DNA of 64,000 bases from Owenia fusiformis (taxonomy: Eukaryota > Annelida > Polychaeta > Sabellida > Oweniidae), in contig CAIIXF020000003.1 of assembly GCA_903813345.2 (NCBI GenBank), positions 32,239,151 to 32,303,150 of the forward strand. The letters are read 5' to 3'. This document shows positions 1 to 64,000 of the stretch, in pieces. Both the position numbers and the translations under genes were made by a program. Numbering within the stretch: the first letter of the stretch is position 1; each line of letters opens with the position of its first letter. The notes beneath the pieces were generated by a model. It was not told the DNA's origin, did no database searches, and worked only from the letters and a program-made list of their open reading frames with translations.

Positions 1-1910
1 GAATAAACAAAGGCACATTTAAGTTTGCGAGGACTATAAACCTAGTTGCTATGGTTATCATTCATCATCAATATTACAAAGTATTTGCAGTTGTAATGCT
101 ACTTCAGCATTTTCTTATCGTGGATATTTGGATTGATTGAAATTCCTTGGAGATATTTCTGCTGTCTCATAGTTCATTGACTAGAGCATGTACTGAGGCC
201 ATAATTTAGAATACCCGTCCTTCACCAATACCACCTGTCAGCTCAACTTTATCAATTTTCATCAGAATTTGATTCAGAAAATGAAACAGGGCAAAGGCCT
301 TCATTTGACCAAAAGACATGATTAGTGATACTTCATGAATCAGGCTTAAAAGTGCTAATTCAGCATATTTCCTAATTTGAAAGCATGATGTACATAATAA
401 CTCACTCCAGCAATAATTCTGATTTTCACATCATTTGCAAGAATGAAACATTGTCTTTCATTAGTAGGAAAATGCAATTTATAGAAAGAATGCATATTTT
501 CTAGGCTAGCCCTCTCTTTAGTGAACACCTACCAACAGTGAACACTCTTCGGGGCTCTATAGGTGTTTATTACATATAGGTTTTACTTTAGTTGTGTATT
601 CAAATTCAACTCGTACATGTAGATACAATGTTGTTAAGTAGCCATATCAGGGGCTTCACTAGAATTTCTCACAACAGGCTAAATAATTAAAAAACAACGT
701 GCAAAATTAATGGAAATCGTAAATTTAACATGGAAAAGTTGAAAAATTTCTAAATACAACAGGCGATTTTGTGACAACAACCGGTGAAAATCGCCTTTGC
801 CTGCTGATAATGAAACCCTTGCATACCTACAGCCATGACTTTTATATTAGGGGTTATCATGGTATTAAAATTATATATATATCCTCTATTATGAGCAAAA
901 AATAAAATTTACTTTTCATCCTTCACCTTGTGTTGAGGTAAGCAATTCTATTGTGCGTCTAAAAGTAGCAAATAATCAAGTTATAAGATCCTTGAAGGAG
1001 CGCATCCACTAAATCAATGTGTTATGAAATAAGTAAAGCTTGGATATATTAACCTACTAGGTTTCCATCATGACTGTAAAGGTCATAAGACCCATCAATA
1101 AGAGTCCATTGATAAAATGTCAAATAATTCAAAATATAGTAAAAAATAAACAGAATTATCAGGGTTTTCTATGACATGGATAACAATATAAATAGAATTC
1201 AAGAAAATCTAAAGACTTCATTCAAATTCTAGAGGGAAATTCTAGAGAGATATCATGTGAAATAAGCAAGAACATGTGACATTGAGATCATTTACTGAGG
1301 CATAGTGTATGAATCACTGAAGGAGACAAGCCAAAGATACAAATTAATGAGTTTTAAATCAGTGTCCTAGAACTAAATTAGTTGATAATTGAAGAGTCTT
1401 ACTGGATGAAAGACACCCTTCATTATGATCACCAAGGTTGAATTTTTCAGATGTGTGTAGGTGTATTAATGTTAGATTAGGAAGATATCCTCTAAAATTA
1501 GCATTTAAAAAAAGGATCAGATGATTCATTTAATCATAGGTGTAAGTATATTGTATTTAGATATATTGGGAAAATACAAAATTAGCATTTTTTAAGGATC
1601 AGGTGACATGATTTTGATTTCATCAGGATAAATCATGACAAGGATTTTATGAGGTATGATACCCTGATTCCAATCATCTGGCCACACAGCCCTCTAACAA
1701 TCATACATGATTTCATAATGTTGATAGATCTTAATGATCTGAAAAGGTTTGTCGAAACAATGTGCAACTAAGTGTAGCCTTTATGGGAATGAGACTGTGA
1801 AATTGATATCATTTATTTAGAGACAGAAAATGAAGGTCAAGATCTTTGGAAGGATAGACCAAAAGAAATATTTCTAAAGAGTATAGACTACTAAGAGAAG
1901 CTTTTGAGAA
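1..1910. other. Non-coding stretch with one MITE
   Basis: No open frame here looks like a gene. The stretch is AT-rich. It holds a hAT-like MITE (648-818, separate entry) and, near 520-550, a short piece of a dispersed repeat with a GTGAACACC motif that recurs near 53500 and 63200. Confidence 0.6.
648..818. mobile_element. hAT-like MITE, older copy
   Basis: About 170 bp, clearly homologous to 14165-14332. Both start with CAGGG-TTCACTAGA-like ends and finish with the imperfect complement (TAATGAAACCC). Both carry an internal hairpin made of CAGGCGATTTT and AAAATCGCC. The flanks of this copy show no clean target duplication, so it is probably the older insertion. Assignment to hAT rests on the 8-9 bp duplication of the other copy. 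Confidence 0.65.
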
Positions 1911-2331
1911 TGGTAGCTGGAATATTCCTGCAAACATGAAATGGAATAAATTTTGAGGAGGGTAGTTGGAGTATTTGTGCATTCATGAAATGGAATAAAT
2001 CTTGAGAAGGGTAGCTGGAATATTCCTTCAAAGATGAAATGGAATAAATTTTAAGAAGGGTGGCTGGAGTATTCCTGCATTCAGGAAATGGAATAAATCT
2101 TGAGGGTAGTTGGAGTATTCCTGCATTCATGAAATGGAATAAATCTTGAGAAGGGTAGTTGCAATATTCCTCCAAAGATGAAATGGAATAAATCTTGAGA
2201 AGGGTAGCTGGAGTATTCCTGCATTCATGAAATGGAATAAATCTTGAGAAGGGTAGTTGGAATATTCCTGCATTCGTGAAATAGAATAAATTTTGAAAAG
2301 GGTGGCTGGATCCTGCAAACAAGAAATGGAT
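1911..2331. repeat. 49-bp minisatellite, about 9 units
   Basis: Units beginning GGGTAGYTGG start near 1911, 1960, 2009, 2058, 2104, 2153, 2202, 2251 and 2300. The period is 49 bp with one 46-bp step. Each unit contains TATTCCTGCATTCATGAAAT or a close variant. Reading frames through it on the minus strand are open only because of the repeat; nothing suggests a protein. Confidence 0.9.
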
Positions 2332-3889
2332 GAAATGTGATTTATACTCAATCAATAAAATAAGAAAAATAGTGGCATTTAATAAATGTAATTCTTAAAG
2401 AATATTTACGATCTGAACTGGTCCTGGGACGTTTCATTTACATTTCAATACAGACTGGTAGTGAGGTAATAGATTGATTAACACTACAGAGCTCAATCAG
2501 AGCATAAAAAAGAATTCATTTACAAGTATAAGCTTTAAGGCAATCCTGAGACACCCTGGAGCAATATAACCTATCACAACTAGAAATAAATGAAAGATTG
2601 AATAATCAGGAATAGATTTTTATTGAACACACTGGTTAAAATCCTGATTATTGGATCAATGACCTCAGTTAAGATCAGTGTGAACTGGCTTAAAATAATG
2701 CAAATTGACTGCAACCATATCATATATCACATTGCATAATGTAATAAGGTCATACTGCCTGTGTGCTGCTAATGAGTTTCCGAAGTAGTCATATTTTGAT
2801 AAATCACCTGATTCAAAGAAAGCATTCTTCAGACTAAGGACCAAGTTATACTCCAATATTGTTCCAAAAAATTATTTATTAAAATTCAGATTGACCCCTA
2901 ATCCCCCAAAAAGTGTAATTAGAAATTTGCTGACTTCTTCAAATTAAAAGGCAATTTTTATCAAAATCAATATTCTCTAACAAGCATATCATAGACTTTT
3001 TCCCTCTGTAAAATGCCAGTTGATTTGTTTGTAAGTGTATATCATATTCCTATATTCTTGAATGCAACCAGACAGATTAGAGAGGTGGAAGTGACACAGA
3101 TCACTATGCAAATCTTGCTCCTATATTGTACATGTATAATACCAGGATAGGCCTTCTATTCTTTCAATATCACAATTGATTGTTCTCATCATGATTACCA
3201 GGCCAGTGTGGCACACATAATACAACTACATGGACTATCTAAATATTTCAAATTATATATCCATCAATGGTGGGGTCTATCTCCTCTGTATAACGTTAAG
3301 TCCCTCGATTTTTCATAATTACGATTTTTGTAGATACTTATATCATTTTTCAATTGTTATTTCCCAAGGGAAAAATTAAATGTATGGTAGAAAACCTTAA
3401 AACAGTACATTAACTGAAGTTTTGAGCCTGTTACTTTTTGTATAATTATACCTAAGGAACAAATACATAATAGAATTGGTAGTAAATGTAACATGTTGAA
3501 GTGTAACACTGAATTTCAGAATGCTTCAAATAATTTTTTTGAAATCTGAGATTTTTATTTTAACACCAAACATCATTCATCTATAACGTACATGATAGAT
3601 GGTGTCTGTACCCTCCCCTTCCTTATAGATCAGAGGAACTGTGACTTTACATCATTGAATATAATAAAAAAGTTATGATGACTTGGAAACTTGATTCTGA
3701 TTCCGTTCATTAATATCTGCAATAGACGAAGTGTAATTTGAATTTGTCTGTCTGGTTTTGAAGCTGTAACCAAATGCATCTGCTAATGGCAACCTGAATC
3801 CAACAAAGTCTATATAATACCAATCAAACCAGGGGAAGATGTCAATGTAACACTTCAAAAATAGTACTACTAATGGGGAAGATCAATAT
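2332..3889. other. No gene seen
   Basis: AT-rich DNA with only short, unremarkable open frames. I see no splice-flanked conserved peptide and no clear repeat. Confidence 0.5.
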
Positions 3890-4235
3890 AATGCCACCAA
3901 CAGGGTGTTACTAACATGAGGTATCAAGTGAAATAACAACAGAGTGCTATTAATAGATTACTATAAAAATGGTATAAACAGTGTCGCACCAACAGGGCAC
4001 TACCAAAAAGGTGGTACCAACAGGGTATCTGTATGACGAGGCTGGTATCAACAAGGTAATACCAACTGGGTACTACCAAGAGGGTGGTAATGACATGGTG
4101 GTACCAACATGGTACAACCAAGAAATTCTGGATAATTCAACTGGGTATGACCAACAGGGTTCTACTTACAGGGTGGCACCAACAGGGTGGCACCAACAGG
4201 GTAACACAGGGCAAACTAATATAGGTTCTACTCAA
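3890..4235. repeat. Degenerate GGGTGGTACCAACA minisatellite
   Basis: Many imperfect copies of a 12-15 bp motif related to GGGTGGTACCAACA, interleaved with GGTATNACCAA variants. Open frames cross it on both strands, but they consist only of the repeat. Confidence 0.8.
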
Positions 4236-5904
4236 AGGGCATCACCATCCATCAGTGCTCTATCATGTACTATATATTATACACTGGTGCAATAACCAGT
4301 TTCTTCTTCTCCTGATAAATCTTTGCAAATAGATAACTGCAATCAGCTGGACATACTAATTCAATATCATATTCTTTATTCTAGTACAATGAGTTCAAGA
4401 GCAGCCACTTGCAGTTCAAGGAGAATCAGTGATCTGTCTACTAACAGACTACTCTGGTTATTAATGGAAACTGGTTCATTCCTAGTACAGGCCTGATTGG
4501 AACAAATAACCTTCGGGTCATATTGACTTTCAGCTGTCTGCCTCAAAACATAATTGATGTTTTATACAACATGGTAGCAGCGGTATATTATGTTGAGACT
4601 ATAATACATACATTTACGTTGGGCTAGAATAGAGTTATATGGTTAATAGACTTTATAAATAACAACTTACTTTAAGGAAATAACATTGAATTCAAACTGT
4701 TTGATTTCCTGATATATGTTTCTTGTTTATGTAAATACTCAGAAAACATACTAAACAACTTTGATTGCTTTTTTATAATACAGTAAAACCGGTCTTCGTT
4801 GTTTGTTAAGGTGAGACTATTTCATGCTACAGTTGACAAGCCACACATTCAGTCACTGGAAGGAGAAGTAAGAGTAAATATTATATCACCAATGACTTGT
4901 TTGCAAAAATATCATTAATGTATTTGTTCATCATTAATTAAATAGGTTGCAATGTCCCTGTTACAGTATATTGTAAAGTTATTTGGGAAGCATTTGTTGC
5001 AAAATATTAAAACAATTCATGTTTATTTACAAATGAGATAGCCGTTCATATTTTTTATTCATAATAGCAGCTATTGGTCCATGTCAATCATTCACACAAA
5101 AGTCAGCCCTCTTTACCATATATGGATCTGAAAGTCACATGATGACACAAAATATGAACAAATTGTTGTTTCATATTGTCCCAGGAATATGCCATGTGAT
5201 TTTCTAAGCTAGTTTTACATATTAACTCAAAGGACAAAAACAGTACTAGCTGTGTAAACAATTCGCGGGTGGCGCAAACCTTAAGGTGGGTGCAGGGTGG
5301 GCGCAGTTTTCAGTTGAAGTGAGTGCTGCACCCAAAAGAAGACCCTGAGGAGATCACAACCATCCATTTTACCGAGACCCCTTTATATACTGAAACACAT
5401 TTGAACAATTGAAGTCAGCTCATTTTAGGGAAGTTTCACCGTATTTAGTCTACTTAAATTGCACTGTCTGACTCAGGCAGTAAAGTACATATGAATATTA
5501 GTCATGAGAGTAGACTGACCCCATAAAATATGAAAAACAAACATCTGATAACCTAGTATCTAGGTTCAAGTGCATGTTCATGAATGTATTAACTTCAATA
5601 CTTCTGTATGATCATCTAATACAGCAGAACCTATCTGAAGTAAACACTCCTGGGAGCTGACGCCTGGGCGGGAATGCAGGAATGAAATGGATTAACTGGT
5701 ATTTCTAAACTTTGTTTATATTTGTCACTTTAGATCAAACGGATGCAAAGGATTGAGAGAGCAGTTGGCGGGCAATGGTTTCGGGATTGAGACTATCTGA
5801 AGAGAGATAAAGAATTAGGACAATAAAGCCCCCATTCCTGAATGTTTCGAATACAAAATATGACGAGGAATGCTTCAAATATGTGATCACAATTTAAGGT
5901 GTTC
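4236..5904. other. No gene seen
   Basis: No supported gene. Near 4783 there is a CAGTAAAACCGGTCT motif resembling the end of the CAGTAAAACC MITE family found at 14108-14393, but I could not pair it with an opposite end. Confidence 0.5.
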
Positions 5905-6400
5905 AGATGCACACATTTTACTGTACATGAAGTGTGTTGTGAAATAGAGGTGTTATGTCATGCTGTTCAAATACACATGCTTTACTATTCATTTACATTA
6001 GGCATGTTTGTTATAGATGTGATGTTTGTTAGAGATGTGATATATCATGCTATTAAAATACATATAATTTACTACATGTTTGTTTTGTTATAGAGGTGTT
6101 ATGTCATGCTGTTCAAATAACATGTTTTACTGTATATTTTGGAATGTGTGCTTTGTTATAGAGGTGTTATGTCATGCTGTTAAAATAACATGTTTTACTG
6201 TACATGAAGGCATGTTTGTTTTGTCATAGATGTGTTATGTCATGCTATTCAAATAACATGTTTTACTATATATTTAGGCATGTACTGTACATGAAGGCAT
6301 GTTTGTTTTGTTTTAAGAGGTGTTATGTCATGCTGTTCAAATAACATGTTTTACTGTACATGAAGGCATGTTTGTTATGTCATGCTGTTCATAATATCTC
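5905..6400. repeat. Tandem repeat, period about 68 bp
   Basis: Repeated blocks of GTTATGTCATGCTGTT followed by AAATAACATGTTTTACTGTA and a GGCATGTTTGTTTTGT segment. Spacing is about 68 bp between copies near 6098, 6166 and 6234. The edges are degenerate. Confidence 0.85.
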
Positions 6401-7494
6401 AGAGGTTATCTGTAAATGGTTCAACTTAATTAATTAAAGAAACAAGTATGTTCAGTTTCAAGTTTTTCTTTGATAAAACAAAATTGGTATCTTCCAATCA
6501 TCGGCTTCACTTCCTTATTTACTTAACTATAAAACTGAACTTTAGAGTGTAAGATCAACCAATGAGAGAAAATGTGAGGGGTCATCTCAAATGTAAACTA
6601 ATTCTGTCTACATACCATATATTCATTCCATTTGGAGTGAACACCCACCTACCCTTGTCAACAAAACTTTATAGCATTGGCAATGTTTTAGTTTCAAAAA
6701 GTATGCTACTCGAAAAATGATATTCATTATTATTATTCAATAAAACAGTTGCTTTGACCTATTTATCCCGGGATTATTAATTTCCAGTGATATTTCTGAC
6801 GTTAAAGAGACCTGTATGGTATTTCTCGTTTTATCAGTCCCATATGCCGCATAATCACTGCCTGTATGATAAAGGAATCTGAATTTTTTGAATTTCCGAT
6901 TGTAATCATGGGATAAACCCAATATAAGATCATTTGATCACCTCATAGGTTTCAAATATTTTAATACTTATTCGCTTCCGTTACTCATGTTGATTTCGTA
7001 TCAACTTGTTGATAAAAAAAATGATGTCACGCAAAATGATCTAATATTCTGCATATATTATACTATATACCAGTTAGTGCAAAACAACCTACATATCAAA
7101 TTAATTTTGTGCAAAAAATAAGAGCTGGCACCTAAATATAGTAAAAGTCAAAACAATCTCTTACATTCCTGGAACTGTGAACTACTTCAATTTGCTTCTA
7201 AATATATGAATTAAAGTACAATGCCCGCAAGCAAATTGTTTATATTTAGAATTTGATGTAATTTTAGTAGCACTCATTTAGAAAAACATTTATGACAAAA
7301 TGTTTTTACTATGTTAATATAACATTGTTTCATCACTATGAATAGCTTTCAGTAATGGCTGCTACTGTAAACAACTTATATAGGACTCTAGTCCACAACA
7401 GTTCTATACTTTACACTCCTATACTTCACAGTCCCATACTTTACAGTACTTAGCGCTACAATGATGAACGATACAGTCCTGTACAATCTTTATT
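6401..7494. other. No gene seen
   Basis: AT-rich sequence without a supported coding region, RNA gene or clear repeat. Confidence 0.5.
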
Positions 7495-7785
7495 TTGAAT
7501 ATGACAGTATATTTTGAATATGACAGGTAGATTTTGAATATGACCATTAGATTTTGAATATGACCATTAGATTTTGAATATGACAGGTAGAATTTGAATA
7601 TGACCATGAGATTTTGAAGATGAACAGTAGATTTTATATATGACCAGTATATTTTGAACGACTGGTAGATTTTGAATATAAACAGTATATTTTAAATGAC
7701 TGGTAGATTTTGAATATGATAGGTAGATTCTAAATATTGCCAGTATATTTTGAATACAACCAATAGATTTTGAATATCACTTCAA
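7495..7785. repeat. 20-bp minisatellite
   Basis: About a dozen imperfect copies of AGATTTTGAATATGACCATT and variants. Isolated copies continue near 8040. It is not coding. Confidence 0.85.
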
Positions 7786-9912
7786 AATATTTTGACATTG
7801 AGAAGGTAATTGAAGGTGAAATCTCAAATCTAAAGTCAGATTTGAACTTCTGATAACTTGAAGATGAATTGAAGCAAGTTGAAAAATACTTTATATTTAA
7901 AGTCAGATTTGAACTTCTGAAAACTTGTAGATGATTTTGAAAAAATTGAAGTCAGTCTAAACAGTATTTGTTGAGTTACTTGCCAAACACCAACTGCCAA
8001 TCGCTATCAAAAAAATGGAGACCATAGTAATATGTCATCAGTAGATTTTGAATATGAACTGTAGAATTCAAAAAACTCTTGGAACATCATCGAACATTTT
8101 AGATGTAATTTCAAATATAAAGTATGATTTTGACTAAGTAACTTTTATGAGTAGTAAGTTCATCACAAAAATTTGTTTTATCTAATATATAATGCTACCA
8201 AGCAATTGACCGGAGTTAAACTGGTCTTGAATGTGTGCTACAAGATTTACAAGAGCTGTCAGATAAGCATATCAAAGGAGAATTGTTAATAGAACATGGT
8301 TTGTTGACATGACCTTTCAGTACAAAATAAATTTATTGTTAGAGGAAGTCCTGTTTTCTCAGAAGGTCATAATCAATATATCTCCCAATTTTCTCCTTTA
8401 AGAGATGCATTAAGCTCCCTTTGACCCATTCCTCCTATATAGCAGACTACCCCCATTTTCTCCTTCAGGAGATATAAAACTCCATTTGTCCCCTTCCTCC
8501 TTTATAGGAGACTACCCCCACCCCCATTTTTTTCCTTGAGAAGATACACAAAGCTCCCTTTGACTCTTTGATCCTAGACTCTTTATGTATAAATCAGGTG
8601 TTATAGACTGCTTTATAATGTAATATAAACAAGTTTCCACTAAATAATCAGACATGAATTTGTTAACCCAGATCAGTACATTTATAAGCTTGTTAACCTA
8701 CTTATTATCGGTATTTATATACAGCTCTTGAAATGTGAAACTGGATATATAATTTGTCCTCTAGTGCAATGGATGAGAATAAAAATAACAACATAATAAC
8801 CGTTCCCCATGAAGGTCACCTAATTCTCAATCATCACGAATTTCAGACACACGACTCTGCTTGTTAGAAACCTCATAAAACTTGATAGAATTGCGTCATT
8901 TAAACGAAAAGAGAATCTGTATGAATTTCAACATACCCCCTGGCCTACCTGTAATAATTCTTTGATGAGATCATGCACAAGTATGTTCCCCATGTTGATC
9001 TAACCTTCATTAATAACATATAAATCGTTACATCCCTATCCATAAATCCTATTCATTTTTCCTTCATTTTGAGTCGAGCAAATAAAAATAACTCATCGAT
9101 TTTCAAATGTCACATCCATAGTTGATTTGCGTGAACGACTTGTCTCATAAACAAAAACTCCTAGATTTGTTTTTCTGGTATGCACATTATATTATCAGGT
9201 AGTTCCGTTAATAGCACTCGCTAATATAGATCCTCTGATTGCATAAAACAAGTTTAACTCGAAATCACCAGCTTTATATATGAGTATCATCTAATGATAA
9301 TTTGGCAGCGCTTTGAAAAATCCTGCTTTAAATATATGCAATCAATTTATCATGTTGAACTAGTATAGCCGCTATGCAATCAGAAATACTTGCATATAAC
9401 CTTTCAAGTCAGCCTGACATTTTTAGCCCTTGACTTATATTGTCACAGTAAACTGGGTTAATTTCATCTTCATTATCGATTGCAATATACAGAGATGATA
9501 CATGCTTTTAACCTCTATTTCAACCAATAGAGGTCGTCCTTGCTAAGGCCAATAAATATTCAGTTATGTTTTTAAATTTCACAAAGATGTCAGTGACGAA
9601 AAAAAAGTTTACAAAAATTATAAAGTTTTTTATGAATAAAAATAAGGTCAAAGAACTAGGTCATAGATATATTAACACTAAACATCATTAATATAAATTA
9701 TACTAGGATCAACTGATCATAAAATCAAAATAGAGTTATTTTGAGTTGAGTGTATGATATTTTGTCAACACTGTTAAAAAACTCAATATCTCAAAATCAA
9801 GACAAAAGTAGGCAACAATCAGGTTGATCAATTCCACTTCATGTTTGGATTGAAAAAATGTTATCCCATTGAATTTTTTTAATTTTCTAATTCCTCAAAT
9901 CTATCACTAATT
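7786..9912. other. No gene seen; one short tandem block
   Basis: No gene is supported. At about 8384-8575 a segment of about 66 bp containing CCCATTTTCTCCTT and GGAGACTACCCCC occurs three times in tandem. The rest looks unique. Confidence 0.5.
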
Positions 9913-10268
9913 ACCCTGCGTGCAGAGTCTAGTTAAACTACACTCTGCCTAGTAGAGACCATATTACAGTTTAGTAGCCCCACCCCCACGACGGGTACCG
10001 TTGACAGTTTGGGTAATAAATCACTTTTGACCTACGCGCTGACCTTTCTTCCACAAATCAGCGAGCTTGAAAAAACATAGGCCAAATGTGTTCTAATCAA
10101 ATATGCGCATGTCATTGGTCAATTCCGGGCTCAACGATTAGAAGGAATGACCATATATAGAACGTCGGTTAAATTTGGCCGACGAAAACTGATTGGCGCG
10201 GTGAGTTCATAGGTTTATTTTAGTTTGAAAGAGTGAAAACGAAGCTCTCTTTTAAGAAGTGAAGTTAA
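9913..10268 (+). mobile_element. Dispersed repeat A, copy 1 (promoter-like)
   Basis: Diverged homologue of 28741-29045, in the same orientation. Shared blocks are TACCCTGCGTGC, ATTACAGTTTAGTA/CA, GGGTAATAAATCA, a CAATCAGC/AAATCAGC box, AATGACCATATATAGAA versus AATGACCATTTATAAAAA, and a near-identical end (AAGCTCTCTTTTAAGAAG). A TATA-like and a CCAAT-like block surviving in two diverged copies suggests a polymerase II promoter, such as a solo LTR. No terminal inverted repeat or coding sequence was seen, so the class is undetermined. Confidence 0.6.
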
Positions 10269-10312
10269 ACGAATGCAAAGGGTAATCACTCATAGGGTTC
10301 CTTGTGTGAAAA

Positions 10313-10903
10313 ATGGCGAGTATTGGGATGACCTTTGTATAACTATTTACATCATTCAAAATTCAGTAATATTTGAAATCTACTTAAGTTGTAAAAATAC
10401 ATCTAGAAATATGGTTTCGAAAATTGTTTAAATCAACGGTGAAAATTTAATTTTTTTTGAAAATGTGACTTTAAGTTTGGGAATATTCCTCATAGACCCC
10501 ATGTTATAAAGCAAATGTATTTTTAAAATGTAGCGTAGAAGACGCATTTAGCTATAGTCACTCATAAGTCGGCAACGGCTGGACATATTTGTTGATTTGT
10601 ATTTTATCTTATGTATTTTAATTGTATTATATGTGTGTGACTTTAATAAACTATTTTAAACTAAACTAAAAACTATAAAATCACAAAAAGTGAAATATCT
10701 TTTCTTGTATTGGACAGATAATATTTTCTTTTACTGGACATATTTTAATTTGCATAACTACATGTATATGATACATAAGGGTGATATGAAAATTGAACCA
10801 CAAATGTAATTTAAGTTAAAGGGAACTTTCTATTATACCCGAAATGCTATCTGACCCAAATGAGCCACCTGGTGATGAAACTGGTAACTACCTACTCACA
10901 TCT
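10313..10903 (+). mobile_element. MITE family B, copy 1, with insertion
   Basis: Homologous to 46796-47204 and, inverted, to 32899-34191. Shared interior motifs include TATTGGACAGATAA, GACATATTTTAATTTGCATA and GAGCCACCTGGTGATGAAAC. It ends with a CTACTCACATCT terminus matching the family end; the left end is degenerate. A 163-bp segment (10511-10673) interrupts it and is listed separately. Confidence 0.75.
10511..10673. mobile_element. 163-bp insertion with TATAAA duplication
   Basis: This segment is absent from the two other family B copies. It is flanked by TATAAA at 10505-10510 and 10674-10679, as expected for a target-site duplication. Its 3' part is A-rich (AACTAAACTAAAAAC), like the tail of a truncated LINE or SINE. 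I do not recognise the family. Confidence 0.55.
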
Positions 10904-13900
10904 GAGTTATTGGAACTTTAAAAATATTTTGGCCCACTGTGTATATTCCACAAAATTGTTTTCAATGTAAATGATATTATGAACTATCATCAAATAAATC
11001 ATAAATCCCAAACAACGTTTCTATTTGTCCAATTGCATAATGCAACATGATGACGCAAATTGTGATGCAAATCCGAAAGTATCAGAGAAAAATTGCTTTT
11101 GTAATTAATAGTTTTCTGTTCTTTATAGAAAATACATCATTAATATTCACTTAAAGCATTGTTAAGAATAAACAGATTTTTATCTGACCTTTAAACATTC
11201 ATAAGCAATTGTATGCTTTGATAATTGCTTAATAGATTAACCATTAGAGATATGGGCAGTACTTATGAAAGATTAAACCTAATGTTGAGGTTGTTCTATT
11301 GATTTCTGCGTCCAGCTGCAAGTTGAGCACTTAGATTAGAAAATTGTTTCTGGTGGCAATGGTATGCAAATTAGACTATGAACTAGTCTGATAATGGCAT
11401 GCAAATTAGACTATGCGTTAATCTGACAATGAGTTCCTCTGATTTTTTATTTAGGAGCCCACAATACATAGGTTTCAACAAAACAATTTGCAAATATATG
11501 AATATATTTTAAGGTTTGCGATGCCATCTATTTTTATAATGCATAATTTTATAGTCAATCTATACAAGCAGAGTTTGTATAAGAACCGAGTTGATTTTCC
11601 ATCACCATTTCCAAATATTCCAGTCTCCAGCTAGAGTTTTGGGAAGTCAGGGGGTCACTTGCCAGACATAATCTTTCTGAAAGATGACTTTATTCAGCAT
11701 GGAGATAATGCAATCTAATTTTGAAAATTTTAAATTTTGGGAATGAACACACTGCTGAAAATAAACATCTTGAACAGTGACATTCTAGATGTTCACCAAT
11801 CACCCAGATGAAAATCACTAGCACCGAGTTGAGAATCAGTTGCACCCACTTGAGAGTAAGAACCCCCCCCTCCCCCATAACAATCTGATACATTGTGGCT
11901 AATTCTAAACATTTAATAGTCAGAATTGTTTAAAAAATTTAAATCACATTAAGTTAACAAAAAATCCCAAGGAAGAGTTCACTGCAGTGTATCAACAGAT
12001 TTTAACCACTGCAGTTGTAAAATGCAAGTTATTGGCTAGCATGTCAATAAAATGTCTGTACCAGCTGCAACATCTGTATATAAAGGCTTGTAAGTTCATA
12101 TGAACTCGCTTACAAAATATACCCATATGTATGATTCTTCACACCCTATCTAATTTAATACAAAAGGGATGAGGGAGTTAATGTGTGGAACACCCTCAAT
12201 GTTTTCAGTTAAAAAACATGTTTCTATATTCAGCTCTGCATTCCCGAACACACAAGAAATACCAAAGTAAGAGACTCAGTTGGTTTACAAATGTTTGATA
12301 GGTATGAATGTGTACTCTAACCTCATGGTCTCCATAGTATCAAAACAACTGCACCCAGCCAAAATCAAAGGATTATTGAACACTTTTAGGCATCTTTCAT
12401 CAGTAAAAATTAGAAAAAAGAATGTTCCACTCAAATCCTCATGAGAACACAGAAGCAAACATAAAGGATCAAACTACTAAGATTGGCCTGGTAACCGTGG
12501 TAACTGTAGACTGAGAAACAAAGGCTTGGAATCAAAACCAGATCAGGGCATGGAATGCCATTTATCAGAGATTGCAGTAAACAGTTTGTTTAACTGATAA
12601 GTCCTGGTCTGCTACTTTCACACCAAATCTTTCATCACTCTTGAACAAGTGAATTACTTCAGGGACCTGTCATTCTCTACATATTTTATATCTTAAGTAG
12701 ATAGTACCAGATGTTTTTGTATTTTGCAAATTCCGTTTGCTCCCAATTGATATTACCCCACTGCTCTGGGCTTAGTAGTTAGAGATGTCATGGATACATG
12801 ATTGTTTCAAATTGTTTGTTTCAAACCATTACTAAAGTTCCCAAAACATAACATTTTGTGTTCTGTGAAACTCCACAGAGGCCAACGTGAATTAAAATGG
12901 ATGTTTTTAAGTTTTCATTTCAAAGTCAAATATTCAATGCTGAACCATTTTTGTTCCGTGAAAACTAATTAATTTTCTCCATAACGGCTTAAATATAAAT
13001 TAAAATACAAAGACTAGTCATTTTTTGGAAGCTTGAAATATTTTTAGAGATTAACAGGTCCCTGCTAGCAGGTTGAGGAACAGGTGTCTACGTCCCTAAT
13101 GTAATGGCTGCTAGTAGAGAAATATGATCCCTCCCCAGATAACCCTTAGAAACATCAAATGATCAGAGTCTTTAGAAAATATGCAACATACAACAACCCA
13201 ACATGTGAAACACTAAACTAAGAAAGAGAAGCATGGCTTAGTCAAAACAAACATATGATATATATATATATATGAACTTGCAATAGAATAATTTATAAAT
13301 GCAAATAGTTGTTTTTCTGGTTTGTTTTATCATATTAGAATCGTAACAAAGACCTCGATTCTATGATTGATGGCAAATATATACACATGTACCTCAAATT
13401 TTATTCTGGCCATTGCCAAAGACCTCAATCGCTACGCATTCTATAGAATCTTGGTCTTTATTCCTTAAAAAATGTGCAATTTGAGTAGAATGAACTGATA
13501 ATTCCATTCCAAAGGTCACCCAAACACACACACACACAATATAAACATTTCTATTTGATATGTAACAACAGGATTTCCAAAAAGCTGCTAAACATCTGAA
13601 CTCAACAGATACTCTTGATGTTTTCAATCTTATATTCTATCAAGTGTTCCACCAATGTGCCTGCTTTATAAAGCTGTAGTTAGTCACTATCAGCTACTCA
13701 GTTGAAAACATAACTTAGGAATATCAAAATGTTCCCAATCTAGGGGTATCCCTAAAAATCAAACTGGGTTTGTCACATTCTGGAATTTTTAATGAAGAAA
13801 TAATTATAAAAGTGTTTACATGTCTCCAGTAAAACATATTTCATGATCAAGGTGACCCCAAACAGATTTACAGTTTTCATGCGAAATGTTAAAAAATTCT

Positions 13901-13970
13901 AATGTGACCACACCTATATGATAACCACAGACCACACCTTTATGATATTATTGTCTACATGATAGGTATG
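10904..13970. other. No gene seen
   Basis: No supported coding exon. Small features only: a C tract near 11865, a short (TA)n tract near 13257-13273 and a short (AC)n tract near 13525. Confidence 0.5.
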
Positions 13971-14087
13971 TACTTTAAAACCTATCAAGTGGAACAACTC
14001 ACGAATGTAAGTTCTTAAAATCCTTTTTGACAATCCTTTTTAGGAGAACACTTCTAAAGGGTGTTCCACCCACAAAGGTTTTACTGT
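13971..14087. mobile_element. Small CAGTAAAACC-family MITE
   Basis: Begins TACTTTAAAACC and ends AGGTTTTACTGTA, an imperfect inverted pair related to the CAGTAAAACC ends of the neighbouring 14108-14393 element. Internal GTGGAAC and GTTCCAC motifs are also complementary. The TA flanks suggest a Tc1/mariner-pogo type. Confidence 0.5.
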
Positions 14088-14107
14088 ATCTGCATGATAT
14101 GTATATA

Positions 14108-14393
14108 CAGTAAAACATGTCATTGTAAAAGTGGAACACATAGCAAGAAAAACACCTCACAAGTCAGGGTTTCACTAGACTTTCTCACAACAGGCTAAAT
14201 AAATGAAACAACACCAAAATTAATGGAAATCCTAAATTTAACATGGAAAAGTTAATAAGTCCCTAAAAACAACAGGCGATTTTGTGCAAACAACTGGAGA
14301 AAATCGCCTGTTGCCTGCTGCTAATGAAACACCTCACAAGTAGAACACCTCCCAAGTCTTTCCCAAGGGTGTTCCACCATACAGGCTTTACTG
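14108..14393. mobile_element. CAGTAAAACC MITE carrying a nested hAT MITE
   Basis: Ends CAGTAAAAC and GCTTTACTG are inverted repeats flanked by TA. The interior has AAGTGGAACAC and GTGTTCCACC in inverted orientation. A 168-bp hAT-like element sits inside at 14165-14332, so the host MITE itself is only about 110 bp. TA duplication and the end sequence suggest the pogo/Tc1-mariner group. Confidence 0.65.
14165..14332. mobile_element. hAT-like MITE with 9-bp duplication
   Basis: A 168-bp element beginning CAGGGTTTCACTAG and ending CTAATGAAACAC. It is flanked on both sides by CTCACAAGT (14156-14164 and 14333-14341), an intact target duplication of the size expected for hAT (8 bp, with one ambiguous base). 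A homologous copy is at 648-818. It is inserted inside another MITE, so it is the younger of the two. Confidence 0.8.
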
Positions 14394-14395
14394 TA

Positions 14396-14606
14396 TCAAA
14401 ATGATATACATTGCTTTACTGTATCAGTATTGATATACATTGTTTTACTGTATGTACACGATATGCATTGCTTTACTGTATCTACATGATATACATTGCT
14501 TTACTGTATCAGTTTTGATATGCATTGTTTTACTGTATCTACATGATATGCATTGCTTACTGTATCAGCATCGATATGCATTGTTTTACTGTATTTACAT
14601 GATAGG
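14396..14606. repeat. 28-30 bp minisatellite derived from the MITE end
   Basis: About seven copies of GATATGCATTGTTTTACTGTA plus TCTACAT or TCAGTAT. The TTTACTGTATC part is identical to the right end of the adjacent MITE, so the array probably grew from that end. Frames through it are open but repetitive. Confidence 0.8.
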
Positions 14607-17600
14607 CCATGTCTCATTCTTCCACCAAAGACTCGCTATCCTTCAGATCATTCCTTAGAACTTCATCTTAAATCAATCATGACTCTAACAACTTGTAGAG
14701 TAAACATAAAACAATGTTACGAATAACAGCAATACCTGTGGAATATTTACATTGATTATTATGTCTCTAAAATATTGTTTACATTTCATCTCAATCCAAT
14801 AAAATTGTAATATCTTGATAAACAATTAGAGATATTAACAACAGTTCAGCTAATGGTATTGATCCAATGTCAATATTAAAATATTGATAATAAGGTTCAG
14901 GTCAACCTGGCATGTGGTAAAGAGGATGTTCTTGTTTCCATTAATTATAAATATATTGTATAAGTGTATTTCATTGGGCAAGCTGTAATAGATTTATTGA
15001 ACTTTTGAAGCTGATGAGATTTGCACAATCTCAAATGAAGATTTTATGGATTTTGTGCTTTTCGTGAAAGTTTGAATTTAGAAAGAATGTTACCTCGTTC
15101 ATTAGGCAGATAATCAGTTTGTGAATGATGGAACTGATTTGCTGCAATGAGAGAATATGTCCAAAAGTTGACATTATATTACGAATGTATGCAGACAGTG
15201 TTGTAGTATAGGTGATGGGTTGCCCAATTTAGTCAGAATATACTTTATGTGTAATCATATTTTAAGGTCTCGGGGTAGTTATCAGAAATTTACACATATC
15301 ATTTACATGGCAAGGATCACAATGGTCATGGTCAAAATGACCCTTACCATGCTGAAATAGCTTTTTCAGCCCTCGAAAAATGTGACTGAGAAAAGTTAGA
15401 AGTTGGCATTTCTGAAAGATATAAACAGAATATTTGAATTTTTCATAAAATGTGCCCAACATATTGCTTTAAATGATAGGAGCTTTGAAAATTTGAATTA
15501 ATTTCCTATTCTGATAACTACCCCAACACCTTAATGGCAAACACTTCAATATACACAGTCTATACGGTATATAGCAACGAGAAAAATTATTTTCAATATT
15601 TTGGGCTGAAAACGATGTAAAATTCTAATGATTCTAACGCAATGAAAACAGAAAAAAGTTTTCCGTTCTGTTCCCCAGAGTTACAACATAACTATTGAAT
15701 TCCAATAAAAAATATTAAAATCTGAAGTGGAAAAAACATCTATTCTATTGAGAATTGAGATACATCATTTGTTTAAACAAACAATTATGAAAGTCCTATC
15801 AATAAATGAATGGATGCATTAACAACTGTGTCTTTTTTAACAATACAAACGATAGGTAAAACAGAAACAACAGTCTGGAGAAATTCAGTTTTATGTTCTG
15901 GAACTGAACCAGGGGTTTCAATAGGCCTTTTGGACAGTACACTTTTGGATTAAAACAGAACCTGAATAAATAATGCATGAATAAAGGTATTGACTTGTTT
16001 GGAAATATTCTAGGTGATGGTCAGGCAGATAAAATGACACATGAAAAATGCAAAATGCTTTTAATGATTGTATTGATGGGAATACTGTCCTGCAATGTAC
16101 ATAATTAATGTTTTGTTGACTAGTCTGACCCCATTCATCCTATGAGCCCAAAATGCTAGCAGAGATAGCTTTGTACCTTTTGGGGGAGATTTCTATGGAA
16201 AACACCAGTTAGCAAACTTATAGAGGAAAGTCTTATACATGTATACATACACAGAAACCAAAATAAACTGGTGCAATGTTGTAAAAGCCAGATTTATTAA
16301 AAATGGTTCTTTATATGATAATAATACTGTATTCAATATGCTTTAATAACCCTATGCCCCTAAATGGTGCTTAATAAATGCACTCATTAACTCCATTTCA
16401 ATGCTGCCAAGTGTGCCCTGATGTGTTCTTAGCTACACAAAAAACAGACATCATCTTCAATGTAATAACACGAACAACAAAGCTTCAGACATAGAACAAT
16501 TGAGAAACATATGGCAGGATCAATAGACGAGATTATTAGCATGAGAATATAAAGGTATAATTACAACAGGGGGAGAACACCTGATTGAAACAAGCCAATA
16601 ATCACGCCTAACTAAGTTCGAGTTTTTGCATCTAGTCTTTGCACCCACTTTCTATTGTAAAACATGAATTGTGAATTTCTGTGTATTTTACAATTACATG
16701 TACAAGGAGAACACCTAATTGGAGCAAGCCAATAATTGCGCATAAGTTCTGTTTTTACATCAGGCCTGTGCCCCATTTTCATAAAACAAGAATTCTTTTA
16801 TGAGCATTTACTTTTTTATGTGATGAATTCACTATTTTTTAATAAGGTTGGCAAGCATAAATATTCTTAGTTGCATGAGAATTTTCTAGCACATCAATCA
16901 AGGTGTCAAGATTGTACTGGGGCAGTAAGATTGTATTGGGGTAGTGAGATTATACAGGGGCAATGAGGAGTGCTTGATTGGTAGTGCTTTGAATGGGAAC
17001 TTTCTGACAAGATCTAATTCATCTCACACTCCTTCAATGTAAGAATAATGGCAAAATCTGTAAACTTGCTTTTCAAAAATGCCTTCTTCAAGTTGAAATT
17101 TACTAGTTTTAAATGTGCACTACTGATTATCCTGATAAACGGAATTATATAAAAAATATAGTTATAACGAAATAAAGACTAGGGAAGAAGTGCTGAACTA
17201 TACATGTAACAACACCTGATTATTCTGAGAATATCACATATCTAATAAACTTGTCTTATTATTCCTTCAATGCAGAAATAAATCCACTTAATTTCTAATT
17301 AAAATGCTATCAAAATGAAAAATGCAAAAGCTGATAGCTCAAATAATTTACGAATTTATGCAGGAAACAAGATGCAAAAAAACATGTTGCTATGGCAACA
17401 GAAACATCTGCTTGAGAATGAGTCCAGAATAAATGTATAAAGATAATGAACCTATAGAAGTACTATAGCCCCACCTGTACAAAAAATACAACTGTGGTCA
17501 GAATCTCAAAATGAAATTAAAAAGAAAAGAAACCATCATAAAATAATCAATAGAATTTCAAGCTCCACAAATTAAAAAAAAACTCCTTTGTTTATTCTTA

Positions 17601-20600
17601 AAAGCAACATAAATTTATGAAATTATTTTTATCTATGATTTTTGTTGGCTGGGCTATCTATTGCAGGAGACTGTGGTATTGGATATCACAATAGACTGTA
17701 CATACAGAGCCTGTGGGTTCGCTATATAAAGGAGAATTCAGCAGGTCTACAAGTAACCCTATCTCGCCTAAGACCTCAACTGACATCTCATAAGATTTTT
17801 TATAAAGTGGAAACACCTGGAAAAATCATACAATACACTCACTTTTCAATTTTATACCTTGAAAATCAAAAATATGTTACGCATAAATGTCATTTCAAAT
17901 GATTCTATAAAATAAAAGTTTTATTTCAAAAATGTTGCAATACAACCATCTGAGTGGTCCAACAGAATAATCATGACATGTACATATGATATGAAAATAA
18001 TACAATTATACATCATATAAGTTGTATACATCACATAGATGTGCCAGATATCATTTCTATAATACTTTGCCACTTTTTCCAGCCATCATGATCAAAGAAA
18101 AAATGAGTGAAATTGATCCAAAGTACTCACTTGGCATATGGATTTAACAAAACTCCCCTTCTAACAAATGTTTATTAAACTCTATCCTTTTTCAATTCTA
18201 AATATTCATTAACAATATTCTTTAAAATGTGCATGCATCATTTTGGATTATCTCTATATCTACATTGGTTAATTGGGTAGCTTAACAGAATGGAGAAGTG
18301 ATTGATCCAAGATAGAGTGCAGCAATTCATGATATTTCATCTAAGGTAGAATACCACCTTCCCAGAAAATCAATCACAGATCTGCTGAAATATTAATTGT
18401 AGGGTAAGGCTATAAATGAAAGCCTTCCAATCAATTAACTATGATAAAAATTAATGTTAGCTTGATCCGAAAACTAATCTACCGTCAAATTCTGTGAAGT
18501 TTCTATTTTTAGTAGCAAGTAGGCTAACGTAAGAATATTTGAATTCATTTTGAACAACCACAGAGAATCATATCCCTCTACAAAATATTATACTAATCTG
18601 AAAAAATATGAATCTTGTCGTAGATTATGACAGCTAGTCTATCAGTTTGTAAGACCGAACACGTCATGGGGCCTCACAACGGCTTTTCACCAATATTCCA
18701 CATATCTTCTCATAAAAATAATTAAGAGAAGTTTGTTTAAATATTTCTGTGTGGGTCTAGCTATTGTATAAAGTGCCAGTTCAACACAGGTGTTACCAGC
18801 GCTTTAATTGAACAGCTTAATGATAAATCAATGTATTTCCTGCAAAAATTGAAGGAATACGCAAATAAGCCATAATTTTGCACATCTGGATTTAATGCTT
18901 CATGAGAAAGTGAATCTAATTAATTTTGAGGCCACTCTATCAGAATCAAATCAATTTTGATCTAATATGTCTGTATATTTTTAACAATTATTTTTAATAG
19001 CATGACATGACTTAATAGTCAATTAACACCAGTCATTGATCATTAATGTTGTAAGTTTCAAAGTTAGTGGCAAATTGTTGTTATTAATGATAACAGTTTG
19101 CACATTAACAACCCAAGCTTTTACTAGGTTTTACACCCGAACATACAAATGCATTAACACATGGCATAACTCCAAGTTTTTTTTATCAAAAGCATACATT
19201 GAGTAAACTTTTATCTAAATCCATTAACAAGTGCATCCAGGTGGGGTGCTAACCAGTGTTCTTTTACCTTACAATTTTCAATACATGGCTAAAAAATATT
19301 TTGCATTCATTAATGAATCACCCTTTGTATTCAATTGACTCCTCAAGCTCAGACAGATAGCATTGCATCTTACTAGGTCCTGGACTTAGAGTATAAAGGA
19401 TGAAATAATATCATATTTATTAATTAATTACTTGCTTTTTCCCAGAGTTTGATAAAAAATTACACAGCTGAGGCAAATTTGATGAAAGAGTTTAGAGGAA
19501 TGTGTACAATAAATCTACAATAACATTTTTGTTTGCTCATTTTGATTTACAAGGTTAGAGTTCCTCTCACTTCATATATCTTATATTATAAGTACCTTAG
19601 GAGCTAAAGATGCTGTTTGGAACCAGAGCACAAATCTATTGCTTCCTAAATACCTTTATAAGATTGAAGCACTATTGGATAGGACTGACAGACATTCCTA
19701 AGGTATCTTAACAATTAAAAGCAGTTTTGACCTTATAAGGGGTTGAGTCAAAACATGAACTTGGTTGGGGTGGTATCAAATTCTTGCTCTCTAGAAGATT
19801 TCATATGTATTGTGTTCAGTGTACATGTGTTCAATATATTCTGCAAATCAATGGTAGAAGGAGGATTATTCTTACTCTTAGGGGGATTATGTTTTAAAAA
19901 ATAGATTTTTGGGGTGAACGTTGATTTAACATGGACTTGACCAATTTTCATGGATTTCCTTGTTAATTAACAAGAACATGGTCACACTAACATTTCATTT
20001 ATGATTATAAAAGTGTGATAGCTTATCAATCTTTGTTCACACATATCAAAAACATTCTGTTCGGCAATATGTCAGTTCAAGGGAACTGATAAAATACATT
20101 TTTGATTGTAAACTATTTGGTTTACACTTTGATTTAGTTCTAACAAGTTGTGGTTGAACCACTGAGGTGCAAGGGAGTGTTCAAATGTATTTTTTATACA
20201 TGTGTATTCTTATTAATATTAATTTCATTGTTTATTAATAAACTGAGAAACTGTTCAACCAAACTATATTGTTTTCAGTCATATCTTAAAAGCTTGATGG
20301 ACCAAGATGATGGATTGGTTTAATATGTTGAATTATCCATATCAACGTTGGCCAAACTAAACAAATACAAACTAAAGAAACCCAACATTTACATAAAAAT
20401 ATGAGGGTTAATAAAATGTGGATTTAATTTTTTGGTATTCTGGAAATAGAATGGTTAACCTTACAACAGGTGATAGCAAAGAGCACCTGTAAAGAGGTAA
20501 AGATCAGAGATGAAAATACAACATGTGGAGGCCATACTTCAAATAATGTATCTACGTCAAATTACTATTCTATGCTATTTAACCCTTTTCAAGAGGTTGG

Positions 20601-20991
20601 TTTGAAGAGGGTAGTAGTAGAAAGTACTCTAATCCAAAGAGTAAAGTAATATTCACTTATATATCTTTACATCTGATTTATTCATCATTATTCCTTGTTT
20701 TTTATTCCTTTCAATTTTTTTCTTATTCTGTTTGAACATAAAGACATATTTCATGGCGATAATTACAGTATTTGCACCAGATATAAAGATGTTACTCATC
20801 TGCTCTCCTCAAAGCTATAATCCTATGCAACAATAAAAACATCTGGAAATTTTCACTAAGAGATGTTCATTAAAAATCTAATATCTTAGAGAGAGAAAGA
20901 CCTTGATAAACCAGAATGATGCAAATGATACAATTACTAAAATTCAACTTTTTTTTATAAAATTAGCATGATGTAAAAAATGTTGACTTAC
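14607..20991. other. No gene identified; may hide 3' exon(s) of the Cys-rich gene
   Basis: No conserved peptide was recognised on either strand. A segment of about 80 bp with GGAGAACACC and AAGCCAATAAT occurs twice, near 16573 and 16707. The gene at 20992-23103 runs through a 5' splice site toward this region, so at least one terminal exon should lie here or further left. I could not identify it because the expected tail is unknown. Confidence 0.4.
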
Positions 20992-23103
20992 CAAAGCTTT
21001 GCCACTGGGCAGCTGGTACCTCCTTTGATCCAGTGGTGTCCCCTGTTGGTCAAACTTTGCAAACTGGCTGGCTAGACTTTTATCACAGTCTGCACAAACG
21101 ACAACACTTTCACTGTCCGTGATGACAATTATACCATTAGGTGGCTGTGAGAGGTTGCGTAGAAAGGGATATCTTCGTATTGAGATTGTCCGTACATATT
21201 TCCTACTTGTTACTTTAACGCAAAGATAGCATGTGTAATCCTTGATGTTATATCTCCGTACCCAGCGATTTGAATGTGCTGGATCTTGCGAGGCTTCGAA
21301 GTCACTCCACTGACGTAACAGATTAAAGTAGCAATACCTACAGGCATAGGCTGTCCCCGCTGCAGTCATTTTCTCAGCATTGGGAGCTGGATCACGATTT
21401 GCCAAAAATGGGAAAAATGGCGAGCTTGTCCCAGTTTCCGATTTGGCTGGATAACAACTAAGAATATAGTGACGTCCTCCAGAACACTTTGAACCGCATA
21501 TGTAGCATATCCTCAGAGCTGAACTTGAATCCTGAACAGCTGTTGTTACTACAGGATCAGGCTTAATACAAATATCATCTTTTTCTTTCTTTATATTGAT
21601 TGGGACATTTAGGGTTTGATGAAGCGACCTTGGGGCAAGATCTATTGACCTTTGGGGTAGGTCCAAAGACCTGGGCGGCAGATCAAGTGGTCTAGGGGGC
21701 AGATCTCGAGGTAGGTGTGTTGGGACCGTAGATGGCAGAGGAACTGGGGGCGCAATAGCTAGAAGCCCCTGGGCAGGACTGCTCAAGACAGTGGCTGGAC
21801 TTGATGACCTTATTTTAATGTTTAGTGGTTGATTTAAGCTGGGACTTCCTGCGGCTGGACCACTTTTCAAAATAGCACCTGGTTTTGGTATGTTAAGCAA
21901 GGATTTCATTGGTTGTTCATTTTGGTCATTTGTTATTGGACGAAGTTGATACTGTCTATGGGTATGGGAAACCTTCTGAGCTTCATACATTTCCCATTGT
22001 CGTTGTAATCCACTATAGCATGTGCGACATGATCTCACACGACCTTCTAAATCAACATTAGTTGCTCCTCTAGGACGTTGTAAAGCTGCGACAAATGGAA
22101 AGAACATTGAATGTCGGCTATCCCCAGTTGGAGGTTTGGTATATAGGATTTTCATAGTGTCTCTTTGGAATTCATTTGCACACAAGTAACACACTTCTGG
22201 TCTTGTGTCTGGCTCGGATTTCTCAGGCTTTGACGAGGGAGCTGATTCTCCATAGGAGTTCTCATTGATTCGGTATAATCGCTGCAATATTGAAGTGCCC
22301 CTAGCTTCATGTGTCTTCCATTGTATCAGTAAGGATTTGCGACAACCACTGCAAACTTTAGCATAGGCTTGACGTGTGAGTGGTTCAGCACCTTTAGGGG
22401 GTTGTATATGTGCTAGGAATGGGTAGAAGGGATCTCCTTCAGATTGTTTCGCAGAGCTGACATAAACCATGCTTGAATCTTGGTTGTGTACCCCACAAAC
22501 ATAGCAAGCTATCTTCTTGGATTCTGGTTCACTTCGCTGTGATCTGGATTTGTGCTGTTCCTGAGGGAGGGTCGCTTTTTTCTCTTTAGGGGCTGGTCGT
22601 CCAACAGTTAGATCCAGAGCCCCAGTTAATTCTCTCCCACCTGGGTACCCTGAAGGCCTTGGCTGCTGGGCTGCAGGCTGTGGACTTATCATTTGCATTG
22701 ACCCTGATGGGGATACAGGAATCATAGGTTGGCCTAAACCTGGCTGCATTCTACCATCATACACATTCGGGTGATACTGTAATCCTAACACTTGTGCGGC
22801 ATATTCACCCTGTAATCGCATCTCGGCCCCTGTGAACTGTCCATCATCTGCACGTTTTAGCCAGTATAATCTCTTAACCATAGGAGTATTTGTTTTTTCA
22901 AATGAATCCCATTGCTGGTTCAGAAATGCATAACAAAGATTACAGCTTTTAACAATACCATCCTTATTTGGTTTGGAGCATCCCTGGGGTGGGTCATGGT
23001 GCTCAAGGAAAGCAAAGTAGGATCCTTTATTTCTTGGCTTTGTGTAAATGTCCCATTCGGCTCCATAAGAACCACAAACAAAGCAAACTTCCATCCTGTT
23101 CAT
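20992..23103 (-). CDS. Five-repeat Cys-x2-Cys protein, large 5' exon (3' partial)
   Basis: A 704-codon open exon. An in-frame TAA lies four codons upstream of the chosen ATG. Five homologous modules (residues about 7-83, 200-279, 305-388, 533-620, 625-698) share the pattern C-x2-C, an aromatic-rich F-x-PFL segment, PP-x-G, C-x2-C, QW-x-x-(F/H/Y)E and RxY. Each could bind one metal ion through its four cysteines. Linkers are Pro/Gln/Ser-rich and contain ALDLT, PLDLP, SLDLP and SIDLA motifs resembling CtBP-binding PxDLS sites, and IKKE, a possible SUMO site. I infer a nuclear cofactor, but I do not recognise the family. The reading frame meets AAAGCTTTG|GTAAGT, a strong 5' splice site, so the real gene continues in a later exon; unspliced readthrough would stop at 20944. 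The 5' end faces the stathmin-like gene. Confidence 0.8.
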
Positions 23104-24282
23104 GATTCTGTCTTATTTCTCAGATTTTTGGAGGGAAACAAATAAAATGTTCAAAATCTCACCCTTCAAATCTACTGTTTTTGAGGTAAATTCCACTACA
23201 GTTCACCACATACGTTTGCTCAATGGCAAAGTCTATCCATTCCACATTGTTTTGGTAGTTCTTTTCTCACATCTTCGTTGTAATATTGTAGAAAACAGAG
23301 ACAGAAATTTTGAATTTTATTTTTGAGGCCATCTTAGAACATCTGGCCAAAGACTCCCAGAATGCATCAGTGTACACTTGGCCTGGTAATCTGGATAACG
23401 CGCACCTGTTATTTATAGATGGCAGCACGATATGGTTGTTGGTCACATGATGTAAATACACAATATGGCGGATGTTTAAAATTCTTAAAGTAAGCCTTTC
23501 ATTTAATCTTTATGCCAACCAGGACTAAAGGTAGTTGCACAGTTAACATGACTTCAGGCTAAAGATTTTTTTATCTTGTCATAATCTCCTAGAATCCAAA
23601 TAGGTGCACGTTCTGTAGATCTAGGTAGAATAGTTCAAATTGGCAATTTTGCTACTTTTGTAAAAAAAACACTGAATTCAAAATTGATTAGATCTATTGA
23701 ATGATGTCATTCAAACATCACTTTGAACAGTATCATCTTCTAAATTCTTAGTTCATTATAACCAGGGTCACCTCAGTCTGAGACTGAGATCACAATATAG
23801 TTGAACTTGTACTGCATTGAATGTTACAGGCATTAAATGGACCTACATCTCATTGATGCAATTACTTGCAATTTATATTAATTAAACAATGTATGTTACG
23901 CGGTAAACACGATACAAAAATATGGCATATTCCGCAACGAATATGGCATATTCACTTGCGGTGTATGACAGATTCACCTGTGGTATATGGCATACACACT
24001 AACCAATGAGAACGTGATATGGAAGTACGCAATTGTCAATTGCATAGATTGAACAAACAAGTAAAACGTTATAAATTATTATAATAATGATTACTGAATC
24101 AGTACTGTCAATCGAATATATTAACTTAACATATATATTAACTGCCATATACTGCAGGTGAGTATGGCATATTCACCCGTATCACAAATACCGCGCAACC
24201 ATGAATGTATGCCATATACCGCATAACAATGTATATAGAATTGGAATTCATGAATAATCTATGATAATTTATATTCCAGAAC
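23104..24282. promoter_or_regulatory. Divergent intergenic region with an inverted-repeat element
   Basis: Separates the Cys-rich gene (-) from the stathmin-like gene (+). At 23464-23488 a sequence resembling a first exon ends in AAA|GTAAGC, which could be the 5' non-coding exon of the stathmin-like gene, whose coding exon starts just after TTCCAG. No TATA box stands out. About 23885-24235 is an AT-rich block listed separately. Confidence 0.4.
23885..24235. repeat. MITE-like block with ATGGCATATTC motifs
   Basis: Contains repeated TATGGCATATTC and GCCATATACYGC motifs in both orientations. The outer ends are roughly complementary (ATGTATGTTACGCGGTA and TACCGCATAACAATGTAT). This suggests a degraded inverted-repeat element of about 350 bp lying directly upstream of the stathmin-like coding exon. 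Confidence 0.45.
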
Positions 24283-24678
24283 ATGGCAGAGATGAGCAGT
24301 ACTTCATTTGAAATCGTTTTGGATGAGCGACCAAAAAGACCTCATTCTGGTCCCCCAAAACGTTTCCTGACAAACAAAGCCCGAACTCCACTAACAAAAC
24401 AGCAACTTGATGAAAAGCAAGTAGAAGCTGATGCCAGACGCAAAGCCCAGGAGGAAGAGAAACTCAAAAGAATGCATGAAAGACAAGAAGAATGTTTGAA
24501 ACTGAATTCAAATGTTGAGAAACTGCTTCAGCTTGATGCTAAGCGTTCTGGAGCTCCAGGCCTGATGCATGTAAAGCCTATGTCAAATAAACAAGTGAAA
24601 GAAACAGTAAGACAAGTAGCTAAATCAATGGACAAGATGGGAGTGAAATTACAAAATGATACAACTGTTCCTTTTTGA
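24283..24678 (+). CDS. Small stathmin-like coiled-coil protein (131 aa)
   Basis: A basic N-terminal segment with FEIVLDERPKR and PPKRFL resembles the start of the stathmin domain (FELIL, then SPPK). It is followed at residues about 40-75 by a charged helix (QQLDEKQVEADARRK, EEEKLKRMHERQEE) with the periodicity of the tubulin-binding helix. The chain then diverges and ends at 131 residues, somewhat shorter than canonical stathmins (about 150). If the assignment is right, it would bind tubulin in the cytosol and limit microtubule assembly. The ATG follows a TTATATTCCAG acceptor by three bases, so a non-coding first exon is likely upstream, perhaps ending at 23488. Alternative: another small coiled-coil family. 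The coding potential is firm, the family moderate. Confidence 0.6.
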   Translation: MAEMSSTSFEIVLDERPKRPHSGPPKRFLTNKARTPLTKQQLDEKQVEADARRKAQEEEKLKRMHERQEECLKLNSNVEKLLQLDAKRSGAPGLMHVKPMSNKQVKETVRQVAKSMDKMGVKLQNDTTVPF

Positions 24679-25194
24679 TAAAAAGAATTTGTACAAAGGT
24701 TTGCAATAAGAATTGGATTGACATTGGCCACAAGCTGAAATATTTGGGGACTTATTCTCATTTTTGACCTTGTTTTCAAAAAGAGACTTCATTAAAATGA
24801 ACCTTATGGTTTCAAGAAGGGCCCATACTGAAATGGGAATGTATGGTCCCTGTCAACTTCCATGTTCATGTTTATGTTTCAATGAATAAGCTGCCTTGCC
24901 AAAATCATCTCTGGATAGATCCTTGCCAGAATTTAATATGAATCTACATGTATTTGGCACTGAGAACAGGAAGGAATAAATCTAAGTTCAGCATTCAATG
25001 TTATGTTGATAATGCCTAGGTCACATTTGCTCTGATTCATCAGCCAGTGCCAAGCCGATTGCAGTATTTTGTTTAAAACTGATTTCAACTTGACCAAACA
25101 GTTATTAATTTATTTCACAATAATCCTTAAATCATTAGGTTATCTTGCAATATTTTCTGGCAAATTCTTAAGAATTTGTGTATTTTTACATCTA
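24679..25194. other. Probable 3' untranslated and intergenic DNA
   Basis: Follows the stathmin-like stop codon. No open frame of interest and no clear AATAAA close to the stop codon was identified with confidence. Confidence 0.4.
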
Positions 25195-26140
25195 CAGGGT
25201 GGTACAAAAAATGTTAACCCTAATTTTTCCTCATATCTTTGTCATTTTTAGAAATTTTGCCCTGATATTTGGCACACATGTACATCATTCAATTTCATAC
25301 TAGACTGTATATTTCATGAACATTGGCCTAAACAAGGTGCCCCAGTTTTCCAATATTGTGCTGTAGGCAAACGTGCACACGTTTTCCAAACCTGTCAATG
25401 ACATAACTGCATTCCTCAGCAAGTATGGTCGAATGACACATGTGATCTTTATTTTGAGGTCAAATGTCTCTGGTGTTATTACCCTACACTCTTTCTTTGG
25501 GGTATCCCCACTGGTAAAGCTTAAATGGGGCCATATCTGGGCTATGGGGTGCCCATTCATTGTCTGTTGTACTGCTGATAATGTGGTCATTGAAGTGGTC
25601 CCAAAGCCATTATTGTGCATCATTGGGTGTATGGGGTATGGTTCTGTCTTGTTGGAACCACTGTTGCTGCCTATCACCCCCCCCCCCTGGGTGCACCAAG
25701 AACTACATGGGAATCACAAAATAGAGTTTGATGTAGACAGTTATTGCATATCCATTAGCATCATCAAAGATAAAGGACTTTATCTTCTGAGAACACACTA
25801 AACTGTGCATCTGTCTGTGTGAAGGTGCCTCTCCACTACTTCATCAAGTGCTTGGCTCCCCAAGAATACATAATTATTAGAGTTTATCAGTGCATCAAAT
25901 TGGAAATGGAGTTCATTTGAATAGCAGACCAGCTCAGACAGCCCGAAAGTGGCCATCTGGTGTCTGGGGCATGCTGCTTAAAATGCAGTTATATTGTGAC
26001 TATCAGTCCGATGGTCATGAAATATGGTAGGTTGGTAGGAAATTGAATGATGTACAAATGTGTAAAATATCAGGGAGTTATTTCTTAGAATGACAAAGAT
26101 ATTAGGAAAAACTAGGGTTGCCATTTTTTTTACCACCCTG
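25195..26140 (-). mobile_element. Decayed Tc1/mariner-type transposon
   Basis: A 946-bp element with ends CAGGGTGGTACAAAAAATG and TTTTTACCACCCTG, flanked by TA on both sides. The subterminal parts are also complementary (ATTTGGCACACATGTACATC against GATGTACAAATGTGTAAAAT). The interior encodes fragments of a DDE transposase on the minus strand (next entry). Confidence 0.85.
25300..25690 (-). pseudogene. Tc1/mariner-type transposase remnant
   Basis: Reading the minus strand, QWFQQDRTIPHT resembles the second catalytic block (QQDxAPxHT). After an in-frame stop follows WAPHSPDMAPFKLYQWGYPK, resembling WPPRSPDLxPxDFFLWGYLK, the third catalytic block. The expected acidic residue of that block is Lys here. 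The interrupted frame and lost residue make it inactive. It lies inside a 946-bp element with intact inverted ends. Confidence 0.75.
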
Positions 26141-27448
26141 TATATTAATGATCTGAAGATCGCGAGGGAAACATTGGCATGCATTTTGAAGATTACTTAT
26201 CTGCCTTAGCAGATGATTCAATGTTTTTCCAAAGTGTTATTTTGTAGAAACCTGGTGTAAGTGAACGTCTCTGACACCTTAATTACTTAAAAGAATGCTG
26301 CAATTCCTACTTTCTGTCTCAGAGCATATCTTTAATCCATGTGCAAAATTATGTTCTGAAGTCAGTCATTGGGAATGGACATGCATAGTCTAAAGTCATC
26401 TTATTCACGATTAGTGTAGGGGGTTAACGTCAATTATACCAAGTCCACTTTCTTCGTCGAGTAATTTATAACTAAAACACTTCAAGACTTAATATTAAAT
26501 CGATCGAATCTAATTACAATGGGGGATCTGAAATTACGTTGCGAGTTACGTCAGAAGTCTGTTAATGTATGTTCAGAAAAGGTCCAACACTTGCTCCTCG
26601 GTGAAGGTCTTATCAAAAGTGAACAATGGATAAGGATTCAAACGATGAACTGGAATAAGCAAGTTTATCGACATGACTGAGTACTGATATTAAATTGGCA
26701 TATGGATAGTCTAACTTATGTCAAAACAATATGCTATGGTAAGGTCTGTCATCAGGTCAGGTGTCACTCTAATCATGAATATCATTCAATCGGTAGACAA
26801 TATGAATGGAAATCTATGGATACCAGTTGATATTAAACTATGATACGATTGCACCAGTCAATATTTTTATGGCTTCTCCGTCACATTCACGGTCACACAT
26901 GTCCACAACGTAAGTGAATTATGGACATTTTTGAAACTATGATTTGGTGCAAAAATACTTCATAGAAATGAATACTTCTTAGTACAGTACCAGTTCATTT
27001 TATGAAATAATTGCAAATAGCTGATACATTACTTTCCTCACAAGTCTTAAGATTTGGTATGTTTTAATTTTTTTATTCCTTATATACAATTCAACATTAC
27101 CCCAAAATCTATTACTTGTGTAACAAGTAAAAATAAGTAATTCATCATAAAATACAGTAACCCTGTAAAACACATGGATATTGGATTAATCTCATGGTTG
27201 ATTGGCATGGTGATAATAGGGGGAGCCTCTTTACAGCTTTAACATTACTCAAAATTGCATTCATCCGTAAATTGCATAACAACAGATTAATGTACTTTGT
27301 ACATCTGCATAATACAAAACCACCTCTTATAGCGACACTAAGATTGTTTATAGGCTTTCCTATATTTCTAGACATGATTTTAAAAATATTTTTTATATTT
27401 AAGTCCCAATGTGAAAGTCCCAGTGTGAAAGTCCCAGTGTGAATTGTC
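26141..27448. other. No gene seen; 3' flank of adenosylhomocysteinase
   Basis: Its right part should hold the 3' untranslated region of the minus-strand adenosylhomocysteinase gene. The polyadenylation site is not clear. A short AAGTCCCA-AGTGTG triplication occurs near 27402-27441. Confidence 0.45.
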
Positions 27449-32268
<4,820 letters not shown>

Positions 32269-32555
32269 GGTGCTGTACGTCGATTAGATTCACGTGTCAA
32301 ATCTGAAAGAGAATGAAACTAGGTCACCTTTAGTTTATATAGTAAGCTAATTTGCATAATTTTCCAAATATGGGCAGGTGTGTTTCTGTTAGGATTCATG
32401 ATTGGTGTAGATATTACTTCTGTCTAGATCTGAACCAATTACATTTGATGTTACAACTCCACTTATTAAAGTCATGTGATCGCTGCCATATTGAAAGAGG
32501 AGGAAAAGTAGAAATATATATAATATTTTGTCAATAAATCTATAATTACGACACA
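32269..32555. promoter_or_regulatory. Bidirectional promoter between AHCY and V-ATPase d
   Basis: 287 bp separate the two divergent ATGs. On the AHCY side TATATAAA (minus strand, 32334-32341) lies about 70 bp upstream of the start codon. CACGTG, an E-box, is at 32291-32296. No clear TATA box was seen for the plus-strand gene. Shared use is inferred from the distance only. Confidence 0.6.
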
Positions 32556-35500
32556 ATGGATGGGCTTATGTTTAATATAGATGCTGGGTATCTAGAAGGA
32601 CTTGTCAGAGGATTCAAAGGAGGCATTTTGAAGCAAGCAGACTACCTGAACTTAGTACAATGTGAAACTTTAGATGGCAAGTTTTTTCATTTTTTTAATT
32701 TTTTTTCAATTCAATTGATTCAGAATCAGGAGATACCATTAGGCCATCACTTCGATTCAAGAATATCAGATCAAAATTCTCCGGAAATTACAGAAGGTTA
32801 TGTTTGCTGATTTAGAATATCTGACAATTTTTTATTCTAGTTGCGTATGAATGTCAGAGATGATTGTTGTTGTTGTCGTTGTTGTTGATTGACAATTACC
32901 CAAATGCGAGTAGGTAGTTACCAGTTTCACCACCAGGTGGCTGATTCGGGTCAATTAACATGGCAGGTATATAAGAAAGTTCCCTTAAACTTGAATATTA
33001 TCAATTTAGAGTCCATTTCACTGCTTCAGTTCGTCAGTAGAACGGCAAAAATAAGAAATTGGGAGACTATTGTGCAATAATATATGGAAAAGTATATTCA
33101 TAATGTACATGAATGACATTTGTATATTTCAGATTTTTTAGTTTTTTGTGCAATAAGCCTGTGCCGTCTTGTAATTTGAAGAATTTCAGCCATGTTAATC
33201 TTATTGGAAATAACATGGCAGAGAAACATCCAAATATAAGAGGCCACACACTTTATAAGCCAAACTAGGAGCAATCCAAGATATACAAATGTCATTCATG
33301 TACATTATGAATATACTTTTCCATATATTATTGCACAATGGTCTCCCAATTTCTTATTTTTGCCGTTCTACTGACGAACTGAAGCAGTGAAATGGACTCT
33401 AAGTGGCTCAATTTTCATACAACCCTTATGTGTCTGATACTTATACTTTACTTCGGTCCAAAGCCTTCTCTATATTCCGGCTTTGAGGAGGAAGATTGAG
33501 CTGCCTTAGTATTATAAATATTGTGAATCATTGTGTCACACGCACAGTAAATATGGCATAATAATATGAAATATACCTTTATGTATAGATTTGAAGAACA
33601 CCAGCTCACATCCCCGTCTGAATCTATTGTTATATTTGATTTCTTTAAGCGAGAATAATTTCAAATGTTATTCACGTCCAGAACCGGAAGCCATTTTTAG
33701 CTACAGCGAGAAAATTTCACCATGTGTTGAAACTCCGAAATGAAATTTTGAAATATCTAAATCCAGACAAGCAACGCTTCATCCTAAATATGATTAATAT
33801 TCTTAAAAATATTTATAAAATTGATTAAAAATGAGTTCTAGGTGCGTGTAGCACAGTACATACGAAATCAATGAAGTTTCGTCTAGCTGTAAGCTAGAGA
33901 CTCGAGTAACTTATACTCATGAAAATATGTCCAAGAAAGCAAAATATTATCTGTCCACTAAAAGAAAATATATTTAATTTTTTGTGATTTTATAGCATGG
34001 GGTCTATGGGGAATCTCCCCGAGCTAGAAGTCACATTTTCAAAGAAAATTATTTTTTCAAAGTTGATAAACAATTTTTAAAACCACATCTCTAGATGTAA
34101 TTTTACATGTAGATTTCAAATATGATATTACTTTGACTGAATTTTGAATTTTTAATGACATAAATCAAGATTATTTCTACTCGCATCTGGGTTATTAGGC
34201 CTACCCTTACTTCCTGCGAAAGCTATGTGGATTTTGATATAATAGCTTTCCCACGGCACACTTGGACAGCTGAATAATAGTGACCTTTAAAACTTGAATA
34301 ATGAGATCCTTGGCTTACTTTTGGTCTCTAACTGTGTTTTACATCAGTATCATCAAGCCGTGCAAGTATTGGAGCGCTGAAATACTTCTTTTTAGATCAA
34401 GACTTGTAAATTGTTCATCGAGTGAATGTTTTTTCGACCCATTTCCAATATGGAGGTTTGCTAGGAGCGAGATACGCATCAAACGAAATGAATTTTGAGA
34501 ATGAGTTAGGTTCGGACAACCTATGGAGTATAGCCTTTCCCAATGGCCATGATGATATCATGGCCATTACGCATACCTATATTTATAATGACGCAGCAGC
34601 AAAATGCAATAAACTATGCACCTACCCTATCTTTGAATGCTCCGAAATCACTCTGCTACGTTTTTAGTGAAGTAATTTGGTATTTCATGAGTAATTTGGA
34701 GATTTTTGTCAAAAATTTGGAACTAATTTTGAAAATTAAAATCCTCTTTATGCGCATGCGCTGGGTGCGCGTGTCAAACTAATCGCGTGTTTAACTAATC
34801 AAAATCATTATTTCAATACTAGTTTAATAACATAAACAGACAATTATATGAATATATATAAATTATATGAATATATATGAATATTTGAAAAGAATATGAT
34901 ATCTCGCTACACGTTTAGTAGCGTTAGAGAAATCTTATTATAATAATTTCGTTTCTTGGTGTTAATATAGATTTGCATAACGACCAGAGGAGCCAGAATT
35001 TCTAAGTCGAAATTGCTTCGACATTATACTTATAGAACGAAGGATTTACGATAATTAAGAACTCAAGAATTACAATTTCAACTGTACAAATGAGACAGGA
35101 AAGAAGTGGGCTGGTCAAATAAAGGGTAGGTCTCCAACTAACATCATAATTTTAACATTCATGAGTACAGAATTCCGCGACAATCTATTCAATGGTATGC
35201 GAGATGTCCCTAGTAGGACTAGGGACATCTTGAAGTCTAATGGAGTAGAGCTCGAAAGAATTGTCCGTAATGCCGCAAAGGTAAGGTTATTGGTGAATGC
35301 CGGTATTGAAATTTATTACCGACATCGAACGGTAAATCCCCGGGGAAATTGCGATTCATACTTCATCAATCGGTACCACAAATAACGTCTAAAAGTCGCA
35401 TTTATTTTAGTATATGTCTTTTCAGTGTATTCATTCTTTAATTGTGTGTGTTTATACGGTATGATATTTAATTATTTACATGTAATTTTAGTGTAAGAGT

Positions 35501-38500
35501 CCTAAAAGTTGGAAAAACACTTACCTGAACTTGTTATTTTGCCGCCACTCAAAACGAGGCCAAAAGTATAAGCGCGCCATCTATTGTGAATGTGAACGTA
35601 AAAATAAACTTTGACATTTATGTTGTTTATTGATTGTACAGGGCGTCAAATAAGTCTGTTCTCCCCCCTTAACTTTTTTAATTCAGAGATAACATAGGAT
35701 TGGTATATATCATCTTTAAGGGAATTTAATTTGCTGATCACAAACCAAATCTCAGAGTGATTGGTTAAATTCCAAATTTTTTAGAGTATTTTTCGTGATG
35801 TCCATATTTCACTTTTTATAGTCTGTATGTCTCCCCCAGCAGCCCGGATGGCCTCAATTCTACGAGGATATGATCCTGTATAAATCATTCAGAACGATTA
35901 ATTTTAGGTGTTATCAACTATTTTGTGATGAAAGATACCCCTGCTTCAAAGGCTCCCCTGAATGTAACACATTTTACTCTGTAACGATATTGAGAAACAT
36001 CGAAATCACCCAATGTTGGCATTGTCACAGCAGTATCAACTTTTCACTTTTCATTCACTATACCTGGTAATTTTACTTGTTTTGACGTAATCAAAGGTCA
36101 ACGACAACCTTACAAGAAACAGTGTAGCAATATTATTAGGAGGAGTTTATGATTGATTTTTTGAGGGTGATCAGCATTTTCCATGAGCTTCAAAATGATA
36201 TATGGGAAAGTATGATAAATTTAAAGATTAAAAAGTCAAGGGGGGAGAACAGACTTATTTGACACCCTGTAATCAGCATGAATACGATTTATATATACAC
36301 AAGAAAACACTTTTGAAGCTGTTATATAACACTCAGTTCCCCAAACATGATGGATGTAAGAGGTAAATAGCAAAATGTTTGTAAGAATTAAAAAGTTCAA
36401 TTTTTTCAGAATTTTTTGATTATTTTTCTACGTCAGCGATTAATCGGTGATGGTTCGGTTTCAAGATGCGGTAATACCGGCACCATTTTCCAATGCCGTT
36501 CCGAGCTCTACTCCGGAGATTTATGAAAATGTCCGAGCAGAAAACGCCATATTGGAATTTGGCAGAAAAAACATTCACTCGACTAACAATAACAAGTCTT
36601 GATGGAAAATGAAGTACTTCCGCGCTCCAATACTTGCACGGAAGGATGATAATGATGTATGACATAGTTAGAGAACAAAAGTAAGCCGTGGATCAACTTA
36701 ATTCGTGTTTCAAAGGTCACTATTGTTCAGCTGTCCATTTCTCCATTGGAGAGCCTTAAGTTTCAAAATTTAACATGGCTCTCCAAGTGAGTAAGTCTAC
36801 CCCCATTAATCAAATGTGATTGATTGACGTTTTTTTCACCATTAAAAGAAGCGATCACGATTTTAGGAGATCTGCATTTTTAAACACTAAAGACTAACAT
36901 TTTCTTCTATTTGATGGCATATTTGAATTCTGTGTGTTATTTTCTATCAAAGCAACTTTGATTCGCACCGTTATTTATCTTTATTCAAATTCTAATGATT
37001 TTCTAGTTTTCCATTGACACAATGCTGAAAAACCTTTAAAAGTTCATTTACTCTTATAAGGATCACAACTTTAATGTGAAATCACAATCCACATTTAATT
37101 AAGATCATATAGTTATATTCCAATAATTTTTTAAGTTGATCCAAATAGAATTACTTCTTAAATCGAGAAATTAAGTGTGTATTCTAGCCCTACCCCAGCC
37201 TTACCAATACCCATGATGCTGTCTATTTTCCATTTATTAGAAAAAGATCAATTGAAGATGAAAATCAGGACTATCTATGTCGGCAGTTTCCTTTCCTATT
37301 CTCTTCTTTTCTTTGACAAAACACTTTTACCAATGTAATAAGAGATTACTGGAAACAATGCTTCATATCTGCAATTATTCAGCATTTATATCTAGGTCTT
37401 AAAATTGTCAACCATTTGTCGAACTTCAAGAAATTGAATGGCTAACATTTGTTTGGGAGTTTTGCTCAAGGTCAAAACATGTATTATAAAAATCGTAGTA
37501 TCATATGAAAAATTTTATCCAACAAAAAATACATGTGTTATAAATTTGCCCGATATTTTGTTAAATATGTTACATATATTTGTGTTGATTGTTAAACTAC
37601 AAAATAGCTAAGGGTGAAGAATATGTCAATCACATAAGCAAATCTCCATTTTTTCCTCTTGTATGTCATTGTAAATAGCCTCTTTTCATCATTACACCCA
37701 TTTTAATTTATGTTTTCACAAACATTTGCATGTTATATCCATGATGTTCAACAACTTTTTCCCATGTAAAATATCAGTGAAAGGGTTCCAGCTGACCTAA
37801 CATTCCCGATGTTTTTCTTTCTAGACTTAAAGCTTCACCTACAGAGCACAGACTATGGCAACTTCCTCGCAAATGAACCAAGCCCCCTGACTGTCTCTAC
37901 CATAGATGATAATTTAAAAGAGAAAATGGTAGTAGAGTTCCAGCATATTAGAAACCAGGCCCTTGAGCCACTGTCAACATTCCTTGATTATGTCACGTAA
38001 GTAGTGAATACAAGATTCAACAGGATATTATGAAAGCACCTATGTCACTGTAAAGAGTAGTTGTAAGAAATAATTTTGTTACAAATAATTGGCAAAATAT
38101 TATATCTGTTTTTTATTTTCAGCCATTTTACTTATAACATTGATTTGTCCATCTCTCTCTCAGTCAGTCCAAAATAGTGGCAAGTGGCTTGAGCCCAGTG
38201 CCCACGGTAATTTTCATTTAAAATCCTAAGTTACCTATTCTTAAGTTTCCGCCTCTCTTTCCAGGTACAGCTACATGATAGACAACATCATTTTACTAAT
38301 CACAGGGACTCTTCACCAACGTTCCATCTCAGAGCTGATCCCCAAGTGCCACCCTCTTGGCAGCTTTGAACAAATGGAGGCCATCCACATTGCATCCACC
38401 CCAGCTGAACTCTACAATGCAGTGTTAGTGGACACACCATTAGGTAAGCGCTCATTAATGTGTCCAAGCCCTCTTCACTTCTGTTATATTCTCATACTTC

Positions 38501-41500
38501 ATAGACTGTATGTTTTCCAGCTCCATACTTCTGTTTTCCAGCCCCATACTTCATAGATTGTATGTTTTCCAGCCCCACACTTCATAGATTGTATGTTTTC
38601 CAGCTCCATACTTCTGTTTTCCAGCTCCATACTTCTGTTTTCCAGCCCCATACTTCATAGATTGTATGTTTTCCAGCCCCACACTTCATAGATTGTATGT
38701 TTTCCAGCTCCATACTTCTGTTTTCCAGCCCCATACTTCATAGATTGTATGTTTTCCAGCCCCACACTTCATAGATTGTATGTTTTCCAGCTCCATACTT
38801 CTGTTTTCCAACCCCATACTTCATAGATTGTATGTTTTCTAGCCCCACACTTCATAGATTGTATGTTTTCCAGCCCCACACTTCATAGATTGTATGTTTT
38901 CCAGCCCCATACTTCATAGATTGTATGTTGTCCAGCCCCATACTTCATAGATTGTATGTTTTCCAGCCCCATACTTCATAGATTGTATGTTTTCCAGCCC
39001 CATACTTCATAGATTGTATGTTTTCCAGCCCCATACTTCATAGACTGTATGTTTTCCAGCTCCATACTTCATAGACTGTATGTTTTCAAGCCCCATACTT
39101 CATAGACTGTATGTTTTCAAGCCCCATACTTCATAGACTGTATGTTTTCAAGCCCCATACTTCATAGACTGTATGTTTTCCAGCTCCATACTTCATAGAC
39201 TGTATGTTTTCCAGCTCCATACTTCATAGACTGTATGTTTTCAAGCCCCATACTTCATAGACTGTATGTTTTCAAGCCCCATACTTCATAGATTGTATGT
39301 TTTCCAGCCCCATACTTCATAGATTGTATGTTTTCCAGCTCCATACTTCATAGACTGTATGTTTTCAAGCCCCATACTTCATAGACTGTATGTTTTCAAG
39401 CCCCATACTTCATAGACTGTATGTTTTCAAGCCCCATACTTCATAGATTGTATGTTTTCCAGCCCCAGACTTCATAGATTGTATGTTGTCCAGCCCCATA
39501 CTTCATAGATTGTATGTTGTCCAGCCCCATACTTCATAGATTGTATGTTTTCCAGCCCCATACTTCATAGATTGTATGTTGTCCAGCCCCATACTTCATA
39601 GATTGTATGTTGTCCAGCCCCATACTTCATAGATTGTATGTTTTCCAGCCCCATACTTCATAGATTGTATGTTTTCCAGCCCCATACTTCATAGATTGTA
39701 TGTTGTCCAGCCCCATACTTCATAGATTGTATGTTGTCCAACCCCATACTTCATAGATTGTATGTTTTCCAGCCCCATACTTCATCGATTGTATGTTTTC
39801 CAGCCCCATACTTCATAGATTGTATGTTGTCCAGCCCCATACTTCATAGATTGTATGTTGTCCAGCCCCATACTTCATAGATTGTATGTTTTCCAGCCTC
39901 ATACTTCATAGATTGTATGTTTTCCAGCCCCATACTTCATAGATTGTATGTTGTCCAGCCCCATACTTCATAGATTGTATGTTGTCCAGCCCCATACTTC
40001 ATAGATTGTATGTTTTCCAGCCCCATACTTCATCGATTGTATGTTTTCCAGCCCCATACTTCATAGATTGTATGTTGTCCAGCCCCATACTTCATAGATT
40101 GTATGTTTTCCAGCCCCATACTTCATCGATTGTATTTCTGAGCAGGACTTGGATGAGATGAACATTGAAATCATCAGGAACACATTGTACAAGGCTTACC
40201 TTGAAGACTTCTATAAGTTCTGCAAGGAGCTGGGTGGAGCTACAGCTGAGGTGATGTGTGAGGCACTCGCTGTAAGTTGGATTAGTGATGGGGATGGTCT
40301 CCAAATGTTGACAGTTATGGAAAAATGAAATCAATGTCATTATTGTTTGTATTCCCATTCTTTCCCCAAGTAACGAAATTGATATTTGAAACAAATCAAC
40401 ATTTGTCAATAATAAATTTGTGTTTTGCCTTTCACTCTGAACAAAGTAACCTTATTTTGCCACAACTGTTGAGTTTTGGACCCCATTACTTGATATAACC
40501 GTTGCACAAGAATTCTTGCGACTTGCTCTTTTGACCAAATATTAGGCTTTTGTGAGTAATAATCCTGTCAGAATAGCATTATGGCATACAGGACAAGAAT
40601 CTAACGGCTTATAATCGCTGTCGTAAATATTGATCTCATTCCTTACATTTTGAGATCATACATGTATAATCAGATACACTTCTTGCGTTGTTACTGTAGT
40701 AGGAAATCATTATGTTTGTGTTTATCTTGAACAGCCCTTCTTGATTTGGTTTCATGATATTTTCATTAGCTTGGAAGGTGGCATTTCTTGTGTTAGCATT
40801 TCCAGATAAACTGCTTGGCGAAATTAATTTGGAATTTCTGAGGATGTTTCTGACCATGAAAATATAAAACTGTTTTTTGGCGTGTTGCATAAATTTAAAA
40901 GCAGATATTTTTAGTGTTGATGACATTATTCATCATCATGTATCTAGCTATAATGTTAATTGTTCAAGTAGTAAAAAGTTATATTTCTTATGAATGTCTA
41001 AATATGTTCCAGTTTGAAGCAGACAGGAGGGCATTCATCATAACTATTAACTCATTTGGCACAGAGCTGACCAAAGATGATCGTGCAAAGTTATATCCCC
41101 GATGTGGCCAACTCTACCCTGATGGTCTTGCTGTACTTGCCAGGGCAGATGACCAGGATCAGGTTCGCAGTGTAGCAGACTACTATGTAAGTGGGGTTCA
41201 CATTTTCTAAATCAAGGGTTATGTGGGGTTAGGTTTGTAAATCATTGACAGATGACCAAAATCAGGTTTACAGTGTAGCAGACTACTCTGTAGGTAGGGT
41301 TTTTGTTTTCTAAAGCAAGTGTAATGTGGGGTCAGTACCGGGGGTGATCAATAAGTAATGGACGCTTTTTTACACAGATGCTTTTTAGAGACCAATCCCT
41401 TTGATTTTCCTACCAGGGATACCAGACAAAATATATAAGACATGTTGATATATCCTTATTTCCGTGAAGGAGGTACAACTACCCTGGGACCGACATTTAC

Positions 41501-44500
41501 GTTACATTCAGTTTTTAGCCAGTTTGGCAAATTTCAGTTAGATTTGAACTTTTTTATATGCAACAAGTGTTGTGTTGTCTGAAATATTTTGCTGACTGGT
41601 AACACATAAACAGTAAGTATTGTGATGTCAGAGTGTTGTATGGTCAGGGTTTGCAGGTCAATTTGAGAAAGCATGGTGGAAGAAGGGGTTTTTGAGAGAA
41701 GGAAACACCCTACTCCATATGGACAATGCACCTGCCCACAGATCTCAAAATGTTCAGAAAACAATATCCCTTGACCTCAAAATTGAGCCCTTGACCAATG
41801 CACCATATTGTCCAGATCTGCCCACATTTGACTTATTTATTTCTATATTACTTATTTCTATAGAGAAAGGACGCATGTTTATTGACATTGATGGAATAAA
41901 ACAACCCGTGCAACTGCATCTTGCTACCATGTCAGAGAATGGATTCAGCCTTGTCTCACAATCATGAGTTAAGAGGATGAGGAATTGTGTACATGTAGCA
42001 CTTGATGGAACCTATGTAGAGGGCCCTGTAGAATGAATGTGGCATGAATACCACATAGTGATGATAAAATATTCAAAATCAAATATGGCATAACAAAATG
42101 GGGTAATTCATGACCACCATCGTTTGTTTTGTTCAGCCTACATTCAACTGCGTTAAATGTTAAACAAGCTTAAATAGCTTCAGAATGTTTAACGTCATGT
42201 CGGTCCCGAGGTACCTATACCTCCTTCACGGAAATAAAGATATTTCAAAATATATTATATGTTTTGTTTTCAAATCTTCAGAGTTGATAAATAATTGAAT
42301 GATGTATCACTGGTAAGAAAATAGAAGGGATTGGTTTATAAAAAGCATCTGTGTAAAAAAGCGTCCATTACTTATTGATCACCCCTCGTATGTGTAAATC
42401 ATGGCAGCCTTAATTGTAGCTATTAAGACATCAAAATATGAACTTTACAAATCCTACCATATGGGGTGTTAGAATTAAGGAGGAATAATTAGATGCTGAT
42501 GTTCCTAGAATTGTACATTATTATTTCAGGAATACAAGTCATTGTTTGAGGGGGCTGGTACCAATCCTAGAATTGTACATTATTATTTCAGGAATACAAG
42601 TCATTGTTTGAGGGGGCTGGTACCAATCCTAGAATTGTACATTATTATTTCAGGAATACAAGTCATTGTTTGAGGAGGCTGGTACCAATCCTAGAATTGT
42701 ACATTATTATTTCAGGAATACAAGTCATTGTTTGAGGGGGCTGGTACCAATCCTAGAATTGTACATTATTATTTCAGGAATACAAGTCATTGTTTGAGGG
42801 GGCTGGTACCAATCCTAGAATTGTACATTATTATTTCAGGAATACAAGTCATTGTTTGAGGGGGCTGGTACCAATCCTAGAATTGTACATTATTATTTCA
42901 GGAATACAAGTCATTGTTTGAGGGGGCTGGTACCAATCCTAGAATTGTACATTATTATTTCAGGAATACAAGTCATTGTTTGAGGGGGCTGGTACCAATC
43001 CTAGAATTGTACATTATTATTTCAGGAATACAAGTCATTATTTGAGGGGGCTGGTACCAATCCTAGAATTGTACATTATTATTTCAGGAATACAAGTCAT
43101 TGTTTGAGGGGGCTGGTACCAATCCTAGAATTGTACATTGATATTTCAGGAATACAAGTCATTGTTTGAGGGGGCTGGTACCAATCCTAGAATTGTACAT
43201 TATTATTTCAGGAATACAAGTCATTGTTTGAGGGGGCTGGTACCAATCCTAGAATTGTACATTATTATTTCAGGAATACAAGTCATTGTTTGAGGGGGCT
43301 GGTACCAATCCTGGAGAGAAAACTTTGGAAGACAAATTCTTTGAACATGAGGTAAGATTAAAGTCATTTAAAGATGGCGACTAGACCAAAACTCTATTAA
43401 CCCTTTCGTGACGTCAAAATTACAGAATTGCTGTCCCCACATGACGTCAAAAGATGGCGGCTTTTTAACAAAAAGTGTTATCTTCCTTTAAAATGTAATA
43501 TCTCAAAAAGAATTTCAACTTTTATTATGACACTTTGACATACTGTTCAAAATTAAATTCCTTCCTAACAAAAAAGTTTTCACATCAAAAGCATAAATGG
43601 ATCTGTAGAATCTGATCATTTGCAAATACCATTCCTAATAGCAGCCTATGCCCCCACCTCCTTTATTATCCCATCGAACGAAGTTCGGAGGGATATAGGG
43701 AACGCCTCCGTCCGTCCGTACGTACGTCCGTCCGTACGTCCGTCCGTCCGTCCGTCCGGGCAATAACTCAAATACCGTTGGCCCGATTTTGTTCATATTT
43801 TGTACACATATACCCTATGGGGGTAGAAGTTCTGCTCGAAAGCCGATTTTCAAAATGGCCGCTCATTTCAAAATTGCGGCCATTTTAGTGCCGATTTTAC
43901 AGTTATTTAGGTGCAATATGTAAAACTGTAATAGCAATATGTTTTAAATGTAAAAAAATTATAAAGGACTTTAATAATGCTACAAATGTAGATATTAAAG
44001 AAGCGCATGGCAGCCATCTTGAAAAATGGCGGCCTTTACTCGTCATTTTACGATTTTTGCTGTAACTCAAAAAATAGTGGAGTGATTTTGTTCATATTTG
44101 GTATGTGAATACTATAAGCATTGCACACTGTCTAAAGACACTTTTGATAGAAGGTGGCCATTTTGAAAAATGGCCGCCATTTTAACGTATTTTACTATTA
44201 CTTGAAAAGTAGTGGAGCGATTTTGTTCATATTTGGTATGTGAATACTATAAGCATGGCACTGTCCTATGACATTTTTGTGAGAAGTTGGCCATATTGAA
44301 AAAAATTTTGAAAAATGGCCCCCATTTTAACGTATTTTACTATAACTCGAAAAGTAGTGGAGCGATTTTGTTCATATTTGGTATGTGAATACTATAAGCA
44401 TGGCACACTGTCCTATGACACTTTTGGTAGAAGGTGGCCATTTTGAAAAAAAATTTGAAAAATGGCCACCATTTTAAAGTATTTTACTAGAACTCGAAAA

Positions 44501-47500
44501 GTAGTGGAGCGATTTTGTTCATATTTGATATGTGAATACTGTAAGCATGGCACATTGTCTAATAAAACTTTGGGGAGTAGTCGGCCATTTTGAAAAATGG
44601 CCACCATTTTTATGTGTGTTATTTTACAAGTATGTGTGCGATTTTTCAAAAATTTTAGAGGTGGCTACTTAAAAGCATATTATTTCTTCTGATGACACCT
44701 TGGCAAGTGAGCAACCATTTTGAAAATGGTGGCCTTTCTGGTGTGTTGTTTTATGATATTTGCTATTCGTTTGTAAAAATGCCAGCTATATCTGTTCGAT
44801 GGGATTCGCTACGCTTTGGCGTTGCCGTTGTTCTGGTTTCATCACCAAAAATATCATCATTGACACATTCAATCCAATTTCACTGTCTAAATCATTCATA
44901 TTCCTCTGTTCCACTTCAGAAATGGTAGGGCATCATGGTTAGTTTCGTGAGGCATTTATTTAAATAGACTCATAAATTCTTCAGAAAATCATGAAAATAT
45001 TGTTTTTCTTTTTTTTTATTGTTTTTCGAAATTGACTGTTCCATCTCATAATATGGCTTCTCAATTACACCTAGCGAAAAGATTGGTATTCCCTGGGCAA
45101 TAACGGCAGAATTGACAGAATCTAATATGGTCGGTATCATCGTCGCATTTATGCGCCAATCGTTGTGTATATGGAAATGCGACACTTGTCGTGAAAGGGT
45201 TAATCTGAAAACATGAGTATTACAAATTTTGAAATAAATCTTTTTTTCGTTCATTTAATTTCAAAAGATTCCATTTTTCGATTTTATTGCAAGATTATGA
45301 GCACTTCACCTATTGATTTAGATTAAATGTCACAATTTGACTTATACTCTAAGAGCGAGGAGGAGAATTCTTAATAAATGGAGTATAGTTGGTTTGGTAG
45401 CATTTTCAGTTAGAGGGAAGTCTCGGATGAAAAATCTACCTAGGTGATAGCTTCACAGAGTGGTACATAATTCTTTTTTTCAGGGGTTAGCCCCCCACCC
45501 CCCGAAAACACCCCACCCCGGGAAAATAATTTTTTCATTCTCAATAACTTTAGATATCTTGATGTTTGTAAGTTACATACATAGACATTATATATATGAA
45601 TCATTTGCAAAATAAATAATGCCAATCACTCCTACAGAATTTGAAAAATAGTACAAAGTATGTACCCCAGGGGGCAAATTCGTGACCCATTTTCTTACTA
45701 TTTAGAGCCTCACTTTTCAATCAGACACTGGAAGACATTGGAAAATTTCATGTGAAGTGCCCAGTAGCAGGGCTATAAGCCCTGAAAGGTTCGAACTAAT
45801 TGAATCAGTTGGAGCCGAGAAAAAAATTGTTGATTTTTTGAAAATTTTGACATTTTTGAGAGGGGTGATTTTGTGTATGACTATAGCTGGTGCCTATGGT
45901 TTCCAGATCTATCCCTCTTTGATGATAAATATGGTTTTGAAGTATGGAACTAAGATGTAAAAAATAATTAAAATGGGTTTCAAGGAAGTTTAATGTTTTA
46001 AACAAGTTCAAAATTCCAAGAATTGTACAATATCAGGTCTGAATTTACGAATTTTAGGTAAGACCTTGGATGAGCCTTAGATTTTTTACATCTGTCCCCC
46101 TTTGATGATGTTTATGGTTTTGTAGTATGGAACTAAGATGTACAAAATAATTTAGATGGTTTTTAAGAAGGTTTAAGGATTTTAACAAGTTCAAAATTTG
46201 AAGAATTGTACAATAACAGGGCTGAATTTACGAATTTCAGGTAAGACCTTTGGTGAGCCATATATTTTTCACATCTGTCCCTCTTTGATGATATGTATGA
46301 GATGTATATGTTTTGTAATGTGAAAATAATATGTAAGAAATAACTTAGGTGGAGTTGAAGAAGGTTTAAGGATTTTAATGAGTCCAAAATTTGAAGAATT
46401 GTACAATACCAGGTCTGGATTTACGAATTTAAGGTATGAGTTTGGATGACCCTTATGTTTTTATATCTGTCCCTCTTTGATGATATTTATGGTTTTATAG
46501 TAACGAACTAAGATGTAAAATATAATTTAGATGAATTTTAAGAAGGTTTAAGGAATTTAATAAGTTCAAAATTTGAAAAATTGTATAATATCAGGTCTGA
46601 ATTTTAGAATTTCAGGTAAGACCTTTGGTGAGCCATATATTGTTTACATCTGTCCCTCTTTGAAGATATGTATGATTTTGTAGTGTGGAACTTAAAGATG
46701 TAAAAAAACAATTAAGATTGATTTTAAGAAGGTTTAAGGATTTTCACATGTTCAAAATCTTGGCGCATTGTACAATATTAGGTCTGCAATAGACTAGATG
46801 CGAGTAAAAATAAACTTGATTTACGTCATTAAATATTCAAAATTCAGTCACATTTGAAATCTACATGTAAAAGTACATCGAGAAATATGGTTTCAAAAAT
46901 TGTTAATCAACTTTGAAAATTTAATTTCTTTTGAAAATGTGAATTCTAGTTCGGGTTGATTCCCTATAGACCTCATGTTACAAAACCACAAAAAGTGAAA
47001 TATCTTTTCTTGTATTGGACAGATAACATTTTCTATTACTGGACATATTTTAATTTGCATAACTATTAGATACATAAGGGTTATATGAAAATTGAACCAT
47101 TAGAACCATTTTTAAGTTAAAGGGAACTTTCTACTTTACCCGCCATGCTATCTGACCTGAACGAGCCACCTGGTGGTGAAACTGGTAACTACTTACTCGC
47201 ATCTGCATTATTAACACTACATTTCAAGTATAACCTTGGTTGGCTCTAAACATTTAGAAAAAATTGTTGACATGGGGTCCCTATTTATCATTTTTTCGAA
47301 TTGTTCGATTGATATTTTTATTATCAAGGAGACTTCACTTGAAAGAAAACATATTGTTTCAATAAAAACCACTGTATTTATGCCCGGAAAGTACTCATGG
47401 TGAAATATATGACCGTCTTAAATCACTTGCCATACTGCACATGGACCTTTTTGAATATTTCTGGCTTATGTCATTCCTTTTCTGTCTATTTGCTAATAAT

Positions 47501-50500
47501 CCCCAAAGTGCACACTTTATTTCAGGAAAACTAAGGATTTCTACAATAATGTATTATTTTCATAAGAATGGTTACCATTTTATTATTTTGGGAGAATTTA
47601 AACATTTTTCACCCATTTTTGCTCTTTGAATCCATTATAACTTCATCAATTTTTAACACACCGTGAATCTTTTTGGAGATATTGTATTTGAGATTGTAAG
47701 GAATAGATTGGTACATGAATTGCACATGTTGCTTGTAATTTTGTCACACCTATAGATCTGATTCTGCCTTTAAACTTAACACATCGTGAATCTTTTTGGA
47801 GATATTGTATTTGAGATTGTAAGGAATAGATTGGTACATGAATTGCACATGTTGCTTGTAATTTTGTCACACCCATAGATCTGATTCTGCCTTTAAACTT
47901 CCTTAAAATCCATCTAAATTATGTTTTACATCTTAGTTCCATACTACTAAACCATATATATCATCAAAGAGAGATACATACCTGAAATTCGTTAATGTCA
48001 GAAGATATGATATTGTACAATTTGTCAAGTTGTGAACAGGTTTAAAACCTTAAACCTCCTTAAAACCCTTCTAAATTATGTTTTACATCTTAGTTTCATA
48101 CTACAAAACCATATATGTTATCATAGAGAGATATATGTAAAAAACAAATAAGGGCCATCCACAGTTATACCTAAAATTAACAAATTCCAGACCTGTTATT
48201 GTACAATTCTTCAATTTTTTAATTTGTTTAAACCTTTAGCTTCTTTAAAACCTGTCTAAATTATGTTTAACATCTTAGTTCAACATTATTAAAGCATATA
48301 TGTCATCAAAAAGGGATAGATGTAAACAACATAAGGCTCACCTTAATACCCAAAATTCATTAATATCAGCTCTGATATTGTACAATTAGTCAAAATTTGA
48401 ACTTGTTTAAAACCTTAAACTTCTTTAAAACCCATCTTAATTATGTTTTACATATTAAGTCCATACTACAAAACCATATATGTTATCAGAGAGAGATGTA
48501 TGTAAAAAACGAATAAGGGCCATCCAGAGTTATACCTAAAATTAATAAATTCCAGACCTGTTATTGTACAATTCTTCAATTTTTTCACTTGTTTAAACCA
48601 TAAACTTCTTTCAAACCTGTCTAAATTTTGTTTAACATCTTAGTTCAACACTACTAAAGCATATATGTCATCAAAAAGGGATAGATGTAAGAAACATAAT
48701 ACCTAAAATTCATTAATATCAGCTCTGATATTGTACAATTCGTCAAAATTTGAACTTATTTAAAACCTTAAACTTCTTTAAAACCGATCTTAATTATGAT
48801 TTACATTTTAGCTCCACACTACTTAACCATATACTGTATATCATCAAAAAAGGATAGATGTTAAAAATATAAGGGCCAAGTAAGGTTATACTTTAAATTC
48901 ATTGATTTCAGATCTGATATTGTACAATACGCCAAGATTTTGAACTTGTTTAAAACATTAAGCTTCTTTAAAACTGATGTAAATTATGTTATACATATTT
49001 CCACACAACTAAACCAAATATATCATGAAAATGGGATAGGTGTTAAAATCATGTGGGGTAACCAAGGTTATACCTGAAATTCATTCATTGCAGACTTGAT
49101 ATTGTACAATTCTTCAAATTTTGGACTCATTAAAATCCCTAAACACTCTTCAAAACCATCTAAACCATTTCTTACATCTTAGTTCCACACTACAAAACAA
49201 TACATATCATCAAAGAGTGACAGATGTAAAAACATAAGAGCCATCCAAGGTCTTACCTGAAATTCGTAAATTCACACCTGATATTGTACAATTCTTTAAA
49301 TTTTGAACTTGTTAAAATCCTTAAACCTTCTTAGAATTCATCTAAATTGTATTTTACATCTTAGTTCTATACTATAAAACAATACATATCATCTTCTTCC
49401 ACACTACAAAACAATACATATCATCAAAGAGTGACAGATATAAAAAATATATGGCTCACCAAAGGTCTTCCCAGAAATTCGTAAATTTAGACCTGATATT
49501 GTACAATTCTTCAAATTTTGAACTTGTTAAAATCCTTAAACCTTCTTAAAGACCATCTAAATTATTTTGTACATCTTAGTTCCACACTACAAAACCATAA
49601 ATATCATCTCAGGGGGACAGATGTAAAAAATCTAAGGCTCATCCAAGGTCTTACCTAAAATTCGTAAATTCAGACCTGATATTGTACAATTCTTGGAATT
49701 TTGAACTTGTTTAAAACATTAAACTTCCTTAAAACCCATTTTAATTATTTTTTACATCTTAGTTCCATACTTCAAAACCATATTTATCATCAAAGAGGGA
49801 TAGATCTTGAAACCATAGGCATCAGCTATAGTAATACACAGAATCACCCTCTCAAAAATGTCATATTTTTCAAAAAATCAACAATTTTTTTCTCGGCTCT
49901 GACTAATTCAATTAGTTCGAACCTTTCAGGGCTTATAGCCCTGCTACTGGGCACTTCACATGAAATTTTCCAATGTCTTCCAGTGTCTGATTGAAAAGTG
50001 AGGCTCTAAATAGTAAGAAAATGGGTCACGAATTTGCCCCCTGGGGTACATACTTTGTACTATTTTTCAAATTCTGTAGGAGTGATTGGCATTATTTATT
50101 TTGTAAATGATTCATATATATAATGTCTATGTATGTAACTTACAAACATCAAGATATCTAAAGTTATTGAGAATGAAAAAATTATTTTCTTGGGGTGGGG
50201 TGTTTTTGGGGGGTGGGGGGCTAACCCCTGAAAAAAAAGAATTATGTACCACTCTGTGAAGCTATCACCTAGGTAGAATTTTCAACCAAGACTTCCCTCT
50301 AACTGAAAATGCTGCCAAACCAACTATACTCCATTTATTAAGAATTTTCCTCCTCGCTCTTAGAGTATTAGGACTTCTTTATAGTTTCATATTGTCATTA
50401 TTTGAATGATCCTGTAATCCCCAAGTATAACTTATAAGGATGTTTTTGGCAGGGGTTTTACCAATTAACTTCAACCTCCGCAAAACCAAGCTATAGGAAA

Positions 50501-50886
50501 CAATTTCTCGGTTATTACTTTAACTGAATGAGAGTCCATGGAGTGCCTTATTAGAAGTGTTTAAACTCACTTAAATGAAAACATGTTATGATAGAACTTG
50601 AATAACAAATGTATTGTATCAGAATGAGAAAATGGAAAAATATGTAATATATGTATTTGTATATGCCTTTATATATCAAATATATTGGATCTCAAATGTT
50701 ATTAAGAATTCAATATTTTTCCAGGTGAAGCTAATGGTAAATGCCTTCATGCAACAGTTCCATTTTGGCGTCTTCTACGCTTACGTAAAACTCAAGGAAC
50801 AAGAAAACCGCAACATCATCTGGATTGGAGAATGTGTCGCCCAACGTCACAGAGCAAAGATCGACAGTTACATCCCTATATTGTAA
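32556..50886 (+). CDS. ATP6V0D1: V-type ATPase V0 subunit d, complete seven-exon gene
   Basis: Subunit d caps the membrane ring of the V0 sector and couples it to the central stalk of the proton pump that acidifies endosomes, lysosomes and secretory vesicles. Exons: 32556-32676, 37825-37996, 38265-38443, 40114-40271, 41013-41186, 43274-43351, 50725-50886. They total 1044 nt, or 347 residues plus stop (animal norm about 350), with all junctions in frame. Recognisable blocks include [106 protein letters not shown] and [16 protein letters not shown]. No membrane segments, as expected. Intron 1 begins GC. Introns 3 and 5 end in long arrays that repeat the acceptor and first exon bases. Introns 1, 5 and 6 hold several transposons. 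The animal d1/d2 split cannot be judged, so the symbol names the family. Confidence 0.97.
32676..32678 (+). other. GC 5' splice site of V-ATPase d intron 1
   Basis: Exon 1 ends TTAGATG and the intron begins GCAAGT. Joining to ACTTAAAGC after TTTCTTTCTAG at 37824 rebuilds the conserved ETL-D-DLKLHLQ junction. There is no GT that keeps this reading. It is the second GC-AG intron in this pair of genes. Confidence 0.88.
33006..33402. mobile_element. Fold-back MITE with 125-bp arms
   Basis: Arms 33006-33130 and 33278-33402 are almost exact reverse complements (outer end TTAGAGTCCATTTCAC), separated by about 147 bp. It interrupts family B copy 3. I see no coding sequence and no unambiguous target duplication. 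Confidence 0.85.
33448..33908. mobile_element. 461-bp insertion with 9-bp duplication
   Basis: Flanked by ACTTATACT at 33439-33447 and 33909-33917, inside family B copy 3. Ends (TTACTTCGGTCC and GACTCGAGTA) are only weakly complementary. A 9-bp duplication would suit a Mutator-like element. No coding sequence is evident. Confidence 0.65.
35639..36269 (-). mobile_element. Internally deleted Tc1-like transposon
   Basis: 631 bp, flanked by TA. Ends CAGGGCGTCAAATAAGTCTG and its near complement; the complementarity continues through GTTCTCCCCCCTTAA, giving terminal repeats of roughly 40 bp. A piece of transposase remains near the left end on the minus strand. Confidence 0.88.
35781..35875 (-). 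pseudogene. C-terminal remnant of a Tc1-type transposase
   Basis: The minus strand reads [19 protein letters not shown] and ends at a TAA. This fits the C-terminal MPRRxxAVIxAxGGxT-like block of Tc1 transposases. No catalytic domain remains in the element. Confidence 0.65.
36741..37824. other. Rest of V-ATPase d intron 1
   Basis: AT-rich intron sequence with no gene or clear repeat; ends in the pyrimidine-rich TTTTTCTTTCTAG acceptor. Confidence 0.5.
38493..40133 (+). repeat. 31-bp tandem array copying the exon 4 acceptor of V-ATPase d
   Basis: Between the first AG (38520) and the real acceptor (40113) there are 53 units: 48 of 31 bp and 5 of 21 bp. The consensus is CCCCATACTTCATAGATT followed by GTATGTTTTCCAG. 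The first part copies the start of exon 4 (CCCCATACTTCATCGATT). The second gives a GTATGT donor-like and a TTTTCCAG acceptor. Variants have TTGTCCAG or TTTTCAAG. Reading through three or more units meets TCA-TAG, a stop. Copies with the authentic CATCGATT occur at 39783 and 40031, eight units apart. Confidence 0.97.
41338..42388 (+). mobile_element. Mariner-type transposon in V-ATPase d intron 5
   Basis: 1051 bp, flanked by TA. Ends match GGGGTGATCAATAAGTAATG on both sides in inverted orientation; with the subterminal parts (GAAGGAGGTA and GGGACCGACAT) the complementarity extends to about 170 bp. It contains part of a transposase on the same strand as the host gene. Confidence 0.9.
41692..41967 (+). 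pseudogene. Mariner transposase C-terminal fragment
   Basis: Residues [17 protein letters not shown] and [13 protein letters not shown] correspond to the second and third catalytic blocks of mariner transposases (HDNARPH and PYSPDLAPSDYHLF). The spacing of 35 residues between the two Asp is near the typical 34. The tail (FIDIDGIKQ) resembles the family C-terminus, but a stretch before it appears deleted and the N-terminal DNA-binding part is absent. Confidence 0.8.
42504..43313 (+). repeat. 62-bp tandem array copying the exon 6 acceptor of V-ATPase d
   Basis: Acceptor copies follow at exact 62-bp steps from 42529 to 43273, giving twelve copies before the real site. Each unit has the intron end (GTACATTATTATTTCAG) plus 39 exon bases (GAATACAAGTCATTG up to ACCAATCCT). 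The last unit runs on into the rest of the exon (GGAGAGAAAAC) and its donor. Units are nearly identical (single changes near 42674, 43038 and 43139), implying recent expansion or homogenisation. Confidence 0.97.
43401..45199. mobile_element. piggyBac-like non-autonomous element
   Basis: 1799 bp bounded by TTAA on both sides (43397-43400 and 45200-45203), with inverted ends CCCTTTCGTGAC and GTCGTGAAAGGG. TTAA duplication plus CCC ends are hallmarks of piggyBac. No transposase is visible. The interior has a CCGT/ACGT microsatellite (43706-43759) and a tandem block (next entry). Confidence 0.8.
43745..44640. repeat. Tandem repeat, period about 131-146 bp
   Basis: Copies near 44075, 44206, 44350 and 44496 share GTGGAGCGATTTTGTTCATA, GGTATGTGAATACTATAAGC and a GGCCATTTTGAAAAATGGCC palindrome. 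A more diverged copy begins near 43750. It lies inside the piggyBac-like element. Confidence 0.85.
46796..47204 (+). mobile_element. MITE family B, copy 2
   Basis: 409 bp with perfect 12-bp inverted ends AGATGCGAGTAA and TTACTCGCATCT. It is nested in the fold-back element and is the best preserved of the three copies in this window (others 10313-10903 and 32899-34191). Confidence 0.85.
47655..47900. repeat. Direct pair of 123-bp repeats
   Basis: Two nearly identical 123-bp units starting AACACAYCGTGAATCTTTTT in the centre of the fold-back element. 123 is a multiple of three, so a minus-strand open frame crosses both, but it has no other sign of coding. Confidence 0.9.
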
Positions 50887-53800
50887 ACTAGAGACATCTA
50901 TAGGCAATACAATTGTAGAGATGTGATTTTAATTATCAGGCAATGTGCTGCTGCTAATATTCAGAGGGAGTTATAAATGTGTCTAACTATAGATGTCTTC
51001 CTCTCAAAACTCCCATTCCAGCCAAAACATAGGACTTCAGTATCAATTTAATTAGATAGTAGTCTTTGGGTATTGGTAACAGCACATTAGAATTTATTTA
51101 AAGTGAATGTTGACTGTTAGAGGCTGATAGCTGCCTTGTTAAGTGCAATATATAGTATTATACCTTAATGAATATAACATGTATGAGACACAATACAACG
51201 AACAAACATGGGAGTCATGTAGTGTCTCTTAGGAGATAAATTGAGTTAGCTTTGTTAAAAAGAGGTGAATTATAACTGAGATAGAATCATGCAGTTCTTG
51301 TCAGCTTTTGAGTTCCTTGCATCACTGTTAATTGAATGGTTATGATACAAGTCCATTAGTACTCACCTAGGATATCAACAAAATGAAATGTTAAAAGCTG
51401 CTTTAAACATTTGTTTTCACTTTTTTTCACCATGATCTGTCATGATTTCCGCTTTGAGGTAAATATTTTTATTTCTATCAAAAATGACATCATGGAACTT
51501 ATTAACACTACTAAAGGAGGAATAAAAAAATATTGTATACAATATTGTATTTCAAATTGTGAAACATTGATCTGATGATTGATTGTGATCAATTTGTATT
51601 AAAACGAGTATGACTAGCACTGCTTTTAAGAATCATATTCCAGCAATTGAAAGACATTCCTTATCATTATGTAATCTAATAAATCTATCACAATTGAAAT
51701 ATGTATTTGGCACATCACTAATACTGCACTGCTGTTATGCAGCTATTATATGAAATATGCCTTTGTACTATAATCTGATGTATTGCATACCTAAATTACC
51801 ATAGCAACATTGTGTCAATGACACAACACAGTTGTCATGGTAATAACTGAGTGAGCAATTCAGCCCTTTATGGCTTGGCTTCAGTTGCTTCTATTAGTTA
51901 TGTAGTACTTCATGAGGTAATACTTTTCTTAGGGATTTCAGAATATCAAAAAGTTATAAATATTTATAAAAAATATCCAATCACTTGTTAAATATTAATC
52001 TATGCATGCAATTTTCGTCACATTTATGACAAGTTTCACTGACACTTCTATCATACTAGCATATTGTATACTTGCTGATTGTATACAAGCATATTGTATA
52101 CAATACTATACGTGTACTGTAGACTGTCTACTGGACTGGTAAATAAATGAGGGATTTCCAACAGTTGGAAGTAGCTATATTATTCGTCCATTTATTTACA
52201 AAGATCAGGTCTTGATAATTCTATAAATATTGTTATTTAGTGAAATATCCAATATAGAAAAACAATGTTGTAAATTTCTGTTAATTGTACATAATGTTGA
52301 TATTTAGAGACATATATAAAATGAATGTAAAAAGGTATATAAATATAATTGACAGAAATGTCATTGTAACAAATCACACATTTTAGTTTATCTCTTTATT
52401 TCTTATTTGTAAATCCACTTTGACATAATATTTATTAAAAGGCTTGCTAGCTACAAGCTACACCTGTGTAATACAAAAGAACCCCCTTAAAGGTGACATT
52501 TGGAAAATAGTTGATAAATAAAACTGGATATGACCTTAGTGAGGGGTTTTTAAAGGGGACATTCTGTATATCTAATCTAACAGAGAAATGTATACGGAGG
52601 GAAGACAATTTTGACATCAGAAAAGGTGCTTTAAGCAGGAATTGAAATCAGAAATGCTTGCACATGTTTTCATCAGCAATATCTATGAATGAAATGTTTC
52701 TTTTTTTCCACAGCATGAAAACAATGTGCAGTATTCCACTTTTTGCTACTACTATGTCTGTCTACTGCCAAAAATAAAGATTAATGTGAGGAAATATCCT
52801 CTTACCTACCACAAAGCCATGTACAGTAAAACCTGTGTGTGTGAATACTTCTCATAATGTGAATATGTTTAAAGTGGCGGCAAAGAATATAGAGTGAAAA
52901 ATGTTGAAAAAGTCTTCAATGTAAAACATCAATGTCTTTGTTATCTGGAAATGAGATATCTGATCTTATGTGGAAGAAGTTTAAGATTTGAGGTGTAGAA
53001 ATGGCATCTCCACTTTTTCAAACAATTTAAACATTGTATAGAACTGTCGGATATTTAGAAAAAAGCCATATGACATGAAATGCTGAAAGCAAAACAAATT
53101 GTAAATTGTGGTTTTCAAAGTTTTTCACCCCTATCCTTTGCTTTTCCTTCAATCAGTGGTATCTACCTAAGTTTCCTTTTAACATTCTATATTCATTAGT
53201 TATAAAACATTCAGATGAATATCATAAGGATATAAACCATAATATGATTTACATTTATGCAATTTCTGGAGTTAAACTTGAGGCTACAATCATGGATTAA
53301 GAATGTGTTATTCAGTACAATACAATGAGTTGCCACTGGCACTTTGGTAGTAATTGATATGTTATACACAGTTAGTATGTCATTATAACCTGTCACTGCA
53401 AATTGAGATGATTGTATCTTCAGGATTGTGTTGTGCATTGGAAAAACAGGACAGGTAGCACTGCTTGATCATATATACATATAGAATAAAACCTGCCCTA
53501 GTGAACACCTCTCTAGTGAACACCCCTCACTGACTTCTGTATAATTTACCTTCTGTAGTGAACACCTACCAACACTGAACATTTTTTCTTGGCAAAATGT
53601 TCAATATACAGAGAGAGCAAATCAGTCATAAGCTATCAAACCAATCAAACCCAATTGAAGCATTTATAGGGACAAGTCAGACTCTCATTTACACATGATG
53701 TTGCTGATGAAATATGAATGTCATATCATGGATCCATGTCCCATCTTGGTCCCTTGTTTTATCTATTCAATCAAGTACTTCATTTTCACATCAATCAACT

Positions 53801-54058
53801 CGACAATCAATGAAAATGATCTACATGTACAACTGTCTGTAATATTTATGAGGAACGTTTGTGAAGATTGCACAATTTACCCTGAAGACATAACTTTTAA
53901 TACCCTGTTTAATGATTTCTTAGACTTATGATTTCTGCTCTGTATATTGTTACTGTGTAAATCTTCCACAATGGCTGGTCCTTCACACTTGATATATTCA
54001 TGAATCAAATTGTGGAGGGTGCCTTTGCGTTCGGAGATGATGTAAACATCGAGGACTT
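50887..54058. other. 3' flank of V-ATPase d and intergenic DNA
   Basis: Contains the 3' untranslated region of the V-ATPase gene; AATAAA motifs near 51668, 52142 and 52773 are candidates. A MITE end (CAGTAAAACCTGTGTG) lies near 52825. A repeat rich in GTGAACACC lies at about 53486-53600, related to sequences near 520 and 63150-63260. No further gene was recognised. Confidence 0.5.
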
Positions 54059-55006
54059 TCACATATTTTTCATCACCAAGTCTTTCAACTGACTTGCATT
54101 GATGTTATAATGTTCTATGGTATCAATACTTCCAACTAAGTCTGGTATGTCAGAGTTCAGCAACAATTGTCTCAGTATCAACTCATGCATGTTATCAAGG
54201 TTCTCTTTAGCATTGAACCCCTTGCATGTCCCTTTCACACAGGGAACCCTGTGCCTGCAGGGCTCCCTTTTTGAACACACGGGCTCTTCACTTGTTACGT
54301 CCTCGAAATCTATTAGTTTCACGTGACCGTCCAGTGAAAGCAATATGTGTTTTTCAGCAATTTCCGGGACTAGGACTGATCCCATAGGGGAGTCGTCCAG
54401 ATAGATGAGCAAATCGAGTAGTTCAGTTATAACATGAAGTTGTTGGTTGGGTGACCAATTGAGGATGTCACTGATTGAGATCGGGGTGCCGTATTCGTGG
54501 ATTGCAACTAAGCCATGTTGTTTTAAATCAACGTTCGTATCCATTGTCGTCATAAACTGGTCACTATGGAGACAGTAACCTAGCAACCGGGCAATGTTTT
54601 GATGTTTGAGCTGCTGAAGGATGAGTATTTCCTTCATAAGTCTCATGGCAGGGAATGTAAAACAACGGAGACTATCTTCATCTTCTCCCAGGTGATTCAA
54701 ACACCTAGCAACCACCTGGACTTCATCGGTAACCATTTTAACTGCAACTCTGTTGCCATGGTAGCCATCATAATGCATCCCTTCAAATACCTCTTTACTT
54801 AAACCTTCACCTAGCTTTCTTATAAGTTTAATATCATTAATATTTTCACACCTGTATGGTAGTTGTTGCTGCCCATATGCCTCCTGGACGCTATCGTTGG
54901 GCCCATCCATCATAAAAGTAACGTAAATAAAGATACTTAAGAAGCACAAGATCGCCAGTAGATTGCCCGCTCTCACCTTTAATAGTTTTGGGAACAATGA
55001 CGGCAT
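54059..55006 (-). CDS. VLK/PKDCC-like secretory-pathway kinase, 315 aa, intronless
   Basis: A single open frame; an in-frame TAG eight codons upstream supports the start. Residues about 14-33 form one hydrophobic segment near the N-terminus, so a type II anchor or signal is likely, with the kinase domain in the lumen. Kinase features: LGEGLSKEVFEG loop (65-76), VAVK (K90), E126 in the C helix, and LIDFEDV at the DFG position (231-237). After it, EPVC, VPCVKGTCKGFNAKENL and LLLNSDIPDL match the Cys-rich C-terminal pattern of the VLK/PKDCC family, which phosphorylates secreted proteins. The segment where the catalytic-loop Asp is expected reads LVPEIAEKHILL and lacks a clear Asp, so it may be a pseudokinase. 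It is shorter than vertebrate members (about 490 aa) and intronless, so a retrocopy origin is possible. A tandem repeat lies upstream. Confidence 0.75.
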   Translation of the reverse strand: MPSLFPKLLKVRAGNLLAILCFLSIFIYVTFMMDGPNDSVQEAYGQQQLPYRCENINDIKLIRKLGEGLSKEVFEGMHYDGYHGNRVAVKMVTDEVQVVARCLNHLGEDEDSLRCFTFPAMRLMKEILILQQLKHQNIARLLGYCLHSDQFMTTMDTNVDLKQHGLVAIHEYGTPISISDILNWSPNQQLHVITELLDLLIYLDDSPMGSVLVPEIAEKHILLSLDGHVKLIDFEDVTSEEPVCSKREPCRHRVPCVKGTCKGFNAKENLDNMHELILRQLLLNSDIPDLVGSIDTIEHYNINASQLKDLVMKNM

Positions 55007-55339
55007 TTGAATCGTGATTGCCTCGAACTAATATACTAACATCCTATATATAATTTCCTAGGCAGTTGCCATAAAACACTGGGTCTAATCCAAAATTTGT
55101 TGTGAAACAAAGTGTAAGATGTTATGCATTGTATACGTTAATTCAAATACTACTTTGGTGAATAAAATGATCGTAGGCCCCAGTGCAATCCCAACGTTTC
55201 AGTTAATCCTAATAAATGTCTTCAAATGCATTAAGTAATTAGGATTTGAAGTTCAGTAGTAACCTGAGCTGCATATTTTAGTGTCACGTGATAAAGGTGG
55301 AGACTAGTATGTCCCTTTAATCTGTCCAAGGCAACAAGA
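55007..55339. other. 5' flank of the kinase-like gene
   Basis: Promoter side of the minus-strand kinase-like gene. No clear core promoter motif; AT-rich. Confidence 0.4.
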
Positions 55340-55680
55340 TGTGAACGTGAAGGCAGTGAACAGTGTGTGTCTCTTTAATTAATATATCCAACGTGAAGGT
55401 GTGACATAAAAAATCTCCGTTCTTAGTCGTGTGTGTCCCTTTAAATAATATGTCTAACGTAAAGGTATGATATAAGACATCTCAGTTCTTAATTGTGTGT
55501 AGCCATTTAAATTAATATATTCAACGTAGAGGCCCTTTAATCATAATGTCCAACGGTGTGACAATAGAAACCCGCGTTCCTAACAGTGTGTGCCCCTTTA
55601 AGTTAAGTATAATATCCAACGCTAAGGTGTGACAATATAAATCCCCGTTCTCAACAGTTTGTACCCCTTTAATAAGGTCA
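55340..55680. repeat. Imperfect tandem repeat of about 65 bp upstream of the kinase-like gene
   Basis: Five imperfect units combining GTGTGTSYCYTTTAA, AATATRTCCAACGT and AAGGTGTGACAATA motifs, near 55388, 55452, 55518, 55550 and 55617. They lie 330-670 bp upstream of the kinase start codon, so they could hold repeated regulatory sites, though this is untested. Confidence 0.7.
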
Positions 55681-56426
55681 CCTGATGAAGGTCATCGACT
55701 GGATGTGATGACGTTTCTTCACAGCATCATTAACAATGTTCTTCGATGCTGCATTAGTTCATTAAAGTTAATTCAACCTGCCCGTAAATGTTCTGCTATT
55801 TGTCGATTCACTCAATTATTCTATCCTCTGGGTTCAATCACCATATCTCCGCTTCGATCAATCCCGATTGTAGCTTGTACATCTGAAATGTTAATACAAA
55901 CTTTTAATTAAACGATACTATTCTCGTATTTCCAAATTGAAAATATGAAAAATTAATCCGACGCAAGAGACGAGTATACGTGTATTCGATAAGCTTTTAT
56001 TTTCATTTAAACACAGCTGCTCTGATCGATTTAAAATGAGATCTGATTAATCCTAAATCTCCACCCTTTTGATGAAGAATGACTTGTACATATGTGTAAC
56101 ATTCTCATATATCAGAAACTAAAAGAACTGAATCCATGTTCTATATAGTACCGTACTGTATACAAACAAACTTTTGCTATTTTATATGAAACCTTTTATC
56201 CCACATGTACAATACGTACTGGTAGACTAAGACTTACTTTAAATATTAAAAGTGGTTTAGAGGCTAAACACATAAAAGTCTTTGTAAAGGTAATCAATGA
56301 TGAGAGTGGGAGCTTGCTCTACTTCAGTTCAATAGAAACATGATTGCCCGGGGAAATGCAATGGGAAATATTCATTGTCTCCCCCATCGACATTCATAAA
56401 CATTACTTGAAATTACTATAACAGGT
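55681..56426. other. No gene seen
   Basis: AT-rich DNA between the kinase 5' region and the retrotransposon. The last nine bases (ATAACAGGT, 56418-56426) are the left target duplication of that element. Confidence 0.5.
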
Positions 56427-56429
56427 TGA

Positions 56430-58820
56430 AAACCGCGCTCTCCGGGAAATGTTCACTGGGAAGCATATAAGGATGCAAAAAGATGTTTTAGGCGGGAATT
56501 GAGAAAATGTGAGCAAAACTATGAAATCCGATGTCAGAAGGAGATTGACGAGCTAGAAGAAATATCTTTAAACCAATTCTGGCATCTGGTTAAAAAACGG
56601 AAGCCACGATCAGCTCCGAATATTGCAATCAAAACAGATGATGGAGTTATATTGACTGATGATAACGACGTCACAAATGAATGGAGATCTTATTTTATGA
56701 AATTGGTGTCTGCTCATGGAAGTGATCAAGATGACTATGATAATATGTTTTTTCAAAATGTTAATAATGATATCGCCAGAATGGAGCATGAAAGCTTTCT
56801 AAACAATGATCTAGCATTCGAACAACCTGTTTCTGTAGCAGAAATTGAAAAGGTTATTTCCAAGCTTTCAAAAAATAAAGCCCCTGGTTGGGACCAAATA
56901 TGCTCAGAACATTTAAACAAAGGAGGTACAATCGTTTTAAACGTACTTGTAGAATTATTTAATTGTATAATATCTTTGGAACATATCCCTGAGAATTTCA
57001 AATTGGGTGTCTTGATTCCGTTATTTAAAGGCGGTGTAAAAGATCCCCTAAATAAGGATCACCACAGGGGCATCACACTGATGACGTCATACATGAAAAT
57101 AATGGAACGGTTAATGATGATAAGAAGTGAACAATGCAATTGTCTTGAACCCAAGTCTGAAATGCAAGGTGTTGGTCTTCCAAAATGCTCAAGCATACAC
57201 ACGTCACTTCTAGCCAGAGAGGCTATATCCCATGGACTTGAGTTAGGCAATGACGTCATCGTGACGTCACTAGATATTAAAAAAGCCTTCGATAGTGTGT
57301 GGCACGATGGTCTATTATATAAATTATACAATCAAGGTATTAATGGCAAGTTATGGAGGTTAATCAAATTATCATATAATGGCTACAGATGTACAATTAA
57401 GGCTTCTCCAAACTGTCCCATGTCTGAACCTTTTGTTGTTGAAAAGGGGGTCCACCAGGGCGGAATTTATTCTATGGAATTGTATGCCAGATTTACAAAT
57501 GAATTACTAAATGAAATACAAAAATGTAACATTGGTAGCACTATATGTTGTATTAACTCAACAAGCCCCACATTTGCAGATGATACTGTCTTAATTGCAT
57601 ATCATGCCAAATCAATGCAGCAACTATTGGATAAGGTGTATCGATACAGTGTTAAATGGAGATTCCAATATCACCCAGACAAATGCCAAACAGTCGTTTT
57701 TAGTTATCAAAGGGATCCGCCTAAACCCCACTTACTACTCGGGGGGAAACAGTTACAGGTAGTTGATTCAATGCAGCATGTAGGATTACACCTTACACCA
57801 AAATCAGATTTAAGCTATGTAGACAATGCCGTCTCTAAAGGAAGGCGTACTATGAATGCCTATATTGGTGTGACATCAACGATCAACAACCCCACGAACC
57901 CCTTAACTGCCTCAAGATTGTACTGGTCGATATGTATGCCATCTCTAACATATGGCCTGGAATTAATTTCTGTGAACGAGCAAGCATTGAGTAAACTGGA
58001 AGGAGGGCATAGAGAAATTGCTAAAAAGATTCAAGGAATTTCAGCAAAAACTTGTAATCCCGCGTGCACAGCAACACTAGGGTGGCACTCAATATCAAGT
58101 AGAATTTTCATTAGTAAACTGATGCTACTTTGGCAGCTGTTAGCACTTCCTATCACAAATGTGTATAAGAAACTGGTCATAGTAAGATTAACTTTTGCAA
58201 CGCACTATAACCTTCATAAACTGTCCCCAATTGGAGATTGTCTTAAGATAGCTAGATCTTTTGGACTTCTGGGTGATGTATATGAAATGCTCAATGTTGG
58301 AACTATCCCAAAATTGCAATGGAAAAGACGTGTGAAAAATGTTGTGTATGAACGGGAATTAAGCAATTGGAGAGTACAGTGTATTTTGTTTGAAAAGTTG
58401 TCTTTATTCAGAATGGTTCAAAAAGAGATAAATCCCCTTGTATGGTGGACCCTAGCAAAATGTAATCCCATGCTACTTAAACCATGTAGAACCATCGTTA
58501 AATTATTAACGGGTGAAGGAAATCTAATGGTTAACTGTAAACGGTGGTCGGGTGGCAAGATAAATGATCTATGCTTGGTATGTGGCGAAGCTATTGAGAA
58601 TTTAGTTCATATGGTACTAGAATGTCCGGGGCATAAGGCAAAACGAAAGGATATTGAGAATATTCTTATTCAGATGTACCTTGATACCCCTCTCCCACCG
58701 AATGACGTGTTGTTACCGATTTTATTTGGCGAAAATAATGTACTGACAGAGGATCAATATATTAAGATAGCTCTGTCAATTTATGGAATGTATGAGGCAA
58801 GACCAAATGTAGATTTTTGA
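56430..58820 (+). CDS. Non-LTR reverse transcriptase, N-terminally truncated
   Basis: Open from the first in-frame codon after a TGA at 56427, so it lacks its own start and the upstream endonuclease domain. It begins in the linker (HWEAYKDAKRCFRREL). RT motifs follow in order: KAPGWDQICSEHL (from about 56877), the PLFKGG and DHHRGITLM block, SLDIKKAFDSVWHDGL, KGVHQGGIYSMELYA, and the catalytic FADDTVLIA (57573 onward). The C-terminus carries a CLVCGEAIENLVHMVLEC zinc knuckle (about 58572-58630), as in many LINE ORF2 proteins. About 796 codons remain without a stop or frameshift. The clade (I, CR1, Jockey or RTE) is not settled by inspection. No function for the host is expected. Confidence 0.92.
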   Translation, partial: KPRSPGNVHWEAYKDAKRCFRRELRKCEQNYEIRCQKEIDELEEISLNQFWHLVKKRKPRSAPNIAIKTDDGVILTDDNDVTNEWRSYFMKLVSAHGSDQDDYDNMFFQNVNNDIARMEHESFLNNDLAFEQPVSVAEIEKVISKLSKNKAPGWDQICSEHLNKGGTIVLNVLVELFNCIISLEHIPENFKLGVLIPLFKGGVKDPLNKDHHRGITLMTSYMKIMERLMMIRSEQCNCLEPKSEMQGVGLPKCSSIHTSLLAREAISHGLELGNDVIVTSLDIKKAFDSVWHDGLLYKLYNQGINGKLWRLIKLSYNGYRCTIKASPNCPMSEPFVVEKGVHQGGIYSMELYARFTNELLNEIQKCNIGSTICCINSTSPTFADDTVLIAYHAKSMQQLLDKVYRYSVKWRFQYHPDKCQTVVFSYQRDPPKPHLLLGGKQLQVVDSMQHVGLHLTPKSDLSYVDNAVSKGRRTMNAYIGVTSTINNPTNPLTASRLYWSICMPSLTYGLELISVNEQALSKLEGGHREIAKKIQGISAKTCNPACTATLGWHSISSRIFISKLMLLWQLLALPITNVYKKLVIVRLTFATHYNLHKLSPIGDCLKIARSFGLLGDVYEMLNVGTIPKLQWKRRVKNVVYERELSNWRVQCILFEKLSLFRMVQKEINPLVWWTLAKCNPMLLKPCRTIVKLLTGEGNLMVNCKRWSGGKINDLCLVCGEAIENLVHMVLECPGHKAKRKDIENILIQMYLDTPLPPNDVLLPILFGENNVLTEDQYIKIALSIYGMYEARPNVDF

Positions 58821-58916
58821 TTAGTTAACCATAATTTTTAATGAGATTTGGTTTGATAAATGATAGGTGGACAATATCATATTGTAGCTAAAGAGTAATA
58901 GGTAAAGTGTAGGTTA

Positions 58917-59145
58917 ACTGATGGCGTCAACGCGGTAGCCTGACGTCCGTCAACGGCAAATATTAGGTGGAGAACTTGTTTTTCTTAATGCATGAAACAG
59001 ATAGTAGTAACTTGACGGCGTCAACGCGGTAGCCTGGCGTCCGTCAACGGCAAATATTAGGTGGAGAACTTGTTTTTCTTATTGCATGTAACAGATAGTA
59101 GTAACTTGACGGCGTCAACGCGGTAGCCTGACGTCCGTCAACACC
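58917..59145 (+). repeat. 94-bp tandem repeat in the retrotransposon 3' UTR
   Basis: Copies start near 58920, 59014 and 59108 (exact 94-bp period, the third partial). Each has GGCGTCAACGCGGTAGCCTG and ACGTCCGTCAAC, the latter able to pair with the first GTCAACG region as a hairpin. The block is GC-rich compared with its surroundings. Confidence 0.88.
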
Positions 59146-59282
59146 AGGGATTGGTTGTACATAAACATTTTAATTGTTTTTTTCATTATTGTATGTAACA
59201 TAATAATCTCAACCCCTTATGTAATATTTTATATAACACATGTAAACACACCAATTCTGGTGGATAAAATAAACATAAATAA

Positions 59283-59574
59283 ATAACAGGTCATTTATAT
59301 AATTCAGCCTCATTTCGTGATAAAGCACCTTCTATAACTGCATATTTGATCAAATATCAACTTCTTTTTTCATAAATTACAAAACGAGCATTACAGAAAT
59401 GTTGTATTCCTTTTGAAAGGCAACTTTATGTCCTCTATTCTTAGCTTTGGAGTGGTAACTTAAGACTCTAAGGATTTATTCACCTCTCCAACTTTAATGG
59501 GGTTTCAAATAGTTATTGTCAGATTGTTGCCAATGACATAATATCACATTTGCCTTTGCAAACTACTAACAACC
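59283..59574. other. No gene seen
   Basis: Short AT-rich spacer between the retrotransposon and the 39-bp minisatellite; starts with the right target duplication. Confidence 0.5.
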
Positions 59575-59905
59575 ACTGAACGGCGGTGTAAACACTATAA
59601 TTCTTTCCATATTTATGAATGGTGGTGTAAACACTATAATTCTTTCCATATTTATGAATGGTGGTGTAAACACTATAATTCTTTCCATATTTATGAACGG
59701 TGGTGTAAACACTACAATTCTTTCCATATTTATGCACGCTTGGGTAAACACCATAATTCTTTCCATATTTATGCACGCTGGTGTAAACACTACAATTCTT
59801 TCCATATTTATGCACGCTTGGGTAGACACTATAATTCGTTCCATGTTTATGAACGGTGGTGTTAACACTATTATTATTTCCATATTCACTTTCCATACTT
59901 ATGAA
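59575..59905. repeat. 39-bp minisatellite, about 8 units
   Basis: Units contain GGTGTAAACACTATAATTCT and TTCCATATTTATGAATGGT, period 39 bp from about 59583 to 59900. Because 39 is a multiple of three and no unit has a stop in several frames, long repetitive open frames exist on both strands. I do not take them as genes. Confidence 0.92.
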
Positions 59906-60108
59906 CGGGGATGTATAGAGTATAATTATCGATTAATCTTTTATACATTACAAATGTTTACACGAATGAGAATGTATTCAAACATAGACAGAACATTTCC
60001 ATTTAAAAATCAATAATGACACATTGATGGGTCTGTTATGATCAAAGATTACAGCCGTCATACTTATCATTCAGTTACATCTACAATCTGCAATTATGAA
60101 TATGATCT

Positions 60109-60302
60109 CAGGCCCGTAGCCAGAGGGGGAGCTGGGGGAGCTTCCGCCCCCCCCCCCCCCCTGGCCAGAAATTCTTTCAAAATCATGCAGTTTTTTTCAC
60201 CATTCTGAGAATTTTTAGCATGATTTTTAGCCAAAATTGTGAAAAGCCCCCCCCCCCCCCCTGGAAAAAAGCTCCCCCCTGGTAAAAGCTGGCTACGGGC
60301 AA
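60109..60302. mobile_element. hAT-like MITE with C tracts
   Basis: About 190 bp bounded by GGCCCGTAGCCAG and CTGGCTACGGGC, perfect inverted ends over 12 bases. Both arms hold a run of 14 or so C next to CTGG. The flanks share only GATCT, so no clear duplication. The CAGGCCCGTAGCC end resembles hAT elements. Confidence 0.6.
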
Positions 60303-60827
60303 GGATCTAGAGAGGATCATAGAAATCTTAGGTTACATTAACCCAAGGGCGACACGGTGTAACCAATACTCAACAATAGTGACGATGTAAAGTATGAATT
60401 CTTGTCCCTGTTTCTGTCTACATGTCTCAAAATGTGTAAATTACTGTACACGGACAGTAAATTCCATTGGTACTGTACAAACATTTCATACACTTTTGTT
60501 TTGCTTCTTAAAAGAGAGCTTCATCTATATAGGCTTCGACACATTAGCGATACCACTCCTCTCCTCAAATAGTCTACCACAACCGATTTGAGGTTTCCCC
60601 GTTGGCCAAACATTTGACTATTACGCATTTGACGGAACTTTGGTATCAGACACAACATTATTATCTCTTGAAAACACTTGAAGGAAATACCAAGTATTAA
60701 AGAGGGCTTGCGGTAAATCAGAATGTTTCACGGGTATCGTGATTTTTGAAAAACAATGTCTTCAGTACCCCGAATGTCAGAGTGTCAATGTACATTAAAT
60801 CGATATTTACAAAATGTTAATGAAAAA
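60303..60827. other. No gene seen
   Basis: No supported feature. Open frames here are short and lack conserved content. Confidence 0.45.
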
Positions 60828-61038
60828 GTCAGTGAGTTTACAGTTGATATTTTAAAAGAATTATCAGTAAGTTTACAGTTGACATTTAAAAAAATTATCA
60901 GCGAGTTTCCAGTTGATATTTTAAAAGAAGTATCATTGAGTTTACAGTTGATATTTTAAAAAATTATCAGTAAGTTTACAGTTGATATTTTAAACAAATT
61001 ATCAGTGAGTTTACAGTTGATATTTAAAAAAATTATAG
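60828..61038. repeat. Tandem repeat of about 35 bp
   Basis: Six imperfect copies of GAGTTTACAGTTGATATTTT plus AAAAAATTATCAGT between about 60828 and 61038. Confidence 0.85.
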
Positions 61039-61635
61039 ATATTTACCGCATTATCTCAGTTCCAGTAACACTAAGCTGAAGACATGTACATCATATCTCC
61101 ATTGTAACACATCTAAACTGAAGGATAGCCTTAGTACAAAAACATCGGTGGCAATTCTGATTGTCTATTGTGTACACCTGAACTTTAACTGTAGAGGAAG
61201 ACTTGTCACACTTTATTTTTAATTGTACTTCCTTAAAAAGCGAGAACATGAATACTCAAGTCTATTATAAATCACATACAAGGATGCCATACTTCTACAA
61301 CCTTAATGAAGACCTCAAATCCTGAAATTATTCGATGGTTGTAAGAGTTTTTATGGGTATATAAAGGCAGCTTATATCGAAGGAACTAATTAACAATTCA
61401 GAAGGTTTTCACTTTGCTTATACTATGCATTGTATTTTTTCTTATCATTATACATTGCATGCATAACTGTTAACTTGTACTCGGCAATACATGTATTTTG
61501 TTAGGCCAATAAACTTAAATATAAAGTTAAACATTAGATGACATCTTCTTAAATCAAGGTGGATCTCTTTAGTCAGACCTTCAATATTCATTTGTTTTAT
61601 TGACATAAAAAGGAATACACACTATATAACAAATA
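61039..61635. other. No gene seen
   Basis: AT-rich spacer before the mariner-type element. No feature supported. Confidence 0.45.
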
Positions 61636-62700
61636 CGAGGGTTGTCCCAGAAGTAATGCACTATATGCTCTAACTTTATCAATAATTGATATTTTTCCAT
61701 GAAATTTTCAGTAAATGTTCCTTAGATACATTTTGATTATTCTACAAATTTTCAAGTTGACTGATAAAACTATATTGATGTTAAAATAAAATCAAGTTGG
61801 TGAGTTTGGGTAGGGCGGGGCAGGTTATACAGTCACGTCAAAAGGAATAAAAAATTGAAAGTATGAAATAATTAATCAACAAATACCATTTGTGTAGCTA
61901 TAAGAAGTATACTCAAAAATACATTTTAAGATACTAAATTACTATGAGAACATCCAAGATTTAACGGATGTATATTGCAAAGTGTCCCATTTCACATTTT
62001 CTCAAAATATTGCCCTTTGCATGTTATGTACTTTTGATCCCTGTCAGGTCAAACACTCTCGGCAATTTCTTCCACTGTGACTGTGGAGTTTTTCCCTCCC
62101 ATGTTTTGAGTTATCATACAGGGTCAAATCGTCTCTTTTAAATCTCTTCTGCCACCCCATAATTGTACTTCTATCTGGTATATACTCCATATATACTTTC
62201 TTCATGGTAGCATTGTTTTGCGTGGCTGTGAGTCCAAGTGAAGTATGAAATTAGGCCACCAAACGCAAGGCCTTCTGTTATCAGGTGAGAATTGCAGCTA
62301 TTTTTGCAATTTCTTGACTGTGGCTGTATTTGAATTCGAGACTATTGAAATGTGGTATTATGACATCACAGTGCTAAATGTCATTATTCGTACTTGGTTA
62401 ACATCATGCTGAATAATTCTAACAATTTCCCAAACATTTTGACCATTTAAAAGAAAAGAAATATTAATAAAATAACACTTTAGATCTTTTCATAATTAGA
62501 AAAATTGGTACCTGCCCCGCCCACCCCTACCCCCATGTTGTTATAGCAACCATATTAAGACTTAATATTAATGTTGGATGCTGAAACTTCAGGATATAAT
62601 AGATAAAACTTCAATTGTTATATACACAAAATTTCAGCTGAATTAAAGAATATTAAAGAAAGTTAGAGCATATAGTGCATTACTTCTGGGACAACCCTCG
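61636..62700 (-). mobile_element. Mariner-type transposon
   Basis: 1065 bp, flanked by TA. The inverted ends are essentially perfect over about 40 bases and begin CGAGGGTTGTCCCAGAAGTA, a mariner-like terminus. The well-kept ends contrast with a broken interior. The ends differ from those of the elements at 25195, 35639 and 41338, so this is a separate family. Confidence 0.92.
62040..62290 (-). pseudogene. Mariner transposase N-terminal remnant
   Basis: The minus strand reads MKKVYMEYIPDRSTIMGWQK and goes on with RFKRDDLTLYDNSKHGR. This matches the helix-turn-helix region of mariner transposases (xxVYGDxxPSxxTVxxWxxxF, then SLEDxPRxGRP). The frame before and after is broken, and the catalytic domain is not recognisable. 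Confidence 0.65.
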
Positions 62701-64000
62701 TATATAATGTAACCCGGCATTGTAATAAATGCAAAATGTATATAATGATTCAAAAATTGGCATTGCTGATGTTTGTAAATTCCATAAATCCCTACTAGGC
62801 TATATAAAGAAGATGTCATTGGTCACGATGAGATATGTTCAGGACCGCATTGTCAGGTCACAATGTTTCCTATACATGCTCATATTTCCATCAACTAAGT
62901 TTATTGAACGTCTACTTCATGAAGTACATGTGTAAGGCTTAGTTTACATTTATTGTCTGATAGCAATCCATTACTTTAACAATTGATGGATCGATTGTAC
63001 GAGTCTCACAATGGCAAATCAGATGACATGAAACAATGGCAAATCAGGTGACATGAAAAGCCTCGGATCTTGTCAGCGACAGTATCGTAAAACGTGTGTT
63101 TATTGAACATTTTTTTGCCGAGAGAAAAATGTTTAGTCTTGGTAAGTGTTCACTACAATGAGGGTCATTTATCCAACAATCAGTATGTGTGGAGGAAAGG
63201 TGTTCACTAGGAACAGGTGTTCACTAAAGAGAGTTGTTCACTAAGACAGGTTTTACTGTATAGTGATTATCACCCGGCAAGGTAGTCCAGATGAAGGATG
63301 GGCGTAGATGGTTAAATGGGCCTTATTTGGGTACAATGGAGAAAGAGATTGGGGTCTTTCAAAAAACATTCCTCCTCCGTTTAATTCCAGGTGGCATCTC
63401 ACTTTAAAATATAGATGAAAGAGAACTGTCAAAATTTGTGAACCGAGTGATATGTCATGTTGAAAGTCCCTTTAAAAAGTATGGCCTATTTACATATATA
63501 CAGAAACCATGTACTAAGCAAAGGACACGGATACAGTACGTATACTAAGTGTCTGTCCCCTATTTTCCCCAATCGTGTATAGTATACAAAGGAGGGATGA
63601 CTTGAATCTAACAGTATACTACACCCACCTTTCCATTTCCGTACAATGCACTCCTAATAGGCAATGTACTCCTAGTACACATTGCACTCCTGGTTAACAC
63701 TCCCAATCTGCAATGCACTTGATGTTTGCACTCCTAGTGTACAATGCAACAATGCAATACGCAATGCTCTCCTAGTTGGCATCTTCCTTAAAGTAAAGCT
63801 CTGACATGATCCACTCAGAGTCAGTCATTCGATTGCAACAAATCTGAGATCAAAACAAATGTATCTTATTCCCGATTCTCTCGCTCTATGCCCTATTTTT
63901 GCTGTTCGCACATGTTTTCTTTCATTCACCAAGGACTGCATTCATATATGCAGAATAAAACCAGTACTTAACTTTACGCTTATAATCGTGATATTTATCT
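62701..64000. other. No gene; repeat fragments
   Basis: About 63090-63260 is a GTGTTCACTA-rich fragment ending GACAGGTTTTACTGTA, the right end of the CAGTAAAACC family. About 63640-63775 has short tandem CAATGCACTCCTAGT-like units. No coding region supported. Confidence 0.55.

Follow-up and report, generated by a model that had tools for sequence, protein, structure and literature searches.

How does the gene of a housekeeping enzyme come to be spliced at the correct 3' site when this site is the last member of a long series of nearly identical copies? This question is raised by the V-ATPase subunit d gene of the annelid Owenia fusiformis, which is located within the 64,000-nucleotide stretch of DNA analyzed here (contig CAIIXF020000003.1, positions 32,239,151 to 32,303,150; hereafter the window). 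Seven exons on the forward strand of the window (32556..32676, 37825..37996, 38265..38443, 40114..40271, 41013..41186, 43274..43351, and 50725..50886, the last including the stop codon) were assigned to this gene; exon 4 is followed by the donor gtaagt at position 40272, and the predicted product of 347 amino acids is identical to the deposited Owenia protein P0001. Intron 3 (38444..40113; forward strand) has a length of 1,670 bp, of which only the first 49 bp are unique. The remainder is occupied by a tandem array that reaches across the intron-exon boundary (38493..40135; forward strand), for which Tandem Repeats Finder reports a period of 31, 54.6 copies and a score of 2558. The array makes up 97% of the intron, in keeping with the initial annotation of this locus, according to which it nearly fills the intron.

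The 31-bp unit of the array joins the final 9 nt of intron 3 to the initial 22 nt of exon 4, and hence carries more exon sequence than the roughly 18 bases per copy that had been assumed at first. Its copies are arranged head to tail and directly adjoin the authentic intron-exon boundary. Splitting of the array by pattern yields 54 unit ends, the final one at position 40113, so that the authentic AG acceptor of exon 4 (40112..40113; forward strand), whose use gives the product P0001, is indeed embedded in the terminal unit of a minisatellite. The initial count of 54 near-identical AG sites holds for the unit ends, but AG is present at only 52 of them when the authentic site is included, as units 12 and 42 end with AA; therefore, 51 and not 53 AG sites precede the authentic acceptor. 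Most of the units (48) are 31 nt long, five have a length of 21 nt, and the first one is truncated to 28 nt; together they represent 15 distinct sequences. In 200 dinucleotide shuffles of intron 3, the Tandem Repeats Finder score never exceeded 83, and it stayed at or below 60 in ten shuffles of the whole window, as compared with 2558 for the actual array. The intron 3 acceptor array is thus confirmed as a real feature of this sequence.

That the array might have been created during genome assembly appears exceedingly improbable, since the read N50 of about 26-31 kb given for the PacBio data in the available text of the genome publication easily spans 1.6 kb (PMC9977687), and since the array is composed of 15 different units rather than of one. 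Furthermore, arrays built from unrelated units are found at the boundaries of other genes. A concern in the opposite direction is that the single assembly examined (498.3 Mb in 525 contigs) may not be exactly the published PacBio assembly, for which 505.8 Mb are stated in the accessible part of that report (PMC9977687).

The passing over of so many upstream copies calls for an explanation, as the initial annotation had emphasized, because many of the decoys are locally equal to the authentic site. Sixteen of the 53 upstream copies match it completely from position -20 to +3, and 27 of the 53 score at least as high as the authentic acceptor when a crude matrix is applied. The decoy that ends at position 40020, 93 nt upstream of the authentic site, is identical to it over 67 nt on the upstream side and 22 nt on the downstream side; hence, the site cannot owe its selection to local splice strength. 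Hiding of the copies by RNA structure was considered as well and rejected, as no unusual fold was detected in the single 351-nt stretch inspected (39800-40150; z -1.04).

Splicing to any of the 53 upstream ends, also to the two with AA, leads to a premature stop codon, and the suggestion that mis-splicing might be tolerated because the reading frame is kept is consequently not supported. The premature stops, taken together with the local equality of many decoys, would fit a scenario in which noisy splicing employs many of the copies and nonsense-mediated decay clears the incorrect products, perhaps with the length of the array tuning the output of the V-ATPase d gene. We regard this scenario as unlikely: equal use of the 52 AG sites would leave only about one in 52 transcripts correctly spliced, a burden that a housekeeping gene could presumably hardly bear, and a second array in intron 5 (see below) contributes 12 further decoys.

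Recursive splicing, in which intron 3 would be removed piecewise through the copies, had been put forward as another solution. The array contains 49 GTATGT donor-like motifs, positioned 18 nt behind the acceptor in full units, and the resulting pseudo-exon of 18 nt is in frame, free of stop codons, and would add the six residues PYFIDS to the protein. However, no insert of this type is present in the deposited protein, and neither the AGGT ratchet point nor a GTRAG motif occurs anywhere in the array. GTATGT is the sole donor-like motif noted, and it is a weak one, with a crude matrix score of 0.8 (for the form present in 37 of the 49 copies) versus 2.3 to 6.8 for the six donors of the gene. 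Piecewise removal of intron 3 is therefore, in our view, very improbable. Nor do the copies have the make-up of tandem alternative exons, as they contain no more of exon 4 than its initial 22 nt and their donor-like motif is weak.

The acceptor of exon 4 is not the only repeated splice site in this region. Intron 5 of the V-ATPase d gene carries a second acceptor array (42503..43312; forward strand; 62 bp x 13.1) with 13 acceptors, of which the one that ends at 43273 is authentic, and the end of exon 5 is duplicated together with its donor (41146..41332; forward strand; 103 bp x 1.8), the authentic donor at 41187 being located in the first copy. The adjoining AHCY gene possesses an array at the acceptor of exon 2 (30650..30908; reverse strand; first exon base 30657) whose units of about 62 bp contain tttaatttcag directly followed by CTGACATC. 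As in intron 3, the units of the 62-bp intron 5 array and of the AHCY array each span the authentic intron-exon boundary. A scan of the window against Rfam gave no matches at the gathering score, and a Pfam scan for further genes in two of the six reading frames of its first 15 kb recovered no families.

Which of the copies is used can be judged from the deposited Owenia proteins, a comparison that covers two genes, V-ATPase d with three arrays and CCT2 with four. At all seven arrays the deposited protein corresponds to the exon-proximal site, i.e., the last acceptor at acceptor arrays and the first donor at donor arrays. For CCT2, this is evident from the junctions LACEMLK/EAEQ, DTDKIK/VFGS, KFSG/VKLGEAC and HTMGL/DMNQ of protein P0121; one of its four arrays is a 105-bp donor array with 49.2 copies. 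Among the options initially listed for intron 3, choice of the last site is the one that gains support, as P0001 is exactly the product of the last acceptor. It should be noted that the Owenia gene models were derived, according to the available description, from RNA-seq and splice-junction evidence, to which protein hints and ab initio prediction were added (PMC9977687); the deposited proteins are therefore indirect proof of site use.

We consider it probable that the intron 3 array is a minisatellite of the 'mirage' type known from amphioxus, and that its copies are ignored through exon definition, with the site nearest to the exon body winning. Such an array could have originated by tandem duplication of a short segment across the intron 3/exon 4 boundary, and may have grown on its intron side through slippage or unequal exchange. 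Exon 4 would be recognized as a unit, with enhancers in its unique body and the downstream donor recruiting the splicing machinery to the closest upstream acceptor; the last copy would win because the machinery is drawn to the acceptor nearest to the exon body. At donor arrays, the same rule would pick the first copy, while any products of upstream acceptors, with their premature stops, would be expected to undergo nonsense-mediated decay. The array itself would be close to neutral and might persist since its terminal unit is under selection for both coding and splicing. That exon definition is the reason for the neglect of the copies is what we infer; the nearest decoys in intron 3 would lengthen the exon by only 31, 62 or 93 nt, and it is not obvious that exon definition by itself would reject exons of these sizes. 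Low-level use of decoys may occur.

The frequency of such arrays was estimated from 19 Owenia genes not chosen for their repeats. Eight of them are TCP-1/CCT family members with several exons, which account for 49 of the 60 PF00118 matches; to these were added eight regions among about 13 loci with proteasome matches, and three of the numerous kinesin loci. Compactness guided the choice of the proteasome and kinesin regions, and fewer long arrays are to be expected in them for this reason. Six of the 19 genes carry arrays at splice sites, and 8 of 122 exon edges are located inside an array, as compared with about 2 that would be expected if units were born at random. The count leaves out the 5' edge of the first and the 3' edge of the last match of each gene, the PF00118 matches on C12, C222, C3, C8:24993385 and C7:13367988, a pair of small repeats with less than 5 nt in the exon, the 49-copy CCT2 array (its exon is not among the Pfam matches), and a kinesin array (L071) whose repeats had been the reason for fetching it. 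As a consequence, two clear acceptor arrays located at first matches remained uncounted, one in a CCT-family gene (g7; 83 bp x 9.1) and one at locus L067 (94 bp x 6.1). Where an edge had no matched junction, the crude matrix decided on the site. The base threshold for repeats was a score of 50, while chance repeats in shuffles reach 60 to 83; the excess of exon edges in arrays also holds at a threshold of 150.

For this genome, the designation of such an embedded splice site as very unusual does not hold up, given that comparable arrays accompany further splice sites of the V-ATPase d gene and are also present in the next gene and in the unselected genes. Tentatively, and with a slight leaning against it, we raise the idea that minisatellites arise preferentially at splice junctions throughout the Owenia genome, affecting several per cent of exon edges and thus thousands of loci, with arrays re-seeded from the selected exon and the exon-proximal site winning each time. 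If this were true, the genome would constitute a natural set of splice sites that compete with dozens of exact local copies.

A selected function of the array, as an enhancer, chromatin or splicing-timing element, would be suggested by the variants in the exon-derived parts of the decoys, since 13 of those pooled from five arrays are synonymous and 11 are not, with about 22% expected to be synonymous; these variants are, however, not independent, and transitions inflate the figure. Copying from a selected exon accounts for the synonymous excess, the variant density in exon-derived segments (0.072 per nt) is not significantly lower than that in intron-derived ones (0.100 per nt; P 0.38), and the units at different genes seem unrelated when judged by eye. 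We thus think it very improbable that the array has been selected for such a role.

The choice between splice sites is usually studied with duplicated sites that have been engineered into reporter genes. Owenia offers a natural counterpart with many copies, flanks identical over tens of bases, housekeeping genes, and arrays at both intron ends. RNA reads from this animal could reveal how strict the preference for the exon-proximal site is, and how it depends on distance and copy number.

Several known systems resemble the Owenia arrays in part. Recursive (ratchet) splicing likewise involves one intron with many acceptors, but relies on an AG/GT ratchet site that the Owenia array lacks. Internal tandem repeats in human duplicated genes affect exon-intron structure, as reported in the accessible text of PMC2812944; there they modify the structure, whereas the deposited Owenia product is unchanged. 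Tandem duplication of AG/GT proto-splice sites, a route of intron gain that the available sections of PMC3087553 propose as an outcome of mirages, also duplicates splice signals, whereas the Owenia copies reside inside one intron and the gene model has no added intron. Among annelids, minisatellites are present in introns of earthworm metallothionein genes, in which a duplicated exon 4 does not appear in the transcript; the accessible text does not present these minisatellites as boundary arrays (PMC12783039). In the available text of the openly licensed PMC literature, we found no description of splice-boundary arrays from an annelid.

The closest relatives of the Owenia arrays are the amphioxus mirage minisatellites, whose presence in print is a further argument against the great rarity initially claimed (PMC3087553). 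According to the accessible parts of these reports, they occur in Adh3, troponin C, the globins BflGb6 and BflGb9, and PGBD5, form tandem copies of 5' and 3' boundaries, many with splice signals, and leave splicing undisturbed (PMC3087553, PMC3902484). The intron 3 array shares with them a boundary-spanning unit, tandem adjoining copies, and retained splice signals. The Owenia arrays differ in their size, with 54 copies in intron 3 and 49 in CCT2 versus 3 and 6 in amphioxus BflGb6, as far as the available text specifies (PMC3087553), in the occurrence of several arrays in one gene, and in the estimate of their frequency over unselected genes. The Owenia arrays match the amphioxus mirages, but occur in an annelid instead of a chordate. 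The presence of the phenomenon in such a distant animal lineage suggests that it is either common but overlooked, or easily tolerated wherever minisatellites form actively.

Intron 3 of the V-ATPase subunit d gene (plus strand, 38444-40113) consists to 97% of a tandem array (38493-40113) whose 31-bp unit joins the opening 22 nt of exon 4 to the closing 9 nt of the intron (CCCCATACTTCATAGATTGTAT followed by gttttccag). Tandem Repeats Finder (TRF) scores this intron at 2521, and its shuffles at no more than 83. The array has 54 unit ends, 52 of them AG and two AA, and the authentic acceptor is the final one. Five units are short, at 21 nt, and the first is truncated; with the point variants, the number of distinct unit sequences comes to 15; most copies read ATA where exon 4 has ATC. 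The seven-exon assembly of the gene yields a 347-amino-acid protein identical to P0001, the deposited 'unnamed protein product [Owenia fusiformis]', which matches the Pfam family vATP-synt_AC39 at 2.3e-107; of seven solved-structure sequences that matched, the best are V-type proton ATPase subunit d 1. Intron 1 is of the GC-AG type, starting with GC at 32677 (TTAGATG/gcaagt). Within the window (C3:32239151-32303150), the likely start codon of AHCY (32268, minus strand, MTEKVPYKV) and the start codon of V-ATPase d (32556, plus strand) lie head to head about 290 bp apart, and the two genes possibly have a common promoter.

Local sequence cannot tell the intron 3 decoys, the upstream copies of the splice site, from the authentic site. 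Sixteen of the 53 are identical to it from -20 to +3, and 27 of the 53 have a score equal to or above its own. One decoy, which ends at 40020, 93 nt from the authentic site, is identical to it over 67 nt on the upstream side and 22 nt on the downstream side. CTTCAT, which we take to be a yUnAy-like branch motif, lies in the exon-derived part of the unit and occurs 49 times in the array. Every upstream choice (53/53) would run into a premature stop before exon 4 ends. At three V-ATPase d arrays and four CCT2 arrays, the deposited Owenia proteins correspond to use of the exon-proximal site. Under exon definition, exons are recognised as units and the effect of enhancers drops with distance; in duplicated-site experiments, exon sequence and proximity decide. 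Exon definition would predict that the last acceptor and the first donor are chosen at such arrays.

Four boundary arrays are present in the adjacent V-ATPase d and AHCY genes. The acceptor of V-ATPase d intron 5 is the terminal member of a second array (42503-43312, plus strand; 13.1 copies of a 62-bp unit that combines the final 27 nt of the intron with the initial 35 nt of exon 6), with 13 acceptors spaced at exactly 62 nt; nine of the 12 upstream copies equal the terminal one. Here, 11 of the 12 upstream choices run into a stop before exon 6 ends; the remaining one shifts the frame, by 62 nt. The exon 5 donor lies in an older-looking 103-bp duplication (41146-41332, plus strand; 1.8 copies, 83% matches), and the AHCY exon 2 acceptor, on the opposite strand, adjoins an array of units of about 62 bp containing tttaatttcag followed by CTGACATC. 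Precisely at the exon 5/exon 6 junction (41186/43274), which has a duplicated donor and a duplicated acceptor, Owenia V-ATPase d is one residue short relative to the seven homologues compared (ADYY-EYK versus, for example, YYGEYK and YYAEYR). Intron 5 also holds an element of about 1 kb (41346-42388) with inverted ends, as read by eye, and a weak internal DDE_3 transposase match (21.1 bits, under the curated cut-off); at 56430-58817, an open frame of 796 amino acids carries a reverse transcriptase domain. There are further tandem arrays in the window (6075-6371, 7492-7777, 14385-14604), and in some of these the units are acceptor-like or contain AGGT.

Such arrays also occur in other Owenia genes. 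Among eight multi-exon genes of the TCP-1/CCT family (PF00118), they cross the edges of several exons. CCT2 has donor arrays at two Pfam-matched exons (28 bp x 16.6; 53 bp x 20.2), one acceptor array (96 bp x 4.2), and, at the exon ending HTMGL, a 5.2-kb donor array of 105 bp x 49.2 (C11:128422-133615, from the end of region L050 into the start of L051) that repeats the exon end plus a GTAAGT donor and whose first copy holds the authentic donor. Acceptor arrays were found in two of eight proteasome regions (L065, L067), and one of three unselected kinesin genes (L072) has one as well. Another kinesin gene (L071, C2:23265900-23269900) was selected because the family search gave the same motor-domain piece 18 times, at intervals of 159 bp. 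Its array has 18 copies with this spacing, each an acceptor followed by 132 nt of open exon; the authentic copy is the last, and 11 of 14 variants relative to it are synonymous.

Counting an edge as lying within an array when the TRF score was at least 50 and the array extended 5 nt or more to both sides of it, we found eight of 122 internal exon edges in arrays among 19 genes not chosen for repeats (CCT family 6/82, proteasome 1/22, kinesin 1/18). The expectation was 2.09 (sd 1.31) for units born at random in or across introns (printed P 0.0003, roughly one in 4,000 simulations), in a test with a small sample, a simple null and some splice sites placed by a crude matrix. Other thresholds left 8/122 against 1.5 to 2.0 expected, and removal of CCT2 left 5/112 with 1.3 to 1.7 expected (P 0.0045 to 0.014); by itself, neither the proteasome set (P 0.31) nor the kinesin set (P 0.14) showed a significant excess. 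In the window's own two genes, which were selected, the figure is 4/28. We read this as boundary arrays being common in Owenia and not purged; a preference of arrays for exon-intron boundaries is likely, although not proven.

As to their origin, three of 14 arrays examined measure a whole number of units plus only 2 to 4 nt (V-ATPase d 62-bp array, 4 nt; L067, 4 nt; CCT-family gene g1, 2 nt), as expected if a short sequence common to both ends seeded the duplication, which might proceed by slippage or end-joining; the other 11 lack this simple excess. Copies would have to build up on the intron side, because any that stayed in the mRNA would make the protein longer or disrupt it. Units 44 and 52 of the 31-bp array carry the exon's own ATC, which suggests sequence exchange between authentic copy and array. 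Pooled over five arrays, 13 exon-derived decoy variants are synonymous and 11 are not, where about 22% synonymous would be expected (P 6e-4, a crude value, as variants are non-independent and transition bias is ignored). This excess fits a re-seeding of copies from the selected exon. Exon- and intron-derived parts show no significant difference in variant density (P 0.38), which counts against constraint on the copies themselves.

In amphioxus, tandem repeats that span intron-exon boundaries are known as mirages; they occur in Adh3, troponin C, PGBD5 and two globin genes, affect 5' as well as 3' boundaries, and are reported to leave splicing normal (PMC3087553, PMC3902484). In the openly licensed PMC literature covered, we found no report of splice-boundary arrays in annelids. 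Of the five features listed for mirages, the Owenia arrays share three: units that span an authentic boundary, head-to-tail copies next to that boundary, and splice signals preserved in many copies. On a fourth, splicing at the authentic site, the deposited proteins are in agreement. The Owenia case therefore belongs with the mirages, in a lineage distant from amphioxus. The Owenia arrays have a high copy number and an apparently high frequency.
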